From: an uncultured Alphaproteobacteria bacterium
GTDB lineage: Bacteria; Pseudomonadota; Alphaproteobacteria; Rhodobacterales; Rhodobacteraceae
NCBI GenBank assembly: GCA_902570265.1
Contig: CACFXF010000003.1
Span: 1-64,000, forward strand
DNA length: 64,000 bases
Direction of reading: 5' to 3'
Shown here: positions 1 to 64,000 of the stretch, piece by piece
Layout of the letters: each line of letters opens with the position of its first letter
Position numbering within the stretch: position 1 is the first letter of the stretch
Program-made: the position numbers and the translations under genes
The notes under the pieces: generated by a model
Seen by the model: the letters and a program-made list of their open reading frames with translations, nothing else
Told to the model about the DNA's origin: nothing
The model's database searches: none

Positions 1-2687
1 CCACAACAGTAAAACTTTTTGATGGTTTAGTTTCAAATAGTCAAAATCACGTTGGGTCTATTTATTGGGATTTCATGCGAATTAATGATTACCTATCAAC
101 TTTTTTATCTGCAGGTTTTTATTATAAAACTTTTATGTGGCCAAAAGCTTTCTGGGAAAAGGTTTATGAACCTATTATTCGAAATGCGGCTGGGTTAGGT
201 AAACTTTCTAAAGAAAGTGACCCAAGTAAATATGACAAAGGCTATTTACATTGCGATTTATTAGTAATTGGTGCTGGACCTGCTGGTTTATATTCAGCTT
301 TAATTGCTGCAAGAACTGGTGCAAATATAATAGTAGTGGATGAAGATTTTATACTTGGAGGCTCATTTAATGGAGAAAATATTCAAATTAATGATAATAT
401 TTGCTCGGATTGGGTAAAATCTATTTTAAGCGAGCTAAACTCTTTAAAAAATGTCAGATTGATGTCCAGTACCACTTTATATGGTTCCTTTGATCATGGT
501 ATTTATGGGGCTTTGGAAGTTAAGAGTTACAATTCTAGAAATACCATAAAAAAACCAAGACATATACTTTGGAAAATTTATTCAAAATTTTCAGTATTGT
601 GTACTGGCGCAATAGAACGGTCCATTTTATTTGAAAACAATGACCTACCTGGGATAATGCTTTCCAAATCGGTTAGACATTACTGTAATAGGTGGGGAGT
701 AATACCTGGACATAATATATCAATATATACAAATAATGACGATGGTTGGGAAACCGCAAAGGATTTAAAAAAAGCAGGTTGTAATATCGTTTGTATTATT
801 GACCAACGTTCAAATATTAAACCTCCTGTAGAGAATATAGACCACATTTTAGGTGGAAATATTGTAAAAGCAAAAGGAAATTTGAGAATTTCTTCCATTA
901 CATTGGATAATGGAAGAGTTGTCAATACTGATTGCTTGGCAGTATCTGGAGGGTATAATCCTAACCTGCATTTAACTTGTCATCAAAGAGGAAAACCTAA
1001 ATGGAATGAAGTAAATCATTGTTTTGTTCCACATAACCCACCAAAAACAATGGAAGTTATTGGAGCAGCAAATGGTCTCTTTATTTATGAAGAGATGTTT
1101 AATGATTCTAAAATTAAATTAACAAAAATACTTAAAAACTTAGGTTTTAAGAAAATAGCAGTTGAAAAGGTAAATATAAGTAAAAAAGTGTATCAAGTTT
1201 CACCCTTTCCAAAGAAAATTCCTGAAGGAAAAATATGGGTGGATTTACAAAATGATGTAACTGTTAAAGACATAAAATTAGCTGTGCATGAGGGTTTTCA
1301 TTCTGTTGAACTTTTAAAGAGATATACGACACTAGGCATGGCGACTGATCAAGGTAAAAACTCCAATGTTTTAGGACTATCAGTACTTAGTTTAATAAAA
1401 AATAAACCAATGAATGAAGTGGGGACCACAATCTTTCGACCACCTTTCACACCAGTTCCGATTGGTGCTTTTGCAGGTCGATCTAGGGGTAAACATTTTA
1501 AGCCATTCAGATTAACACCATCTCATAATTGGGCAAAATCAAATAATGCAGTTTTTGTAGAGGCTGGTAATTGGTTAAGAGCGCAATGGTATCCAATCAA
1601 AGGAGAAAAAACATGGCGAGAAAGCGTTGATAGAGAGGTTATTCAAACTAGAAACAATGTTGGCATTTGTGATGTTACAACACTAGGTAAAATTGATATA
1701 AAAGGAAAAGATTCTGGCGCTTTTCTTAATTTTGTATATGCAAATAATTTTGGGAAACTTCCTGTTGGAAAAGTACGATATGGGTTAATGCTTAGAGATG
1801 ATGGAGTAGCCTTTGATGATGGAACAACTGCAAGGTTTTCAGAAAACCATTTTGTAATGACCACTACAACCGCAAATGCAGTAACAGTATTTAGACACTT
1901 AGAGTTTTGCAAACAATGCATAAAACCAGATTGGGATATACACTTAATTTCTACAACAGATCATTGGGCACAATTTGCAATAGCTGGACCTAAATCTAGG
2001 AAATTTCTACAAGAAATCTGCGACCCCAGAATTGATATTTCAAATGATAAATTTCCATTCATGGCATGCGCAGAAATAACTGTACTTGAAGGCATGCCCG
2101 CTAGATTATTTAGGATATCTTTTTCTGGTGAACTTGCATATGAAATAGCTGTTCCAAGAAGATATGCTGATTTTTTTGTAAAAAAAATTAGTGAGATTGG
2201 TAAAAAATATAGTCTTGTCCCATATGGAACAGAAGCATTAGGTGTTATGAGAATAGAAAAAGGTCACGCTGCTGGGAATGAATTAAATGGCCAAACAACT
2301 GCTCATAATCTTGGTCTTGGAAAAATGGTTTCAAAATTAAATGATTGTGTTGGAAATACTATGTCTGAAAGAGACGAATTAAATAAAGATGATGCTCTAA
2401 AATTAGTAGGTTTTATTCCAACTAATAAAAAACAACAGCTAGTTGCAGGAGCTCATTTTATCGAAAAAGGCCAAATTGCAAATCTGGAAAATGATCAAGG
2501 ATGGATGAGTTCGGTTGCTTTTTCACCGATGCTAAATCATTCAATTGGTCTTGGTTATATTAAAAGAGGAAATCAAAGATATGGTGAAAAAGTAAATGCT
2601 GTAAATCCTTTAAAAAACGAAATTACCGAAGTAGAAATTCATTCCCCACATTTTTATGATCCAGAAGGAGAGCTTCTTCGTGGATAG
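1..2687 (+). CDS. soxA: Sarcosine oxidase alpha subunit (5' end cut by window)
   Basis: Large subunit of heterotetrameric sarcosine oxidase, which oxidises sarcosine to glycine and H2O2 and passes the methyl carbon to tetrahydrofolate as 5,10-methylene-THF. The frame is open from base 3 with no stop, and the residues before the first ATG (base 75) still fit the family (LFDGLV, INDYLS), so that ATG is internal and the true start lies upstream, roughly 100 residues away. Visible parts are a dinucleotide-binding site VIGAGPAGLYSA about 64 residues after the base-75 ATG, a middle SoxA region, and a C-terminal GcvT-like aminomethyltransferase half with SFSGELAYEI and GTEALGVMRIEKGH. It is the first gene of a soxA-soxG-fhs-folD run; soxB and soxD are expected just outside the window, which is inference. 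Confidence 0.95.
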   Translation, partial: TTVKLFDGLVSNSQNHVGSIYWDFMRINDYLSTFLSAGFYYKTFMWPKAFWEKVYEPIIRNAAGLGKLSKESDPSKYDKGYLHCDLLVIGAGPAGLYSALIAARTGANIIVVDEDFILGGSFNGENIQINDNICSDWVKSILSELNSLKNVRLMSSTTLYGSFDHGIYGALEVKSYNSRNTIKKPRHILWKIYSKFSVLCTGAIERSILFENNDLPGIMLSKSVRHYCNRWGVIPGHNISIYTNNDDGWETAKDLKKAGCNIVCIIDQRSNIKPPVENIDHILGGNIVKAKGNLRISSITLDNGRVVNTDCLAVSGGYNPNLHLTCHQRGKPKWNEVNHCFVPHNPPKTMEVIGAANGLFIYEEMFNDSKIKLTKILKNLGFKKIAVEKVNISKKVYQVSPFPKKIPEGKIWVDLQNDVTVKDIKLAVHEGFHSVELLKRYTTLGMATDQGKNSNVLGLSVLSLIKNKPMNEVGTTIFRPPFTPVPIGAFAGRSRGKHFKPFRLTPSHNWAKSNNAVFVEAGNWLRAQWYPIKGEKTWRESVDREVIQTRNNVGICDVTTLGKIDIKGKDSGAFLNFVYANNFGKLPVGKVRYGLMLRDDGVAFDDGTTARFSENHFVMTTTTANAVTVFRHLEFCKQCIKPDWDIHLISTTDHWAQFAIAGPKSRKFLQEICDPRIDISNDKFPFMACAEITVLEGMPARLFRISFSGELAYEIAVPRRYADFFVKKISEIGKKYSLVPYGTEALGVMRIEKGHAAGNELNGQTTAHNLGLGKMVSKLNDCVGNTMSERDELNKDDALKLVGFIPTNKKQQLVAGAHFIEKGQIANLENDQGWMSSVAFSPMLNHSIGLGYIKRGNQRYGEKVNAVNPLKNEITEVEIHSPHFYDPEGELLRG

Positions 2688-3237
2688 AAATATAATTACA
2701 ACTCCATTAAATGGAATTAGTCAAAAAATAGGGAATACTTTCTTAAAAGAAGTTGTTTTTGAAATTTTTTGTATTTCAATCCCAAAAAATATGGAAAGAA
2801 ACTCGATTAAAGAGTTAAAAAAAATATTAAAAATAAATCCACCTAAGATAGGAAAAAGCACATTAAATAATGAAGGATCAATGAGACTAATAAAAAACTC
2901 TATTGATCAATATTTCATATTATTTTCAAATAATTTTAAAAATATTCATAAAATGATTTCAACACTTGAAAAGAGCTTTTATATTACTGAGCAAAGTGAT
3001 GCATGGGCTTGTATTGAAATATCAGGACCTCAAACTTACAGTTGCTTAGAGCAGATCTGTACTTTAGATCTATACCATTCATCATTTGAAATTAATTCAG
3101 CCAGTCGGACTTTGATGGAACATTTAAATGTTTTTATAATAAAAGTTACTGAAGAAAAATTTTTATTATTGTCGGCAAGTTCCTCCGCACCATCTTTTTG
3201 GGAAGCGATACAGACTTCAGCAGAAAACATAACTTAA
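2680..3237 (+). CDS. soxG: Sarcosine oxidase gamma subunit
   Basis: Small gamma subunit of heterotetrameric sarcosine oxidase, a GcvT-like partner of SoxA. The protein is 185 residues from the chosen start and divergent, as gamma subunits usually are. Support comes from position directly after soxA, length, and segments such as SDAWACIEISGP and TLMEHLNVFIIK that resemble the family. I chose GTG at 2680 because AAGGAG (2665-2670) lies nine bases before it and the gene then overlaps soxA by only eight bases; an in-frame ATG at 2656 would add eight residues but has no ribosome binding site. Very AT-rich, like its neighbours. The call rests partly on context. Confidence 0.8.
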   Translation: MDRNIITTPLNGISQKIGNTFLKEVVFEIFCISIPKNMERNSIKELKKILKINPPKIGKSTLNNEGSMRLIKNSIDQYFILFSNNFKNIHKMISTLEKSFYITEQSDAWACIEISGPQTYSCLEQICTLDLYHSSFEINSASRTLMEHLNVFIIKVTEEKFLLLSASSSAPSFWEAIQTSAENIT

Positions 3238-3263
3238 AAATAAAAATTATTGGAGGAAATTAA

Positions 3264-4940
3264 ATGAAATTTAAGAGCGATATTGAAATAGCAAGATCTG
3301 CCCAAAAAATCCCTATTGCTGATGTTGCAAAAAAATTAGATATTTCTTACGACGATATTGTTCCATATGGTCATGATAAAGCAAAAATCTCTGACAAATT
3401 TTTGAAAAAAATCTCATCTTCGAAAAAAGGAAAATTAATTTTAGTAACCGCTATCAACCCAACCCCTGCAGGAGAAGGTAAAACAACAACTACCGTAGGT
3501 TTAGGCGATGGATTAAATGCTATTGGAAAAAAAACAGCAATTTGTATTAGAGAAGCATCTTTGGGACCATGCTTTGGGATGAAGGGAGGTGCTGCTGGAG
3601 GTGGTAAAGCTCAAGTAGTGCCAATGGAAGAAATGAATCTTCATTTTACTGGAGATTTTCATGCGATTACAAGTGCCCATAATTTACTTTCTGCTATGAT
3701 AGATAATCATATTTATTGGGGTAACAAAGAACAAATTGATATAAGAAGGGTTGTTTGGAAAAGAGTATTAGATATGAACGACAGAGCTTTAAGAGACATA
3801 GTTACCTCTCTTGGCGGTGCTCCTAATGGATTTCCTAGACAAGCTGGCTTTGACATAACTGTTGCCTCAGAAGTAATGGCCATACTTTGTCTTGCTAATG
3901 ATTTAAAAGACTTACAAAAAAGATTGGGTAATATAATTATTGCTTATAGAAGGGATAAATCTCCAGTTTTTTGTAAAGACATAAAAGCAGACGGAGCTAT
4001 GACGGTTCTACTGCAACAAGCCATGCAACCAAATATTGTTCAAACACTTGAAAATAACCCAGCCTTGGTTCATGGTGGCCCTTTTGCTAATATTGCCCAT
4101 GGCTGCAATTCAGTAATAGCAACAAAAGCGGCCTTAAACCTAGCAGATTACGTCGTAACTGAAGCAGGTTTTGGAGCAGATTTAGGAGCTGAAAAATTCC
4201 TTAATATCAAATGTAGAAAAGCTGATTTAAAACCATCTGCTGTTGTTTTAGTAGCTACGGTTAGAGCTTTAAAAATGAATGGTGGAGTAACTAAGGAAAA
4301 CCTAGGAGAAGAAAATTCTTCAGCAGTTGAAAAAGGTTGTGATAACCTAGGAAGACATATTGAAAATTTAAAAAACTTTGGATTACCTGTGATCATAGCT
4401 ATAAATCATTTTATATCTGATACTGATAATGAAATATTTAAGATAAAGGAATATGTTGCTAAAAAAGATTGTGAAGCAATTTTATGCAAACATTGGGAAA
4501 AAGGTTCTGAAGGCACTATTGAACTTGCAAACAAAGTAGTAGAAATTGCAGATAGTAATCAAAGTCAGTTTTCTACTTTATATCCAGATCAAATGAATTT
4601 ATTTGAAAAAATCGAAACAGTTTGTAAAAAAATATACAGAGCGGATGAAGTAGTTGCTGATAAAGCTATTAGAGACCAACTTAAAGCGTGGGAAGATAGT
4701 GGATATGGAAATTTACCAGTTTGCATGGCCAAAACTCAATATAGTTTTACAACAGAGCCTAATAAAAGGGGAGCACCTGTAGGACATTCAATACCTATTA
4801 GAGAAGTAAGATTATCAGCTGGGGCAGGATTTATAGTTGTTGTTTGTGGAGATATAATGACTATGCCTGGTTTGCCAAAAATACCAAGTGCTGAAAATAT
4901 TTATTTAAATGAAAATTCCCAAATAGAAGGTTTGTTTTAG
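3264..4940 (+). CDS. fhs: Formate-tetrahydrofolate ligase
   Basis: ATP-dependent ligase joining formate and tetrahydrofolate to give 10-formyl-THF, or the reverse with ATP gain. The 558-residue length is normal. The nucleotide-binding loop [15 protein letters not shown] is at about residues 65-80, followed by the conserved [19 protein letters not shown] stretch, a glycine-rich [11 protein letters not shown] segment near 300 and [12 protein letters not shown] near 335. The start has a clear GGAGG site at 3252-3256. It lies 26 bases after soxG and 18 before folD, so it is probably co-transcribed. With FolD it would oxidise methylene-THF from sarcosine to formate, a common arrangement in marine alphaproteobacteria that demethylate glycine betaine. 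Confidence 0.97.
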
Positions 4941-4958
4941 TTTGCAGGAGTTAACAGT

Positions 4959-5855
4959 ATGAACATTATAGATGGTAAAGCTTTTTCTGAAAGAATTCGT
5001 GAAAAAGTAAAATCACACGTAGATAATCTAAAAACAAATCATGGTATTGTACCAGGTCTTGCAGTAGTTCTTGTAGGAGAAGATCCTGCTAGTAAGGTCT
5101 ATGTAAAGAATAAAGGAATTCAAACCAAAAAGGCAGGTATGAATTCATATGAGTACAAGTTAGAAGAAACAGTTGATGAAAAAACTCTATTGGAATTAGT
5201 AAAAAAATTAAATGATGATCCAAATGTTCATGGAATACTTTGTCAACTACCCCTTCCTAAACATTTGAATGAGGATATGATTATAAACACTATTAAACCC
5301 GCTAAAGATGTTGATGGATTTCATATTTCAAATGTTGGACTTTTAAATACAGGCCAAAAATCTTTAGTACCATGTACACCATTAGGTTGTTTGATGCTAT
5401 TAAGAGAGTTTGTTGTAAATTTAGAAGGAAAAAAAGCAACAGTTATTGGTAGATCAAATATAGTAGGTAAACCAATGTTCAACCTTCTCTTGTCAGAAAA
5501 TTGTACAGTCACAGTGGTTCATTCAAAAACAAAAAATATTGAAGAAATCTGTAAAACTAGTGATATAATTGTTGCTGCTGTAGGAAGACCAAATTTTGTA
5601 AAATCTAGCTGGATAAAACAAGGCGCTGTAATTATTGATGTTGGGATTAATAGAGTTACTATAGAAGAAAATGGAGAAACTAAATCAAAATTAATAGGAG
5701 ATGTTGATTTTGAAAATTGTAGCAAAATTGCAAATGCTATTACTCCAGTACCAGGAGGTGTTGGACCTATGACCATTGCATGCTTATTAGCAAACACATT
5801 AGTTGCTTGTTGTCGATCAAATAATTTAAAAGAACCTGAGGAATTAATTTTATAG
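4959..5855 (+). CDS. folD: Bifunctional methylene-THF dehydrogenase / methenyl-THF cyclohydrolase
   Basis: Converts 5,10-methylene-THF to 5,10-methenyl-THF with NADP and then to 10-formyl-THF. The 298 residues match the normal family length. Visible are the N-terminal substrate region with [14 protein letters not shown] (conserved Y and K of the active site), [12 protein letters not shown] near 95, DVDGFH near 120, the Rossmann signature [13 protein letters not shown] near 160, and the C-terminal [14 protein letters not shown]. The start has CAGGAG at 4945-4950. It is the last gene of the sox-fhs-folD run and completes the path from the methyl carbon of sarcosine to formyl-THF. The next gene, iolB, converges on it. 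Confidence 0.97.
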
Positions 5856-5888
5856 TTATTGATTAGTGAAAACAATAAAGTTTAAATA

Positions 5889-6698
5889 CTATTTTTTATC
5901 TCTCAGATATAACCATTCAAAATCTGGATGATTTTTAAATCTCCATTTTCTAATAGGACCAGCCATAACATTTAGATAATAAAGTTCGTAGCCATAAGGT
6001 ACTCCACATGGGTGATGTCCCTTAGGAACTAAAACTACATCACCATCGTTAAAACATATTGCTTGATCTACAGTTCTATCTTCAGAAAAAACTCTTTGAA
6101 ACCCAAATCCATTATTAGGATTAATTCTATGGTAATATGTTTCCTCTAAATATGTAATATTTGGAAAATCGTTTTCATCATGCCTATGTGGTGGATAAGA
6201 AGACCAGTTACCTTGGGGAGTAAATACTTCTGTAACTAGTAAGCTATTAGCTATTGGATTATCTTCCATTGCAATATTGAAAATCTGTCTTTTATTTGAT
6301 CCTTTACCTCTTTCAATAAGTTTTATTTCGTCTGAATTTATTATTGAAGGAAGAAACCCTTCTTTTCCTGGAGCACTACATACGGCTAACACTAAATTGG
6401 TACTTGCACTAATAGTCCACTCTGTTTGTAAGGGGATATAAACACCTGATGGAGGTTTTTTTTCAAAAACTGAATTTCGAGTACCCAATTTCCCAAGTTT
6501 TTTTCCAGAAACCTCAATGTCTCCATAGCCTTCAACAAAAACTAAAATAGATTCCTCAAGGTTTGTTTTGTCTTTAATATTATCACCTTTTTTTAAATGA
6601 TATAATTTAAAGCCGACATAATCCCAATGAGCAGTTTCTGGGGATATATCAAACTTTATTTTACTATCATTATTGGGTTTTATTAATAAATTATTCAT
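5889..6698 (-). CDS. iolB: 5-deoxy-glucuronate isomerase
   Basis: Third-step enzyme of myo-inositol breakdown, converting 5-deoxy-D-glucuronate to 5-dehydro-2-deoxy-D-gluconate. It is a bicupin metal enzyme of 269 residues, the usual size. The C-terminal cupin carries the metal-binding pattern PPHRHDENDFPN near residue 170, and downstream are LEETYYHRINP, GFGFQRV and LVPKGHHPCGVPYGYELYYLN, the latter part typical of IolB near 225-245. It lies 18 bases downstream of iolC on the same strand and is probably translated from the same message. Its own ribosome binding site is weak. Confidence 0.95.
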   Translation of the reverse strand: MNNLLIKPNNDSKIKFDISPETAHWDYVGFKLYHLKKGDNIKDKTNLEESILVFVEGYGDIEVSGKKLGKLGTRNSVFEKKPPSGVYIPLQTEWTISASTNLVLAVCSAPGKEGFLPSIINSDEIKLIERGKGSNKRQIFNIAMEDNPIANSLLVTEVFTPQGNWSSYPPHRHDENDFPNITYLEETYYHRINPNNGFGFQRVFSEDRTVDQAICFNDGDVVLVPKGHHPCGVPYGYELYYLNVMAGPIRKWRFKNHPDFEWLYLRDKK

Positions 6699-6716
6699 AA
6701 AATCAACCGCTTTTAA

Positions 6717-8621
6717 TTAATTATTTTTGTTCCATATTGCACAAAGTTTATGAAAATTATCTGACATTACTTTTGTAGCCTCTGAATCAGATATTTTTCC
6801 TGAAAACCATTTTTCTGCAACCTCTCCAAAAATACTCCTTCCAACTGCAAATCCCTTAACCATTTTGGATGATTGCGCAAATTTAAAAGATCTTGATAGT
6901 TGCCGCATTGGCTTATCTAAACCTAATAATAAAATACCCCTACAAAATTGATCCCACTCTACAATTAGCTTGTCAAGCTTCAACCAATTTTCTTTTTCTT
7001 TCAACGGTTCCAACTTCCACCAATCTGGCCTTATGCCAATACGATATAGGCGATCTATAACCTTTAAAATATCTTCATCATTTTTTTCATACTCTCTAGA
7101 AGTTATTATTTCTAGCAAAAACTCTAAATTGTTTTGTCTGCAAGCCTTAAAAATAGAAATTAAGTTCTTCTCTTGTTGTAATTTAATATCTTTTGAATCT
7201 TTAGGGTTATAAAAACAAAGTAATTTTACGATATGGTTTTTTGGCCATTCAATTAAACCATAACAATTTTCTCCAACATCATTCCCAAATTCTACTGGAA
7301 ATGATTTTGGTAATTCTGCAGGTCTTGCAATCCAAAGGTTATAATCAGAAGATTTATGAAGAATTTCTCTACCGTATAAATCATCACATATAATTCCAAA
7401 TTCGCCTTTTTTATTTGCAACCTTCAAACTTGCTTTGAAACATAAATTTTTAAATAAAGAAATTCTCTCAAAAGGGATATTATTTTTTTTTGCTAATTCT
7501 TCAAATTGTACCCTATGATCAAAAGCTAAAATTAAATTCTTTTTTATATTTCCACCTCTAGTAGTAGACCAATGAATATTTTCTAAATCCTGGTCTTTAC
7601 GTAGTATATGATTTTTTATTCCTCTTTTGAGAAAAAATGATAATTCTTTCCAACTTGGATATGATGGGGTGCAACCATGCCTGCTAACTGCAATCGCACC
7701 ACAAGCGTTTGCATAATCTAAACAAGTTTCCCAATTATTATTTCTTAACCATCCTCTAAGCAGACCTGCCATAAAGCCATCACCAGCGCCAAGAACGTTA
7801 AATACATCAATTTTAAAATTCTTACCTGTTATACCTTTCTCCAAATTTGATTTGATTTTATTTTCAAAAAGACTTGCTCCATAGGGTCCTCTTTTGCAAA
7901 CTAAGACTGCTTTAGTTAATGATCGAACATTTTTTAAAGCCTTTATAGTATTGTTAATACCTCCTGCAATATGGAATTCTTCTTCAGTTCCAACAATTAA
8001 ATCAAAAAGCTTTAAGGTTTTCTGTAATTTTTTTGTAACATGACGGGATTCTATAAATCTATTTTCTCCATCATTATGATCTGAAAGCCCCCATAAGTTA
8101 GGTCTAAAATCAATATCTAAAACTGTTTTTTTCTTAAGTTTTTTTGCTATAGAAAGGGCTTTGAGTGTTGCTCCTTCTACATTCGCATTTGAAAGGTGTG
8201 TCCCAGTTACACAAATACATTTTGCTCTTGAAATAAAATTTTCATTTATATCATTGGTTGATAACGCCATATCAGCACAATTTTCTCTGTAAAAAATTAG
8301 TGGAAAATTATTTTGGTTTTTTATACCTAAAATGACAAGAGCAGTTAACCTTTTTTTATCTACTCTAACACCTTCAGTATTCACTTTCTCCTTTTTTAAT
8401 TCTTCTAAAATAAACCTCCCCATATGTTCGTTGCCAACTCTGGTTATAACAGCTGATTTTAAACCTAATCTAGCTGAACAAGCAGCAATATTTGTAGGAG
8501 AGCCACCTATATATTTTTGAAAACTTCTCATATCCTCTAAACGACCACCAATTTGAGAACCATATAGATCAACTGAACTTCTACCTATTGTTATTAGATC
8601 AAGATTTCCAACTTTTTTCAT
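6717..8621 (-). CDS. iolC: 5-dehydro-2-deoxygluconokinase fused to DUF2090 (IolJ-like) domain
   Basis: Two-domain inositol catabolism protein, 634 residues from the chosen start. The N-terminal half is a PfkB-family sugar kinase: LITIGRSSVDLYGSQIGG at the start, YIGGSPTNIAA near 40, and the anion-hole/catalytic motif VLGAGDGFMAGLLRG near 285. It phosphorylates 5-dehydro-2-deoxygluconate. The C-terminal half, from about residue 340 (LILAFDHRVQFEEL), is a DUF2090 TIM-barrel domain, known in proteobacterial fusions and thought to act as the aldolase that follows the kinase. A separate iolJ is not needed if that is so. I used ATG 8621 rather than an in-frame TTG two codons upstream. Confidence 0.94.
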   Translation of the reverse strand: MKKVGNLDLITIGRSSVDLYGSQIGGRLEDMRSFQKYIGGSPTNIAACSARLGLKSAVITRVGNEHMGRFILEELKKEKVNTEGVRVDKKRLTALVILGIKNQNNFPLIFYRENCADMALSTNDINENFISRAKCICVTGTHLSNANVEGATLKALSIAKKLKKKTVLDIDFRPNLWGLSDHNDGENRFIESRHVTKKLQKTLKLFDLIVGTEEEFHIAGGINNTIKALKNVRSLTKAVLVCKRGPYGASLFENKIKSNLEKGITGKNFKIDVFNVLGAGDGFMAGLLRGWLRNNNWETCLDYANACGAIAVSRHGCTPSYPSWKELSFFLKRGIKNHILRKDQDLENIHWSTTRGGNIKKNLILAFDHRVQFEELAKKNNIPFERISLFKNLCFKASLKVANKKGEFGIICDDLYGREILHKSSDYNLWIARPAELPKSFPVEFGNDVGENCYGLIEWPKNHIVKLLCFYNPKDSKDIKLQQEKNLISIFKACRQNNLEFLLEIITSREYEKNDEDILKVIDRLYRIGIRPDWWKLEPLKEKENWLKLDKLIVEWDQFCRGILLLGLDKPMRQLSRSFKFAQSSKMVKGFAVGRSIFGEVAEKWFSGKISDSEATKVMSDNFHKLCAIWNKNN

Positions 8622-8664
8622 AGCCAAACCAAAATTTATTCGTTAATTTATTTTAAAAAATAAT

Positions 8665-8699
8665 CTGAAAATTGGAAAAATTAAACCTATAATTATAAA
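8665..8699 (+). promoter_or_regulatory. Possible sigma70 promoter for the aldo/keto reductase gene
   Basis: A perfect TATAAT lies at 8688-8693, with CTGAAA (4 of 6 to consensus) at 8665-8670 and a 17-base spacer. An overlapping alternative is TTGGAA at 8672 with TATAAA at 8694. Either would start transcription within about 15 bases of the ATG at 8712, where no ribosome binding site is visible, so the message may be nearly leaderless. In DNA this AT-rich, TATAAT occurs by chance, hence low confidence. Confidence 0.35.
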
Positions 8700-8711
8700 A
8701 ATATACCTACT

Positions 8712-9671
8712 ATGAACAAAAAAGATATTGGAGATAAGATTAAAGTTTCTGAGATTTGTTTTGGTACATCTGCATTGGGGAATATGCCGGATACTTATGG
8801 GTATGAAGTCAATCCATCAATAGCAGAGGAAACCATATTAGCAATTCTAAATGGACCTTCTAACTTTATAGATACATCTAGAAATTATGGTATGGGAAGA
8901 AGTGAAAAACTCATTGGAAATGTATTTAAATCATTAGGAGGAAAACCTAATAACATTATTCTTGCTACAAAAATTGATCGAGATATGGCAACAAATATTT
9001 TAGACCGAGATGCCACTCTCAAATCATTCGAGCAAAGTATTAAGGCTCTTGCAACTGAAAAGATTGATATTCTTCATCTACACGACCCAGAACATTGTAA
9101 AGATCTTAATGATATTACTTGTAAAGGCGGTGCACTGGATACATTATTTCAACTTAAAGAGGAAGGAAGTGTAACCTTAGTTGGCTTGGCAATGGGAAAA
9201 GTAGAAATGATGTATGACTTGATACAAGAATGGCCTTTTGATGTAATGATAAATCATAACAGGTTCACCTTACTAAATCGACAAGCAGATAAGCTTTTTA
9301 ATTTAGCTAAGAAGAAAGGTATAAAAATTTTTAATGCTGCACCATTTTGTGGAGGAATTTTAGCTAAAGGGACTAAAGAAACTAATAGATTAGTTTATCA
9401 AGAAGTTTCAGAAAAAAAGCTTAAACCAGTTTTTGATTTAGAAAAAATTTGCCTTAAATATAATATTCCTTTGGGAGCAGCTGCCTTACAGTTTTCCATG
9501 AAAGATCCTAGAATATCTTCTACTATAGTCGGTATAACTAGAAAATCACGAATTGATCAAATTATAGAATGGTCAAATTTCGAAATATCTGAGGATGCAT
9601 GGAAAGAAATATTATCTCTTCCATTTTCAATCAACGATCCTGAAGCAACCAGAAATTATAAATTAGGCTAA
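8712..9671 (+). CDS. Aldo/keto reductase, D-threo-aldose dehydrogenase type
   Basis: NAD(P)-dependent aldo/keto reductase of 319 residues. The family tetrad is visible: Asp in IDTSRNYG (residues 55-62), Tyr in NYGMGRSEKLIG, Lys in LATKID and His in LHLHDPEHC. The sequence style (FGTSALGNMPD at the N terminus, HNRFTLLNR in the middle) resembles the L-fucose / D-threo-aldose 1-dehydrogenase and pyridoxal dehydrogenase branch rather than classical AKR1. It lies inside the inositol island, divergent from iolC-iolB and convergent with the next operon. A sugar or inositol-derived ketone is the likely substrate, but this is inference from location. Confidence 0.8.
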   Translation: MNKKDIGDKIKVSEICFGTSALGNMPDTYGYEVNPSIAEETILAILNGPSNFIDTSRNYGMGRSEKLIGNVFKSLGGKPNNIILATKIDRDMATNILDRDATLKSFEQSIKALATEKIDILHLHDPEHCKDLNDITCKGGALDTLFQLKEEGSVTLVGLAMGKVEMMYDLIQEWPFDVMINHNRFTLLNRQADKLFNLAKKKGIKIFNAAPFCGGILAKGTKETNRLVYQEVSEKKLKPVFDLEKICLKYNIPLGAAALQFSMKDPRISSTIVGITRKSRIDQIIEWSNFEISEDAWKEILSLPFSINDPEATRNYKLG

Positions 9672-9675
9672 TTTA
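9659..9675. terminator. Weak AT-rich hairpin between convergent genes
   Basis: TAAATTA (9659-9665) and TAATTTA (9669-9675) form a seven-pair stem with a three-base loop, at the junction of two convergent genes only eight bases apart. The stem has no GC pairs, so it is a weak candidate for a shared terminator. Confidence 0.3.
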
Positions 9676-9679
9676 TTAT

Positions 9680-10801
9680 TTAGACCCTTAACCAACTTTT
9701 TTGCCGAGATGATCTATGAATGGTGTCCACTAATTTTTGTATTCTGTGACCACTACTAAAATTAAAAGGTTCTGGAATTTCATTATTAATTGATTTTACA
9801 AAATTACTTATTTCAATAGCTTTAAGTTCATTAAATCCCAACTGATGACCTGGCGCCACACAGAATCTATCATAGGGCTTATTAGCTGGACCAGCTTCAA
9901 TTTTTCTAAAACCTTGAACATTTTTTTTATCATTTGATGAAAAAAAATATAACTCATTTAACCTTTCTTGAGAAAACTTAATTGAACCTTTTGTTCCATA
10001 TATTTCAAAATCATGCTTCATTTTACATCCTGTAGCCAGCCAGTTCGCTTCAATACTTCCACTGGCACCACTTTTAAATCGAATAAAACATCTTGATATA
10101 TCATCTATCTTTATTTTTTTTGACTTATTATCACTTGTTTTTCTTTTCTTTATGACAGTAGTAGAGTCACCCATTACTTGCTTTATAGGTCCTAGTAAAT
10201 ATTCTGCTGTAGCAAGAATATGGCTTCCTAGATCAGCCAGAACTCCACCCCCAACAGGCTCATGTCGCCATGTATATGGACTCTTAGGATCAGACATATA
10301 ATCTTCAGCATGAATTCCCCTAAAGCTAGTTATTTCTCCTAGATCTCCACTTGATATAATTTCTTTAGCTGTGGAAAACATAGGGTTTGATAAATAATTA
10401 AATCCCACTTGAGTTTTTTTATTGGTCCTTTTTGATGCTTCTACCATTTCTTGAGTTTCATTTAAGGTAGGAGCTAGTGGCTTTTCACAGTAAACATGTT
10501 TATTTGCCTTCAATGCCGAAATAGCAATATCTTTATGAAGAGAATTAGGAGCAGTTATGGAAATTAAATCTAATTGCTTATCATTGATAAGGTTCATCCA
10601 ATTTGCAGTAGATTTTTGAAAACCTAATTTTTTTGCAGCAGAATTAGCAACCTTTGAATTAACATCAGCAATTGAAATTAAATTTAATTTATAGGGAAGA
10701 TCAAATACTCTATCAGCAATAGCAAATCCATAAACATGAGTTTTACCCATGAAACCACTACCAATAACTCCAATATTTAAATTAGGTTTTGAGAAATTCA
10801 T
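9680..10801 (-). CDS. Gfo/Idh/MocA family sugar or inositol dehydrogenase
   Basis: NAD(P)-dependent oxidoreductase of 373 residues. The N-terminal Rossmann fold has GVIGSGFMGKTHVYGF, the cofactor-proximal EKP motif is in VYCEKPLAP near residue 97, and the catalytic pattern GGGVLADLGSHILATAEYL near 185 provides the Asp and His of the family. Its start overlaps the end of the upstream hydroxyacid dehydrogenase gene by four bases (ATGA), so translation is coupled. It is one of two such proteins in the inositol island; the clearer IolG is at 12580-13587. This one may be an inositol-isomer or inosose dehydrogenase (IolW/IolX-like) or act on a sugar acid; exact substrate unknown. Confidence 0.82.
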   Translation of the reverse strand: MNFSKPNLNIGVIGSGFMGKTHVYGFAIADRVFDLPYKLNLISIADVNSKVANSAAKKLGFQKSTANWMNLINDKQLDLISITAPNSLHKDIAISALKANKHVYCEKPLAPTLNETQEMVEASKRTNKKTQVGFNYLSNPMFSTAKEIISSGDLGEITSFRGIHAEDYMSDPKSPYTWRHEPVGGGVLADLGSHILATAEYLLGPIKQVMGDSTTVIKKRKTSDNKSKKIKIDDISRCFIRFKSGASGSIEANWLATGCKMKHDFEIYGTKGSIKFSQERLNELYFFSSNDKKNVQGFRKIEAGPANKPYDRFCVAPGHQLGFNELKAIEISNFVKSINNEIPEPFNFSSGHRIQKLVDTIHRSSRQKSWLRV

Positions 10802-11751
10802 ATTTTTACACCATTAACAATTAAACTCGCATCTAAAGAACCATCATAATAATCTAGAATATTATTAATTGATTTTATAGACATTCGCTGAGCAGCCTCC
10901 TGACTTAAACCCGCTTGGTGTGGAGTAAATATCACCTGTTTATATTTGAAAAGAAAATGATTTTTTTCTACAGGTTCACTATCAAACACATCTAATCCTA
11001 CACCAGAAATTACACCTTTTTGGATTCCATCTTGTAATACTTTTTCCTCAATCAACTCTCCACGTGCAGTATTTATTATAACTACACCATGTTTTAAATA
11101 TTGGGAATTTTCTTTTGTAATAATTGGTTTATCTACTTTTGGTAAGTTTAGAGAAATGCAATCTGCATTACATAATGCAGTGGTTAAGTTTTGAAAATAT
11201 CGTATTTCATATTCATCAAATTTATTTTCTATATATGGATCATAAACATGGATATTCATTCCAAATGCTTTAGCTAGCTTTCCTAACTTCTTACCTATAC
11301 GTCCAAACCCAATAATAAGTAGATTCTTACCGTAAAGCTCTCTTGGTTCATAATTGTTCCTATAATTCCATAGAGAATTTCTAGTAGAAAAATCAGCCAA
11401 AATTATTTTTTTAAAGACTGAAATAATTAACATCATCGTATGTTCACTGACTGAAGTTGAATTCACATCACCAACTATTGTAAGCGGGATATTTCTTTTC
11501 TTTAATTCCTGATAGTCAACATTGTCATATCCAACCCCATGTCTAGAAACTATTTTTAACTTTTTGGCTTTTTCTATATGATTTTTTTTTAAAGTCTGAG
11601 TTCGGATAATTAGGGCATCAGCATTTTTCAAGTAAGGTAAAAAATTTTCATTTGATACCTCTTTCAAATAATCAATTGTATATTTTGGGTTTTGTTTAAT
11701 AATTTCTAATCCTGATGGGTGAAGTTCTCCAGCTATTAAAATATTAGGCAT
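10798..11751 (-). CDS. D-isomer-specific 2-hydroxyacid dehydrogenase
   Basis: NAD-dependent 2-hydroxyacid dehydrogenase of 317 residues, related to phosphoglycerate dehydrogenase but without a C-terminal regulatory domain. Visible are the nucleotide-binding loop IIGFGRIGKKLGKLAKAFGM near 145, the catalytic Arg in INTARGELIEE near 230, a Glu in DVFDSEP and the catalytic His in FTPHQAGLS near 285. It lies between the HpcH/HpaI aldolase and a Gfo/Idh/MocA enzyme on the same strand, which suggests a small pathway for a 2-keto or 2-hydroxy sugar acid, for instance reducing the glyoxylate- or pyruvate-type product of the aldolase. That role is inference. Confidence 0.85.
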   Translation of the reverse strand: MPNILIAGELHPSGLEIIKQNPKYTIDYLKEVSNENFLPYLKNADALIIRTQTLKKNHIEKAKKLKIVSRHGVGYDNVDYQELKKRNIPLTIVGDVNSTSVSEHTMMLIISVFKKIILADFSTRNSLWNYRNNYEPRELYGKNLLIIGFGRIGKKLGKLAKAFGMNIHVYDPYIENKFDEYEIRYFQNLTTALCNADCISLNLPKVDKPIITKENSQYLKHGVVIINTARGELIEEKVLQDGIQKGVISGVGLDVFDSEPVEKNHFLFKYKQVIFTPHQAGLSQEAAQRMSIKSINNILDYYDGSLDASLIVNGVKI

Positions 11752-11782
11752 TACTAAAAATTCCTATCAGGAAATCATGAAT

Positions 11783-12553
11783 CTAAAAAAGGTTTCTAGT
11801 TTTTTTGACTACATGATTTGCCATTTCTGATAATAGTTTCACATCTGAATTTACTGTTACTAAGTCGAAGCCCCACTTGACTGCCTTTGCAGCATATTCT
11901 GGACTTGCACAATGGATTCCAGACAAAATATTTGCTTTTTTTGCTTCATTTAATATTTCTTTAAAAGCATCAATGACTTCGACTTCGGTTCGATCCATTC
12001 CAGGGCCCAAATCACCATCTGATAGCCCTATCCCTAAATCTGAAGGTCCAATATAAACTCCTGACAATCCTTTCGTATTAACAATTGAATTGATATTTTG
12101 AAATGCTTCTTTTGTTTCTATCATTGCTAAAGATAATATTTTACTATTAGCATCTTCCCAATAGGCATTTCCAGAAGAATACAATGCCCTAGTTGGGCCA
12201 AAACTTCTTTGTCCAAGAGGTGGATATCTCATATACGATACAAATTCTTCTGCCTGCTTTGGGTTATTTATCATAGGACAAATTACACCCATTGCTCCTG
12301 CATCCATTGTTTTCATAATAATTTGAGGATCAAGCCAAGGAACCCTAACCATGGGTACAACCGGATACCTACCGATTGCCTGAAAAATAGAAAGAGCATC
12401 CTTATAATCATTTAATCCATGTTGCAAATCAACAGTAATAGAGTCATAACCACTCTCAGCTAATACTTCAGCGCAAAAAGGTGAACTAGAAGACATCCAA
12501 CTATTCAAAACTGGTTTTCTACTATTCCATAAATTTAAAATTTCATTTTCCAT
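11783..12553 (-). CDS. HpcH/HpaI family class II aldolase
   Basis: Metal-dependent aldolase of 256 residues, of the 2-keto-3-deoxy-sugar-acid / 4-hydroxy-2-oxoheptanedioate aldolase family, which cleaves 4-hydroxy-2-oxoacids to pyruvate and an aldehyde. Visible are DLQHGLNDY near 43, PMVRVPWLDP with the catalytic Arg near 70, GAMGVICPMINN, LGQRSFGPTRA near 115, the metal-binding Glu in AMIETKEA and the Asp in YIGPSDLGIGLSDG. The start has GGGAAG seven bases before the ATG. Co-directional with iolG downstream of it in the window and with two dehydrogenases on the other side. The true substrate cannot be read from sequence. Confidence 0.85.
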   Translation of the reverse strand: MENEILNLWNSRKPVLNSWMSSSSPFCAEVLAESGYDSITVDLQHGLNDYKDALSIFQAIGRYPVVPMVRVPWLDPQIIMKTMDAGAMGVICPMINNPKQAEEFVSYMRYPPLGQRSFGPTRALYSSGNAYWEDANSKILSLAMIETKEAFQNINSIVNTKGLSGVYIGPSDLGIGLSDGDLGPGMDRTEVEVIDAFKEILNEAKKANILSGIHCASPEYAAKAVKWGFDLVTVNSDVKLLSEMANHVVKKTRNLF

Positions 12554-12579
12554 TATACTTCCCTTTTTTTACTATTAAT

Positions 12580-13587
12580 CTACCAGTTGTAATTAATAGA
12601 AATACTTTTTCTTTCCTTAAGAGATTTGTAAGCAGCATCTGCTATCGCTAAAGCTTTAAACCCGTCTTCAAAACCTACATCAGTAGAACTATTTTGTTTT
12701 ATAGATTTTATGAAAGATTTTAACTGTAAAGAAAAAGCTTCTTTATATCTTTCTATAAAAAAATATAAATAAGGAGAAGAGGTTTCTGAAAACTCTTTTT
12801 TATAAATTTTAGTTTGGTCTAAATTATGGTTCCCACTCTGTAGCATCCCATTTGAACCAAGTAACTCTACTCTTTGATCATAACCATAAACAGCAGTTCT
12901 AGAATTATTAATAAAGCATTGCTTTCCATCCATACAGGTTAGAATAAACATCGCAGTATCATAATCATTAATTTTATTCATCATATATGGATCAATTAAT
13001 CTTTGGCCTGCAGCAAAAATCTCTACTGGATCTTCATCTAAATAGAATCTAGCTAAATCAAAATCATGGATAGTCATATCTTTAAATAATCCACCTGCAG
13101 ATTTATAGTAATCTTCTGAAGGCATTTCAGGATCTCGTGAGGTTATAATAACCTGGTTCAGTTGACCAATCTTATTTTCCTTAAGTAAATTCTTTATTGC
13201 TGCATGGGAGGGATCAAATCTACGGTTAAAACCAATCTGAATAGGAAGATTTATTTTTTTAATTCTTTCATAACATTTGCGTATTCTATCTAGGCTTAGA
13301 TCAATTGGCTTTTCACAAAATACTGGTTTACCATTTTTTAGAGCTTTCTCTATATAATCTGCATGAGATGAAGTTGCTGAAGCTATCAAAACAGCATCTA
13401 AATTATTTTTATCAAATAATTCAAAATCATGATTGCAAATCTTTGCTCCTGTTTTTTTTGAAACTTCCTTTGCCAAGTTAGTATTTAAGTCAAATACAGA
13501 ATCTAATATTACATCATTTTCATGATGCAATATATCTGCGTGCATTGAACCAATTCTTCCACATCCAATAAGACCAAATTTCAGCAT
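12580..13587 (-). CDS. iolG: Inositol 2-dehydrogenase
   Basis: Oxidises myo-inositol to scyllo-inosose (2-keto-myo-inositol) with NAD, the first step of inositol catabolism. At 335 residues it has normal IolG length. Visible are the Rossmann motif LIGCGRIGSMHADIL at the N terminus, FCEKPIDLSLD near 97 (catalytic Lys), IQIGFNRRFDP near 125, and GGLFKDMTIHDFDLARFYLD near 165 with the catalytic Asp/His pair. The start has GGAG before the ATG. It is divergent from iolD with 138 bases between the two start codons, which must hold promoters for both directions. It heads a - strand run with the aldolase and two dehydrogenases. Confidence 0.92.
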   Translation of the reverse strand: MLKFGLIGCGRIGSMHADILHHENDVILDSVFDLNTNLAKEVSKKTGAKICNHDFELFDKNNLDAVLIASATSSHADYIEKALKNGKPVFCEKPIDLSLDRIRKCYERIKKINLPIQIGFNRRFDPSHAAIKNLLKENKIGQLNQVIITSRDPEMPSEDYYKSAGGLFKDMTIHDFDLARFYLDEDPVEIFAAGQRLIDPYMMNKINDYDTAMFILTCMDGKQCFINNSRTAVYGYDQRVELLGSNGMLQSGNHNLDQTKIYKKEFSETSSPYLYFFIERYKEAFSLQLKSFIKSIKQNSSTDVGFEDGFKALAIADAAYKSLKERKSISINYNW

Positions 13588-13725
13588 AAATAATCTCCAA
13601 TCAACTAAGGATATATAAAAAAAAATTTAATTAAACAATTATTTAACAAAATATTTTTATTATTCTTGTCAATTTTAATGTGTTGCAATAACTTCGAAAT
13701 CATAAATTTGGTAAGGAAAAAAACT

Positions 13726-15576
13726 ATGGTAAAAAATACGATCAGATTAACAATGGCACAAGCTTTGGTAAAATACCTATGTAATCAATATATTTTAATT
13801 AATGATAAAAAAGAGCAATTATACGCCGGAGTTTTTGGTATTTTTGGACATGGAAACGTAACTTGTTTAGCTGAAGCTTTAGAACAAGTTAAAGATACAC
13901 TCCCTACATGGAGAGGCCAAAATGAACAATCCATGGCTCTAGCTGGAATAGCTTACTCTAAATCAAAATTAAGACAACAAATTATGGTTGCCACATCTTC
14001 AATAGGTCCTGGAGCAACGAACATGCTAACAGCATCTGCTCTAGCACATGCTAATAGATTACCTCTTTTAATCATTTCTGGAGATGTTTTTGCGAATAGA
14101 CGCCCTGATCCAGTTCTTCAACAACTTGAACACTTTAATAATCCAACAATTACGGCAAACGATGCTTTTAAAGCTGTTACTAGATATTGGGATCGAATTA
14201 GTCATCCTGAACAAATAATTCAGTCATTACCTCAAGCAACAGCAATGATGTTAGACCCTTCAGATTGTGGACCAGCTTTCATTGGACTTTGCCAAGATAC
14301 ACAAGAAATAGCTTACGAATATCCAGTTGAATTTTTTCAACCCAAAATTCACTCTATTTCTCGCCCAAGGGCTGACAAAAAATTTATTCAAGAAGCTATC
14401 AATCAAATTAAATCATCCAAAAAACCACTCATTATAGCTGGTGGTGGCGTAAGATATTCTATAGCAAATGAAATTCTAAGAAATTTTGCTACAAAATTAA
14501 ATATACCTATTTCTGAAACAATTGCAGGTAAAGGAACTTTAACACATAATGACCCAGTAAACATAGGTCCAATTGGTGTTGTTGGATCAACTTCTGCAAA
14601 TTATGCCGCAAAAAATGCTGACTTAGTTATAGCTATAGGAACTAGATTACAAGATTTTACAACTGGTTCATGGACAAATTTTAAACGCTCTACAAAATTT
14701 CTGAATATAAATACTTCAAGGTGGGATGCTACCAAGCATTTATCAACTCCAATTGTTGGAGACGCAAAGGCCTGTATAGAAGAAATTTTAATAGAGTTAA
14801 AGGATTTTAAATTTGAGAATTCCTGGCTTAATACCACGAAAGAAGAGTTCTCAAAGTGGAATAAGTTAGTTGATGAGTTACAAGCCCCAACAAACTCTCC
14901 AATTCCTACATATGCACAGGTTGTAGGATTAATTAATAAATCGTCAAAACCTGATACAACTATGGTGACCGCCGCAGGAGGATTACCAGGTGAAGTAAGT
15001 AAGGGTTGGAAAGTCAAAGACTTAAATACTTTTGATTGTGAATTTGGTTATTCTTGTATGGGATATGAAATTGCAGGTGGATGGGGAGTTGCTATGGCAA
15101 CAAAGAATAAAAGTGCTCCTGTAATTTTAGTAGGTGATGGATCTTATCTAATGATGAATTCAGATATATATTCAAGTGTTCTATCTGGTCATAAAATGAT
15201 CATAATAGTATGTGACAACGGCGGCTTTGCAGTCATTAATAGATTACAAAACTTTAAAGGTGGCAAATCTTTTAATAATTTAATACAGGACTGCAAGGTA
15301 AAAAAACCATTTGCAGTAGATTTTGCAAAACATGCTGAATCAATGGGAGCATTGGTAAGACACTGTGAAAACTTGTCTGATTTAAGTAATGCAATGGAGT
15401 GGGCTTATTCCAACGAAAGAACTACTGTTTTATCAATTATTACAGATGCCTACACATGGACACCAGGCGATGCAGACTGGGATGTTGGCGTTCCCGAAAC
15501 GTCCGAAAGACAGGAAGTACTTAAGGCTAGAAAAGAACATGATCTAATTAGATCAAAACAAAGAGTGGGAATATAA
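13726..15576 (+). CDS. iolD: 3D-(3,5/4)-trihydroxycyclohexane-1,2-dione hydrolase
   Basis: Thiamine-diphosphate enzyme that opens the ring of the inositol-derived trione, giving 5-deoxy-glucuronate. The 616 residues from the chosen start are normal. Visible are IRLTMAQALVKYL at the N terminus as in other IolD proteins, FGIFGHGNVTCLAEAL, the catalytic-Glu region NEQSMALAGIAYSK near 65, SSIGPGATNMLTASA, and the TPP/Mg site VGDGSYLMMNSDIYSS near 465. I chose ATG 13726 because AAGGAA precedes it and the protein then begins like its homologues; an in-frame TTG at 13666 and ATG at 13678 would add residues that match nothing. The stop directly abuts the iolE start. Confidence 0.96.
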   Translation: MVKNTIRLTMAQALVKYLCNQYILINDKKEQLYAGVFGIFGHGNVTCLAEALEQVKDTLPTWRGQNEQSMALAGIAYSKSKLRQQIMVATSSIGPGATNMLTASALAHANRLPLLIISGDVFANRRPDPVLQQLEHFNNPTITANDAFKAVTRYWDRISHPEQIIQSLPQATAMMLDPSDCGPAFIGLCQDTQEIAYEYPVEFFQPKIHSISRPRADKKFIQEAINQIKSSKKPLIIAGGGVRYSIANEILRNFATKLNIPISETIAGKGTLTHNDPVNIGPIGVVGSTSANYAAKNADLVIAIGTRLQDFTTGSWTNFKRSTKFLNINTSRWDATKHLSTPIVGDAKACIEEILIELKDFKFENSWLNTTKEEFSKWNKLVDELQAPTNSPIPTYAQVVGLINKSSKPDTTMVTAAGGLPGEVSKGWKVKDLNTFDCEFGYSCMGYEIAGGWGVAMATKNKSAPVILVGDGSYLMMNSDIYSSVLSGHKMIIIVCDNGGFAVINRLQNFKGGKSFNNLIQDCKVKKPFAVDFAKHAESMGALVRHCENLSDLSNAMEWAYSNERTTVLSIITDAYTWTPGDADWDVGVPETSERQEVLKARKEHDLIRSKQRVGI

Positions 15577-16491
15577 ATGAAAGCTAAAATTGGAATTGCA
15601 CCTATTGCATGGTCTAATGACGATCTACCTGAGTTAGGTGGAGAAACTTCATTAGAAACTTGTCTTTCTGAAGCTAAGATAGCAGGATTTATGGGTGTTG
15701 AAACGGGTGGAAAATTTCCAAAAAGTTCTAAAGAACTTAAACCAATTTTAGATCATCATGAAATTAATTTATGTGGAGGATGGTATTCGGGAACATTACT
15801 AGATAATGATTTAGAAGATGAAAAGTTAAAAGTAAGAACTCAAATGGATTTATTTATAGATTTAGGAGCTCCTTGCTTAGTTTATGGAGAAACTGCAGGA
15901 ACTATTCAAAATATTAGAAATGCGCCCTTAAATTCAAGGAGAATTTTAAGTGAAGAGGAATTCAAAAAATATGGTGAAAAAATCACAAAATTTTTTGAAT
16001 GGTGTGAATCAGAAGGAATGCCTCTATCTTTTCATCATCATATGGGTACCGCAGTTGAAACTGAAAAAGATTTAGATAATCTCATGAAAAATACTGATGA
16101 ATCTGTCAAACTATTGTTTGATCCTGGGCATATGGCTTTTGCCGGTGGGAATATATACGATATAATAAAGAAACATGGAAAAAGAATAAATCATTTTCAT
16201 GCTAAAGATGTAAGGAGTGAAGTTATAAATAACTTAAATAGAGAAAAAGAAAGTTTTTTAGACGCTGTTTTAAAAGGAGCTTTTACTGTCCCAGGTGATG
16301 GATCCCTAAATTATACTCATATTATATCAAACCTTAAAGATGTTGACTATGAAGGCTGGTTTGTTGTTGAAGCTGAACAAGATCCTAAAATCTGTCCACC
16401 TTTGGAATATGCAATTATTGGCTTTAACTCGTTGTCTAAATCTTTAATAGATTTAGGTTATGAAATTGTTAATGATGATATAAGCAAATGA
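15577..16491 (+). CDS. iolE: Myo-inosose-2 dehydratase
   Basis: Dehydrates scyllo-inosose to the trione used by IolD. It belongs to the xylose-isomerase-like TIM-barrel family; 304 residues is normal. Visible are IGIAPIAWSNDDLPELGG at the N terminus, GFMGVETGGKFP near 45, SFHHHMGTAVET near 150, LFDPGHMAFAGG near 180 (metal-ligand Asp and His), INHFHAKDVR near 205 and a late EAEQDP with the last ligand Glu. Its ATG follows the iolD stop with no gap, so the two are translationally coupled, and its stop overlaps the next small gene by four bases. Confidence 0.95.
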   Translation: MKAKIGIAPIAWSNDDLPELGGETSLETCLSEAKIAGFMGVETGGKFPKSSKELKPILDHHEINLCGGWYSGTLLDNDLEDEKLKVRTQMDLFIDLGAPCLVYGETAGTIQNIRNAPLNSRRILSEEEFKKYGEKITKFFEWCESEGMPLSFHHHMGTAVETEKDLDNLMKNTDESVKLLFDPGHMAFAGGNIYDIIKKHGKRINHFHAKDVRSEVINNLNREKESFLDAVLKGAFTVPGDGSLNYTHIISNLKDVDYEGWFVVEAEQDPKICPPLEYAIIGFNSLSKSLIDLGYEIVNDDISK

Positions 16492-16688
16492 TAAATACTT
16501 CCCATCCCATATATAAAAAAACTTGGGTTAGAGTTACTATTCCAAGTTTTTGCATCATTTGGGCTTTGATAGAGTATTTAACTGGTTCAAAGAACTGGGC
16601 CTTACTTTTTGGTATAATTGGTATCTATAGTGGTTTTGTTCTTCTAGTAAGGTATCGAAAAAGCGACGAAGAAATAAACAGCAAATGA
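16488..16688 (+). CDS. Small two-helix membrane protein, function unknown
   Basis: A 66-residue protein I do not recognise. It shows two likely membrane segments, about residues 17-32 (SFCIIWALIEYL) and 36-55 (NWALLFGIIGIYSGFVLLV), with a positively charged RYRKS after the second helix and an acidic tail. Its ATG overlaps the iolE stop (ATGA), so it is probably a genuine coupled gene of the iolDE operon. It ends two bases before the convergent ABC ATPase gene. It may assist the inositol transporter or be a general small membrane protein; nothing in the sequence decides this. Confidence 0.6.
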   Translation: MINTSHPIYKKTWVRVTIPSFCIIWALIEYLTGSKNWALLFGIIGIYSGFVLLVRYRKSDEEINSK

Positions 16689-16690
16689 AA

Positions 16691-17473
16691 TCAAGCCAGT
16701 TCTTTTGCAAGATCTCCAACTTCTGCTCCACCAGCCATTAACCTTCTAATATCATCGCCAGCTAAATCTTTTGATGTACCGCTCCCTATTACTTCCCCTA
16801 AAGAGATAAAAGTATATCTGTCAGCAATAAGTCGTGCGTGTATTTCATTATGGGTAATTAGTATAATTGCAATATTACCAAGCTGCTGAACTTTTTTTAT
16901 GGTTTTCAACACTTCCATCTGCTGTTTTTGACCTAATGCAGAAGTTGGCTCATCTAAAATTAGGACTTTTGCACCGAAGTATATTGCTCTAGCTATAGCT
17001 AATGTTTGCCTTTGTCCTCCAGACATAGTCCCAACAGGTTGTTCAGGATCTTCAATTTTAATCCCAATTTTTGCCATTTCCTCTATAGCTATGCCGTGCA
17101 TTTTATTCATTTTTAGAATTCCAAATGGACCTTTTCCAAATTTTAACTCTCGGCCCAAGAAAAAATTTCTAGTAACTGAAGTTAAAGAATTTAGAGCTAA
17201 ATCTTGATAGACTGTTCCTATACCAACTTCAGATGCATCACGTGGTGAATTAAACTTAGTTTCTTTACCCTCAACTATGATTTTACCAGATGTAGGTTGA
17301 TGAACACCTGATAAAGCTTTTATTAAGGTAGATTTACCTGCACCATTATCACCAAGAAGTGCATGAACCTCTCCAGGATAGACTTTTAAAGATACGCCAT
17401 TTAGTGCAATAAAAGAACCAAACTTTTTTACTATATCTTGGGTCTCTATTAATGGTATCAAATTAGTAACCAT
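16691..17473 (-). CDS. Sugar (probably inositol) ABC importer, ATP-binding protein
   Basis: Single-domain ATPase of a ribose/fructose/inositol-type importer, 260 residues. Visible are Walker A LLGDNGAGKSTLIKALSG near 38, the Q-loop region VYQDLAL, the signature MSGGQRQTLAIARAI near 148 and Walker B VLILDEPTSALG near 168. Unlike RbsA or MglA, which have two ATPase halves, this is a single half, as in FrcA-type systems. It overlaps the permease stop by one base and is the last gene of a binding protein-permease-ATPase unit inside the inositol island, so myo-inositol is the likely substrate (inference). A GGGGAA site precedes the ATG. Confidence 0.9.
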   Translation of the reverse strand: MVTNLIPLIETQDIVKKFGSFIALNGVSLKVYPGEVHALLGDNGAGKSTLIKALSGVHQPTSGKIIVEGKETKFNSPRDASEVGIGTVYQDLALNSLTSVTRNFFLGRELKFGKGPFGILKMNKMHGIAIEEMAKIGIKIEDPEQPVGTMSGGQRQTLAIARAIYFGAKVLILDEPTSALGQKQQMEVLKTIKKVQQLGNIAIILITHNEIHARLIADRYTFISLGEVIGSGTSKDLAGDDIRRLMAGGAEVGDLAKELA

Positions 17474-19059
17474 TATATATTCCCCATAATTCTTTTTCTT
17501 ATATTTTCATTTAAAAGAGCAGAAGCTATAATAACAAAACCAAGGAAAACCCTATAAAAGGAACCATCTACACCTGGAATGTAGAAAAAAGCTTCTTTCG
17601 CTAGTCCAAAAATAAATGCACCTACTATAATTCCAAGTACAGTCCCAAAACCACCGGTCATAACAATTCCACCTATTACAGCAGCTGCTATGGCTTCTAA
17701 TTCTTTCAAGTTTCCTTTTGCCGCGTCTGATGTATTAACTTCAAAAACCTGACATGTCGCAAATAAAGTAGCGCAAAATGCTGAAAATATAAAAAGCGAA
17801 ATTTTAACTTTATTAGTAGGAACACCATTTGCCTGAGCAGCACTTAAATTACCTCCTGTAGAATAAATCCAATTCCCAACCTGTGTTTTACTTAAAACAA
17901 TATAACAAACCAAAGATAAAATAACCCAGATCATTACACAAGAATAAAGACCTGGTGCAAATTGATTCCCAAAGTTATTTACATTCCAATCTATTGGAAA
18001 ATAAAGCCAATCAAAAATTGGTTCTAAAATATTACCACCAAAGAAGTCTGCTATAGGACGAGATGTACCTATTGAGTCAATATATGCTCTTGCTATATCA
18101 ATTTCAGTAACTGATTTTGGTATGACTGGATCAATTTTAAAATTCTCAATTTTTTCTTGTATTGTTTTAATCATGTATTCATTGTCAGAAGCCACTGCAT
18201 TTTCTAGTGCTTTTTCTAAAGGTTTAACACCCTTTGCAATGAGTAAATTAGTTTTTGCTTCTGCAACTCTTTGAAATGTATATTCTAATCTTTCTGTGAT
18301 TTTATAAATAACATCTGAAGGCAGGTTTTTTACAATTGAAAGAAGATCCCCATCGGGTAAATATTTTGCCGCTTCCCTTTCCATCTCACCATATCCTGGT
18401 AAGTTAATTATATTTTTTATATCTGGAATTTCTGTAACTGTTGTAGCCCCTTTTGCTTGATCAGGACGATGATTAAATGATCTCAAAGAAACTTCTGTTA
18501 GTCCTCTTAGAAAGAAGAGACCTCCTAATGTTACAATAAAAGAAGGTAATCCTGAACGTACAATTATAAAACCTTGGATCCATCCAAAAGTTAAAGTAAA
18601 ACATAGTGTAATAAAAATAGCTAAAATAGGAGATACATCTGAAATATGTAGTAATGTATAAAATTCGATATGGGCACCGTCGTCAAAATAAACATAAGGT
18701 ATTATGATTGAAAAACCCCATCTTAATATCATGGCCATACAAGCCCCAGCAAATCCAATCATAGATCCAATAGATAAATCAAATTCACCAGCAATTATAA
18801 GAAGACCAGCTCCTAAAGCAATTATTCCTAGTTGAGAAATAACCCTTAAATTATTTCTTATACCTAGAGCATTAAAACCCTCTCCAGCAAAAGGATTCCA
18901 AGTTGTTTCAGATGCAGGTATAGAAAAATAACCAAGCATACCAAAAAGCAATATCATCACACCTATTGGGCCAATTTCCGGTCTCGAAAGAATAGAAATT
19001 AGACTACTTTTTGATTTATGCCTATCAGACTCTTTTCTTAATGAATTGGATGAATTCAT
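17473..19059 (-). CDS. Sugar (probably inositol) ABC importer, permease with large insertion
   Basis: Inner-membrane permease of the RbsC/FrcC type (BPD_transp_2 fold), 528 residues against about 330-400 for typical relatives. Conserved parts are GLLIIAGEFDLSIGSMIG near 85-101, FIIVRSGLPSFIVTLGG near 164-180, TGGNLSAAQANGVPTNKV near 401 and GGIVMTGGFGTVLGIIVGA late. Between about residues 195 and 335 lies a charged, helix-rich, non-membrane insertion (for example EREAAKYLPDGDLL, KITERLEYTFQRVAEAK) not needed by the fold; some inositol permeases have a shorter loop there. The insertion is encoded at about 18055-18477. Co-directional with the binding protein upstream, from which a hairpin separates it. 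Confidence 0.88.
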   Translation of the reverse strand: MNSSNSLRKESDRHKSKSSLISILSRPEIGPIGVMILLFGMLGYFSIPASETTWNPFAGEGFNALGIRNNLRVISQLGIIALGAGLLIIAGEFDLSIGSMIGFAGACMAMILRWGFSIIIPYVYFDDGAHIEFYTLLHISDVSPILAIFITLCFTLTFGWIQGFIIVRSGLPSFIVTLGGLFFLRGLTEVSLRSFNHRPDQAKGATTVTEIPDIKNIINLPGYGEMEREAAKYLPDGDLLSIVKNLPSDVIYKITERLEYTFQRVAEAKTNLLIAKGVKPLEKALENAVASDNEYMIKTIQEKIENFKIDPVIPKSVTEIDIARAYIDSIGTSRPIADFFGGNILEPIFDWLYFPIDWNVNNFGNQFAPGLYSCVMIWVILSLVCYIVLSKTQVGNWIYSTGGNLSAAQANGVPTNKVKISLFIFSAFCATLFATCQVFEVNTSDAAKGNLKELEAIAAAVIGGIVMTGGFGTVLGIIVGAFIFGLAKEAFFYIPGVDGSFYRVFLGFVIIASALLNENIRKRIMGNI

Positions 19060-19075
19060 ATTGGTTCACCATAAA

Positions 19076-19105
19076 AAAAGTGGATGAGAAAAATCACCCA
19101 CTTTT
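19076..19105 (-). terminator. Hairpin terminator/attenuator between binding protein and permease genes
   Basis: On the - strand a 12-pair stem (one G-U pair) with the six-base loop TTTTTC ends in a run of T residues; the arms are 19094-19105 and 19076-19087. It sits 14 bases after the binding-protein stop and 16 before the permease start. It would stop or stabilise most transcripts after the binding-protein gene and so give more binding protein than permease, a usual need in ABC importers. Confidence 0.75.
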
Positions 19106-19119
19106 AGAAATTTAATGAA

Positions 19120-20025
19120 TTATCGATCTACACCTGCCAAAGAGGCAACTGAAGAAGCATTACTCTTATCAACAAAGCCTGGTCCAGATGGAATATTTGC
19201 ACCTGGTAATAGACCAGCACCGGTGTTGTGAAGATGTAAAACAATTATAGGCATGTAACCTTGCAATCGCTGCTGTTGGTCAATTGTATATTGAACCTTT
19301 CCCGCATTGATTAAATCCATAACTGGTGGACTAAGATCAAAACAAGAATGGTGAACACTCATTCCCAACTCATCAATAGCTTGTTGCACTCCTACACATA
19401 CGTGAGGGCCAACTGATAAAACAGCATCTACGTCTGGATTTGCTTGAAGCCCAGCTGCAGCTCTAGTAGGTATAGTAGCAGGGTCATTTGAACTATCAAA
19501 ATTAGTAGTTGGAATAGCTTCAGCATATCCACCACATCTATCTGTTAAAGCAGTATTGTAAGCTTCTTGAATAAAACAAATACCTTTAGTTGCACCTTCA
19601 GCTTTTGCTCTTTCACCAGCTTTTTGACCTGCCAAAAATTCTGGCTGTCCTACATGCATAAGAGCTCCTAAAGAAGCAGAAGACTCTAAGCCAGAATTCA
19701 TAGTAATAACTGGTATACCAGCAGAAACAGCATCTTTAATTGCTTGACCTAAGGCGTCTGGATCTGGCAATGATACAACCAATCCGTCTGGCTGTGTTGC
19801 AGCAGCAGCAGCTATGGATTTTGCCATATCAGCCATATCACCAGAAGGAGTAAAGATATACTCAAAATCTGCTCCAATAGCTCGAGCAGCATCTTCTCCA
19901 CCCTTCTGAACTACTGGCCAAAATGGATCCTTACCTTCTCCATGTGTTACCATAACATAACGCTCTGCAGATACAGAACTAGCTAATGCGAATATTGCTG
20001 CAAAAGCGATAAATAGTTTTTTCAT
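19120..20025 (-). CDS. Periplasmic sugar/inositol-binding protein
   Basis: Binding protein of a ribose-type ABC importer, 301 residues, of the Peripla_BP_4 fold. An N-terminal signal peptide is clear: two lysines, then a hydrophobic run LFIAFAAIFALASSVSA with cleavage after SVSA. The mature part starts ERYVMVTHGEGKDPFWPVVQKG, typical of the fold, followed by QPDGLVVSLPDPDALGQAI and AGIPVITMNSG. The start has a strong GGGGAG site. It precedes the permease and ATPase genes and sits in the inositol island, so an inositol-binding (IbpA-like) role is likely but not proven. GC content looks a little higher than neighbours, as usual for highly expressed binding proteins. Confidence 0.9.
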   Translation of the reverse strand: MKKLFIAFAAIFALASSVSAERYVMVTHGEGKDPFWPVVQKGGEDAARAIGADFEYIFTPSGDMADMAKSIAAAAATQPDGLVVSLPDPDALGQAIKDAVSAGIPVITMNSGLESSASLGALMHVGQPEFLAGQKAGERAKAEGATKGICFIQEAYNTALTDRCGGYAEAIPTTNFDSSNDPATIPTRAAAGLQANPDVDAVLSVGPHVCVGVQQAIDELGMSVHHSCFDLSPPVMDLINAGKVQYTIDQQQRLQGYMPIIVLHLHNTGAGLLPGANIPSGPGFVDKSNASSVASLAGVDR

Positions 20026-20068
20026 TTTTTTCTCCCCTAATGTAAAAACTCGAACTTATAAAAAAAGA

Positions 20069-20089
20069 GCATATGAGAATTTCATATGC
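20069..20089. promoter_or_regulatory. Perfect palindrome in leader of the binding-protein gene (operator or hairpin)
   Basis: GCATATGA (20069-20076) and TCATATGC (20082-20089) are perfect inverted repeats around GAATT. The site is 44 bases upstream of the start codon and immediately downstream of the predicted - strand promoter at 20098-20126, so it would overlap the transcription start. That is the classic place for a repressor operator; an RNA hairpin in the leader is the alternative. I did not find the same motif upstream of iolD or iolC. Confidence 0.5.
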
Positions 20090-20097
20090 AGATTTAG

Positions 20098-20126
20098 AGT
20101 AAACAATTTGTAAAAATAAAATTCAA
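20098..20126 (-). promoter_or_regulatory. Putative sigma70 promoter of the inositol binding-protein gene
   Basis: On the - strand TTGAAT (20121-20126) and TTTACT (20098-20103), each 4 of 6 to consensus, are separated by exactly 17 bases. The start would fall near 20090, at the edge of the palindrome 20069-20089. The 20026-20359 intergenic region otherwise holds only AT-rich DNA and a second promoter facing the other way. Confidence 0.45.
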
Positions 20127-20245
20127 GTGCTTTTTGTATAAATCTTTTTTAAATAAAGGTAATTTTATAGAAGAGAATTTATTATTATTAAAAAGAATTT
20201 AAATATCTTATAAATTTAAATTTTCAAATCAATGGTAATTCTTAC

Positions 20246-20273
20246 TTGACCCTATCGTAAAGTATTCTAACAT
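20246..20273 (+). promoter_or_regulatory. Putative sigma70 promoter of the amino-acid binding-protein gene
   Basis: TTGACC (5 of 6) at 20246-20251 and TAACAT (4 of 6) at 20268-20273, with a 16-base spacer. This would give a leader of about 80 bases before the ATG at 20360. It is the best + strand promoter in the 334-base intergenic region and would drive the long run of genes up to 33185. Confidence 0.5.
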
Positions 20274-20359
20274 AAATACAGTAATCACATATATCATAAA
20301 TTAAATTAAAATTTTATTTTAAGAAGAAACTATTTTCATTAGTATAAAGGGGAGATCAA

Positions 20360-21103
20360 ATGATTAAAAATTTCATAAAAGTTTTATTTGCATTACTAAT
20401 TGCAACACCAGTATTTTCAGCTGATTTAGGCGGTCGAATTCTAGATATTGGTTCAGATACTACCTATCCACCACATGAGTCCATTGATCCAAATACTGGT
20501 GAGGTTGTTGGATTTGACGTAGATGTCGTAGCTGAAATTTGTAAAAAAATTAATTGCAAACCAAATTGGGTAACAACAGCTTGGGATGGTATTTTTGCAG
20601 CACTGGCAAACAAGCAATTTGATATGGTTGTATCTGGAGTTACGATTACTGATGAAAGGGACAAAATTGTAGACTTTTCTGATCCTTATATAATCGTACA
20701 ACAAGGGGTGTTAATGCGCGTTGAAAACAAAGGATCAACTATTGAAAATTATAAATCAGGTAGTTTAAGCCTAGCATCTCAAAAAGGAACAACTAATGCA
20801 GAGCTTGGAGAAGAATTGGTAGGAAGAGCTAATTTAAAACTGTTTGATGATTTTTCTGCAGCAGTTCTTGCCTTACAAAATGGTGATGTTGATGGCGTTA
20901 TAATAGATAGCACCTCCGCTGCAGCCTATGAACAGGAATTTGCAGGAGAATTAACAGTTGGGATCACAGGTCTATCATCAGATCCATTAGGTTTAGTTTT
21001 TCAAGAAGGTGATAGTCTACAAGATGCCTTTAATGAAGGATTAGCTGCAATTAAGAACGATGGAACCCTTGATAATTTGATAATTAAATGGTGGCCTAAA
21101 TAA
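20360..21103 (+). CDS. Amino-acid ABC importer, periplasmic binding protein
   Basis: Family 3 (SBP_bac_3) solute-binding protein, 247 residues. The signal peptide is MIKNFIKVLFALLIATPVFS. The mature part has TYPPHESIDPNTGEVVGFDV, DVVAEICKKINCKPNWV, WDGIFAALANKQFDMVVSG and VTITDERDKIVDFSDPYI, all hallmarks of polar amino-acid binding proteins. GGGGAG precedes the ATG. It begins a + strand run that continues into an aminotransferase and decarboxylase of the arginine type, so a basic amino acid or a quaternary amine amino acid is a reasonable ligand; that is inference. A GC-rich hairpin follows it. Confidence 0.93.
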   Translation: MIKNFIKVLFALLIATPVFSADLGGRILDIGSDTTYPPHESIDPNTGEVVGFDVDVVAEICKKINCKPNWVTTAWDGIFAALANKQFDMVVSGVTITDERDKIVDFSDPYIIVQQGVLMRVENKGSTIENYKSGSLSLASQKGTTNAELGEELVGRANLKLFDDFSAAVLALQNGDVDGVIIDSTSAAAYEQEFAGELTVGITGLSSDPLGLVFQEGDSLQDAFNEGLAAIKNDGTLDNLIIKWWPK

Positions 21104-21130
21104 GTAACTTTTCCATCTTTTAATAATAAT

Positions 21131-21151
21131 GTGCCCCTGATAATGGGGCAC
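21131..21151 (+). terminator. Hairpin after amino-acid binding-protein gene
   Basis: GTGCCCC (21131-21137) and GGGGCAC (21145-21151) form a perfect seven-pair stem rich in GC, rare in this AT-rich DNA, followed within a few bases by a run of T residues. It lies between the binding protein and the permease. It is either a leaky terminator or a 3' stabiliser giving excess binding protein. Downstream genes would then depend on read-through. Confidence 0.75.
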
Positions 21152-21164
21152 TTACATATTTTTT

Positions 21165-22853
21165 ATGATTTATTTTCTTAATTGGTTGAGAAGCGTCAGA
21201 GTTAGTAATCTGATATTTATTTTCTTTTTACCTTTCATAATTTATTTTATTGCGATTTCTAGAAATTACGGAAAGGCATTAAAATCAATTTTAGGTATAG
21301 AAGAGAATGCATTATCTCTATTATCAGCATTTTTAATTCTAGCCATAATTGGAATCTTTGGATTTATCACGTCATTAAAGCTATATAGAAGTATAAGATT
21401 AGATATAGAAATCAAAGATAGAATATCGAGCTATCGAGCAGCATGTATATTTTTATCTGTAATTATATTACTAAACATCATAGTACTATATTTACCAGTA
21501 TTAGATCGATATATTGTATCAGTAGCAGTTAATTCTTTTGATCCTAGAACTACAGACTGGATAATTATGGTTGATCAAAGTTTTGTTTTGGAACAATCAT
21601 TTGAGAACTATATAATTAAAACTGTCAGATCATTTATTTTAATTTATTGTTTGTTTTTGTTTTTATTTTTATTGTACTTGATAACTTTTAGGCAAAACCT
21701 TACTTCAACAATTAGTAAATTTTGTATACTTTTAAATGGTTTAATAGGTTTCCTAATAGCTTTTTATATAATTATGATTGCACATGCTGGGTTTTCATTA
21801 GGCTTGGCAGTTACATTAAGAGCGGCATTTTTTGCTTATACATTGGCAAGTATGTTAGGGTTAGTTTGGGCTCTACTAAGTAAGTTAAAACCAAATAATT
21901 TTGCTTCACTAATATATTTGATTCTAGGCTTTATATTTATTTTTATAGGAATATTCAGTTTTTTAAAACCATATAAAAATGTTGCTCTTTATGGCAGTTT
22001 AGACGGGAAAATTGGAATAGTTTCTGGAACACCACAAAACATATCAGATCAAGTAAGATATGGAGATTTTTTAGCTCAAAAACCCAGTACGCCATTTAAG
22101 ATAAGGTCAATAAAAACTAACGAGCAAGCCATTGAGTTGCTTGATAGTGGTAAAATATCTGCTGCACTTATCACACCCAATTTAAGTAAAAATTATAATC
22201 TCATTTGGGAAACAAATTTTTTACCCTCAAAAGATAGAAACATAGGAATATTTGCAACAATTTTAGGAGTTTTTTTAGTATTGATTGTTTTAATTGGTAG
22301 ATTAACCCAAATGCATCCACTAGCAATTTTTTCAGATTTTTTTGTTGATACCATTCGTGGGGTACCTATGTTGGTTATAATTTTATATATTGGCTTACCT
22401 TTGGCAGGCGCAATAAAAAGTGCCTCTGCTGGGTATATAGATATGCAGATGATGACAAGAGGGATAATTGCAATAGGAATTGGATATTCTGCTTATATGG
22501 CAGAAATATTTAGAGCCGGTATAGAAGCCGTACCAAAAGGTCAAATTGAGGCAGCCAGAACACTAGGCTTAAAAGAATTTTATATTGCAAGATTAATCAT
22601 ATTACCTCAGGCAATAGCAATTGTTTTACCAGCCTTGGGTAATGAATTTATAGCAATGCTTAAAGATACTTCTCTTGTGTCTATATTATCAGTAAGAGAT
22701 ATAACGCAAAGAATGCGTGAATTTCAAGCTCAAAGTTTTCTTCCCTTTGAACCCTTCAATACAGCTGCTTTATTATATATTCTACTTACTTTATTAGCTG
22801 CAAGTAGCATTAAATCGTTGGAAAAAATAGTTAATAAAAATAAAGAAAATTAA
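21165..22853 (+). CDS. Amino-acid ABC importer permease, oversized and split by a soluble loop
   Basis: HisM/GlnP-type permease of 562 residues, against about 220-400 for relatives. The transporter core is at about 390-555, with the ATPase-contact EAA motif IEAARTLGLKEFYIARLI near 461-478 and GVPMLVIILYIGLPL near 399-413. The first core helix (AVTLRAAFFAYTLASMLG, about 215-232) seems separated from the rest by about 120 residues holding two more membrane segments and a soluble stretch at 275-345 (LDGKIGIVSGTP, QAIELLDSGKISAALI) that resembles part of a family 3 binding protein. Several helices precede it. There is no ribosome binding site before the ATG and no ATPase gene nearby, so the ATPase must be encoded elsewhere. 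Confidence 0.85.
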   Translation: MIYFLNWLRSVRVSNLIFIFFLPFIIYFIAISRNYGKALKSILGIEENALSLLSAFLILAIIGIFGFITSLKLYRSIRLDIEIKDRISSYRAACIFLSVIILLNIIVLYLPVLDRYIVSVAVNSFDPRTTDWIIMVDQSFVLEQSFENYIIKTVRSFILIYCLFLFLFLLYLITFRQNLTSTISKFCILLNGLIGFLIAFYIIMIAHAGFSLGLAVTLRAAFFAYTLASMLGLVWALLSKLKPNNFASLIYLILGFIFIFIGIFSFLKPYKNVALYGSLDGKIGIVSGTPQNISDQVRYGDFLAQKPSTPFKIRSIKTNEQAIELLDSGKISAALITPNLSKNYNLIWETNFLPSKDRNIGIFATILGVFLVLIVLIGRLTQMHPLAIFSDFFVDTIRGVPMLVIILYIGLPLAGAIKSASAGYIDMQMMTRGIIAIGIGYSAYMAEIFRAGIEAVPKGQIEAARTLGLKEFYIARLIILPQAIAIVLPALGNEFIAMLKDTSLVSILSVRDITQRMREFQAQSFLPFEPFNTAALLYILLTLLAASSIKSLEKIVNKNKEN

Positions 22854-22915
22854 TAAGACATAACTAGAAATTAATAAATGAAAACCAATAATTTTAAAAA
22901 TATGGAATTTCAAAT

Positions 22916-24088
22916 ATGAAATTTTCAAAATTAACAGATCGTATTTCTGACCTTGGATCGGATAAATGGTTATTACATTTAGAGGCTAGGAAACTAAAAA
23001 AAAATAATCCCAATATAATTGAATTAACGATAGGCGAACCTGATCAACCCCCTCCTGAAGAACTAATAGAGAAATGCTGTGATTCCATGCGATCTGGTAG
23101 AACTAAATATTCTAATGGGAGAGGCGAGGAAATTCTTCTTGATGCTCTTGTACAAAAATACCAAAAAAGAACTCCTTTAAAAGTTACAAGAAATAATTTT
23201 TTATGTTTACCCGGAACTCAAACTGCTTTGTTTGCAACAGTAATGTGCTTGACTGAAGAAGAAGATGAAATTTTGGTGGGCGATCCATACTACGCTACTT
23301 ATGAAGGTATAATTAAATCTTCAGGAGCAACAATTATCCCAATCCCTTTACACGAAAAATATGACTTTTCGTTGCAGGAAAAAGATTTTCGTATGAAAAT
23401 AACTAGTAAAAGTAAAGCTTTACTTCTTAATTATCCTCATAATCCAACAGGTGGTATTTTAAGAAAAAAAGATTTATCCGAATTGGCTGATATTGTTAAA
23501 AAAAATAATTTATGGATTATATCTGATGAGGTTTATGAAGAGCTTATTTTTAAAGAAGATTTTGTTTCTCCTCTGGAAATACCTACTCTAGCTGAAAGAA
23601 CAATAGTTGTATCTTCAATTTCAAAAAGCCATGCATCACCAGGTTTTCGATCAGGATGGGTTTTTGCCTCTGAAGAAGTTATTAACAAAATGTTACCATT
23701 AGCAGAAACTATGCTTTTTGGAAATCAACCTTTTATAGCTGATATGACGGCTTATGCAATTTCAAACAAAAGTCAAACCGCCTTAAAAATGAGAACAGAT
23801 TATCAGCGAAGGGCTAAGTTAATTTGTAAAAAACTAGCTAATACAAAAAATATTCGTCCTATTATGCCAAAATCAGGTATGTTTATTCTAATAAAATTAG
23901 AGCTTAAAAATTTTAATGATGAGAAATTTGCCTGGAACCTTCTTCATTCAGAAGGTGTTGCTGTGATGCCAGGCTCTTCATTTGGTTTAAATGGAAAAGA
24001 TTTTATTAGGTTAAGTCTGACAGTACCTGATAAAGAGTTAGAAAGCGCATGTGAAAGAATAGATGAATTTGTAAAAAAAATAGATTAG
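22916..24088 (+). CDS. aruH: PLP aminotransferase, arginine:pyruvate transaminase (AruH)-like
   Basis: Class I/II aminotransferase, fold type I, 390 residues. The PLP lysine is in SSISKSHASPGFRSGW near 240; other family marks are NYPHNPTGG near 170, DEVYEELIF near 203 and SGMFILIKLEL near 322. The phrase WIISDEVYEELIF, the SKSHA motif and the stretch MLFGNQPFIAD resemble arginine:pyruvate transaminase as I remember it. The directly following gene is AruI-like, nine bases away, which strongly supports an arginine transaminase-type pathway. An alternative substrate among basic or trimethylated amino acids is possible given the carnitine genes downstream. No clear ribosome binding site. Confidence 0.75.
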   Translation: MKFSKLTDRISDLGSDKWLLHLEARKLKKNNPNIIELTIGEPDQPPPEELIEKCCDSMRSGRTKYSNGRGEEILLDALVQKYQKRTPLKVTRNNFLCLPGTQTALFATVMCLTEEEDEILVGDPYYATYEGIIKSSGATIIPIPLHEKYDFSLQEKDFRMKITSKSKALLLNYPHNPTGGILRKKDLSELADIVKKNNLWIISDEVYEELIFKEDFVSPLEIPTLAERTIVVSSISKSHASPGFRSGWVFASEEVINKMLPLAETMLFGNQPFIADMTAYAISNKSQTALKMRTDYQRRAKLICKKLANTKNIRPIMPKSGMFILIKLELKNFNDEKFAWNLLHSEGVAVMPGSSFGLNGKDFIRLSLTVPDKELESACERIDEFVKKID

Positions 24089-24097
24089 TTTTATTTA

Positions 24098-25729
24098 ATG
24101 ATTGAAAAAAATAAAGAAAATAAGAATTCAACTATTGGGAGTTATTTATTACCTATATTAGAAGAATACGGTGTAGATATTATTTTTGGAATACCTGGAG
24201 TTCATACTGTTGAAATTTATCGTGGTCTTCATAAAACAAGTATAAAACATATTACCCCACGACACGAGCAAGGCGCCGGATTTATGGCTGATGGATATTC
24301 TAGAGTAAGTGGCAAGCCTGCTGTATGCTTAGTAATAACTGGTCCAGGACTTACAAATATATTAACTGCCATGGCCCAAGCTCGAGCAGATTCTATTCCA
24401 ATGCTTATTATTTCATCAGTCAATCCTTATGATAATAAAAGAAAACACTCAGGATTACTTCACGAATTACCTCATCAACAAAAATTGTTAAAAAAAATAG
24501 CAATTAGTTCTCTTACAGTAAAAAAAACAAAAGATCTTCTTCCTGCAATTAAAAAATCATTTTTAAAAATGCTTGAGGAAAGGCCAGGACCTGTTCACCT
24601 AGAAATTCCAACAAATGTATTAAATCACGAATACCAAAAATTGAAAAAAAATAATCTATGTATTAAGAAGAAAAAAATCAAATCATCTGAAAAAAAAATA
24701 AATGAAGTTTCAAACTATTTAACCCATGCAAAATATCCAGTATTGCTCCTTGGTGGTGGCGCGAGAGGATGTGATGAATATATCCTCAAGATTGTAGAAA
24801 AATTAAGTCCTTATGTAGTAACTACAATAAATGCGAGAGGTATTTTAGGGGATCATGCAATGTGCATTCCTGCAAGTCCAACCTTAAAAACAGTTAGAAA
24901 AGAACTAAAAAAAGCAGATATAGTACTGGCGGTTGGTACAGAGTTTGGAGAAACAGATTATGATATGTATAAGGATGGCAATTTTCCTAAATTAAAAAAA
25001 TTAATTCGGGTCGATATAAATAAAACTCAACTTACAAAAAATATTCAACCTCATTTGTCAATAAGGAGTGATGCATTTTATTTCTTTAAAAAATTGTCTG
25101 AGATTTTGTTAGTAAAAAAGCATTATAAGAAGTCATCTTTACAAACTCCTCAAACGGCAAAAATAATTAGAAAACTTTGTTTGAAAGAGATTGAACCCAA
25201 ATTTAAAGTTCCACTTAATTTAATTTCAACAATATCAAGTAATTTCCCTGATGCGATTCTCGTAGGCGATAGTACTCAGCCAACGTATGCCGGAAATCTT
25301 TATACTAAAACATCAAAACAAGGCAAATGGTTCAACTCAGCGACGGGTTACGGTACTCTTGGCTATGCTCCTCCTGCATCTATTGGTGCTAAATTAGCCA
25401 AACCAAATAAACCAGTAATATGTATAGTAGGAGACGGAGGATTGCAATTTTCTTTAAGTGAACTGATGACTGCCTCGGAAGAAAAGATTGCCGTTATTTT
25501 TTTAATTTGGAATAACTTTGGTTACAAAGAAATTAAGGATTTTATGGTTTCAGAAAATGTGAATCCTATTGGAGTAGATATCACACCTCCTAATCTCAAA
25601 ATTCAAGCTGCTGCTTTTAACCTACAATATTATGGTTTGATTAATAGAAATAATCTAGTTAAAACTTTAAAAAAAACAATAAGGGAAAAAAAACCTTCAA
25701 TATTAGAAATTCGTGAAAATGAATACTAG
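24098..25729 (+). CDS. aruI: TPP-dependent 2-ketoacid decarboxylase, AruI-like
   Basis: Thiamine-diphosphate enzyme of 543 residues resembling 5-guanidino-2-oxopentanoate decarboxylase. The N-terminal domain has IIFGIPGVHTVEIYRGL near 28, the catalytic Glu in TPRHEQGAGFMADGYSR near 55-70, and LHELPHQQ near 125, all characteristic of the AruI branch rather than of acetolactate synthase. The TPP/Mg site is IVGDGGLQFSLSELMTA near 445. It would convert the ketoacid made by the preceding aminotransferase into an aldehyde two steps from GABA. No aldehyde dehydrogenase lies in the operon. The 24-base gap to the next gene suggests co-transcription. Confidence 0.8.
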   Translation: MIEKNKENKNSTIGSYLLPILEEYGVDIIFGIPGVHTVEIYRGLHKTSIKHITPRHEQGAGFMADGYSRVSGKPAVCLVITGPGLTNILTAMAQARADSIPMLIISSVNPYDNKRKHSGLLHELPHQQKLLKKIAISSLTVKKTKDLLPAIKKSFLKMLEERPGPVHLEIPTNVLNHEYQKLKKNNLCIKKKKIKSSEKKINEVSNYLTHAKYPVLLLGGGARGCDEYILKIVEKLSPYVVTTINARGILGDHAMCIPASPTLKTVRKELKKADIVLAVGTEFGETDYDMYKDGNFPKLKKLIRVDINKTQLTKNIQPHLSIRSDAFYFFKKLSEILLVKKHYKKSSLQTPQTAKIIRKLCLKEIEPKFKVPLNLISTISSNFPDAILVGDSTQPTYAGNLYTKTSKQGKWFNSATGYGTLGYAPPASIGAKLAKPNKPVICIVGDGGLQFSLSELMTASEEKIAVIFLIWNNFGYKEIKDFMVSENVNPIGVDITPPNLKIQAAAFNLQYYGLINRNNLVKTLKKTIREKKPSILEIRENEY

Positions 25730-25753
25730 TTCCAAAGAATAAGGATCCAAATT

Positions 25754-26662
25754 ATGTCTTTAAATATTAACTCTGAAGTTTTTATAACTTGTGCTTTAAC
25801 TGGATCTGGAAGTACACAAGAAAAAAGTAAATTTGTTCCGAGATCACCAAAAGAAATTGCTGATGATGCTATATTGGCTGCTAAATCAGGTGCTTCTATA
25901 GTACATTGTCATGTTAGAGATCCAAACACAGGAGCCCCCTCTAGGAAATTAGAATATTATAAAGAAGTTACTGATAGAATTAGAAGTTCAAATACAGATG
26001 TCGTTTTAAATCTTACTGCAGGTATGGGAGGAGATATGGTTTTTGGACCAACTTCAAATCCTTTAAAATTAGGAAAAGGTACAGATATGATAAGTGCAGA
26101 GGAAAGGGTAGAACATATTGCTACTTGTTTGCCTGAAATATGCACATTAGATTGTGGGACCATGAATTTTGCTGAAGCTGACTATGTGATGACAAATACT
26201 CCCGGAATGCTTGAAAAAATGGGAAAGCTAATAACTGACTTTGGAGTTACTCCAGAAATAGAGGCATTTGATACAGGACACCTTTGGTATGCAAAAAAAT
26301 TAGTATCAAATGGAATATTAAAAAATCCTGCTCTTGTTCAACTTTGTATGGGAGTTCCTTGGGGAGCACCAAATGATTTAAATACATTTCTAGCCATGGT
26401 TAATAATGTTCCTAAAGACTGGACTTGGTCTGCATTTTCACTTGGGAGAAATCAGATGCCTTATGTAGCAGCTGCAGTTTTAGCGGGTGGGAATGTAAGA
26501 GTTGGTTTAGAAGATAATTTGATGATTTCGAAAGGAAAACTTGCAACCAATAAAACATTGGTAGGAAAAGCAGTAGAAATAATTGAAAATTTGGGCGCTA
26601 AAATTCTAACACCTGATGAAGTAAGAAATAAACTTAATCTTACAAAAAGAGCCCCAAATTGA
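25754..26662 (+). CDS. Beta-keto acid cleavage enzyme (BKACE), probable 3-dehydrocarnitine cleavage
   Basis: BKACE family (formerly DUF849) zinc enzyme, 302 residues. These enzymes transfer a beta-keto acid's acyl part to CoA from acetyl-CoA, releasing acetoacetate. Visible are TCALTGSG at the N terminus, SIVHCHVRDPNTGAPS with zinc-ligand histidines near 47-62, LNLTAGMG near 82, and EIEAFDTGHLW with a catalytic Glu near 172. The following gene, four bases overlapping, resembles L-carnitine dehydrogenase, whose product 3-dehydrocarnitine is a known BKACE substrate (CdhC in pseudomonads), so betainyl-CoA plus acetoacetate are the expected products. AAGGAT precedes the ATG. Confidence 0.85.
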   Translation: MSLNINSEVFITCALTGSGSTQEKSKFVPRSPKEIADDAILAAKSGASIVHCHVRDPNTGAPSRKLEYYKEVTDRIRSSNTDVVLNLTAGMGGDMVFGPTSNPLKLGKGTDMISAEERVEHIATCLPEICTLDCGTMNFAEADYVMTNTPGMLEKMGKLITDFGVTPEIEAFDTGHLWYAKKLVSNGILKNPALVQLCMGVPWGAPNDLNTFLAMVNNVPKDWTWSAFSLGRNQMPYVAAAVLAGGNVRVGLEDNLMISKGKLATNKTLVGKAVEIIENLGAKILTPDEVRNKLNLTKRAPN

Positions 26663-27642
26663 GTAATAAAATTAACAATGTTGCGTGTATTGGATGTGGA
26701 ACTATTGGTGCAGGATGGGTTACAAGGTTTTTAGTTAATCAGATAAAAGTAAAAATATATGACCCTACACCTTATGCCGAAACTAGATTAGAGATTGTAA
26801 TAAAAAATACTAAAAGGGCTTATAAAAATTTTTTTCCTAATAAAACAATTAACTTTAAAAATTTCGAATATTTTAATGAAATTTCTCCTGCAATAGAAAA
26901 TGCTGACTTAATCATAGAAAGTGTTCCTGAAAGACTAGATATAAAACAAAAAATCTTTGAAAATATTGAAGAGTTTTGTTCAAAGCAAACAATTATAGCT
27001 TCATCAACTTCTGGCATAAAACCAACAGATTTACAAAATGAAATGAAAAATCCTGAAAGATTGATGGTTACACATCCTTTTAATCCCGTTTATCTTATAC
27101 CTTTAGTAGAAGTAGTTGGAGGAAATAAAACAGAGTATAAATTTATAAAAAAAATTATTGATTTTTTTAATTCAATTAATATGAAACCTATCCATTTAAA
27201 AAAAGAAATTGAAGCTTTTGTAGCTGACAGGCTTCTAGAGGCCATTTGGAGAGAGTCTCTTTGGCTCATTAAGGATGGAATTTGTACAACTAGTGAACTT
27301 GATGATATTGTTCGCTATGGATTTGGTCTTAGGTATGCACAAATGGGAGTTTTCCAAACTTACAGGACAGCAGCAGGTGAAGGAGGAATGCGAAAATTTC
27401 TAGAGCATTTTGGTCCTTGTTTAACATGGCCATGGACTAAACTAATGGATGTACCTGAGTTTAATGATGAGCTTATAGATCTAATTACTAATCAGTCTGA
27501 TCAACAAGCTAATGGATTAAGTGTTACTAAACTTGAACAAATTCGTGATAAAAATTTAGTTGAAATTCAAAAAGCATTAGAAAAAAATAATTATGGTGCA
27601 GGAAGATTAATAAAAAAAGCTAGGGTCAAAAAAAGTCCTTAG
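26659..27642 (+). CDS. L-carnitine dehydrogenase-like 3-hydroxyacyl dehydrogenase family protein
   Basis: NAD-dependent dehydrogenase of 327 residues in the 3-hydroxyacyl-CoA dehydrogenase family. The N-terminal Rossmann loop is ACIGCGTIGAGWVTRFL. Substrate and catalytic marks are VTHPFNPVYLIPLVEVVGG near 138 (catalytic His) and the C-terminal GLRYAQMGVFQTYRTAAGE, GPCLTWPWTKLMDVPE, which match the L-carnitine 3-dehydrogenase subgroup (CdhA/LcdH) as I know it. Start is TTG at 26659, overlapping the BKACE stop (TTGA). The pair forms the aerobic carnitine to glycine betaine route. No thioesterase (CdhB) is fused or adjacent. Confidence 0.85.
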   Translation: MSNKINNVACIGCGTIGAGWVTRFLVNQIKVKIYDPTPYAETRLEIVIKNTKRAYKNFFPNKTINFKNFEYFNEISPAIENADLIIESVPERLDIKQKIFENIEEFCSKQTIIASSTSGIKPTDLQNEMKNPERLMVTHPFNPVYLIPLVEVVGGNKTEYKFIKKIIDFFNSINMKPIHLKKEIEAFVADRLLEAIWRESLWLIKDGICTTSELDDIVRYGFGLRYAQMGVFQTYRTAAGEGGMRKFLEHFGPCLTWPWTKLMDVPEFNDELIDLITNQSDQQANGLSVTKLEQIRDKNLVEIQKALEKNNYGAGRLIKKARVKKSP

Positions 27643-27660
27643 TTTCATTGGAGATAGTAA

Positions 27661-28827
27661 ATGGAATTTAGTTTGAGTGAAGAACAAAAACTCATTATCG
27701 ATACAACAAAAAAATTTGTGGAATCTGAACTATTCCCGCACGAAGAATTAGTTGAAAAAACTGGAAATTTGCCAATGGATCTTATAAAGGAAATCCAAGC
27801 AAAAGCGATCAAAACTGGTATTTATGCAGCTAACATACCTGAAGAATTCGGTGGAGGTGGATTAGATACTTTAACCTGGCTTCTATATGAAAAAGAATTG
27901 GGAAAAGCAAATTATGCTTTACATTGGACATGTGTTGCAAGACCTTCAAATATCTTATGCGCTGGTACAAAAGATCAAAAAGAAAAATATTTAAAACCCT
28001 GTATAGAAGGTAAAAAATGGGATTGTTTAGCAATGACCGAACCTAATGCGGGTTCTGATCTAAGAGGTATGACAGCCTCTGCTAGAGAAACGACATCAGG
28101 AGATTGGGTATTGAATGGGACAAAACATTTTATAAGTCATGCAGATATTGCTGATTTTACTATTGCTTTTATGGCTTCAGGAGTTGAAGAAACTAATAAA
28201 GGTCCAAAAAAGTTAATAACTGCTTTTTTTGTAGATAAAGGCACACCAGGTTTTAATATTAGGGAAGGATATGATAATGTATCACATAGAGGTTATACGA
28301 ATTCCATATTAGAATTTTCAGATGTTAAAGTACCAAAGGATTCAATACTTGGTGAAGTACATAAGGGATTTGAAGTGGCGAACAAATGGTTAGGAGCAAC
28401 TAGGCTTCAAGTTGGAGCAACCTGTTTAGGAAGAGCCGAAAGAGCTTTTAATCATGCCATAGAATGGGCTGCAACAAGGCAGCAATTTGGACAACCAATT
28501 GGAAAATTTCAAGGAACATCATTTAAACTATCAGATATGGCAATGGAACTGAAGGCTGCTCAATTACTTATTTTAGAAGCAGGTTGGAAGTATGATCAAG
28601 GAACAGCAACAGATTTAGACATGGCAATGGCAAAACTTAAAGCATCAGAAATGTTGGCTATGGTTTCTGATGAAGCAATACAAATTCATGGCGGTATGGG
28701 TTTGATGACTGAACTTCCGTTAGAAAGAATATGGAGAGATGCAAGACTTGAAAGGATTTGGGAAGGAACATCAGAAATTCAAAGACATATTATTTCTAGG
28801 TCACTACTTAGGCCATATGAAAATTGA
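27661..28827 (+). CDS. Acyl-CoA dehydrogenase, probably for a betainyl-type CoA ester
   Basis: FAD-dependent acyl-CoA dehydrogenase of 388 residues. Visible are the FAD/substrate motif CLAMTEPNAGSDLRGMTA near 121-138, GTKHFISHADIADFT near 155, QFGQPIGKFQG near 280, QIHGGMGLMTELP near 340 and the catalytic Glu in RIWEGTSEIQRHI near 370. It lies between a carnitine dehydrogenase and a CaiD-like hydratase, so gamma-butyrobetainyl-CoA to crotonobetainyl-CoA (or the reverse, CaiA-type) is the likely reaction, by inference. TTGGAG precedes the ATG. Its stop shares one base with the next start. Confidence 0.82.
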   Translation: MEFSLSEEQKLIIDTTKKFVESELFPHEELVEKTGNLPMDLIKEIQAKAIKTGIYAANIPEEFGGGGLDTLTWLLYEKELGKANYALHWTCVARPSNILCAGTKDQKEKYLKPCIEGKKWDCLAMTEPNAGSDLRGMTASARETTSGDWVLNGTKHFISHADIADFTIAFMASGVEETNKGPKKLITAFFVDKGTPGFNIREGYDNVSHRGYTNSILEFSDVKVPKDSILGEVHKGFEVANKWLGATRLQVGATCLGRAERAFNHAIEWAATRQQFGQPIGKFQGTSFKLSDMAMELKAAQLLILEAGWKYDQGTATDLDMAMAKLKASEMLAMVSDEAIQIHGGMGLMTELPLERIWRDARLERIWEGTSEIQRHIISRSLLRPYEN

Positions 28828-30896
28828 TGTCTTCTTATAACCTGAAAAGATTATTACAACCAAAATCTATTGTACTGTTTGGTGGATTATGGGTTGAAAA
28901 TGTTGCAACTCAAATAAAAAATTCAAGTTTCAATGGAGACGTTTGGCCAATTAATCCCAGAAGAAAATTTATCGCCGGGTTTAAATGTTATAAGGATATT
29001 TCGGAATTACCAGGTGTACCTGATGCAGCATTTATTGGTGTAAATAGAAATAAAACTTTAGAAATTCTAGAAAAACTAGATGGCATTGGTTGTGGTGGTG
29101 CAACTTGTTTTGCTGCAGGTTTCTCTGAAGTGGATAATTATGGAAAAGAATTACAAAAAAAACTGTCAAAAGCTTCAAAAGATATGCCTTTCTTAGGTCC
29201 TAATTGCTATGGTTTTTTGAATTATTTAGATAATGTTTATATGTGGCCAGATCAACATGGTGGAAAGGAATTAAAAAAAGGTGTAGCCATAATCGCTCAA
29301 TCATCTAACATAGCAATAAATCTCACAATGAATACTAGAAGTACTCCTATTGCTTATATTTTAACAACTGGAAATCAAGAAAAAATTGATGTTTCAGATC
29401 TTGGACTAGCAATGATAAGTGATAAAAGGGTAAGTGCAATAGGTATATATGTTGAAGGTTTTAAAGATATAGAGAAATTTGAAAAAATGGCTTTTGTTGC
29501 ATTGCAACATAATATACCAATTGTTGTTCTAAAATCTGGTAAAACAGATTTAAGTAAAAAACAAAGTTTTTCACATACAGCTTCAATAACGGGAGACTCT
29601 GACATTTCATCAGCTTTCTTAAAAAGACTAGGTATTGTAGAGGTTGATGATTTAGAGTTATTTTTAGAAAGTCTAAAAGTTTTAAATTTTAATGGAAGAC
29701 TAGAAAAAAACACTATAGTTTCTGTAAGCTGTTCTGGTGGAGAGGCAAGTTTAGTATCAGACCTAAGCGAAAATATGTCATTAAAATTTCCAAAATTTTC
29801 AAAAGAAAAATCAGGTAAAATTCGTAACACTTTAGGTGAACTTGTTACAATTAGTAACCCATTTGATTACCATACTTTTATCTGGGGTGATCAAAAAAAA
29901 ATGAATGAATTATTTATCACTATTTGCGAGAATACAAAAGATTTAGTTTTATTTGTTTTTGATGTTCCTAGGAGTGACAAATGTGATCCTAGTAGTTTTA
30001 ATTGTGGGATAAAAGCCATAATCAATGCCAAGAAAAAAACTAATGCTAGAATAGCTGTAATTGCCTCTATAGCTGAGAGTATGACTGAAGAGTTGGCTGA
30101 AATTTTTATCAAAAACAAAATTCTACCATTAGGTGGACTTAAAACTGGACTTAAAGCTTTAGAAATTTCAAATAAAAGTTTTTTATCTTCAATGCAAGTA
30201 GAGAGGACAAAAGTATTACTCAAAAAAAGAACTTCCCAACATCATAAGAGATTTCTACTTGAAATTGATTCAAAAATAATGCTTCAAAAATTTGGAGTAC
30301 CAATTCCTAAGTCGCTTATAACAAATAAATCAATTTTAAAAAAAAATAATTATTCCATAAATAAACTTAGATTTCCAATTGTTTTAAAAGGTACAGGAAG
30401 CAACCATAAAACAGAAAATGGATTAGTTTTTCTAAATATAAAATCCAAAGAGGAATTGATTAAAATTCAAAAAAAATTGAATAATATTAAAGGAGATCTC
30501 TTAATTGAAGAAATGATAGGACCAATAAGTTTGGAACTCTTAATTGGAATCACAAAAGATGAAACTGGTTTATTTGCTTTAACTATAGCACAAGGGGGAA
30601 TTTACAGTGAGTTATTCTCCAAAACAATTAATTCCAGAGAATTAATTATTTTACCAGCAAGTAAAAAGACTATTAAACAAGCTCTAAAATCATTGGCTAT
30701 CTATCCAATTTTTAAAGGATACAGAGGTCTTCCAAAAGCTAATTTGAAAAAAACTATTGAAGTAATTATGAAAATATCATCTCTTATTGAAGAAAATAAT
30801 AAAAATTTTGAAGAAATCGAAATCAACCCCCTCATTATTACACCAAAAAATGCATATGCAGCAGATGCCTTAATTTCAATACAAAGTAGCTCTTGA
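28827..30896 (+). CDS. NDP-forming acyl-CoA synthetase (acetate-CoA ligase family)
   Basis: Two-part enzyme of 689 residues: an N-terminal CoA-binding/succinyl-CoA-synthetase-like half (SIVLFGGLWVENVA at the start, FLGPNCYGFLNY near 128, phospho-His in SFSHTASITGDSDIS near 250) and a C-terminal ATP-grasp half from about 470 (FGVPIPKSLI, FPIVLKGTGSNHKTENG, EEIEINPLII). It makes or cleaves an acyl-CoA with ATP and a phospho-histidine intermediate. Its place between the acyl-CoA dehydrogenase and CaiD-like genes suggests carnitine, gamma-butyrobetaine or betaine CoA esters. I start at ATG 28827; an in-frame TTG just upstream is less likely. Confidence 0.85.
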   Translation: MSSYNLKRLLQPKSIVLFGGLWVENVATQIKNSSFNGDVWPINPRRKFIAGFKCYKDISELPGVPDAAFIGVNRNKTLEILEKLDGIGCGGATCFAAGFSEVDNYGKELQKKLSKASKDMPFLGPNCYGFLNYLDNVYMWPDQHGGKELKKGVAIIAQSSNIAINLTMNTRSTPIAYILTTGNQEKIDVSDLGLAMISDKRVSAIGIYVEGFKDIEKFEKMAFVALQHNIPIVVLKSGKTDLSKKQSFSHTASITGDSDISSAFLKRLGIVEVDDLELFLESLKVLNFNGRLEKNTIVSVSCSGGEASLVSDLSENMSLKFPKFSKEKSGKIRNTLGELVTISNPFDYHTFIWGDQKKMNELFITICENTKDLVLFVFDVPRSDKCDPSSFNCGIKAIINAKKKTNARIAVIASIAESMTEELAEIFIKNKILPLGGLKTGLKALEISNKSFLSSMQVERTKVLLKKRTSQHHKRFLLEIDSKIMLQKFGVPIPKSLITNKSILKKNNYSINKLRFPIVLKGTGSNHKTENGLVFLNIKSKEELIKIQKKLNNIKGDLLIEEMIGPISLELLIGITKDETGLFALTIAQGGIYSELFSKTINSRELIILPASKKTIKQALKSLAIYPIFKGYRGLPKANLKKTIEVIMKISSLIEENNKNFEEIEINPLIITPKNAYAADALISIQSSS

Positions 30897-30903
30897 GGTT
30901 CAT

Positions 30904-31719
30904 ATGAAAAAAAATAAAGTATCACATCTTAACCTAGAAGAAGGACCTATTAAAACAAAAACTATTGGTAAAATTTTAAAAGTTATCATTGATAGACCAA
31001 AAGCAAACGCTATTGATCTTAAGACAAGTAGGATAATGGGAGAGATCTTTAAATCATTTAGAGATGATAACAAATTAAGAGTAGCAATATTGACTGCAGC
31101 TGGTGAAAAGTTTTTTTGTCCAGGATGGGATTTAAAAGCTGCTTCTGAGGGTGATGCTGTTGATGGTGACTATGGTGTTGGAGGATTTGGAGGCCTTCAA
31201 GAACTCCCAAATATGAATAAACCGGTCATTGCAGCAGTTAATGGTATTTGTTGTGGTGGTGGATTAGAAATAGCTTTGTCTTGTGATATTATATTAGCAG
31301 CTGAGACTGCAACATTTGCTCTCCCTGAAATTAATTCAGGTACCGTAGCTGATGCTGCATCTATAAAACTACCAAAGCGTATCCCTTATCATGTAGCTAT
31401 GGAAATGCTAATGACTGGCCGTTGGATTAATGCAGAAGAAGCGGCAAAGTGGGGACTAATTAATCATATAATAAATCAAAAAAATTTAATGCAATATGCC
31501 TTGAAAATGGCTAGAAATATTGCAGCTGGACCTCCTTTAGTTATGTCAGCAATCAAAGAGGTCGTAAGAGAAGCTGAAGCAACCAAATTTCAAGATACCT
31601 TAAATAAAATTACTAAAAGACAACTTTCAACTGTTGATAATTTGTATGGATCTGAAGACATATTAGAGGGACAAAAGGCATTTGTAGAAAAAAGGAAACC
31701 TAATTGGAAAGGAAAATAG
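30904..31719 (+). CDS. caiD: Crotonobetainyl-CoA hydratase-like (CaiD family) crotonase
   Basis: Crotonase-fold enzyme of 271 residues that closely follows the CaiD pattern: VIIDRPKANAIDLKTSRIMG near 25-44, RVAILTAAGEKFFCPGWDLK near 58-78, VIAAVNGICCGGGLEIALSC near 108 with the first catalytic Glu, FALPEINSG near 136 with the second Glu, and a C-terminal EDILEGQKAFVEKRKPNWKG. In Escherichia coli CaiD hydrates crotonobetainyl-CoA to L-carnitinyl-CoA. With the neighbouring synthetase and dehydrogenase it would feed gamma-butyrobetaine or crotonobetaine into carnitine. GAGG precedes the ATG; it ends overlapping the phosphatase gene by 16 bases. Confidence 0.88.
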   Translation: MKKNKVSHLNLEEGPIKTKTIGKILKVIIDRPKANAIDLKTSRIMGEIFKSFRDDNKLRVAILTAAGEKFFCPGWDLKAASEGDAVDGDYGVGGFGGLQELPNMNKPVIAAVNGICCGGGLEIALSCDIILAAETATFALPEINSGTVADAASIKLPKRIPYHVAMEMLMTGRWINAEEAAKWGLINHIINQKNLMQYALKMARNIAAGPPLVMSAIKEVVREAEATKFQDTLNKITKRQLSTVDNLYGSEDILEGQKAFVEKRKPNWKGK

Positions 31720-32180
31720 CTAAACAAAAATTTAAAATTTTAATGGTTTGTCTAGGTAATATCTGTCGCTCTCCTATGGCACAGGGAGCAATGGAGTTTA
31801 TGGCCAAGAAAAATTCTTTATCATTAATTGTGGACAGTGCTGGAACTCAAAACTGGCATTTTAATAAATCACCAGATCAGAGAGCTCAGAATGTTGCAAC
31901 TAGAAAAGGTTGGCAAATTAGTTATCAAAAAGCTCGGCAAATTTTATCCAGTGATTTTAACAATTTTGATTTAATAATAGGAATGGATAAAAGTAATTTA
32001 GTAGATATTGAAAAAATAAGACCTAAACATTCAAAAACACCAGTTATGCTCTTATTAGATTTTTCAAACATCAAGAATAAAAATTTACCAGACCCTTATT
32101 ATACAAATGATTTTGAAGGTGTCGCAAAAATGATAGAAATTGCATGTGATAACTTCTTAATACAATATTTTAATTCATAA
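31704..32180 (+). CDS. Low-molecular-weight protein tyrosine phosphatase
   Basis: LMW phosphotyrosine phosphatase of 158 residues. The signature loop VCLGNICRSPMAQ (C-x5-R-S) is near 15-27, and the general-acid Asp is in LPDPYYTNDF near 128. The start is TTG 31704, because the first beta strand KILMVC before the loop is needed and the only ATG (31743) would remove it; AAGGAA stands about seven bases before the TTG. The gene overlaps caiD by 16 bases, an odd place for a housekeeping phosphatase in a catabolic run. The substrate is unknown; arsenate reductase activity is an alternative for this fold but the PTP loop favours phosphatase. Confidence 0.88.
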   Translation: MERKIAKQKFKILMVCLGNICRSPMAQGAMEFMAKKNSLSLIVDSAGTQNWHFNKSPDQRAQNVATRKGWQISYQKARQILSSDFNNFDLIIGMDKSNLVDIEKIRPKHSKTPVMLLLDFSNIKNKNLPDPYYTNDFEGVAKMIEIACDNFLIQYFNS

Positions 32181-32195
32181 CTAAAAAGGTATGAA

Positions 32196-33185
32196 ATGAT
32201 CAAATGGGGAATACTTTCTACTGCTAAAATTGCAATTGAACAAATAATACCTGCAATATTAGAATCAAAAAATTCTATCATTTATGGAATTGCTAGTAGA
32301 GATTTAAAAAAAGCAAAAAAATTAGTAAAACAGTTTGATATACAGGAAGCTTTTTCTTCTTATAAGGATATATTAAATTGCAAAAAAATTGATGCCATAT
32401 ATATACCACTACCAACATCACAACATATTGAATGGTCAATTTTTAGTTTAAAAGCACAAAAGCATGTCTTATGCGAAAAGCCAATTGCTTTAAATGTGAA
32501 AGATATAGATAAACTAGATTTAGAAATAAAGAAATCCAACAGAATATTCTCTGAAGCCTTTATGGTTTATTATCATCCTCAGTGGAAAAAAGTAAAAAAA
32601 TTAATTTCAGATGGTGAAATTGGAGATTTAAAACATGTACAAGGATGTTTTACATATTTTAATATAGATCCAAAAAATATGAGAAATATACCGGAACTAG
32701 GCGGTGGAGTTTTACCTGATATCGGCGTTTACCCATTAGTAACAACCAGAATGGTAACTGATCAAGAACCAATAAGTATAAGATCAAAAATTGAATATGA
32801 CAAAAAATTTAAGACAGATACATACGCTAGTGTTGAAGTAAATTTTAAACATTTTGATCTAAGCTTTTATGTAAGTACTCAAATGTCTTTAAACCAAAAA
32901 ATGATATTTCATGGGAATAAAGGAAAAATTGAAGTACATTCACCATTTAATGCAAGATTATATGGTGACGCAATAGTCTCACTAAGTAAATCAGATAATA
33001 ATAAAAAAGTTTATTTTCGTTTTGGCGAAACAAATCAGTATAGATTACAAATAGAGGCTTTTGCCCATGCAATCAAAAAAAATGATTCTAGTGATTTGTT
33101 CTCAATTAAAAATTCACGGAATAATCAAAAAATAATTGATAAAATTTTTCAATCGCACAAAATAAAAAAAACAGTCAAAATTTAA
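32196..33185 (+). CDS. Gfo/Idh/MocA family oxidoreductase
   Basis: NAD(P)-dependent dehydrogenase of 329 residues. Visible are IKWGILSTAKIAIEQIIPAI at the N terminus, IYIPLPTSQHIEWS near 68, LCEKPIALNV near 92 with the EKP lysine, and GGGVLPDIGVYPLVTTRMV near 165. The ILSTAKIA start and PLPTSQH motif place it near the D-xylose dehydrogenase / dihydrodiol dehydrogenase branch. It is the last gene in the + strand run from 20360 and follows the phosphatase by 15 bases. Its relation to carnitine or arginine metabolism is unclear. Confidence 0.85.
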   Translation: MIKWGILSTAKIAIEQIIPAILESKNSIIYGIASRDLKKAKKLVKQFDIQEAFSSYKDILNCKKIDAIYIPLPTSQHIEWSIFSLKAQKHVLCEKPIALNVKDIDKLDLEIKKSNRIFSEAFMVYYHPQWKKVKKLISDGEIGDLKHVQGCFTYFNIDPKNMRNIPELGGGVLPDIGVYPLVTTRMVTDQEPISIRSKIEYDKKFKTDTYASVEVNFKHFDLSFYVSTQMSLNQKMIFHGNKGKIEVHSPFNARLYGDAIVSLSKSDNNKKVYFRFGETNQYRLQIEAFAHAIKKNDSSDLFSIKNSRNNQKIIDKIFQSHKIKKTVKI

Positions 33186-33218
33186 ATTTTTGATGGTTGA
33201 GGTTAAAAAAATTTTTCA

Positions 33219-34169
33219 CTAACTAGAATTTGAAAAAATAAATCCCAGAAAGTTTAACAAAATTTGTGCTGCCAAAATTGCTGTGCTGTCAGTTGGGTCA
33301 TAATCAGGAGCTACCTCAACTATATCTATACCAATTATAGAGTTTTGAACTGTAATACTTTGAAGAAGTTCTAAAACTTCATAATATAAAAAACCACCAT
33401 GACTCGGAGTGCCTGTGCCTGGAGCAATTGATGGACAAAAAGCGTCTATATCTATTGTGACATAGAGTCTTTTTCCTTTTGGAATTCTCTTAGCAATATT
33501 TTTCATTCCAATTTTTCTTGCTTGTCTTACTGAAATAATATCACTACCCATTTCCCTTGCTTTTTCATAACCTTCTTTTGCAGTCGAAGAAACATTTCTT
33601 ATTCCAACCTGAGTTAAACCTGAAACATAGTCTTTTTCTGCAGCTCTTCTCATTGGATTCCCATGACCATATCTGACACCATGTCTTTCATCTACAAAAT
33701 CAAGATGTGCATCGATTTGCAAAATATGAAAGGAACTTTCATCTTTAAATGCTTCAATACAAGGTATATTTATAGAATGGTCACCACCAATAACTACTGG
33801 TAAACTTTTTGCATTTAGAGCAGCTTTAACAGCTTTACAAATATTATAATGGCTTTTTTTTGTATCAGTATGAACAATGTCAGCATCGCCTAGATCTACT
33901 ATTTTGACAGATTTATCCAAATAAGTTTTTTCATCTTCATGATCATAAGCACCTGCGTGTCCAAATGAAAATAATGTTGATGCTTCTCTTACGGCACGAG
34001 GTCCAAATCTTGCACCTGGCCTAAACTGAGTACCAAAGTCAAAAGGTGCACCTATAATAGAAACATCCGCTCTAAAATTATCCCAATTCTTTATGTACTC
34101 TCTTTTTGCAAATGTAGAAATCCCAACAAAAGGTAAATCTAATCTTCCACTATCATAATTATTAGAAAT
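33219..34169 (-). CDS. Agmatinase/guanidinobutyrase-family ureohydrolase with no canonical start codon
   Basis: Manganese ureohydrolase (arginase family). Metal ligands are in VVIGGDHSINIP, QIDAHLDF and VTIDIDAFCPSIAPGTG. The homologous frame does not begin at the first usable start, TTG 33920: upstream of it the same frame stays open to 34199 and encodes family residues (ISTFAKREYIKNWDNF, IIGAPFDFGTQFRPGARFGP, FSFGHAGAYDHEDEKTY). In that 5' part there is no ATG, GTG or TTG in frame. The best candidate is ATT at 34169-34167, seven bases after AGAGGT; otherwise the gene is slightly broken or has a sequence error. It would hydrolyse a guanidino compound to urea and an amine, fitting the AruH/AruI pathway. 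Confidence 0.7.
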   Translation of the reverse strand: MSNNYDSGRLDLPFVGISTFAKREYIKNWDNFRADVSIIGAPFDFGTQFRPGARFGPRAVREASTLFSFGHAGAYDHEDEKTYLDKSVKIVDLGDADIVHTDTKKSHYNICKAVKAALNAKSLPVVIGGDHSINIPCIEAFKDESSFHILQIDAHLDFVDERHGVRYGHGNPMRRAAEKDYVSGLTQVGIRNVSSTAKEGYEKAREMGSDIISVRQARKIGMKNIAKRIPKGKRLYVTIDIDAFCPSIAPGTGTPSHGGFLYYEVLELLQSITVQNSIIGIDIVEVAPDYDPTDSTAILAAQILLNFLGFIFSNSS

Positions 34170-34268
34170 TGAAGCACCTCTTTTATTAAAATTTTCGTTT
34201 TAAGATTATTTCAATTATGTATATTTAATATAAATAAAAAATTTAATCTACTCATCATTATAAAATCT

Positions 34269-35135
34269 ATGTTAAATAATTTTACAAAAAATTCTATCAT
34301 TACGGATATTGGTAAAATTATTTATTACAAAAGGGGTGATGGTCCGCCTGTATTGTTGCTGCATGGCTATCCTCAGTTTAGTTTAATGTGGGAGGAATCT
34401 GCGCTCCTCTTATCACAAAAATATACAACTATTATCCCTGATTTAAGAGGATATGGTGAATCTGCAAAACCAAAAGGATTACCTGACCACTCCAATTATT
34501 CTAAACGAGCAATGGCAAATGACCTTATACAAATCATGGATAGTTTAAAATATCAAACATTCTCTGTGGTGGGCCATGATAGAGGCGGAAGAGTAGCTCA
34601 CAGATTGTGCAGAGATTTTCCCAAGAGAATAGATAAAATGGTAGTACTTGATATTTGTCCAACTTTAGACATGTATAAAGCTACAAATCGCGAATTTGCT
34701 TTTGGTTATTTCCATTGGTTTTTTTTAATACAAAAATATCCTTTACCAGAAAAATTAATAGAGAATAATGCATCTATATGGTTGGATGACTGTCTTAATA
34801 GATGGTCGGGCGGTTTCAACTTTAGAAAAAAAAAAGAGGTATATTTGGAAAAGTTTAATAACCCTGAAACTATTCACTCAACATGTGAAGATTATAGAGC
34901 AAGTTTTAGTATTGATTTAGTTCATGATAGAGAAGATGCTGAAAAAAAATTAAATATTCCTATTCTAGTCTTATGGGGAAAACATGGCTTGATAAACAAG
35001 TGCTTTAATCCAGTTGAAATTTGGCAAAAATATTCAGAGAAAGTTGTTATTGGAGAATCTCTTAATTGTTACCATTTCATACCAGAAGAGATTCCAAAAA
35101 TTTTAGACAAAAAACTTAAGCAATTTTTGAAATAA
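34269..35135 (+). CDS. Alpha/beta hydrolase, fluoroacetate/haloacetate dehalogenase-like
   Basis: Alpha/beta-hydrolase of 288 residues. The oxyanion region is LLLHGYPQFSLMW near 30, with DLRGYGESAKP near 60. The nucleophile elbow has Asp, not Ser, in VVGHDRGGRVAHR near 100; the second acidic residue is in VVLDICPT, and the late His in NCYHFIPEEIP. The Asp-Arg-x-x-Arg after the elbow and the His-Trp of YFHWFF near 155 are the halide and carboxylate binding residues described in fluoroacetate dehalogenase. Sequence thus supports a haloacid dehalogenase; epoxide hydrolase is the alternative. It stands alone, divergent from the ureohydrolase and convergent with the acyl-CoA synthetase. Confidence 0.8.
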   Translation: MLNNFTKNSIITDIGKIIYYKRGDGPPVLLLHGYPQFSLMWEESALLLSQKYTTIIPDLRGYGESAKPKGLPDHSNYSKRAMANDLIQIMDSLKYQTFSVVGHDRGGRVAHRLCRDFPKRIDKMVVLDICPTLDMYKATNREFAFGYFHWFFLIQKYPLPEKLIENNASIWLDDCLNRWSGGFNFRKKKEVYLEKFNNPETIHSTCEDYRASFSIDLVHDREDAEKKLNIPILVLWGKHGLINKCFNPVEIWQKYSEKVVIGESLNCYHFIPEEIPKILDKKLKQFLK

Positions 35136-35140
35136 AATTT

Positions 35141-36775
35141 TTAATTTTGATCTCTTAAATTTCTTCTCAAGATTTTTCCAGTACTAGTGGTTGGGAGTTT
35201 TTCAACAATTTCTACTTCTCTAGGATATTCATGAGCAGATAAATTCTTCCTTACGAAAGATTGTAATTCTAATCTTAAAACTTTATTGTCTATAAATCCT
35301 TTGTTTAAAACTATAAAAGCTTTTACGATTTGTGTTCTTAATGAATCTTCTTTTCCAATTACAGCAGCCATACTAACTGAAGGATGCTTCATTAAACAAT
35401 CTTCAATTGGTCCAGGTCCAATTCTATATCCTCCAGATGTTATCACATCATCATCTCTCGCCACAAATCTAATCCAATTATCTTTTTCAATTACTCCCTT
35501 ATCACCTGTAATCATCCAGTCATTAATATATTTTTCATTTGTTGCATCAATGTTATTCCAATATCTTAAAAACATTTGTGGAGAACCTTTTTTTATTGCA
35601 ATTGCACCTAATTGACCTTTTTTACATTTTCTTCCATTTTGATCTATTACACTCACAATACTACCCGGCACTGGTGGTCCTGCAATACCAGGTCTAGGTT
35701 TCATTATTTTAGAACATGAAGAAAGCACTAAATTGCATTCCGTTTGACCATAAATTTCATTTATATTTACTCCTAATACTTTCTTACCCCAATCCAAAAG
35801 TTCTGCACCTAAAGGCTCACCACCACTAGCAACTGATTTTAAAAATAATTTTTTTGATTTATTCTTTGGTATTGCAGTTCTTAACATTTTTAAGGCGGTA
35901 GGTGGTAAAAAAGAACCTGTCACTTTAAATTCTGACATCAATTGAATAGCTTTTAATGCATCAAATTTCTCAAATCTATAAGCTAAAACAGGTACTCCAT
36001 GATGTAATGAAGAAAATAAAATATTTAACAGGCCACCAATCCAGGCCCAATCTGCCGGTGTCCACAAGAGATTATATATTTTATTTTTATAGGTTGAAAA
36101 CAAATCAAGAAAAAAGTCAAATGCTGGTATGTGACCAAGTAAAACACGATGGGCGTGTAAAACACCTTTTGGTGGACCGGTTGTTCCAGAGGTATAAAGA
36201 AGCAGAGCAGGATCATCTGAGTTTGTCTTTTCTATAATAAATTCACTAGATACATTAATTTCTGAAAAATTTATTGTTATACTTTTTAATTTCTTAATAT
36301 TACCTTCAATAGTAAAAATAATTAATTCCTTCTGAATATCATTTCCCATACTTCTGATTTTTTTTGCACCTGACTCATCTGTTATAATGGTTTTAATGTT
36401 TGCATCAGAAATGCGATATTCTAAAGCATCTGGACCAAACAGTAAAAAAAGGGGAACAGATATACCACCAATTTTGAAAACTGAGATATGCGAGACTAAG
36501 CATTGTAACGACTGAGGGAGTAATATTCCTACCCTGTCAAATTTCTTAACTCCAAAACTTTTTAAATAATTTGCAACTTTATTTGAGAACAAATTTAATT
36601 CTTTAAAATTCGTTGTATTAATTTTTCCTGAAGGTAGCAAATCAATTATAGCAGGGTTTTCTGGCGTGGTTTTTGACCATTTTTCACAAATATCATAACC
36701 AATATTATAAGTTTTTGGGATATCCCACTGAAATTTATCGTATAACTCTTTATAAGTTAAATTTTGGTACTGCAT
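35141..36775 (-). CDS. AMP-forming acyl-CoA synthetase (short/medium chain type)
   Basis: Adenylate-forming ligase of 544 residues. Visible are the P-loop LLYTSGTTGPPKGVLHAH near 190-207, the IYGQTECNLV motif near 338, the WMITGDKG hinge region near 415 and GYRIGPGPIEDCLMKHP near 443, and the C-terminal catalytic Lys in PTTSTGKILRRNLRD. It converts a carboxylic acid, ATP and CoA to acyl-CoA. It is followed, in transcription terms preceded, by isovaleryl-CoA dehydrogenase and thiolase on the same strand, so a short-chain or branched-chain acid such as isovalerate or acetoacetate is plausible. The exact substrate cannot be read. Confidence 0.85.
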   Translation of the reverse strand: MQYQNLTYKELYDKFQWDIPKTYNIGYDICEKWSKTTPENPAIIDLLPSGKINTTNFKELNLFSNKVANYLKSFGVKKFDRVGILLPQSLQCLVSHISVFKIGGISVPLFLLFGPDALEYRISDANIKTIITDESGAKKIRSMGNDIQKELIIFTIEGNIKKLKSITINFSEINVSSEFIIEKTNSDDPALLLYTSGTTGPPKGVLHAHRVLLGHIPAFDFFLDLFSTYKNKIYNLLWTPADWAWIGGLLNILFSSLHHGVPVLAYRFEKFDALKAIQLMSEFKVTGSFLPPTALKMLRTAIPKNKSKKLFLKSVASGGEPLGAELLDWGKKVLGVNINEIYGQTECNLVLSSCSKIMKPRPGIAGPPVPGSIVSVIDQNGRKCKKGQLGAIAIKKGSPQMFLRYWNNIDATNEKYINDWMITGDKGVIEKDNWIRFVARDDDVITSGGYRIGPGPIEDCLMKHPSVSMAAVIGKEDSLRTQIVKAFIVLNKGFIDNKVLRLELQSFVRKNLSAHEYPREVEIVEKLPTTSTGKILRRNLRDQN

Positions 36776-36798
36776 ATTTAAAATAAAATATCTTTAAT

Positions 36799-37962
36799 TT
36801 ATTTTGTTTCTTCAAAAATCTCACGACCAATTAAAATTCTTCTAATTTCAGATGTACCTGCTCCAATCTCATAAAGCTTTGCATCCCTTAGAAGTCTTCC
36901 TACAGGATAATCATTTGTATAACCATTCCCACCAAGACACTGAATAGCATCTAATGCAACCTGTGTAGCTTTTTCTGCAGAATAAAGAATACATCCAGCA
37001 GAATCTTTTCTTGTTATTTTTCCTTTATCACACGCTTCAGCAACACGATATACATAAGATTTACAGGCATTATATGTTGTATACATGTCAGCCATTTTAG
37101 CTTGCATTAGCTGGAAATTACCAATGGCCTGTCCAAATTGTTTACGCTCATGTACGTATGGAACAACTGTATCAAGAGCAGAAGCCATAATACCTAAGGG
37201 CCCAGCTGCTAAAACAACCCTTTCATAATCTAAACCTGACATTAGAACTTCAACTCCTTTTCCTTCCTCTCCCAGAATATTTTCAAAAGGTACCTCACAA
37301 TTTTCAAAAACTAATTCACAAGTATTAGAGCCTCTCATTCCTAATTTATCTAATTTTTCACCAGTACTAAAACCCTGCATTTCCTTTTCTATAATAAAAG
37401 CAGTTATACCTCTTGAACCTAAATTTTGACTACTTCTAGCATAGACAATTAATGTTTCTGCATCTGGACCATTAGTTATCCACATTTTATTTCCGTTCAA
37501 AATAAACCGGTCATTTCTTTTCTCTGCATTTAATTTCATTGAAACAACATCTGAGCCAGCACCAACCTCTGACATTGCTAAAGAACCCACTTTGTTCCCA
37601 GAAATTAAATCAGGTAAAAACTTCTCTTTTTGCAATTCATTACCACAACGGAAAATCTGATTAACACAAAGGTTAGAATGAGCGCCATATGACAAACCAA
37701 CAGAAGCTGAGGCTCGACTTATTTCTTCTACAATTATACAGTGTGCTAGGTATCCTAAACCAGCTCCCCCAAAATCTTCTGATACTGTAACCCCTAATAG
37801 CCCTGCATTCCCCATTTTTTCCCAAAGTTGGTTAGGAAATTCATTTTCTTGGTCTATGGAATGTGCAATATCTTTTATTTCTTTTGTGGCAAACTGATTA
37901 GCCAGGTCTCTTAAGGCAGCTAATTCTTTAGTTAGCCCAAAATCGAGTGATCCCATAAACAT
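36799..37962 (-). CDS. ivd: Isovaleryl-CoA dehydrogenase
   Basis: FAD-dependent acyl-CoA dehydrogenase of leucine breakdown, turning isovaleryl-CoA to 3-methylcrotonyl-CoA; 387 residues. Visible are [18 protein letters not shown] near 55, [13 protein letters not shown] near 95, [15 protein letters not shown] near 130, [17 protein letters not shown] near 158 and [13 protein letters not shown] near 345. The usual catalytic Glu of the C-terminal motif is replaced (GAGTSEIRR), while a Glu lies in [16 protein letters not shown] near 247; that shift is characteristic of isovaleryl-CoA dehydrogenase. AAGG precedes the ATG at 37962. The rest of the leucine route (MCC carboxylase, hydratase, lyase) is not in the window. 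Confidence 0.92.
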
Positions 37963-38009
37963 AATGAATTTAACCTTTCATCTAATAACATTAATATTTT
38001 TTAATAGTT

Positions 38010-39191
38010 TTAATCAACTTCAATAGCAATGGCGAGTGCTTCACCACCACCTATACATATTGCGGCAACTCCCTTTTTTAAATCTCTTTGCTTGAGAGCG
38101 TTGATTAATGAAACTAAAATCCTAGCTCCAGAAGCGCCTATTGGATGACCAAGAGAGCACGCACCACCATTCACATTTATTTTTTCACGAGATATTTTTA
38201 ACTCTTTCATAAAAGCCATGGGTACTACTGCAAATGCTTCATTCACCTCCCACAAATCAACTTCTTCAGTTGACCATTTGATCAATGATAACAACTTATG
38301 CGTTGCAGTTATTGGAGCTGTTGTAAACCAACCAGGCTCATGGGCATGTCCGGTATATCCTTTAATTCTAGCTTTTATTTTTAAATTTTTTTCTTCAGCA
38401 TACTTTTGAGAACATATTACTAATGCGGCTGCACCATCTGAAATTGAAGAAGAATTTGCAGCTGTGACTGTGCCGTCATTTGAAAATGCCGGTTTCAAAG
38501 TTGGAATTTTTGTAGGATTACTTCTTTTAGGTTGTTGATCTTCAGTAATTAAAATTTCCTCTTTATTTTTTTTTGAAATTTTAACAGGTACAATCTCATT
38601 CTCAAAAAGACCCATTTTCTGTGCACTTAGGGCATTTTCCAGTGATTTAATAGCATATTCATCTTGTTGTATTCTTGTAAACTGATAATTTCTTGCGCAA
38701 TCTTCAGCAAAAGAACCCATCAATCTACCTTCTTCATATGCATCCTCTAAACCATCTAGAAACATATGATCGTACATTTTGGCATGACCAATTCTTGCCC
38801 CTTCTCTATATTTTTTTGAAAGGTAAGGAGCATTTGTCATACTTTCCATGCCACCAGACACTAAAACATTATTTGTTTTGGCTTTAATTTGCTCTGAACC
38901 CATTATAACTGTCTTAAGTCCAGAACCACACATTTTATTTACTGTTACAGCTGGTATATACTTTGATAACCCTGCATTAAAACCCGCTTGTCTTGCTGGG
39001 GCTTGCCCTATCCCTGCTTGCAAAACACATCCCATAATTACTTCTTCAATATCATCAAAATTTACTCCTGATTCTAAAATTGCTTTTTTTATAGTCTCTC
39101 CTCCTAATTCAGGAGCAGAAATTTTAGATAAATCACCTTGAAAACTTCCTAGTGGAGTTCTTGCATACCCACTTATGACCACATCATTCAT
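38010..39191 (-). CDS. Acetyl-CoA acetyltransferase (thiolase)
   Basis: Biosynthetic-type thiolase of 393 residues interconverting two acetyl-CoA and acetoacetyl-CoA. Visible are the acyl-accepting Cys in NKMCGSGLKTVIMG near 88, GGMESMTNAPYL near 112, the His in VNGGACSLGHPIGASGARIL near 350 and the second Cys in AICIGGGEALA near 380. It is directly upstream in transcription of isovaleryl-CoA dehydrogenase, 47 bases away, and could also process the acetoacetate made by leucine or carnitine breakdown once activated to CoA. The 124-base gap to the divergent crotonase gene should hold promoters. Confidence 0.93.
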   Translation of the reverse strand: MNDVVISGYARTPLGSFQGDLSKISAPELGGETIKKAILESGVNFDDIEEVIMGCVLQAGIGQAPARQAGFNAGLSKYIPAVTVNKMCGSGLKTVIMGSEQIKAKTNNVLVSGGMESMTNAPYLSKKYREGARIGHAKMYDHMFLDGLEDAYEEGRLMGSFAEDCARNYQFTRIQQDEYAIKSLENALSAQKMGLFENEIVPVKISKKNKEEILITEDQQPKRSNPTKIPTLKPAFSNDGTVTAANSSSISDGAAALVICSQKYAEEKNLKIKARIKGYTGHAHEPGWFTTAPITATHKLLSLIKWSTEEVDLWEVNEAFAVVPMAFMKELKISREKINVNGGACSLGHPIGASGARILVSLINALKQRDLKKGVAAICIGGGEALAIAIEVD

Positions 39192-39315
39192 AATTTTGTT
39201 TTTCCTTATAACTAGATTTAAATAGTTATTACTTAATGATTTTAAAATAAACCTTTACGAATTAAAAAAATACAAACAATAATTATAATAGTAACTAAAC
39301 ATATGGAAATATGAA

Positions 39316-40155
39316 ATGAAAAAATACAGTTGTTTTGATGTAATATTTGATAATCAGCTTGCACACATTATTCTGAATAGACCAGAAAAAAGAAATTCTA
39401 TGACAACTGATTTTTGGAAAGAATTTCCTGAAATTATATCAGATATAAATCAAGAAGGTATAATTAGAGTAATAATTATAAGTTCAACTGGACCACATTT
39501 TTGCTCTGGTCTAGATTTATCAATTTTCCAATCAGATCTTTTAGACATAAATAAAGAAAAGGCAAATAAAGCAATACTTTTAAATAATTATATTGAAATT
39601 TTACAAAATGCCTTAAATATTTTACAGGACTGTCGAATACCTGTTATTACAGCAATTCAAGGGGCTTGTATTGGGGGTGGTCTTGACCTAGTTTGTGCAA
39701 GTGATATACGCCTAGGTACCAAAGATTGCTATTTTAGTATTTTGGAGACTAAATTAGGCTTGGTAGCAGATATTGGAACCTTTCCAAGATTAGTTAAATT
39801 AATACCTGATGGATTAGTTCGTGAACTTGCATTTACAGGAAGAAATTTTAATTCAAATGAAGCAAAATTATCTGGTTTTTTGAATAATTTATACCCTGAT
39901 CAAAAAAGTATGACAAATGCAGCATTTGAACTTGGCAAAGAAATATCCAATAATTCACCTACAGTAGTTTTTGGTTGTAAAGAAGCAATTAAATTTTCAA
40001 GAGACCACACTACTGTGGAAGGTTTAGATTGGATAAAAATGTGGAATTCTGCAATGTTCAACATGAAAGAAGTAGAAGAAAGCTTTAAAGCAAAAATTGA
40101 AAAACGTACTGGTAATTTTGATAATCTCCCAAAAAAAATAACTAAAATTAATTAA
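39316..40155 (+). CDS. Delta(3,5)-delta(2,4)-dienoyl-CoA isomerase-like crotonase
   Basis: Crotonase-family enzyme of 279 residues. The residues at the catalytic positions are Asp in GGLDLVCASDIRLG (where hydratases have Glu), Glu in SILETKLGLVADIGTF and a further Asp in VADIG. This Asp-Glu-Asp set, with GLVADIGTFPRL and the late EAIKFSRDHTTVEGLDW, matches dienoyl-CoA isomerase (ECH1) rather than enoyl-CoA hydratase. It would shift double bonds in CoA esters from odd-position unsaturated fatty acids. Single + strand gene flanked by - strand genes; it ends inside a hairpin shared with the convergent gene. Confidence 0.8.
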   Translation: MKKYSCFDVIFDNQLAHIILNRPEKRNSMTTDFWKEFPEIISDINQEGIIRVIIISSTGPHFCSGLDLSIFQSDLLDINKEKANKAILLNNYIEILQNALNILQDCRIPVITAIQGACIGGGLDLVCASDIRLGTKDCYFSILETKLGLVADIGTFPRLVKLIPDGLVRELAFTGRNFNSNEAKLSGFLNNLYPDQKSMTNAAFELGKEISNNSPTVVFGCKEAIKFSRDHTTVEGLDWIKMWNSAMFNMKEVEESFKAKIEKRTGNFDNLPKKITKIN

Positions 40156-40166
40156 TTTTTAGTTAT
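40138..40166. terminator. Bidirectional terminator overlapping both gene ends
   Basis: ATAACTAAAA (40138-40147) and TTTTAGTTAT (40157-40166) form a perfect ten-pair stem. On the - strand a run of eight T follows, on the + strand CTTTT. The stop codons of both convergent genes (ends 40155 and 40163) fall inside the structure, so coding and termination share the same bases. Confidence 0.65.
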
Positions 40167-41392
40167 CTTTTATCATCAATTATAATCCCATCTTTAGGTA
40201 ACGTGTTCGGTTTTACTTTAATAATTTTGGCTCTAAGATTAATTATGTCTCTAAGGTTTGATAAATAATCATTAGAATTATCTGGCTCAACTTCAATTTT
40301 TATAGTTAATTCATCCTGATTATTAACTAAACTTATTTCAGCTCTTACCTTCTTAATTTCTTTATGCCTAGAAATGAATTCCTTTATTTGCTCAGGTCTT
40401 AAAAACATACCCTTAACTTTTGCAGCTTGGTCAGCTCTACCCCTCCAACCTACAATTCTTGTATTTGTACGCCCACATTTACTTTCACCTGGAGCAAAAG
40501 CTGACATATCTCCAGTTGCAAATCGAATAAGCGGGTAATCTAAATTTAAATTAGTAACAAGTATTTCACCAATTTCACCAGGTCCTACATGTTCACCTGT
40601 TCCTGGAAATACAATTTCTACTATAACTCCTTCATCTACTATCAGTGGTTCATTTTCAATTGTTTCGGTAGCAATATTACCCAAATCGGCAGTAGCATAA
40701 GACTGCATACATTTTATACCACGTTCAGAATATGCCTTTCTAAGATCAGGAAATAACGGACCACCTCCAACACAAGCAATATTGATATTCGATAAATCAA
40801 GATTTAGTTCATCACCCTTTTCTAAAATCTTAAATAGAAAATCTGGTGTACCAGCATAGACGTTAGTCTTTAAAAAAGATGCAGCTTTTGCCTGTAATTC
40901 TGTTTGACCAGTTCCAGCAGGAATTACTTTAGTTCCAATTTTTAATGCACCTTCTTCAAACATCATACCAGCAGGAGTAAGATGATAAGAAAAACAATTT
41001 TGTAAAACCATTCCTTTCCTCACTCCTGTTGCGTACAAGAATGGCGCAAAACGACCCCAATCTAGTCCTCTAGTACCTGGTTCATAAATGGGACCTGGTG
41101 ATTGGAAAAAATGCGTAGTTCTCTGTTCTTCAGTCCTTTCAAAACCTCCAAATGGAGGAAACAATTTTTGTTTATTTGCAAGTTCAGATTTACGTAATAC
41201 AGGTATTTTTTGTAAATCTTCTATACATCTGACTTCATGTGGATCAATACTTTCTAAATGATCTTTGAAACCCAAAGTTTTTTCTTTTGCGGTTTTTAAT
41301 AATTTAGGTAAGAAAGTATTTATATCTGATAACCTTGAATCATGTGTGCGAACTTCTTCTTTATTAAAAAAATCACTTTTTAATTCAGCCAA
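40163..41392 (-). CDS. Phenylacetate-CoA ligase (PaaK)-family adenylate-forming enzyme
   Basis: AMP-forming CoA ligase of 409 residues related to phenylacetate-CoA ligase. Visible are RTTHFFQSPGPIYEPGT near 92, where relatives have a Ser/Thr/Gly-rich phosphate loop, VYAGTPDFLFKILEKG near 177, MQSYATADLGNIATET near 235 and IRFATGDMSAFAPGESKCGR near 290, plus a C-terminal GMFLRPEQIKEF. The typical P-loop is degenerate, a known trait of a subgroup. Its TTG start overlaps the livF end by 13 bases with GGAG before it. It closes a liv importer operon that begins with another CoA ligase, so it may activate the imported acid. Substrate unknown. Confidence 0.8.
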   Translation of the reverse strand: MAELKSDFFNKEEVRTHDSRLSDINTFLPKLLKTAKEKTLGFKDHLESIDPHEVRCIEDLQKIPVLRKSELANKQKLFPPFGGFERTEEQRTTHFFQSPGPIYEPGTRGLDWGRFAPFLYATGVRKGMVLQNCFSYHLTPAGMMFEEGALKIGTKVIPAGTGQTELQAKAASFLKTNVYAGTPDFLFKILEKGDELNLDLSNINIACVGGGPLFPDLRKAYSERGIKCMQSYATADLGNIATETIENEPLIVDEGVIVEIVFPGTGEHVGPGEIGEILVTNLNLDYPLIRFATGDMSAFAPGESKCGRTNTRIVGWRGRADQAAKVKGMFLRPEQIKEFISRHKEIKKVRAEISLVNNQDELTIKIEVEPDNSNDYLSNLRDIINLRAKIIKVKPNTLPKDGIIIDDKR

Positions 41393-42195
41393 CGTTTTCT
41401 CCGCCTATATGATCTTCCATCTCTATAGGATTTACGTTTATCGCCAGATAAACCAAGATAAAATTCTTTAACATCTGGATTTTCTCTTAACTGTTCTGCA
41501 GGCCCATCCATTACAACTCTACCACTTTCTAAAATATAACCGAAATGTGCAAACCTCAAGGCCACATTTGTATTTTGCTCAGCAAGAAGAAAAGATACAC
41601 CTTCTTTTTCGTTTAGCTTTTTTACTATTTCAAATATTTCTTCAACTAGTTGTGGGGCTAAACCCATACTAGGTTCGTCAAGTAAAACAGTTTCAGGTTT
41701 TGACATTAAAGCTCGGCCAATAGCACACATTTGCTGTTCACCACCAGAAGTATAACCTGCTTGACTTTTTCTTCTTTGTTTTAATCTTGGAAAATAATTA
41801 TAAACCATTTCTAGATCGTTAATAATATTTTTATTTCCATCGGTTCTAGTATAAGCACCAGTCAATAAATTTTCCTCAACTGTTAGATGCTCAAAACAAT
41901 GTCTGCCTTCCATTACTTGAATAACGCCAGATTTAACTAATTCTGAAGGATTTAGTTTTTCAATCTTTTCATTCCTATAAGTTATTGAGCCTTTCGTAAC
42001 TTCTCCTCTTTCAGAATGTAGTAAATTAGAAATGGCTTTGAGTGTTGTCGTCTTTCCAGCACCATTTCCACCTAACAAAGCAACAATGGAACCCTTTGAA
42101 AGAGATAAACTCACTCCTTTTAAAACAAGTATTACGTGATTGTAGACAACCTCTATATTATTAACTTCAAGAAGTTTTTCATTTTTAGTCAACAT
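41380..42195 (-). CDS. livF: Liv-type ABC importer, second ATP-binding protein
   Basis: LivF-type ATPase, 271 residues from the chosen start. Visible are Walker A LLGGNGAGKTTTLKAI near 42, the signature YTSGGEQQMCAIGRALM near 160 and Walker B TVLLDEPSMGLAPQ near 180. The C terminus has a basic tail (RKSYRDGRSYRRRKRWLN), part of which arises from the overlap with the next gene. I chose ATG 42195; a TTG at 42210 is also possible, and neither has a good ribosome binding site. A hairpin separates it from livK. With livG, H, M and K it makes a complete branched-chain/aromatic-acid type importer. Confidence 0.9.
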   Translation of the reverse strand: MLTKNEKLLEVNNIEVVYNHVILVLKGVSLSLSKGSIVALLGGNGAGKTTTLKAISNLLHSERGEVTKGSITYRNEKIEKLNPSELVKSGVIQVMEGRHCFEHLTVEENLLTGAYTRTDGNKNIINDLEMVYNYFPRLKQRRKSQAGYTSGGEQQMCAIGRALMSKPETVLLDEPSMGLAPQLVEEIFEIVKKLNEKEGVSFLLAEQNTNVALRFAHFGYILESGRVVMDGPAEQLRENPDVKEFYLGLSGDKRKSYRDGRSYRRRKRWLN

Positions 42196-42218
42196 ATGGC
42201 TAATATCCAAAATAAAAA

Positions 42219-42240
42219 GGGCCCAACAAGAGTTGAGCCC
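42219..42240 (-). terminator. Terminator hairpin after the Liv-type binding-protein gene
   Basis: On the - strand GGGCTCAAC and GTTGGGCCC pair over nine positions (one G-U) around a four-base loop, followed by TTTTTATT. It lies 15 bases after the livK stop and 24 before livF. It should stop or stabilise most livK transcripts; livF and the ligase rely on read-through. Confidence 0.8.
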
Positions 42241-42255
42241 TAAAATTTATATTAT

Positions 42256-43542
42256 TTAGTTACAACGCTCTGTTATATTATTTTCAGAAGCAAACTGTGA
42301 ACTATCAGCATCAATCAATGGCTGAATAACACTTTGATCTGATGTCATATAATCAGTAATAAAGGACCAAGTTCCTTTTTTAGCATCCCACTGTTGAATA
42401 GCTGCAGAACCTGTTCCTCCATGGTTCTCACAACTAGCTTTGAAAGTTGGAGCAAAGCCAGGCAGACCAATGCTTGCTAATTTTTCCTCAGTTATTTCCA
42501 GAGCTTCTAAACCGTCTCTCATCATACTTGGAGTAATTTTACTTACACCATGTATTTTTTGAGCAGATTTTGCTCCTTCAACAGCAAGAATAGCTGCATA
42601 CATACCGCGACTATATAGAACTGTGCCAACATTTGATCCATCTCCAGCACCTAGACCTTTATCAATTACATATTTCCTCATGTCATCGTAAACTGGAAAA
42701 TCATCTCCTGGAGCATGCATTGCTAATGACTTATATCCGTGAGCAGCATCTCCGGCAGGGGTAACATCATTTTCAGATCCAGACCACCATACACCGATAA
42801 AGTTTTCCATTGGAAATCTTATATTTGCTGCTTCTTGAATAGCAACAGAGTTCATTACACCCCAACCCCACATGAATATATAGTCAGGTCTTTCCCTTCT
42901 TATTTGAAGCCATTGAGATTTTTGTTCTTGACCTGGATGATCTACGGGTAAAAGCATTAACTCAAAATTATGTTTTTTACTTAAAACTTCTAGAGTACGA
43001 ATAGGTTCTTTGCCGTAACCAGAGTTATGGTAAACAAGAGCTATTTTCTTTCCATCTAAAGAACCATCGCTCATATCCATAGCATGTTTTGTAGCAATAC
43101 TAGCTGCATCCCAATATGTACCAGGAAAATTAAATATCCATTTGAATATCTTACCATTTTTTGCTGAAGTTCTTCCGTAACCAGAAGATAAAACAGGTAT
43201 ATTGTCAGCTGAAGCTTTTGGGATTAACTGATAAGTAATGCCAGTAGAAAGAGGTTGGTATAATAATGCACCCTCTCCTTTAGTAGATTCATAGCATTCT
43301 ACCCCTTTTTCAGTATTATAAGCAGTTTCGCATTTAACTACACGAACTTTTTCACCACCAATACCACCGTCACGCTCATTCATTAGCGTAAAATAATCCT
43401 CATAACCGTCTGCAAATGGGATACCGTTGGGGCCATAGGCACCAGTACGGTAACTCAATGACGGAAATACTAATTCTGCAAGCACAGGTGACACTAAAAA
43501 AAGTGTTGCCAATGCAGATAAAATTGTTTTTTTAAAATTCAT
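42256..43542 (-). CDS. livK: Liv-type ABC importer, periplasmic binding protein
   Basis: Periplasmic binding protein of the LivK/Peripla_BP_6 family, 428 residues. The signal peptide is MNFKKTILSALATLFLVSP ending VLA. The mature protein starts with LVFPSLSYRTGAYGPNG, then NERDGGIGGEKVRVV, YNTEKGVECYES and RRERPDYIFMWGWGVMN, in the style of proteins that bind branched-chain, aromatic or amide-type ligands; typical leucine-binding proteins are shorter (about 370). It has its own strong promoter at 43577-43605, a GAGAGGG ribosome site, and a terminator after it. Ligand unknown. Confidence 0.9.
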   Translation of the reverse strand: MNFKKTILSALATLFLVSPVLAELVFPSLSYRTGAYGPNGIPFADGYEDYFTLMNERDGGIGGEKVRVVKCETAYNTEKGVECYESTKGEGALLYQPLSTGITYQLIPKASADNIPVLSSGYGRTSAKNGKIFKWIFNFPGTYWDAASIATKHAMDMSDGSLDGKKIALVYHNSGYGKEPIRTLEVLSKKHNFELMLLPVDHPGQEQKSQWLQIRRERPDYIFMWGWGVMNSVAIQEAANIRFPMENFIGVWWSGSENDVTPAGDAAHGYKSLAMHAPGDDFPVYDDMRKYVIDKGLGAGDGSNVGTVLYSRGMYAAILAVEGAKSAQKIHGVSKITPSMMRDGLEALEITEEKLASIGLPGFAPTFKASCENHGGTGSAAIQQWDAKKGTWSFITDYMTSDQSVIQPLIDADSSQFASENNITERCN

Positions 43543-43576
43543 TTTTCCCTCTCAATTTTGTCATAAGACTATTCTA

Positions 43577-43605
43577 ATTACACCTTTTACTTAAACCAGA
43601 GTCAA
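43577..43605 (-). promoter_or_regulatory. Strong sigma70 promoter of the livK gene
   Basis: On the - strand TTGACT (43600-43605, 5 of 6) and TGTAAT (43577-43582, 5 of 6) are spaced by exactly 17 bases. Transcription would begin near 43570, giving a leader of about 28 bases. A broken inverted repeat (CCAGA 43596-43600 with TCTGG 43623-43627, inner TCAAT/ATTGA) overlaps the -35 box and could be a regulator site or the terminator of livM. Confidence 0.65.
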
Positions 43606-43643
43606 TATGCTGCATTGAATAATCTGGCTATACTATTTAATTT

Positions 43644-44720
43644 CTAATATGGAAATGGCCAAATCCTAAGTTTCTGTTTTAGCAAATTCCAGAGTTGCGC
43701 TAATCCATGGGGTTCGACAATAAGAAAAAATATTATTAAACCACCAATTATAATAAACTCAAAATGAGCAGCTATATCAACGGGCCATCCAAACTGAAGA
43801 ACTAATAAATTTTTTAAAGCAACTGGAAGTAATACCATAAATGCAGCTCCTGCAAATGACCCAAATATCGATCCCAGCCCCCCTATAATAACCATGAAAA
43901 GTACAATAAAAGATTTTTGTATGCTAAAAGCTTCAGTAACTTCTACGGCTCCTAAATAAACTGAGAAAAACAATGCTCCTGCAATACCAACATAAAATGA
44001 ACTAATAGCAAAAGCAGACAGTTTAGCAATTAAAGGATTAACCCCTATAATTTCTGCAGCTATATCCATATCCCTAATTGCCATCCAACTTCTACCTATT
44101 TTACCTCTAGTAAGATTTCTTGCAATCCAAGCTAATAAAAAAACAAAGAAAAAACAGAATAAGTACTTAGAAGCGGGAGTTGCATTTGGTCCAGTTATAA
44201 GAAAATTTCCAAAGCTTCTATCAGGTGAAGTAATCATACCAGTTGCAGAATAATTATAAAACCAACCAACTTTATTAAATAACCAAATCAAAAAGAACTG
44301 AGCAGCTAAAGTAGCTACAGCTAAATAAAAACCTTTAATCCTTAAGCTGGGTAACCCAAAGAGGGTACCGACGAATGCGGTAATAACTCCAGATAATAAA
44401 ACTATAATTAAAATATTTAAATCCGGGAAGGCTGTCATTAATTTATATGAAGCATATGCTCCAACAGCCATAAAGCCTCCCGTTCCTAAACTTACTTGAC
44501 CACAATACCCAGTCAAAATGTTTAGACCTAATGAAGCTATTGCATAAATAAGAAAAGGTAAGAATACTGCGTTTGCCCAATAATCATTTATAACAAATGG
44601 AACAAATAATAATCCAACTAAAACTACAAAATAATATCTATATTTATCAAACTTTATTGGAAAAGTTTGGCTATCTTGAGCATATGAAGTTTTAAATTCT
44701 CCTACTTCCCTATATAACAT
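43644..44720 (-). CDS. livM: Liv-type ABC importer, permease LivM
   Basis: Membrane permease of 358 residues with about ten helices. The conserved GYCGQVSLGTGGFMAVGAY is near 70, LFGLPSLRIKGFYLAVATLA near 120, GRSWMAIRDMDIAAEIIG near 210 and GLGSIFGSFAGAAF near 280. It starts two bases after the livH stop, so the two are translated together. An N-terminal soluble segment of about 25 residues precedes the first helix. Ends 101 bases before the separately promoted livK. Confidence 0.93.
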   Translation of the reverse strand: MLYREVGEFKTSYAQDSQTFPIKFDKYRYYFVVLVGLLFVPFVINDYWANAVFLPFLIYAIASLGLNILTGYCGQVSLGTGGFMAVGAYASYKLMTAFPDLNILIIVLLSGVITAFVGTLFGLPSLRIKGFYLAVATLAAQFFLIWLFNKVGWFYNYSATGMITSPDRSFGNFLITGPNATPASKYLFCFFFVFLLAWIARNLTRGKIGRSWMAIRDMDIAAEIIGVNPLIAKLSAFAISSFYVGIAGALFFSVYLGAVEVTEAFSIQKSFIVLFMVIIGGLGSIFGSFAGAAFMVLLPVALKNLLVLQFGWPVDIAAHFEFIIIGGLIIFFLIVEPHGLAQLWNLLKQKLRIWPFPY

Positions 44721-44722
44721 AA

Positions 44723-45724
44723 TTAAACTCTTTCAATAATTTTTTCGCCAAATAAACCCTGAGGTCTAAACACTAAAAATAATAAAGCTAGAACATATGC
44801 AAACCAATTTTCAGTGGCACCACCTATTAGTGGCCCCATAAAAAACTCAAACAATTTTTCTCCTGCTCCAATAATTAATCCTCCTACTATGGCTCCGGGT
44901 ATCGAAGTAAATCCACCTAACATTAATACTGGCAAAGCTTTAAGAGCTATTAAAGATAATGAAAATTGGACACCGGATTTTGCTCCCCACATCATTCCTG
45001 CGACTAATGCAACAAACCCTGAAATTGACCAGACAAGTACCCAGATTACACGAAGGCTGATACCTACAGACAATGCCGCTTGATGATCGTCTGCTACAGC
45101 TCTTAAGGCTCTTCCAGATTTAGTATATTGAGAAAAAATAGTTAGTACTAAAACGAGACTTATTGCAATTATTGCTGCCCACACATCAAGTAAATCTACG
45201 TACATACCATAAAATTTTTCACCTTCTGCAGCCCACCCTATTGTGAAATCCTCAAACCAAAAAGATCCTCCTTGAGGAATACCAACATTAAGTGTCTTTA
45301 CATCAGATCCCCACATCAAATCACCAAATCCTTCCATGAAGTAAGCTAATCCAATAGTAGCCATAAAAAGAATAATTGGCTCTTGATTTACTAAATGTTT
45401 GAGGATTAATTTTTCTACGAGAATTGCAAACAAAATCATAATTAAAACTGTTAAAATTATGGCTAATAAAGCAGGTAATGACCAATCAAAGTGGTGGATC
45501 TTGGTACCAAACATTGCATTTATAAGATGAGCAAAAGGAACTCTACCTTCTTGCAAACCTACCAAAGTAAGAGCAGCGAATAATGCCATAACTCCCTGAG
45601 CATAGTTAAAAATACCAGAGGCTTTAAAAATTAAAACGAAACCTAAAGCAACTAACGAATATAAAACTCCAGCCATCAAGCCATTTATAATGACCTCGAT
45701 CGTATATAAAAAATCAGCACTCAT
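44723..45724 (-). CDS. livH: Liv-type ABC importer, permease LivH
   Basis: Membrane permease of 333 residues. Visible are NGLMAGVLYSLVALGFVLIF near 14, GIFNYAQGVMALFAA near 37, and TKSGRALRAVADDHQAALSV near 205, the cytoplasmic loop that meets the ATPase, and GGFTSIPGAIVGGLIIGAGE near 270. The large loop around 145-175 (IPQGGSFWFEDFTIGW) is longer than in Escherichia coli LivH, as is common in aromatic-acid type systems. It lies nine bases after livG in transcription order. Confidence 0.93.
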   Translation of the reverse strand: MSADFLYTIEVIINGLMAGVLYSLVALGFVLIFKASGIFNYAQGVMALFAALTLVGLQEGRVPFAHLINAMFGTKIHHFDWSLPALLAIILTVLIMILFAILVEKLILKHLVNQEPIILFMATIGLAYFMEGFGDLMWGSDVKTLNVGIPQGGSFWFEDFTIGWAAEGEKFYGMYVDLLDVWAAIIAISLVLVLTIFSQYTKSGRALRAVADDHQAALSVGISLRVIWVLVWSISGFVALVAGMMWGAKSGVQFSLSLIALKALPVLMLGGFTSIPGAIVGGLIIGAGEKLFEFFMGPLIGGATENWFAYVLALLFLVFRPQGLFGEKIIERV

Positions 45725-45733
45725 TATAAACTC

Positions 45734-46516
45734 CTAATGCTCTGAAACACCTAAATAGGCGTCAATTACAGCTTGGTTATTACGAACTTCATCGGGAGTA
45801 CCATCACCAATTTTTTTCCCATAGTCCATAACTACAACTCTGTCTGATATATCCATTACTACCCCCATATCATGCTCTATTAGAGCAACTGTAGTCTCGA
45901 ATTCACTATTAACATCTAAAATGTATCTACTCATATCTTCTTTCTCTTCTACATTCATACCAGCCATAGGTTCATCAAGTAGAAGTAATTCTGGTTCTGC
46001 AGCTAATGCTCTGCCTAATTCAACCCTTTTTTGAAGACCATAGGGTAATGCACCCACAGGTGTTTTCCGAATATGCTGTATTTCTAAGAAATCAATAACT
46101 TTTTCTACCACTTCTCTATTTTCATATTCTTCTCTTGAAGCTCCACCTTCCCAAATCATTTGAGAAAAAATACCCTTTTTCATGTGAGTAAATCTACCCG
46201 TCATGATGTTGTCTAACGCTGTCATCCCTTTGAAAAGAGCAATATTTTGAAAAGTTCTTGCAATACCTTGGTGAGCTATTTGATAGGGTTTCATTGATCC
46301 CCTTTTTTTACCTCGAAACCAAACTTCCCCCTCTTGAGGATGATAAAATCCATTTATGACATTGAGCATAGATGATTTTCCAGCACCATTAGGACCAATA
46401 ATAGCTCTAATTTCACCTTTAAATATATCAAACGAGATATTTTGTATAGCTACAACACCACCAAAGCGTAAAACTATATTTTTAATATCCATCATTTTTA
46501 TATTCTCTTTATTCAT
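45734..46516 (-). CDS. livG: Liv-type ABC importer, first ATP-binding protein
   Basis: LivG-type ATPase of 260 residues. Visible are Walker A IIGPNGAGKSSMLNVING near 38, the Q-loop GIARTFQNIALF near 83, the signature LPYGLQKRVELGRALA near 155 and Walker B LLLLDEPMAGMN near 175, with the LivG-type H-loop ALIEHDMGVVMDISD. Its start overlaps the stop of the upstream CoA ligase gene by four bases (ATGA), tying import to CoA activation. Confidence 0.93.
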   Translation of the reverse strand: MNKENIKMMDIKNIVLRFGGVVAIQNISFDIFKGEIRAIIGPNGAGKSSMLNVINGFYHPQEGEVWFRGKKRGSMKPYQIAHQGIARTFQNIALFKGMTALDNIMTGRFTHMKKGIFSQMIWEGGASREEYENREVVEKVIDFLEIQHIRKTPVGALPYGLQKRVELGRALAAEPELLLLDEPMAGMNVEEKEDMSRYILDVNSEFETTVALIEHDMGVVMDISDRVVVMDYGKKIGDGTPDEVRNNQAVIDAYLGVSEH

Positions 46517-48561
46517 GCAGCTTCAACCTTTTTAAATGTCTCTTCAAGCTCTTGAATCACTATTGAAGCAGATATTTTACCTTTTCTGCCATCTTCATAT
46601 GTTACTTCTGTTTCTGTATAAATTTCTTTTGACCCATCGTATAAAGCTTTTATCAAATCAGAATATTTATCACTAACAAGATTTCTCCTTACTTTTCTTG
46701 TTCTAGTTATCTCTCCATCATCAGGATCTAATTCTTTATGAAGAACTAGAAATCTTCTAATTTGACAATTCGATAAATTTTTATCGTTTGAAAGCGATAA
46801 ATTCACTTCTCTAATATGTTCAGCAACCATTTTATATACATCTGGATGACCTGCTAATTCCTGATATGAAGCATACGAAATATTATTTTTTTCAGCCCAA
46901 TTCCCAACAGCTGTTAAATCAATATTAATCATAGCAACACAATATTCTTTTCCAGAACCAAACAAAACTGCCTCTAAAATATTAGGATAAAATTTTAATT
47001 TATTTTCAACATATTTAGGAGCAAACAACGAACCTTGTTTTAACTTTCCCACATCTTTTGCTCTATCAATGATTTTAAGATGTCCTGTTTCTTCATCAAT
47101 AAACCCTGCATCACCTGTAGCTACCCATCCTTCTCTATCTTTTGTTTTTTTTGTATTGGAAGGATCCTTAAAATATTCAACAAAAGAACCAGGCGAACGA
47201 TAAAGCACTTCTCCTGAATTTGATATTTTTAATTCAACCCCTTTCACAGGAACGCCAACAGTTTCAGGATGAACCTGTTTGTCAGGTTGACAGGTGACAA
47301 AAACACAGGCTTCAGTTTGTCCATAAAGCTGTTTTAAATTAATACCCAAAGATCTAAAAAATTGAAAAATCTCTGGTCCAATTGCCTCTCCTGCAGTATA
47401 ACCAACTTTTGTTTTTGAAAGGCCCATTCTATTTTTTAAAGGGCCATAAATAAATATTTCACCCATGAAATATTTAATCCTATTAATAATTCCAACGCTC
47501 TTATTTTCTAAAATTTTTTCACCATTTTCTTTAGCAACAGACATAAAATAATTAAATAACGCCCTTTTAAAAGACCCAGCATCGTCTATTTTCAAATTTA
47601 CAGAAGTCAGAAGAGACTCAAAAAAACGTGGAGGACCAAAGAAGTAGCTAGGACCAATCTCGCGCATATCATCATGCAAAGTTTCTGCACTTTCTGGACA
47701 ACATATACACATTCCAGATTGAAGACCTAATCCCATTGAAAAAGCAAAATCACCAACCCAAGCCATTGGTAAGTAACAAATTAGAGAAAAATTGCTATCA
47801 ATTTTATCAAAAACAATACCAGCTTTTCCACTTTCAATAACATTTTTATTTGATAAAACAACTCCCTTGGATCGTCCTGTAGTACCAGATGTATAAAGTA
47901 GAATTGACTTCGTATCTAAGTTTTGTTTAGCTTGTCTCTTTTTCAATTCAGTTTGAAACTTGGTTATATTGTTTAGCTTATCTGGAGAAGAAATATCGTT
48001 TAAAGAAGATAAGTTATTTTTTTTGTAATTTCTAAGCCCTCTAGGATCCAGATATATAATATTTTTTAATAAATGAATGTCTTTTTTTATCTCTATAAGT
48101 TTATCAACTTGCTCTTGATTTTCTACTATAGCCATTTTTGCAGAACAGTGGGAAATAGGAAAAATCATTTCTTGAGCAACTGCATCTTGGTACAAAGGAG
48201 TTGGAATTGCCCCAACATTTTGAGCAGCAATTATTGACCAATATAGATGAGGTCTATTACGTCCAATAATACAAATATGATCACCTTCTTTAATTCCCAA
48301 GCTGATTAAGCCTAAAGACAAGTTGTTTACAAACTCATATACATCTTTCCAAGACCAAGATTGCCAGATACCAAACTCCTTTTCCCTAAAAGCTGGTTTT
48401 TCAGCAAATTTAATTGAATTTCTTTTAAGAATGGCTGGTAATGTGTTCAAATTATCAGTCAATAAGTGACCCCATTTCACTTTTAAACGTAAATATGCAC
48501 TTATATATTTTAAATTACTTTTTGCAAGCTTTGTTTTATAATTTACTTTACCATTATACAT
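46513..48561 (-). CDS. AMP-forming long-chain-type acyl-CoA synthetase
   Basis: Adenylate-forming ligase of 682 residues, of the long-chain (FadD/ACSL-like) group. Visible are IGRNRPHLYWSIIAAQNVGA near 100, the P-loop LLYTSGTTGRSKGVVLSN near 222, YGQTEACVFVTC near 412, WVATGDAGFIDEETG near 478 and DRAKDVGKLKQGSLFAPKYV near 500. The N terminus of about 45 residues (KLAKSNLKYISAYLRLK) is extra and poorly conserved; the start at 48561 overlaps the preceding gene by 19 bases and a later start is possible. It opens the livGHM-K-F operon and in related bacteria accompanies such importers; substrate unknown. Confidence 0.87.
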   Translation of the reverse strand: MYNGKVNYKTKLAKSNLKYISAYLRLKVKWGHLLTDNLNTLPAILKRNSIKFAEKPAFREKEFGIWQSWSWKDVYEFVNNLSLGLISLGIKEGDHICIIGRNRPHLYWSIIAAQNVGAIPTPLYQDAVAQEMIFPISHCSAKMAIVENQEQVDKLIEIKKDIHLLKNIIYLDPRGLRNYKKNNLSSLNDISSPDKLNNITKFQTELKKRQAKQNLDTKSILLYTSGTTGRSKGVVLSNKNVIESGKAGIVFDKIDSNFSLICYLPMAWVGDFAFSMGLGLQSGMCICCPESAETLHDDMREIGPSYFFGPPRFFESLLTSVNLKIDDAGSFKRALFNYFMSVAKENGEKILENKSVGIINRIKYFMGEIFIYGPLKNRMGLSKTKVGYTAGEAIGPEIFQFFRSLGINLKQLYGQTEACVFVTCQPDKQVHPETVGVPVKGVELKISNSGEVLYRSPGSFVEYFKDPSNTKKTKDREGWVATGDAGFIDEETGHLKIIDRAKDVGKLKQGSLFAPKYVENKLKFYPNILEAVLFGSGKEYCVAMINIDLTAVGNWAEKNNISYASYQELAGHPDVYKMVAEHIREVNLSLSNDKNLSNCQIRRFLVLHKELDPDDGEITRTRKVRRNLVSDKYSDLIKALYDGSKEIYTETEVTYEDGRKGKISASIVIQELEETFKKVEAA

Positions 48562-49496
48562 AATATTTCAAAAAGAACTGATGATCCCAAAAATGCCGTG
48601 CCACCACTAGGGTCAAATGGTGGTGAGATTTCTACTACATCTGCACCAATCAAATTTAAACCATTAAGTTTTCTTACAACATCCAGAGCTTGAAATGAAT
48701 TAGGTCCTCCTACCTCTGGAGTGCCCGTTCCAGGTGCAAATGCAGGATCTATAAAATCAATATCATAGGAAAGATATGTTTTTTCATCACCTACTATTGA
48801 TTTAACCTCAGAAATTACATCGGGGATTCCTCTTTCAAAAAATTCCTCAATTGTTATGATTCTGATACCTTCACTTTTAGCAAAGTCTCTATCCTCGTTA
48901 TCATAGTTAGTTCCTCTTATCCCTACTTGTACAGTTCTCTTTGGATCAATTAGGTTTTCCTCAATAGCTCTTCTAAATGGGGTTCCATGTGTATACATTT
49001 GACCATCAAAATAGCTATGGAATAAATCAGTATGACTATCAAATTGTATCAAACCCACTGGTTCAGTCTTGGACAATGACCTAAGAATTGGCAACGAACA
49101 AAGATGATCACCACCTACAGTTAATGGTAAAATATTTAAATCTTTTATTTTTGAAAAATAACTTTCAATTCTTTTTAAACTATCCTCCAAACTTGCTGGA
49201 TTTGGTGCTATGTCACCTAAATCAGCACAGTTTTTTAAATCAAAAGGACGTAAATTACTAACACCATGTTGAGCTCTAATCATTGTAGACATATCCCTTA
49301 CTTGTCTTGGACCATGCCTAGGACCTGGTCTGTTGGTTGTTCCAGCATCCCATGGTGCACCGATAATTCCAATATCAACTTCAGTAATTTTGTCATGATT
49401 TAAATCTACATGTGGAAGTCTCATAAAAGTTGGCATTCCAGCAAAACGGGGTAATTCAAAACCTGAAATTGGTTCAAAAAAACTCTTTTTTCCCAT
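48543..49496 (-). CDS. Guanidinobutyrase/agmatinase-family ureohydrolase
   Basis: Manganese ureohydrolase of 317 residues. The N-terminal SGFELPRFAGMPTFMRLPH is typical of the guanidinobutyrase (GbuA) branch; metal ligands are in LTVGGDHLCSLP, IQFDSHTDLFH and LSYDIDFIDPAFAPGTGTPE. It hydrolyses 4-guanidinobutyrate (or agmatine/guanidinopropionate) to GABA and urea, the last step of the arginine transaminase route whose first two enzymes resemble genes at 22916-25729. GGAGAT precedes the ATG. It lies between glycerate kinase and a CoA-ligase gene on the same strand. Urease genes are not in the window. Confidence 0.85.
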   Translation of the reverse strand: MGKKSFFEPISGFELPRFAGMPTFMRLPHVDLNHDKITEVDIGIIGAPWDAGTTNRPGPRHGPRQVRDMSTMIRAQHGVSNLRPFDLKNCADLGDIAPNPASLEDSLKRIESYFSKIKDLNILPLTVGGDHLCSLPILRSLSKTEPVGLIQFDSHTDLFHSYFDGQMYTHGTPFRRAIEENLIDPKRTVQVGIRGTNYDNEDRDFAKSEGIRIITIEEFFERGIPDVISEVKSIVGDEKTYLSYDIDFIDPAFAPGTGTPEVGGPNSFQALDVVRKLNGLNLIGADVVEISPPFDPSGGTAFLGSSVLFEILCIMVK

Positions 49497-49509
49497 AGTT
49501 TATCTCCAT

Positions 49510-50799
49510 TTAATGATCTTTAATTAGAACTGCTCGAAAATCATTTACATTTGTACCCGTTGGTCCTGTTATGAATAATTCACCACTTGATCTAAATGCG
49601 TAATAAGAATTATTTTCAAGCAAAAGTTTGTCTGGACTTAAATTTTTATTTCTTATTTTTAATAATGTATTCTCGTCTATTATTGCACCTGCGTTGTCTT
49701 CAGTGCCATCAATTCCGTCTGTATCAGCAGCTATTGCAACAAAGGACTTAACTCGCAATAACTCTAATTCAATAGCAAGACTTAAAAGATATTCAGTATT
49801 TCTACCACCTTTTCCATTCTTATTTATAACCTTTACTGAAGTCTCACCACCAGAAATAAAACAAAATATTTTTTTTAATTTTTTAAATTTAATCCTTTTC
49901 ATATAGTTTTTTATGAAACTTGCATGTTCTTTTGCAACCTGTGTAGCATGTCCTTGACTTTGATCTGATATAACAATTACTTCCAAATCCATTAACTTAG
50001 CAAAATTACAAGTAGCATTCATTGATTTTTTTGCTGAAGCCAACAAATAAGCAGAATTATTTTTGAACACTATATCAGTCTTACAAGGTATATCATTATT
50101 TTTTTTTTTGATATGATTTAATATTTTTTTTGATAAAATTACTTTATGCTTTTCAATACAATGAATTGCATCCATGGGTTTCCCAGTACTAGGTAATGTA
50201 GGACCAGAAGATACTTGTGAAAGGTCATCTCCTGGAATATCTGATACTACGTAAGTTTTCACTTTGGAAGGATATGCTAATCTAGCTAATCTACCTCCCT
50301 TAATCATTGAAAAATGCTTTCTTACAAGATTTGTTTCTTCAATGTTCATTCCTGAATATAAAAGTTTTTTATTTAAATTTATCTCATCTTTTAAATTAAA
50401 ACCTTCTGGAGGAGATGGTAAAAGTGAAGATCCACCACCTGAAACAAGAAAAATTAATAAATCATTTTTTTCAAGCTTATCGACTTTTTCAATCAAATAC
50501 TTTGAAGCCTCAAGTCCATTCTTGTTTGGGACTGGATGCCCTGCAAAAAAAATTTTAAAATTATTTAAATTTTCTGATACATTTTTAATGTTCGTGGATA
50601 TTATAATTCCTTCATATTGAGATTTAATTTTATCTTGAATTTTTTCGCAATATGGAATGGACGCTTTTCCTACTCCAACTAATAAAGTTTTTCCCTTAAT
50701 ATCAACATTTTTAAAGCTTTTAAGACAAATTTCAGGAGAAGCTACTTCAACATATTTAAAGAATAAAGTTGTGAGCTTATCCCTTAAAACTTGATTCAA
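49510..50799 (-). CDS. Glycerate 2-kinase / hydroxypyruvate reductase family (MOFRL)
   Basis: GckA/TtuD family protein of 429 residues. The N-terminal DUF4147 part has VGVGKASIPYCEKI near 38, FFAGHPVPNKNG near 80, LIFLVSGGGSSLLPSPPEG near 105-123 and VVSDIPGDDLSQVSSGPT near 192. The C-terminal MOFRL part has CFISGGETSVKV near 310, GGRNTEYLLSLA near 330 and AADTDGIDGTEDNAGA near 357. The reaction is glycerate to 2-phosphoglycerate. The start is TTG at 50799 without a good ribosome site, so the exact start is uncertain. It could channel glyoxylate- or inositol-derived C3 acids to glycolysis. Confidence 0.88.
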   Translation of the reverse strand: MNQVLRDKLTTLFFKYVEVASPEICLKSFKNVDIKGKTLLVGVGKASIPYCEKIQDKIKSQYEGIIISTNIKNVSENLNNFKIFFAGHPVPNKNGLEASKYLIEKVDKLEKNDLLIFLVSGGGSSLLPSPPEGFNLKDEINLNKKLLYSGMNIEETNLVRKHFSMIKGGRLARLAYPSKVKTYVVSDIPGDDLSQVSSGPTLPSTGKPMDAIHCIEKHKVILSKKILNHIKKKNNDIPCKTDIVFKNNSAYLLASAKKSMNATCNFAKLMDLEVIVISDQSQGHATQVAKEHASFIKNYMKRIKFKKLKKIFCFISGGETSVKVINKNGKGGRNTEYLLSLAIELELLRVKSFVAIAADTDGIDGTEDNAGAIIDENTLLKIRNKNLSPDKLLLENNSYYAFRSSGELFITGPTGTNVNDFRAVLIKDH

Positions 50800-50814
50800 A
50801 ATAAAATTTTTCTA

Positions 50815-51555
50815 TTAAACATGCTGGCCACCATTAATGTGCAGCTCTGCACCAGTTATGTAACTTGATTCATTGCTACATAGAAAATAAATAGTATCTG
50901 CAACTTCTTCAGGTAAACCTAGTCTCCTAAGGGGTATTTTTTTTACTATTTTGTCAGTGCCTTCACTAAGAATATCTGTTTCTACTTCTCCTGGTGCAAT
51001 GGCATTAACTCTGACTTTAAGTGGACCAAAATCAGCAGCCATTTCCCGTGTGAGAGCAGCTAATGCTGCTTTTGAAGTTGCGTATGCTGGACCTGCAAAT
51101 GGATGTACCCTACTACCTGCAATAGAGGTCACATTTACTATAGCACCTTTTGCAGATGCTAATTCTTTTTGTAAACCTCTTGCTAATACTACGGAAGCAA
51201 AAAAATTCACATGAAAAACTTGGCCCCAAGTTCTTAAGTCAGTGTTTAAGGTATTCAATCTTAAACCATTTTTACCTTTTGGAGAAATACCAGCATTATT
51301 AACTAAAGCATGAAGGTTAGGTCCTATTTTAGATTTAATTTCTTCTATTGCTTCTATTGTTTGGTTAGGATTCGATAAATCAAGTTGAATATGATTCATC
51401 TCACCACCAGGCCATGGACATCTTTCATCAAAAGCTTGTCTTGAACAAGTAATAACTCTCCAGTTCTCAGAAGCAAATTTTTTAACGGTTGCATGCCCTA
51501 TCCCCCTACTGGCCCCAGTTAAAACAACTATTTTTTGATCACTATCTTGTTTCAT
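50815..51555 (-). CDS. Short-chain dehydrogenase/reductase
   Basis: Classical SDR of 246 residues. The cofactor motif is VLTGASRGIGHATVKKF near 10-26, NNAGIS near 90, the catalytic Ser in NVTSIAGSRVHP near 140 and the Tyr-x-x-x-Lys in GPAYATSKAALAALT near 155, then RVNAIAPGEVETDIL near 183. NAD or NADP preference cannot be fixed with confidence; the Arg in TCSRQAFDERC suggests NADP. It is 15 bases upstream of the glycerate kinase gene in transcription order. Confidence 0.9.
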   Translation of the reverse strand: MKQDSDQKIVVLTGASRGIGHATVKKFASENWRVITCSRQAFDERCPWPGGEMNHIQLDLSNPNQTIEAIEEIKSKIGPNLHALVNNAGISPKGKNGLRLNTLNTDLRTWGQVFHVNFFASVVLARGLQKELASAKGAIVNVTSIAGSRVHPFAGPAYATSKAALAALTREMAADFGPLKVRVNAIAPGEVETDILSEGTDKIVKKIPLRRLGLPEEVADTIYFLCSNESSYITGAELHINGGQHV

Positions 51556-51669
51556 GACATTTGATTTAAAAAAAAATTAATTATCGTTCTAAGTTATGAT
51601 TATGATAGTACTAAAAGATTACTTTTTCAAAAAAAAATTCAAAACCATAATTAACCATAAATTTGCGCA

Positions 51670-52740
51670 CTATTGCTTAATAGAACCTTCAGAAAATACA
51701 CATAAAACTCTTGCTCTATTATCTAATAGGAATTCTCCTCTTTGTACTAATTTTTTCAAAGCAACAAAACCAGCAGAACTAGATTGAGAAATATTTATGC
51801 CTCTTTTGGATAAAAATTTAGTTCCCTTCAATGATTCATCCTCAGTAATGCTCACAAATGCATTAGCTGTTTTTGAAAGTGAATAAAATGCTTGTCTAGA
51901 TGGAAATTTGCAATCTAACCTTCCCATATTAGATGCTGCCCCCTTGACCTCAGTAGGCTTGCCCATTTCAATTGATCTTTGCAAACACGGAGCATAACTT
52001 GGTTCTACGATAATAATAATTGGAGAGTAACCCAATTTCTTTCTACAATAAGCTGCAAAAGATGCAGCCAGACCACCAACTCCTGCTTGCAAAAATATAT
52101 GAGTTGGATCCTGATCAATTTTATCCAGTGCTTGACTTATTGAAATTAAATAACCCTCCATAACATCTAAACCAACATCATAATTTTTCCAAGTTGAATC
52201 TGAAATTAAAATCCATCCATTTTTTTTTGAATCATCTATAGCTATTTTTAAGGATTCATCATATGAGTTTCCAACGATAGAAACAGTAGCATTCATCGAT
52301 TTTAGTTGCGAAATAAAATTCGTTGGTACATTTTTTGATACATAAATAATGGATTTTGCCCCAAATAATTTTGCACCAGCAGCAAGTGATAAACCATGGT
52401 TACCTGCACTTGCCGTTGAAAATATTACACCTTTCAATTTTTCTTTTGCTTCTAAAAGTAAGCTTTTATTGTCTTTATTGATAAAATTTCCTAAACCCAT
52501 TTTTGCTATAGCATAAACTGCTCCTAGGGCTTTAAAGCTTCCTAGTCCTAATCTTTTCGATTCATCAATTGCAACTAAAGAATTAATTCCAATCTCCTTA
52601 CTTATATGATTTAGATTTATTAGATTTACTTCATCCCTTTTGGGACACAGGCTAAAAAACTTTAGGGGGTCAGATATATTATCGCTGACAGTTCTTTTAG
52701 ATAAAGGATCCGTACCGTCATTAAACCCTTTTGATACCAT
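51670..52740 (-). CDS. PLP-dependent lyase, diaminopropionate ammonia-lyase-like
   Basis: Fold type II PLP enzyme of 356 residues. The PLP Lys is in GLGSFKALGAVYAIA near 67, the phosphate/substrate loop in STASAGNHGLSLAAGAKLFG near 110, and the glycine-rich loop in LQAGVGGLAASFAAYC near 222. The FKALG motif and layout fit diaminopropionate ammonia-lyase, but at 356 residues it is shorter than DpaL (about 400), and threonine/serine dehydratase or hydroxyaspartate-type lyases remain possible. I start at ATG 52740; an upstream TTG (52761) is in frame. Its role next to bactofilin and an SDR is unclear. Confidence 0.75.
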   Translation of the reverse strand: MVSKGFNDGTDPLSKRTVSDNISDPLKFFSLCPKRDEVNLINLNHISKEIGINSLVAIDESKRLGLGSFKALGAVYAIAKMGLGNFINKDNKSLLLEAKEKLKGVIFSTASAGNHGLSLAAGAKLFGAKSIIYVSKNVPTNFISQLKSMNATVSIVGNSYDESLKIAIDDSKKNGWILISDSTWKNYDVGLDVMEGYLISISQALDKIDQDPTHIFLQAGVGGLAASFAAYCRKKLGYSPIIIIVEPSYAPCLQRSIEMGKPTEVKGAASNMGRLDCKFPSRQAFYSLSKTANAFVSITEDESLKGTKFLSKRGINISQSSSAGFVALKKLVQRGEFLLDNRARVLCVFSEGSIKQ

Positions 52741-52862
52741 AGAGTTAAGTACAATTTTCAAATTAAAACCAAACTTATTTTAAATGCATTTTGCCTATCA
52801 ATATTATAATCCAATTCAAAAAAAAAGTATAATATGGTTTAAATTCTGCCAGATGAAGAATA

Positions 52863-53246
52863 TTATTTTTCTTCTTTTTTCATATCATTAGGTAAAGGCT
52901 GCTTTTTGATTGGTGCAGGACTTACTATTTTTTTTACTATCCCATTAATTGAAGATCCATTTTCAATTGCAAGAACTTCATAAGTAATCTCAGCATCAAC
53001 AGAAGCTCCTGAGTCTAATCTAATTGATTTACCTTTGATTTTACCTTTGAATTTTCCACTGATAATTATTTCATCTGCAGTAAGAGTGCCATCCATAACG
53101 GATTCAGGTCCTAGTATTACTTTCTCACCATTTAGGTTTCCATTTATACGACCATCAATTTGTAGTTCTCCTTTACAAGAAATTGAGCCTTTTAAACTGA
53201 AACTATTAGCTAAAATAGAACTAGAAAATTTTTGATCTGAAAACAA
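52863..53246 (-). CDS. Bactofilin
   Basis: Cytoskeletal bactofilin of 127 residues that should form a short right-handed beta helix and self-polymerise at the inner membrane. The repeat-like core runs from SFSLKGSISCKGELQIDG through NLNGEKVILGP, LTADEIIISGKFKGKIKGKS and SGASVDAEITYEVLAIENG, flanked by a Pro/Lys-rich C terminus. The start is TTG at 53246, six bases after AGGAG; another in-frame TTG (53252) directly abuts the site and is unlikely. The M23 peptidase gene often beside bactofilin genes is missing; the neighbour is a small unknown protein. Confidence 0.9.
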   Translation of the reverse strand: MFSDQKFSSSILANSFSLKGSISCKGELQIDGRINGNLNGEKVILGPESVMDGTLTADEIIISGKFKGKIKGKSIRLDSGASVDAEITYEVLAIENGSSINGIVKKIVSPAPIKKQPLPNDMKKEEK

Positions 53247-53276
53247 TTTCAACTCCTAATTTTTTAAAAATTAAAA

Positions 53277-53600
53277 TCAATCACTCCAAAGAGAAACAGC
53301 TAAAGTAGTTTTATTTTTTGTATCATTATTAAAATGCTTTTGCATATCTATCAACCTCGCTCTAACTCTTCTACCACTTTTAATGCTAGTATTCAAAATA
53401 TTTGCAATCTCGGATGGTAAGAAACCTAATTGCTCTCTCACTTTTCTTTTAAGTCCAAAGAAAGATGAATTTATATCAGCCCAAACTGAAACTCTACCAT
53501 CGTTGTCAGCCTCTACTCCTAACCAATCACCCAGATTCAAGTATTTTGCAAATTCAGAATCTCTATTAGATTCAAGTTTTGCTTGATTTACTAAATACAT
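53277..53600 (-). CDS. Small protein of unknown function upstream of bactofilin
   Basis: A 107-residue protein I do not recognise. It is soluble, with an acidic, Trp-containing middle (YLNLGDWLGVEADNDGRVSV) and a basic second half (FGLKRKVREQLGFLPSEIAN, KSGRRVRARLIDMQKHF). GGAG stands six bases before ATG 53600; an ATG at 53612 has no such site. It is followed 30 bases later by the bactofilin gene on the same strand, so the two may work together in cell shape or envelope organisation, which is inference. No signal peptide or membrane helix. Confidence 0.65.
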   Translation of the reverse strand: MYLVNQAKLESNRDSEFAKYLNLGDWLGVEADNDGRVSVWADINSSFFGLKRKVREQLGFLPSEIANILNTSIKSGRRVRARLIDMQKHFNNDTKNKTTLAVSLWSD

Positions 53601-53790
53601 ATTCTGCTCCATATATTATTTTATATTATTTTTTGTTAAGTACAATTAATATAGATTTTAAGCTCCTAGTGCATAAATTATTCGTTTAACAACAATTAAA
53701 AACATTAAAATATGGCACGAAAGCAACACTTTTCCCTACTTTATTTTCAGCAATATTTTGCATAATTCATACCAAATTCATCATCAAAAC

Positions 53791-53820
53791 TATAAGTTGA
53801 TGTTTAATCATAAACTTATA
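53791..53820. promoter_or_regulatory. Inverted repeat overlapping a TATAAT box
   Basis: TATAAGTT (53791-53798) and AACTTATA (53813-53820) are perfect inverted repeats, and inside them GTTTA and TAAAC pair as well. A TATAAT begins at 53817, so a bound regulator would cover a + strand promoter of the oxidoreductase gene at 53897. The rest of the 53601-53896 region is AT-rich with no gene seen. Confidence 0.35.
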
Positions 53821-53896
53821 ATAGATATAGTATACTCAATACAAATTAATGACTCACTAATTTGATTTAACTTTATTAAAAAAAAAGGAAGACAAA

Positions 53897-54850
53897 ATGA
53901 TAGTTGGTTTTATTGGTTTAGGGAATTTAGGAGAAAAATTGGCTGCAACACTGTTGAGAAACAATATTAACTTGATAGTTCACGATAAATTAAAAAAAAG
54001 TGCAGTACAATTGATAGAAAAAGGTGCTAATTGGGAAGATACTCCGATTGAATTAGCAAAAAAAAGTGACTTTATTATTACTTGTCTACCATCGCCTTCT
54101 ATTTCTGCGACAGTCATGGAAACTAAATACGGTGTTATTGAAGGCATTTCTAAAGGTAAGATCTGGATAGAAATGAGTACAACCAGTAAACAAGAGGTAT
54201 CAAGACTATCAAAACTCGTTGAAAATCAAGGAGGATTTTCAGCCGACTGCCCTGTTTCTGGTGGTTGCCATAGGGCTTCAACAGGTAATATTTCTATTTT
54301 TTCTGGTTGTGAAAGAAAAGTATTTGAAAAAATAAAACCAATTCTTTTTATAATGGGAAAAAAAATTCTCCATACTGGGAAAATTGGAACTGCTTCTGTT
54401 TTAAAAGTTATGACTAATTACTTAGCAACTTCTAATTTAATATCATGTTGTGAAGCTTTAACCACTATGAAAGGTGAAGGTATAGACTTAGCAAAAACAT
54501 TTGAGGCTATAAAAATTTCATCTGGGAATTCTTTTGTTCATGAAACAGAAAGTCAGGTAATATTAAATGGAAGTAGAGATATAAATTTTACAATGGATTT
54601 AGTACTTAAAGATATTGAGCTTTTCCAACAAATAGCAGATGAAAGAAATATACCTTTAGATATTTCTCCAAAATTAATTGAAATATTTAAGGATGGAATT
54701 TCTAAATATGGAGATAGAGCATTTTCTCCTTCAATTGTACAAAGGCTTGAACATAAAACAGGACTAAATATTGAATGTGATGGTTTTCCCGAAAGAATTG
54801 AAGATTATGATGAGGAAAGTTTGGGTTATGAAGTGGTACTAAAGAATTAG
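53897..54850 (+). CDS. Beta-hydroxyacid dehydrogenase (3-hydroxyisobutyrate dehydrogenase family)
   Basis: NAD(P)-dependent beta-hydroxyacid dehydrogenase of 317 residues. The N-terminal loop is VGFIGLGNLGEKLAATLL, the substrate motif ADCPVSGGCHRASTGNISI near 115-135 and the catalytic Lys in TASVLKVMTNYLATSNL near 172. It belongs to the HIBADH / tartronate semialdehyde reductase family; the extra C-terminal 20 residues are unusual but minor. AAGGAAG precedes the ATG. It converges on the FAD oxidoreductase gene. Possible substrates are tartronate semialdehyde or 3-hydroxyisobutyrate; undecided. Confidence 0.88.
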   Translation: MIVGFIGLGNLGEKLAATLLRNNINLIVHDKLKKSAVQLIEKGANWEDTPIELAKKSDFIITCLPSPSISATVMETKYGVIEGISKGKIWIEMSTTSKQEVSRLSKLVENQGGFSADCPVSGGCHRASTGNISIFSGCERKVFEKIKPILFIMGKKILHTGKIGTASVLKVMTNYLATSNLISCCEALTTMKGEGIDLAKTFEAIKISSGNSFVHETESQVILNGSRDINFTMDLVLKDIELFQQIADERNIPLDISPKLIEIFKDGISKYGDRAFSPSIVQRLEHKTGLNIECDGFPERIEDYDEESLGYEVVLKN

Positions 54851-54856
54851 ATTATT

Positions 54857-56176
54857 TTATAAGTCACAAAATTTTAACCACTGTAAATATAACTCAGCAA
54901 AATATTTACCTAGTAACCCTCCATTCCATTGAGGACGGAAATCAGAAAATATTTCTAAGTTTCTATCTGCACCAAGAATTGCGTCTTTAATTAATAAAGC
55001 TGCAGCTGGAGCAGTATTCATACCATGTCCGCCAAATCCTGTAATATAAAATAAATTATCACTATTTTTGAAAACTAATGGCATAAGATTTGAAAAATAT
55101 CCAAGTTGACCTGACCAGGCATAGTCAATACTTATATTATTTATATTTTTTTCCTCTGAGGGGAATATTTTTTTTAAATCTTTTTTTGTTCCTTTAATTA
55201 TCTGATTTCTAGACAATTTCCCAACTGATTTTATATCCCTACCCCATAGTAACCTCCCATCAGGTAGAAACCTGAAATAATTTCCAGCTCTTCTATTGTC
55301 GTGTATTGCGTAATTAGTAGAAATATTATTTTTAAAAGTTTTTGAACATACTGGTTCAGTAACTGCTATGGAAGTTATAAATTTAAATAAATATTTATTT
55401 ATATTAATTCCACTTATTTCTGAAAGATAACCACCAGTGGCAAGAACAACTCTTCTAGCTCTAATTACTCCACCATTTGATATTTCAATATAAAATTCTG
55501 ATTTTTTTTTCTTAATTTTTTGGGCTTTTGAATATTCAAAAATACTATTGTTATTAATAATCAATTTCTCTGCTATGTATAACATTATATTCAGAGGATT
55601 GAACTGAAAAGCTTCATTATCTAAGATCCCTGAAGAATATAACGGGCTATTAATAATTCTCGCTAGATCCTCTTTCTTAAGGAAAATATTATTTACTCCA
55701 TAATTCTCATTAAATTTGTTACTAAGAGTTTCTAAATATTTAATTTTTTCAGAAAAATGAACATTAAGAATTCCTTCTTTGAATTGTGATATAGAAGGAG
55801 AACATTCTTTACATATTGACTTCAACCAATTTAAACCATTTAGAGAAATCTGAAAAAACTCTTTTGATTTTTTTAAACCCAACTTTTTTTTTATGATTTC
55901 TTGATCTAGAGACCATCCAGAAGAACAAAATCCACCATTCATACCAGAAGCGCCTGATGCGATAGTATTCTGTTCTACCAAAATTGAAGATATATTATTT
56001 TGATCCAGCATATATTTCAATGATAGGCCAGCAATACCTCCTCCGATAATCAACGTGTCACATATATCCATTCCTTTAAATGGCTTACAAGAAAAAGTAA
56101 CTTCTTTATTGTCCAAATACCAAGTATTAAAAACGTTATTTATATTTTTTTTCTCATGACCCACTGCCAGTTCCAT
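54857..56176 (-). CDS. FAD-dependent amino-acid/amine oxidoreductase (DAO family)
   Basis: D-amino-acid-oxidase-fold flavoenzyme of 439 residues. The FAD loop is CDTLIIGGGIAGLSLKYML near 39-57, the covalent-flavin-like or flavin-contact region ASGASGMNGGFCSSGW near 72-87, RVVLATGGYL near 242 and the C-terminal ITGFGGHGMNTAPAAALLI near 380. The MNGGFC motif and overall order resemble gamma-glutamylputrescine oxidase (PuuB) and related amine oxidases; the substrate could be a secondary amine. Convergent with the preceding dehydrogenase and divergent from the AttF-like gene. Confidence 0.85.
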   Translation of the reverse strand: MELAVGHEKKNINNVFNTWYLDNKEVTFSCKPFKGMDICDTLIIGGGIAGLSLKYMLDQNNISSILVEQNTIASGASGMNGGFCSSGWSLDQEIIKKKLGLKKSKEFFQISLNGLNWLKSICKECSPSISQFKEGILNVHFSEKIKYLETLSNKFNENYGVNNIFLKKEDLARIINSPLYSSGILDNEAFQFNPLNIMLYIAEKLIINNNSIFEYSKAQKIKKKKSEFYIEISNGGVIRARRVVLATGGYLSEISGININKYLFKFITSIAVTEPVCSKTFKNNISTNYAIHDNRRAGNYFRFLPDGRLLWGRDIKSVGKLSRNQIIKGTKKDLKKIFPSEEKNINNISIDYAWSGQLGYFSNLMPLVFKNSDNLFYITGFGGHGMNTAPAAALLIKDAILGADRNLEIFSDFRPQWNGGLLGKYFAELYLQWLKFCDL

Positions 56177-56302
56177 AAAATATCTATAATTTAAATATGA
56201 GGGACTAATACAAAAAACTATTTTATTATAACTAAAACTAACTATCTAAATCAAATAAACATTTTTTAAATAGTAAGAAAAATCAAATTATAACAATTTA
56301 TC

Positions 56303-56971
56303 ATGGTACCATATTTAGTAGTCAAAAAGCTTAATAAAGATTTTGAAAGCTCAGGTGAAAGTTTTGAAGTTTTTAAAGATTTAAATTTTGAAATTAATTC
56401 AAATACATCAACTGCACTAATTGGAGAAAGTGGTAGTGGGAAAACTACACTTATTCATTTAATTGCTGGTCTTGAAAGTCCGGATTCCGGCACAATAAAA
56501 ATTGGTGATTTTGATATCTGGAAATATTCAGAACAAAAAAGAGCAAATTTCAGGTTAAATAATATTTCTATAATTTTTCAGCAATATAATTTAATTCCAT
56601 CATTGAACGTGCTAAATAATATAAAATTTCACTCACAATTGATTAAAAACTATGATCAAAATTTTAGAGACGAACTTATAAATTTGTTAGGTTTAAATAA
56701 ACTTTTAAAAAAATATCCAGAAGAAATTTCAGGTGGTCAGCAACAACGAGTTGCTATCGCAAGGGCAATTTTAACAAAACCAAAATTATTGCTTGCTGAT
56801 GAACCTACTGGAAACCTTGATGAAGAAAACTCTACAAAGGTGACTAATGCTTTTGAAATACTTCTATCAAGATATAATTCGACTATTGTTATAGCTACTC
56901 ATTCAAAAAAATTAGCACAAAATTTGAATGTAAAACTTATCATCAAAAACAAAAAAATAAATAAAATTTGA
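56303..56971 (+). CDS. ABC transporter ATP-binding protein, LolD/MacB type
   Basis: ATPase of 222 residues that energises a FtsX/MacB-like membrane partner. Visible are Walker A LIGESGSGKTTLIHLIAG near 38, the Q-loop ISIIFQQYNLIPSLNVLNN near 87, the signature EISGGQQQRVAIARAI near 138 and Walker B LLLADEPTGNLD near 160. It is directly followed by the FtsX-type permease (one base gap) and a CrtC/AttH-like protein, which is the AttFGH arrangement known from several proteobacteria. There is no clear ribosome binding site before ATG 56303. Confidence 0.92.
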   Translation: MVPYLVVKKLNKDFESSGESFEVFKDLNFEINSNTSTALIGESGSGKTTLIHLIAGLESPDSGTIKIGDFDIWKYSEQKRANFRLNNISIIFQQYNLIPSLNVLNNIKFHSQLIKNYDQNFRDELINLLGLNKLLKKYPEEISGGQQQRVAIARAILTKPKLLLADEPTGNLDEENSTKVTNAFEILLSRYNSTIVIATHSKKLAQNLNVKLIIKNKKINKI

Positions 56972-56972
56972 T

Positions 56973-59417
56973 ATGAGACTATTTGATATACTTATAATGT
57001 GTAATTTTAAGCATTGGTTTAGAAAACCATTGCAGTTGTTTTTTTTATTCCTTGGAATATCCCTAGCAACTGCTCTATGGTCAAGTATCCAACTAATAAA
57101 TACGCAAGCTAAAAAATCCTATGAGCGCGCAACCTTACTTATTTCATCTAATCAAAATAAAATTATTAAATCTGTTAACAATGAGTTAATTGCTTTTGAA
57201 AGTTTTGCTAAACTACGAAGGAGTAAATGGCCAGTTACTCCAATTCTGGAAGGTGGTTTTCCAAATAGCGACCAAATAAAAATTATTGGGGTTGATCCCT
57301 TCACATTGTCTAAGAATTCTAACTTTTATAAATCTTTTTTTGAAAAAAGAGACCGTTACCAAGAATTTCCAATAAATAACAGATTAGCATTCGCCTCTTC
57401 AGAAACGATAAACAAAATATCAAAATTAAATCTTAATTTAGAATTAGTTAAAACAGACAGTTTGTTAAAAAACTTTGTTTTAGTTGACATTAGTATTGCT
57501 GAAAATCTTTTAAATAAATCAGGAAAAATTACACGATTTGAACTAACTGATAGAATACCAAAAGATAGAAAAATACTAACTGAAATTGGTCTTGAAATTA
57601 TTGATTCTAAATCAAGTGATGATCTAAAACAATTAACAAGGAGTTTCCATTTAAATCTTACCGCTTTTGGTTTTTTAGGATTTATTGTTGGTCTATTTAT
57701 AGTTTATTCTACCCTTAATTTATCATTTGAACAACGAAAATCAGCCTTTACAACATTAAGGCTAATGGGAATTTCTATTAAAACACTCTTCCTGTCTACT
57801 TTATTAGAAATAATTTTACTTTCTTCAATAAGTGGCTTGATAGGAGTTTTTTTTGGACACATTTTAGCATCTTTTTTATTACCGGACGTAGCATCTACCT
57901 TGAGCAATATCTATGGTGCAAATATTAAAGATCAATTGATTTTCTCAGTGAGAGAAATTATATCTGCGCTTTTGATGCCAGTTTTTGGTGCGATTTTAAT
58001 TTCAACAAGCTTTTTGATACAAATATATAAATCTGAACCACTTAGCAATCATATACCAATTCTAAAGATTTATTTTAATTATAATAAGAATTTTACTTCA
58101 ATACCGATTATTTTTATATTAGTAGTCTTATCAATTATTATTTTATTAAGTCCTAAGGAATTGTTCTTAAGTTTTATGCTAATTGCAATTTTAATTTTAA
58201 GTTCGTCTCTTTTACTTCCATTATTTCTTAGATTAATTTTATCTTTCATTAATAATTCAATCGAATTCAAGAACCCACTTATAACATGGTTTTTTAGAGA
58301 TACTTTCAAACAGATAAGAAGAATATCTCTTAGCCTTAATGCACTTATGTTATCAATAGCCGTGACTATTGGGGTTGATAATATGGTAAAAAGTTTTGAA
58401 GAAACTTTTTCAATTTGGTTAGATAAACGACTGATTACTGAGATGTATGTAAGAACAAATTCTGAGATTGTAGTAAAAAAAATAAGTATGGAAACAGAAA
58501 AAGAAGAAAATATAATTGATATTTATCCAATAATTGAAACAAAAAGTTATTTTGATAATTCAAAGATATCAGTTGTCGGTTTTAAACCTAAAAAAATATA
58601 TATTAATAACTGGCCAATAGTTCATAAGTCCGTTGATATGTGGAAGAAAATTCAAAATTTTAATGGGATAATAATCAACGAGCAATTTCATTATAAATTT
58701 GGTACTAATATTGGTGATGAAATACAAACAACCGATCTTTTAAACAATAATAATAAACTGAAAAGTGTAGTTGTTGGAATTTATCCTGATTATGGTAATT
58801 CAATACCACAAATTATGATAAGCTTAGAAAGGTTTCAGGACTACTATTCTAATAGTTTCCCAAATAATTTTGCGGTTGATGTTAAGAAAGGTTCTTTCAA
58901 TGATGTATCAGAATACATTCAAAACAAATATCACATTTTAGAAACAGACATTATAAATCAAAAAACTATCAAAGAGTTTTCTAAAAATGTGTTTGAAAAA
59001 ACATTTACTGTAACTAGATCGCTGTCAGATGCTATGATTATCATTGCAACACTGACATTGTTGACCTCGCTAGTTTCCTTATCAGAAATACGTGTAATAA
59101 ATTTATCACCTTTATGGGCTTTAGGTATCAGCAGAAGATCATTGCTAAAAATTGAATTTGCACAATTTTTAATGCTTATCTTAATAACTTTATTTTTTGC
59201 TATTCCTGTTGGTTTACTTATATGTTTTTTATTAACAAATTATTTAAATGTTTCTGCATTTGGTTGGAAATTACCGTTCCAATATTATCCTATTATGTGG
59301 AGTAAAACGTTTTTTATTTCGTTAATTTGTAGTATAATTTCAATAGCATTACCAACGTTTTTGATGTTTAAAAATTCAACATCCTTGATGGTAAAGAGAT
59401 ATAAAAATGAGTGTTAA
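56973..59417 (+). CDS. FtsX-type ABC transporter permease (AttG-like)
   Basis: Large membrane protein of 814 residues with an N-terminal helix (LQLFFLFLGISLATALW near 22), a periplasmic domain, an FtsX core near 225-345 (FLGFIVGLFIVYSTLNLSFE, RLMGISIKTLFLSTLLEI), helices near 370-430, a second periplasmic domain and a second FtsX core near 670-800 (GISRRSLLKIEFAQFLMLIL). Such duplicated permeases extrude lipoproteins or act as mechanotransmitters rather than importers. It is part of an AttFGH-like triad and overlaps the next gene by 11 bases. Confidence 0.9.
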   Translation: MRLFDILIMCNFKHWFRKPLQLFFLFLGISLATALWSSIQLINTQAKKSYERATLLISSNQNKIIKSVNNELIAFESFAKLRRSKWPVTPILEGGFPNSDQIKIIGVDPFTLSKNSNFYKSFFEKRDRYQEFPINNRLAFASSETINKISKLNLNLELVKTDSLLKNFVLVDISIAENLLNKSGKITRFELTDRIPKDRKILTEIGLEIIDSKSSDDLKQLTRSFHLNLTAFGFLGFIVGLFIVYSTLNLSFEQRKSAFTTLRLMGISIKTLFLSTLLEIILLSSISGLIGVFFGHILASFLLPDVASTLSNIYGANIKDQLIFSVREIISALLMPVFGAILISTSFLIQIYKSEPLSNHIPILKIYFNYNKNFTSIPIIFILVVLSIIILLSPKELFLSFMLIAILILSSSLLLPLFLRLILSFINNSIEFKNPLITWFFRDTFKQIRRISLSLNALMLSIAVTIGVDNMVKSFEETFSIWLDKRLITEMYVRTNSEIVVKKISMETEKEENIIDIYPIIETKSYFDNSKISVVGFKPKKIYINNWPIVHKSVDMWKKIQNFNGIIINEQFHYKFGTNIGDEIQTTDLLNNNNKLKSVVVGIYPDYGNSIPQIMISLERFQDYYSNSFPNNFAVDVKKGSFNDVSEYIQNKYHILETDIINQKTIKEFSKNVFEKTFTVTRSLSDAMIIIATLTLLTSLVSLSEIRVINLSPLWALGISRRSLLKIEFAQFLMLILITLFFAIPVGLLICFLLTNYLNVSAFGWKLPFQYYPIMWSKTFFISLICSIISIALPTFLMFKNSTSLMVKRYKNEC

Positions 59418-60492
59418 GTCTTTTCTGATAGTTGTATGTATTTCACTCCTCGCAAATATAGGAGGTTCCCAAACTTATAATCCAAAAAATAATTTATACG
59501 CTGAAGGCTTTTTAAGTAAAAAATTTGATCTCAAATTCCCAAAAGATCATAATGCACATAAAGATTTTAAAACAGAATGGTGGTATATTACCGCTAATCT
59601 AAAAAATACAAACGGTGACTTGTTTGGGATACAATGGACTCTATTCAGAAACAAATCTGATTTAAATAATTTAAAATCTACTGAAAATATAAAGAATCCA
59701 TGGATTAGCAACCAATTATGGATGGCTCACGCAGTCGTTACGTCAAAAAAAAATCACTTTTTTAATGAAAAATTTTCTCGTGGGGGAACTGGACAGGCAG
59801 GAGTAGAAATTTCTCCATTCTTGGCTTGGATTGATGATTGGCATTTTTCTAGTAATGATGACTGGTCATTGGCTTCCATAAAAGCTGGCGGTAATAATTT
59901 TTCTTATAATCTGAAACTTGAAAGTGATGGACCACTTATATTTCACGGAAATGATGGCAAAAGCATAAAGACTAAAGATGGTCATTTTTCAGCGTACTAC
60001 AGTCAACCATTTTTTAAAGTTAAAGGTGAATTAAATATTAATAATCAACAATTTTCAGTAGAGGGAAATGCATGGGCCGATAGAGAGTGGTCAAATGCAA
60101 TTTTAGGTTCAAAACAGGAGGGATGGGATTGGATTTCTCTCCATATAGATGATGAAACAAAATTAATGATATTTAGAGTAAGAGATAATGAAAATGGAGA
60201 TTTTTACTCAGGAACTTATATCTATAATAAAAATAAAAAAATTAATTTGAATGGCAAAGATATACAAATGATCCCGTTGACCTATAATACTGGTTTAAAT
60301 AATTTGAATAAAAAATCTTGGAAAGTCCCTACATCATGGAGAGTAATTGTTAAAAATCATGAAATAGATTTAACATTAAAAGCACTAAATAAAAATGCTT
60401 ACGTTGATACAGTAATTCCATACTGGGAAGGTCCAGTGTCATTTACGGGATCACATAAGGGTTTTGGCTATTTAGAAATGACTGGATATTAA
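59407..60492 (+). CDS. CrtC/AttH-like lipocalin-fold protein, exported
   Basis: Protein of 361 residues of the carotenoid 1,2-hydratase (CrtC)/AttH family, a double lipocalin-like fold. The N terminus MSVKSFLIVVCISLLANIGG is a probable signal peptide. Key family marks are FKTEWWYITANLKN near 52, IQWTLFRNK near 74, QLWMAHAVVTS near 100, GNAWADREWSNAILG near 218 and GWDWISLHIDDETKL near 236. Annotation as carotenoid hydratase is common but the AttFGH context and signal peptide suggest a periplasmic lipid-binding or envelope role. No carotenoid genes are seen nearby. Confidence 0.87.
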   Translation: MSVKSFLIVVCISLLANIGGSQTYNPKNNLYAEGFLSKKFDLKFPKDHNAHKDFKTEWWYITANLKNTNGDLFGIQWTLFRNKSDLNNLKSTENIKNPWISNQLWMAHAVVTSKKNHFFNEKFSRGGTGQAGVEISPFLAWIDDWHFSSNDDWSLASIKAGGNNFSYNLKLESDGPLIFHGNDGKSIKTKDGHFSAYYSQPFFKVKGELNINNQQFSVEGNAWADREWSNAILGSKQEGWDWISLHIDDETKLMIFRVRDNENGDFYSGTYIYNKNKKINLNGKDIQMIPLTYNTGLNNLNKKSWKVPTSWRVIVKNHEIDLTLKALNKNAYVDTVIPYWEGPVSFTGSHKGFGYLEMTGY

Positions 60493-60500
60493 TAGAGAAC

Positions 60501-61004
60501 CTAAGCAGCTTTACCATCCAACACAGCCCCTACTTTAACTTGGGCCTTTTCTTCCTCTACTCCATCAACTGCAGCAACCTCCCTAGTTAATCTTTCTAAA
60601 GCAGCTTCATATAATTGTCTTTCTGAGTAAGATTGTTCTCTCTGCTCATCATTACGGTGTAAATCACGAATAACCTCAGCAATAGATATCAAGTCTCCTG
60701 AATTTATTTTTTGCTCATACTCTTGAGCTCTCCTAGACCACATAGCTCTTTTTACTCTAGCTCGACCTCTAAGAGTACTCATAGCTTTTCCAACTGTGTC
60801 AGGCGATGAAAGACTTCTCATACCTACTGCATCTGCTTTTGAAGTAGGAACTCTTAAAGTCATTTTATCCTTTTCAAAATGAATAACAAACATTTCCATT
60901 TCAAAACCAGCTATGCTTTCCTTTTCAATAGCTTCTATTTTTCCAACACCATGTGATGGATAAACAACATAATCATTTTGTGAAAATTCTAGAGAGTTAC
61001 TCAT
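60501..61004 (-). CDS. CarD-family transcriptional regulator
   Basis: RNA-polymerase-binding CarD regulator of 167 residues. The N-terminal Tudor-like domain has QNDYVVYPSHGVGKIEAIE near 8-27 and MFVIHFEKDKMTLRVP near 38; the C-terminal helical part has RAMWSRRAQEYEQKINSGD near 88 and ERQLYEAALERLTREVAAVD near 125. Such proteins stabilise the open promoter complex and control rRNA and stress genes. The order helicase-S4-ferredoxin-CarD is conserved in alphaproteobacteria. AAGGAAC lies before the ATG. It is 172 bases downstream of fdxA with a terminator-like hairpin only 31 bases before its start. Confidence 0.95.
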   Translation of the reverse strand: MSNSLEFSQNDYVVYPSHGVGKIEAIEKESIAGFEMEMFVIHFEKDKMTLRVPTSKADAVGMRSLSSPDTVGKAMSTLRGRARVKRAMWSRRAQEYEQKINSGDLISIAEVIRDLHRNDEQREQSYSERQLYEAALERLTREVAAVDGVEEEKAQVKVGAVLDGKAA

Positions 61005-61035
61005 TTTGATAAAGTTCCTTATTAACAGAAAAAAA

Positions 61036-61056
61036 GGAATCGATTAATTCGATCCC
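61036..61056 (-). terminator. Terminator-like hairpin between fdxA and carD
   Basis: On the - strand GGGATCGA and TCGATTCC pair over eight positions (one G-U) around a five-base loop, followed by a run of seven T. It suits a Rho-independent terminator for fdxA. It lies just upstream of carD, so either carD has a promoter in the bases between or the hairpin acts as an attenuator. Confidence 0.75.
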
Positions 61057-61176
61057 CTAATTATATTAAGCCATATTGAAATGATTATACTGAATTTATA
61101 ATCTTAAGAATCTAGGATATAACACTATTAATAAAATAAATCAACTTTAAGAGATTTATAGATTAAAACTTGTAGT

Positions 61177-61515
61177 TTAATCTCCTTCACCAGGATTTTC
61201 AGAAAAATATTTTTTTAATTTGTCATCTTCATCAGCTTTTGAATCAGCTTCCGGAAGCGGATCTTTTCTAATCGTAATTACTGGCCATAACTCGGAATAT
61301 TTTCTATTGAATTCTACCCAATCACTTGCACCTGGATCAGTATCAGGTTTAATTGCGTCAACAGGACATTCCGGTTCACAAACACCACAGTCAATACACT
61401 CATCAGGATGAATTACCAACATATTTTCACCCTCATAAAAACAATCAACAGGACAAACTTCTACACAATCAGTATATTTACAGTCTATACAATTATCGTT
61501 TACAATATATGTCAT
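61177..61515 (-). CDS. fdxA: 7Fe ferredoxin
   Basis: Ferredoxin of 112 residues with one [3Fe-4S] and one [4Fe-4S] site. The cysteine pattern is [18 protein letters not shown] near 8-25 and [16 protein letters not shown] near 39-54, the same as in Azotobacter-type FdxA, followed by an acidic C terminus ([16 protein letters not shown]). Start fixed by the family's usual MTYIV beginning. Electron carrier in the cytoplasm, partner unknown. A hairpin terminator follows it. Confidence 0.96.
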
Positions 61516-61608
61516 TCAATTACTCATTCGAAATAATGTTCTTTAACTATTAGATTACAACTGTCATACATGTAGTCAATTTATTTAGTTTAAAAAGATT
61601 TACAAATA

Positions 61609-61983
61609 TTATTTAATTAAACTCCCAAAATTTTTAAGCTTTGACAATGCTCTTCTATCTTTTTTATTTGGCCGGGAAGAGTTTTTAAAAGTATCAAGCA
61701 CATTATTTTTATTTTTTACAAGATCTGTGATTATACTACTCTTCTTTTCATATAAAAATTTTGCTCTCTCATAGCCTTCTCTTTTTTCAGCAAAGCTTTT
61801 CACTTTAATTCTTATTATTTCATGAGAGTTTTTGATTAAAATATCATCTTCTAATTTTAAAAGTTGAGATTGTTTTTTTATTACTAATCCGTTTAAAAAA
61901 ATCAATTTTTTTTCAATTGCCTTTAAAACTTTAGTCCTAGTTTTAAAAAAACGAGCAAAAACCAACCATTTATCAATTCTCAA
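61609..61983 (-). CDS. hslR: S4-domain RNA-binding protein, Hsp15-like
   Basis: S4-domain protein of 124 residues. The motif MRIDKWLVFARFFKTRT at the N terminus, then FLNGLVIKKQSQLLKLEDDI near 28-48 and a basic C terminus (RPNKKDRRALSKLKNF) fit heat-shock protein 15 that binds stalled 50S subunits. The start is TTG 61983, overlapping the helicase stop by four bases (TTGA); an ATG is not available at that end. Gene order with helicase, fdxA and carD supports the call. Confidence 0.88.
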   Translation of the reverse strand: MRIDKWLVFARFFKTRTKVLKAIEKKLIFLNGLVIKKQSQLLKLEDDILIKNSHEIIRIKVKSFAEKREGYERAKFLYEKKSSIITDLVKNKNNVLDTFKNSSRPNKKDRRALSKLKNFGSLIK

Positions 61984-64000
61984 TTAAATTTATCCTTATT
62001 ATCTTTTATTAAAGATGCTAGGGCAGCAAATGGATTATTTGGATCTAGTCTTTTCCTATCTTTATTTTTTTTTATTTTAAAATTATTTTTATTTTTACTT
62101 TCTAAAGCCTTTGTATGATTATTTTTATTTTTTGTACGCTTGTTAAAAGTTTTGCTTATTTTTATTTTTTTAAAATCAAATTTGAAAATAATTTGATTAT
62201 GGTTAATTTCATCAAGATCTAATTTTGCTTCAGGTAAGCCTAAATTTTTGTCTTTATCATTATTGTTAATAATATTTTTTAATTTTTTTTCTTTATCTAT
62301 TTCTAAGGTTTTGATTTCTGGAAATGGAATATTTTCGGATTTATAACCCAAATTTTCTAAAATATCCTTTAATTGAATAAAGCTAAGACCTGTAATTGAC
62401 AACATTTCTGAATTTGCCTTAAATCCTTTTTTTGTATCTTCAGTCCTTATCAGATCTGCTAACCTCTCTAACATATCAATTCTTATAGCCCTTGATCCAA
62501 GATTTTTAAATCCAGCAACCTCATAATAGGTATTTTCAACTCCATCTAATATTGGAATAGTCACTAACCCTGGTAAAGGAGGATCAATACTCTTTTCTAC
62601 TTGATTAAATATTTTCCACAAAGTCATCCTTAACCTTGTTGGTTCTGGTTTTAAAAATAATGGGTGAAAAATACTATACTGACCAAATCTAAATCCGTAT
62701 TTTCTAAATTTTGATCTACAATCTTGATCAAGACTTTTAACTTCCTTTTTTACAAGATCTCTTGATAAAACCCCCAAATGCTCACCTATTATGAAAACCA
62801 ACCCAGAAGAAATACCAACAATTTCTTTATCGTCTATAATTGAGAAAAGTGAGGAAAAATTTTGTTTGATATAGTTATTTGCAAAATATTCAATACGGGT
62901 TTTTATTTTTTCTACAATTGGGGAAGGAATAATATCAGAGATAATAGGTATAACAAAGGGTTTATATATTAAATTTCCTCTTACTAGTCTTCCAATTATT
63001 TTTTTTTGCCAAATAATCTCTCCCAAATTATTAATTGAGAATTCTGAATCAGGAGTTTCATATAACTGATCAACTATATTTTTTATTTTAGAAACAACAA
63101 TGTCTTTAGTTATCAATAGCAATCTTTTTTTCTCTATTGAACTTTCAGTATGGTTAAAAATAAAATTTAAACCTTCAACTCGCCCAATTATTTGATTTTC
63201 AACAAGTAAATCGTTATCTCGATTAAATTCTGCGTTCAACTTTCCTCTTTCCCTAATTGTTTTTAATAGTATTGTTGTTCTTCTATCAATAAAGCGCTCA
63301 ATAAGAAGTTGATGAAGCTTATCTGATAATTTTTCTTCAATTGATTTTGCAGCTTTTTGTAAAAATGATGGATTTTCAAGCCAGCTACCTCTATTAGCCA
63401 CATAATTCCATGTTCTAATATATGATAATCTCCTAGATAGTTTTTCAATTTCACCATCATATTTATCTAACGATATGATTTTTTTTTCAAGCCATGTTTC
63501 AGGTAATTCACCATTATCAATTAATAATAAAAAAATTTCAGTTAGAATTTGCACATGATCTGTTAAAGAAATTTTTCTATAATCTGGTATTTGACATACA
63601 TTCCACAAAAGTTTTACATCTTTAATATTTAGTACTTTTTCATATATCAATTGATTTTCTGACATCATCTTAAAAGTGCTAAGGTCAGTACTTTCTCTAG
63701 ATTTCATCAAACCTATCTTTTTTGGCTTAATATTTAAAGATTCAATCAGAGAATTAAGGTTCTCAAAAGATAAATTTGAATTTCTCCATTGAATTTTCTT
63801 TATATCTAAAAATCGATGGTTTTCTATATTATTGATTACATCATATGTTAATTGCTCACAATTAGCTGTAGTACCGAATGTACCGTCAGATGTATATCTG
63901 CCAGCTCTTCCAGCAATTTGGGCTAGCTCATTAACAAAAAGTTTTCTGTGATTAAATCCATCAAATTTGGTTAAACTTGCAAAAGAGACATTTGCTAAAT
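61980..64000 (-). CDS. DEAD/DEAH-box helicase, C-terminal part (5' end cut by window)
   Basis: Large RNA/DNA helicase of the alphaproteobacterial family next to the S4 gene. The frame is open through the window end with no stop, and the residues near the edge show helicase motif VI (ELAQIAGRAGR) preceded by ASLTKFDGFNHRKLFVNE, so the gene's start and motifs I-V lie beyond base 64000. A TTG/ATG at about 63710 is internal, not the start. The rest, about 575 residues, is helical and divergent, and the C terminus has a lysine-rich low-complexity stretch (about 62050-62170) typical of an RNA-binding tail. Role is probably in RNA processing or ribosome work, by context. Confidence 0.85.
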   Translation of the reverse strand, partial: LANVSFASLTKFDGFNHRKLFVNELAQIAGRAGRYTSDGTFGTTANCEQLTYDVINNIENHRFLDIKKIQWRNSNLSFENLNSLIESLNIKPKKIGLMKSRESTDLSTFKMMSENQLIYEKVLNIKDVKLLWNVCQIPDYRKISLTDHVQILTEIFLLLIDNGELPETWLEKKIISLDKYDGEIEKLSRRLSYIRTWNYVANRGSWLENPSFLQKAAKSIEEKLSDKLHQLLIERFIDRRTTILLKTIRERGKLNAEFNRDNDLLVENQIIGRVEGLNFIFNHTESSIEKKRLLLITKDIVVSKIKNIVDQLYETPDSEFSINNLGEIIWQKKIIGRLVRGNLIYKPFVIPIISDIIPSPIVEKIKTRIEYFANNYIKQNFSSLFSIIDDKEIVGISSGLVFIIGEHLGVLSRDLVKKEVKSLDQDCRSKFRKYGFRFGQYSIFHPLFLKPEPTRLRMTLWKIFNQVEKSIDPPLPGLVTIPILDGVENTYYEVAGFKNLGSRAIRIDMLERLADLIRTEDTKKGFKANSEMLSITGLSFIQLKDILENLGYKSENIPFPEIKTLEIDKEKKLKNIINNNDKDKNLGLPEAKLDLDEINHNQIIFKFDFKKIKISKTFNKRTKNKNNHTKALESKNKNNFKIKKNKDRKRLDPNNPFAALASLIKDNKDKFN

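Follow-up and report, generated by a model that had tools for sequence, protein, structure and literature searches.

Gene content of the locus

The window, as we call the whole 64,000-nucleotide stretch analyzed here (contig CACFXF010000003.1 of an uncultured Rhodobacteraceae bacterium), holds the gene of a substrate-binding protein (SBP) that ends 61 nt upstream of a permease gene on the same strand (Table 1). The permease is matched above the curated cut-offs by both PF00528 (BPD_transp_1, Pfam; cut-off 26.4 bits) and TIGR01726 (HEQRo_perm_3TM, NCBIfam; 46.1 bits, cut-off 42.2), and by these matches its product is a polar amino acid type I ABC importer permease. Nucleotides 21987–22199, which correspond to permease residues 275–345, had been singled out in an earlier note as a soluble stretch that splits the permease core, resembles a lobe of a family 3 binding protein and might dock or help to select the ligand; this stretch belongs to a larger inserted segment.

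Table 1 Features of the permease locus (residue numbers refer to the permease)
Feature	Coordinates	Strand	Basis
Gene of the cognate SBP (247 aa, family SBP_bac_3)	20360..21103	+	PF00497, 128 bits
Permease gene, 562-aa ORF	21165..22853	+	PF00528, 69.7 bits over residues 388–554; TIGR01726 match
First N-terminal helix and next helix before the core, residues 13–43	21201..21293	+	AlphaFold2 helices 13–31 and 33–43
Insertion A, helix-rich extra segment, residues about 44–205	21294..21779	+	AlphaFold2
Probable canonical core helix TM1, residues 212–239	21798..21881	+	VIA-align matches; profile match of short members
Outgoing helix of the inserted hairpin, residues 245–266	21897..21962	+	AlphaFold2, block pLDDT 88–94
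Predicted soluble lobe resembling binding-protein lobe 2, residues 270–353	21972..22223	+	AlphaFold2, Foldseek, VIA-align, hhalign against SBP lobe 2
Returning hairpin helix, residues 355–381	22227..22307	+	AlphaFold2; partly TM1-like
Core TM2–TM5, residues 385–561	22317..22847	+	PF00528 and NCBIfam matches
ATPase-contacting loop of EAA type (presumed), residues 446–468	22500..22568	+	Conservation
Downstream aminotransferase and thiamine-diphosphate decarboxylase genes	22916..25729	+	PF00155; NF005712

A scan kept 79 loci from 517 relatives of the permease, of which 63 (L009–L071, part copies included) match over the lobe. Fifty-seven of these and the window protein form the family alignment (A1, 58 sequences), from which four loci at contig ends (L018, L038, L039 and L065), one with a broken-off core match (L066) and one with an ambiguous residue (L053) were left out. 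Two further alignments (A3 and A4) hold 30 of the 58 sequences, and another (A2) holds 25 of the 57 SBPs. The lobe is present in all 58 aligned members. Across the family, core residues 385–560 have a mean pairwise identity of 0.72, and at 17 of the 23 positions of residues 446–468 one residue is held in at least 90% of the 58 sequences; we take this stretch to be the EAA motif that contacts the ATPase. Insertion A (mean pairwise identity 0.29), which includes a short strand pair at residues 133–142 in the AlphaFold2 model, is found in the long (proteobacterial) members and is missing from 13 short, Trueperaceae-type members (353–414 residues), which align to the query permease from residue 207, 213 or later. 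Neither this N-terminal insertion nor the missing ATPase gene discussed below had been mentioned in the earlier note.

Other genes around the pair hint at the substrate. The decarboxylase encoded downstream matches NF005712 (5-guanidino-2-oxopentanoate decarboxylase) with 661 bits against a cut-off of 500, and by their sequences the two genes at 22916–25729 are probable catabolic genes of the arginine-transaminase type. Together with an arginase-family gene at 33219–33920 on the opposite strand, the decarboxylase match hints at a basic amino acid, arginine or a similar compound, as the substrate in the source genome. Across the lobe family an aminotransferase gene occurs in three loci and a decarboxylase gene in five, so these genes do not define the family, and neighboring genes differ between its lineages. 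A glycoside substrate was considered from a GH1-type gene near the pair in five loci and from sugar genes in Ruegeria, and was dropped, as the neighborhood varies. In three alphaproteobacterial loci a GH1 gene, unexpected beside an amino acid importer, directly follows the SBP–permease pair (L040, at 6634–8052, the only one with a Pfam search, L043 and L052).

Three further observations concern the genes on either side. On the minus strand, a sugar ABC permease of 528 aa (17473–19059) has a core that is apparently split by a long charged stretch at about residues 195–350; its matches to BPD_transp_2 comprise two stretches in all, the best of which covers residues 359–513 only. Beside it on the same strand, 19123–20025 encodes a sugar-type binding protein that scores 237 bits with a rhizopine SBP model, below the cut-off of 420. 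At 25754–27642, a gene for a beta-keto acid cleavage enzyme lies beside a carnitine-3-dehydrogenase-like gene (472 bits, cut-off 592), an arrangement that suggests breakdown of a carnitine-like or 3-hydroxy compound.

Predicted likeness of the soluble domain to lobe 2 of a family 3 binding protein

The AlphaFold2 model of the whole permease, run on the 58-sequence family alignment, has a mean pLDDT of 81.4 (77–82 over the lobe) and places helices at residues 212–239, 245–266 and 355–381, with a β-β-α-β-α-β-β unit at 271–352 between the last two. Modeled alone (residues 270–356, 30 sequences), the lobe reaches a mean pLDDT of 91.8 and a pTM of 0.79; in the numbering of this model its elements follow in the order strand 2–8, strand 14–17, helix 22–30, strand 44–47, helix 50–59, strand 64–67 and strand 77–83.

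The best VIA-align match to the lobe is SocA (5l9o; Z 8.3, r.m.s.d. 3.0 Å, 78 of 87 residues aligned, chain residues 133–229). Among the best 50 matches there are 32 binding proteins, including several near-duplicates (mutant forms of a single protein), 5 flytrap sensor domains, 4 LysR-type effector domains, 6 LytR-CpsA-Psr proteins, 1 unnamed chain and 2 enzymes, MqnD and ATP phosphoribosyltransferase, which we take to have a fold like that of binding proteins. SBDs of GlnPQ are also among the matches, and in the LAO protein (1lst) residues 89–195 align to the permease lobe, a range that we take to be lobe 2 with both hinge strands. When the whole permease was the structure query, binding proteins were listed alongside permeases. 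Best Z values of 7–8 are common by the tool's own warning, and the top value of 8.3 is hardly higher; what carries the reading of the fold is therefore not Z but the consistency of the lobe-2 range. In these models, residues 270–353 form a soluble domain with a flytrap-lobe fold, most like lobe 2 of the family 3 binding proteins with its hinge strands. Only one such 84-residue lobe is present in the models, with no second lobe joined by a hinge. The earlier reading of a family 3-like stretch inside the core, for which an unordered loop or an unrelated fold had been named as refuting, thus survives: the region is predicted to be ordered, with a fold like that of a family 3 lobe.

Shared topology might still arise by chance, and the lobe could then be a small α/β domain of other origin. 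The rank 1 Foldseek match is in fact a LytR-CpsA-Psr protein (2xxq, E = 2.0 × 10−3), just ahead of the ancestral amino-acid-binding protein AncCDT-1 (E = 2.7 × 10−3), and the LytR-CpsA-Psr chains score alike in VIA-align (Z 7.3–7.5). The best Z barely exceeds what the tool typically returns, and phmmer and hmmsearch of the lobe against the PDB gave chance-level matches only (best E 0.12). Likewise, the SBP_bac_3 profile (PF00497) matches none of 30 lobes at E ≤ 10, the window lobe has no match in Pfam or NCBIfam, and a Pfam search with the 30 lobes returned only four chance families, each in one member. Against such an unrelated origin, binding proteins, flytrap sensors, LysR-type effector domains and the two like-fold enzymes make up 43 of the best 50 VIA-align matches, and they align over the lobe-2 stretch. 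In Foldseek as in VIA-align, most matches over this stretch are periplasmic-binding folds, with 6 LytR-CpsA-Psr chains among the best 50 of each.

Profile–profile alignment points the same way. With hhalign, a narrow profile of whole SBPs gave a weak score of 18.9, in register, and 3 of 20 column shuffles scored higher, whereas a broader target of lobe 2 gave 22.0 against a maximum of 16.8 in 100 column shuffles. On repetition, SBP lobe 2 scored 22.8 (maximum of 150 shuffles, 17.0) and lobe 1 scored 11.1; whole SBPs scored 22.7, with 1 of 150 shuffles higher (24.2). Other modes in the first comparison with lobe 2 gave 7.1 (global) and 17.0 (no context), and the reported probabilities were 17% and 30% on lobe 2 and 2% and 10% on whole SBPs. 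We therefore regard chance resemblance as unlikely and descent of the lobe from a binding protein as likely, the support from sequence being weak.

The insertion follows the probable first core helix

The position of the lobe within the core depends on which of the three long helices is the canonical TM1. VIA-align reports first and last aligned residues only; among the best 50 matches to the permease model, seven start at residue 211 of the model (five MalF chains, OpuA 7ahd_B and the alginate transporter 4tqv_A), and three further MalF-type chains begin earlier. The five MalF chains aligned from about MalF residue 278; which chains are MalF, and where the MalF core begins, we have assumed. 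The short members were compared with a profile of insert-free permeases, built without control L075. In 12 of the 13, the N-terminal 200 residues match from profile positions 31–37 to 87–93 (domain E 6 × 10−10 to 2 × 10−5), and L064, which has a later-starting gene model, matches weakly (8.4 bits at positions 63–95). As a caveat, the 212-bit match of the window protein to this profile comes from residue 360 on and takes in the second half of TM1, whereas its residues 211–238 alone score 3.3 bits.

From the VIA-align starts and the profile matches of the short members, residues 212–239 are probably the canonical TM1 and residues 240–384 the insertion, which would then comprise about 145 residues. 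The earlier note had correctly seen that the first core helix is cut off from the EAA-containing remainder, and had put the intervening segment at about 120 residues, which is too short. The order along the chain would accordingly be TM1, in which G213, Y225, L231, G232 and A236 are invariant in the family, the hairpin helix 245–266, the lobe, the returning helix 355–381 and then TM2 (from residue 385). A partial duplication of TM1 is possible, because the returning helix likewise looks like the second half of TM1 and is the part that joins the 212-bit match in the window protein. At its inner ends the hairpin is bounded by short loops with on average 2.2 (the loop before helix 245–266) and 1.9 K/R/H against 0.2 and 0.2 D/E, and this positive charge places the lobe on the outer side of the membrane.

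Periplasmic loops are known in AapQ/BztB-type permeases, with which the earlier note had compared the insertion, and an ordinary member of that type would belong to the same superfamily and carry long extra segments as well. The site is a different one, however: in AapQ-type permeases of the genomes examined, so identified by reading of the gene cluster, the TIGR01726 match stops at positions 64–72 (roughly the end of TM2), whereas in the lobe family it begins at positions 11–25 and in the window permease it runs unbroken from 15 to 99. Moreover, the A3 profile has a single match in the window's own genome, the window permease, although a four-gene Aap-type cluster is present there, and the lobe permease is encoded by a single permease gene and not by a pair. 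An AapQ/BztB-type permease with its known loop is thus very improbable, and the comparison fails as to the site.

Phylogeny and distribution of lobe-bearing permeases

In a tree of the core (TM2 on), all 58 lobe-bearing sequences fall on one side of a branch with support 100/98, and the 45 long ones fall on one side of an inner branch with support 99/97. Nearest to the family are two Chloroflexota permeases without the lobe (L076 and L087). The tree has midpoint rooting only, parts of it are made unsure by long branches (own-genome permeases, Chloroflexota sequences and L070), and one own-genome permease (ownC7), in which the cutting motif was not found, was left out; read with this in mind, the sequences suggest an order from plain permease to gain of the lobe and then of the N-terminal insertion. 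In the long group, some metagenome-assembled genomes (MAGs) labeled Bacteroidota or Myxococcota may be mis-binned, since sequences with identical cores carry other labels.

Searches with the A3 profile found matches in 3 of 21 near relatives, the own genome counted, and in 23 of the 111 genomes searched from the phylum that includes the one-contig MAG G022, one of them in two pieces. Among 385 genomes of the class the full match was in the own genome only, with two others matching over 29 and 48 columns, and among 301 genomes of the phylum of L087 there were five marginal part matches; in both of these searches many of the listed genomes had no more than 10 or 12 candidates scored, so that misses are possible. 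The laboratory strain Sinorhizobium meliloti 1021 has a homologue on pSymB. No paper on such a permease was found among the titles and abstract starts of the open-access literature searched.

An ATPase borrowed from another importer is probable

The SBP gene lies directly upstream of the permease gene in 58 of the 60 loci of the lobe family in which the upstream sequence exceeds 400 nt. An amino-acid-type ATPase gene (at least 170 bits) lies within 3 kb in none of the 57 loci that have 1 kb or more of downstream sequence, compared with 13 of 15 insert-free controls; 4 of the 57 have another ABC ATPase (79–137 bits). In L036, an ABC ATPase of 433 residues (183 bits) is encoded 3.7 kb away on the opposite strand. 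Weak matches to a second permease (E 1 × 10−3 to 4 × 10−5) occur at least 1.8 kb upstream in L056, L068 and L069.

The two controls without an adjacent amino-acid-type ATPase are the Chloroflexota permeases L076 and L087, the nearest insert-free relatives. Absence of the ATPase gene is therefore not linked to the lobe and may predate it; a role of the lobe in compensating for this absence was discarded for the same reason. In the window's own genome (G000, 81% complete) there are three clearly amino-acid-type ATPases, and in G022 there are two (at least 45% identity; the next one down is at 40%); all of them adjoin other permeases, which in G000 are amino acid permeases. A borrowed ATPase is therefore likely: the lobe permease is probably driven by the ATPase of another amino acid importer in the cell, although the partner could also be an ATPase of a more distant type, at no more than 40% identity.

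Loss of ligand residues and candidate functions of the lobe

In the cognate SBPs, T145 (of a GTT motif) and D183 are invariant (25 of 25). We take the matching Thr and Asp of the LAO protein to contact the ligand, and assign these roles to the second Thr of the lobe-2 GTT and to the Asp after the last core strand. At the position of the Thr, 290, the permease lobe has P in 58 of 58 sequences, and at that of the Asp, 337, it has P in 49, S in 3, T in 2 (the window protein has T), D in 2 and E in 2; the equivalence of 337 with D183 comes from three profile alignments, and that of 290 with T145 from one, with a gap there in another. Judged from these replacements, the lobe probably binds no amino acid itself and seems to be retained in a role different from that of the usual amino acid site. 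Selection of the ligand by the lobe, as proposed earlier, is accordingly disfavored.

A role in capture would be recovered if the two lobes of a permease dimer faced each other as a composite clamshell at the mouth of the channel; the permease itself would then capture or proof-read the amino acid. Such an arrangement is favored by the similar fold of the two lobes of a flytrap, by a lobe-2-like fold that runs from hinge to hinge and by residues held as strongly as P290 (58 of 58) and R314 (55 of 58). Replacement, mainly by Pro, of the very Thr and Asp that all 25 cognate SBPs share, and an SBP gene directly upstream in nearly every locus, nevertheless make it improbable. The more specific two-step version, in which the lobes of a homodimer close over the channel as a second flytrap to receive and check the amino acid delivered by the free SBP, is if anything more doubtful.

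Alternatively, hairpin and lobe might form a structural or regulatory brace that stabilizes the permease or holds an accessory envelope protein, without contact to the SBP. Such a role would suit the modest conservation of the lobe (mean pairwise identity 0.39, with 0.23 and 0.33 in the flanking helices, compared with the core) and the further helix-rich insertion in the proteobacterial branch. Some lobe positions are, however, as firmly fixed as those of the core (G277 and P290 in 58 of 58, W348 and L353 in 57 of 58), and the nearly constant pairing with an SBP gene also counts against a brace, to which we would give a minor share of the probability.

The simplest candidate function, and a plausible one, is that the lobe docks the binding protein. 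It is consistent with a lobe on the outer side of the membrane, with the upstream SBP gene and with the precedent of MalF P2. A docking lobe, in a permease that borrows its ATPase, is more probable than a lobe that selects the ligand, and to the explanation as a whole, an outer lobe inserted one time that docks the free SBP in a homodimeric permease with a borrowed ATPase, we give slightly better than even credence. On this docking model, a helix–lobe–helix module entered the cytoplasmic turn between TM1 and TM2, probably in a single event, so that each subunit would carry on its outer face half a binding protein of 84 residues, made up of lobe 2 and both hinge strands. The permease would be made together with its own binding protein and would probably form a homodimer, as no second amino-acid-type permease gene adjoins. 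Its two lobes would probably flank the landing site of the free binding protein and hold or orient it, much as the unrelated MalF P2 holds the maltose-binding protein. Lacking the usual ligand residues, they would probably bind no amino acid, and the ATPase of another amino acid importer would probably power the pump.

Comparison with known importers

The core of the model matches 4yms, which we take to be an ArtQN-type amino acid ABC importer, over 212 of the 215 residues of 4yms_D (Z 20.0, r.m.s.d. 2.8 Å, 34% identity), with the aligned range beginning at model residue 30. However, 4yms_D has 215 residues and the lobe permease 562, and since nearly all of the former aligns there is no room in it for hairpin and lobe. 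Family 3 binding proteins (SocA 5l9o, LAO 1lst and GlnPQ SBD1 6fxg) share the predicted lobe-2 fold including the hinge strands; by contrast, the permease has a single, membrane-anchored lobe in which the ligand residues are replaced and which lies below profile detection.

Binding-protein folds in the same chain as a permease are found in GlnP/GlnPQ and OpuA. There, whole two-lobed domains are fused at one end, whereas the lobe permease has a single lobe inside its core and keeps a free SBP. The P2 domain of MalF sits before the first core helix and has a fold other than that of a binding-protein lobe. It resembles the permease lobe in being an outward-facing soluble domain inserted in a type I permease, and differs in that the permease lobe is placed downstream of the first core helix and resembles one half of a binding protein. 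P2 is described in PMC3150292, and an interaction between P2 and MalE is named in titles of its reference list.

Multitask ATPases of the MsmX type serve several type I importers (PMC7658222). That work concerns sugar importers, and in the amino acid system of the lobe permease such sharing would be an extension.

Where the database records examined carry an annotation, these proteins are called simply 'amino acid ABC transporter permease', so the lobe domain goes unnoticed. How an importer recognizes its binding protein is known in detail for few systems, and a permease lineage with half a binding protein in its core, probably acquired once and kept in two phyla, would amount to a natural experiment on docking. 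Such a lineage also suggests how a flytrap lobe may come to be reused as a scaffold, and the SBP–permease pairs without an ATPase gene would provide a test case for the sharing of ATPases among amino acid importers.
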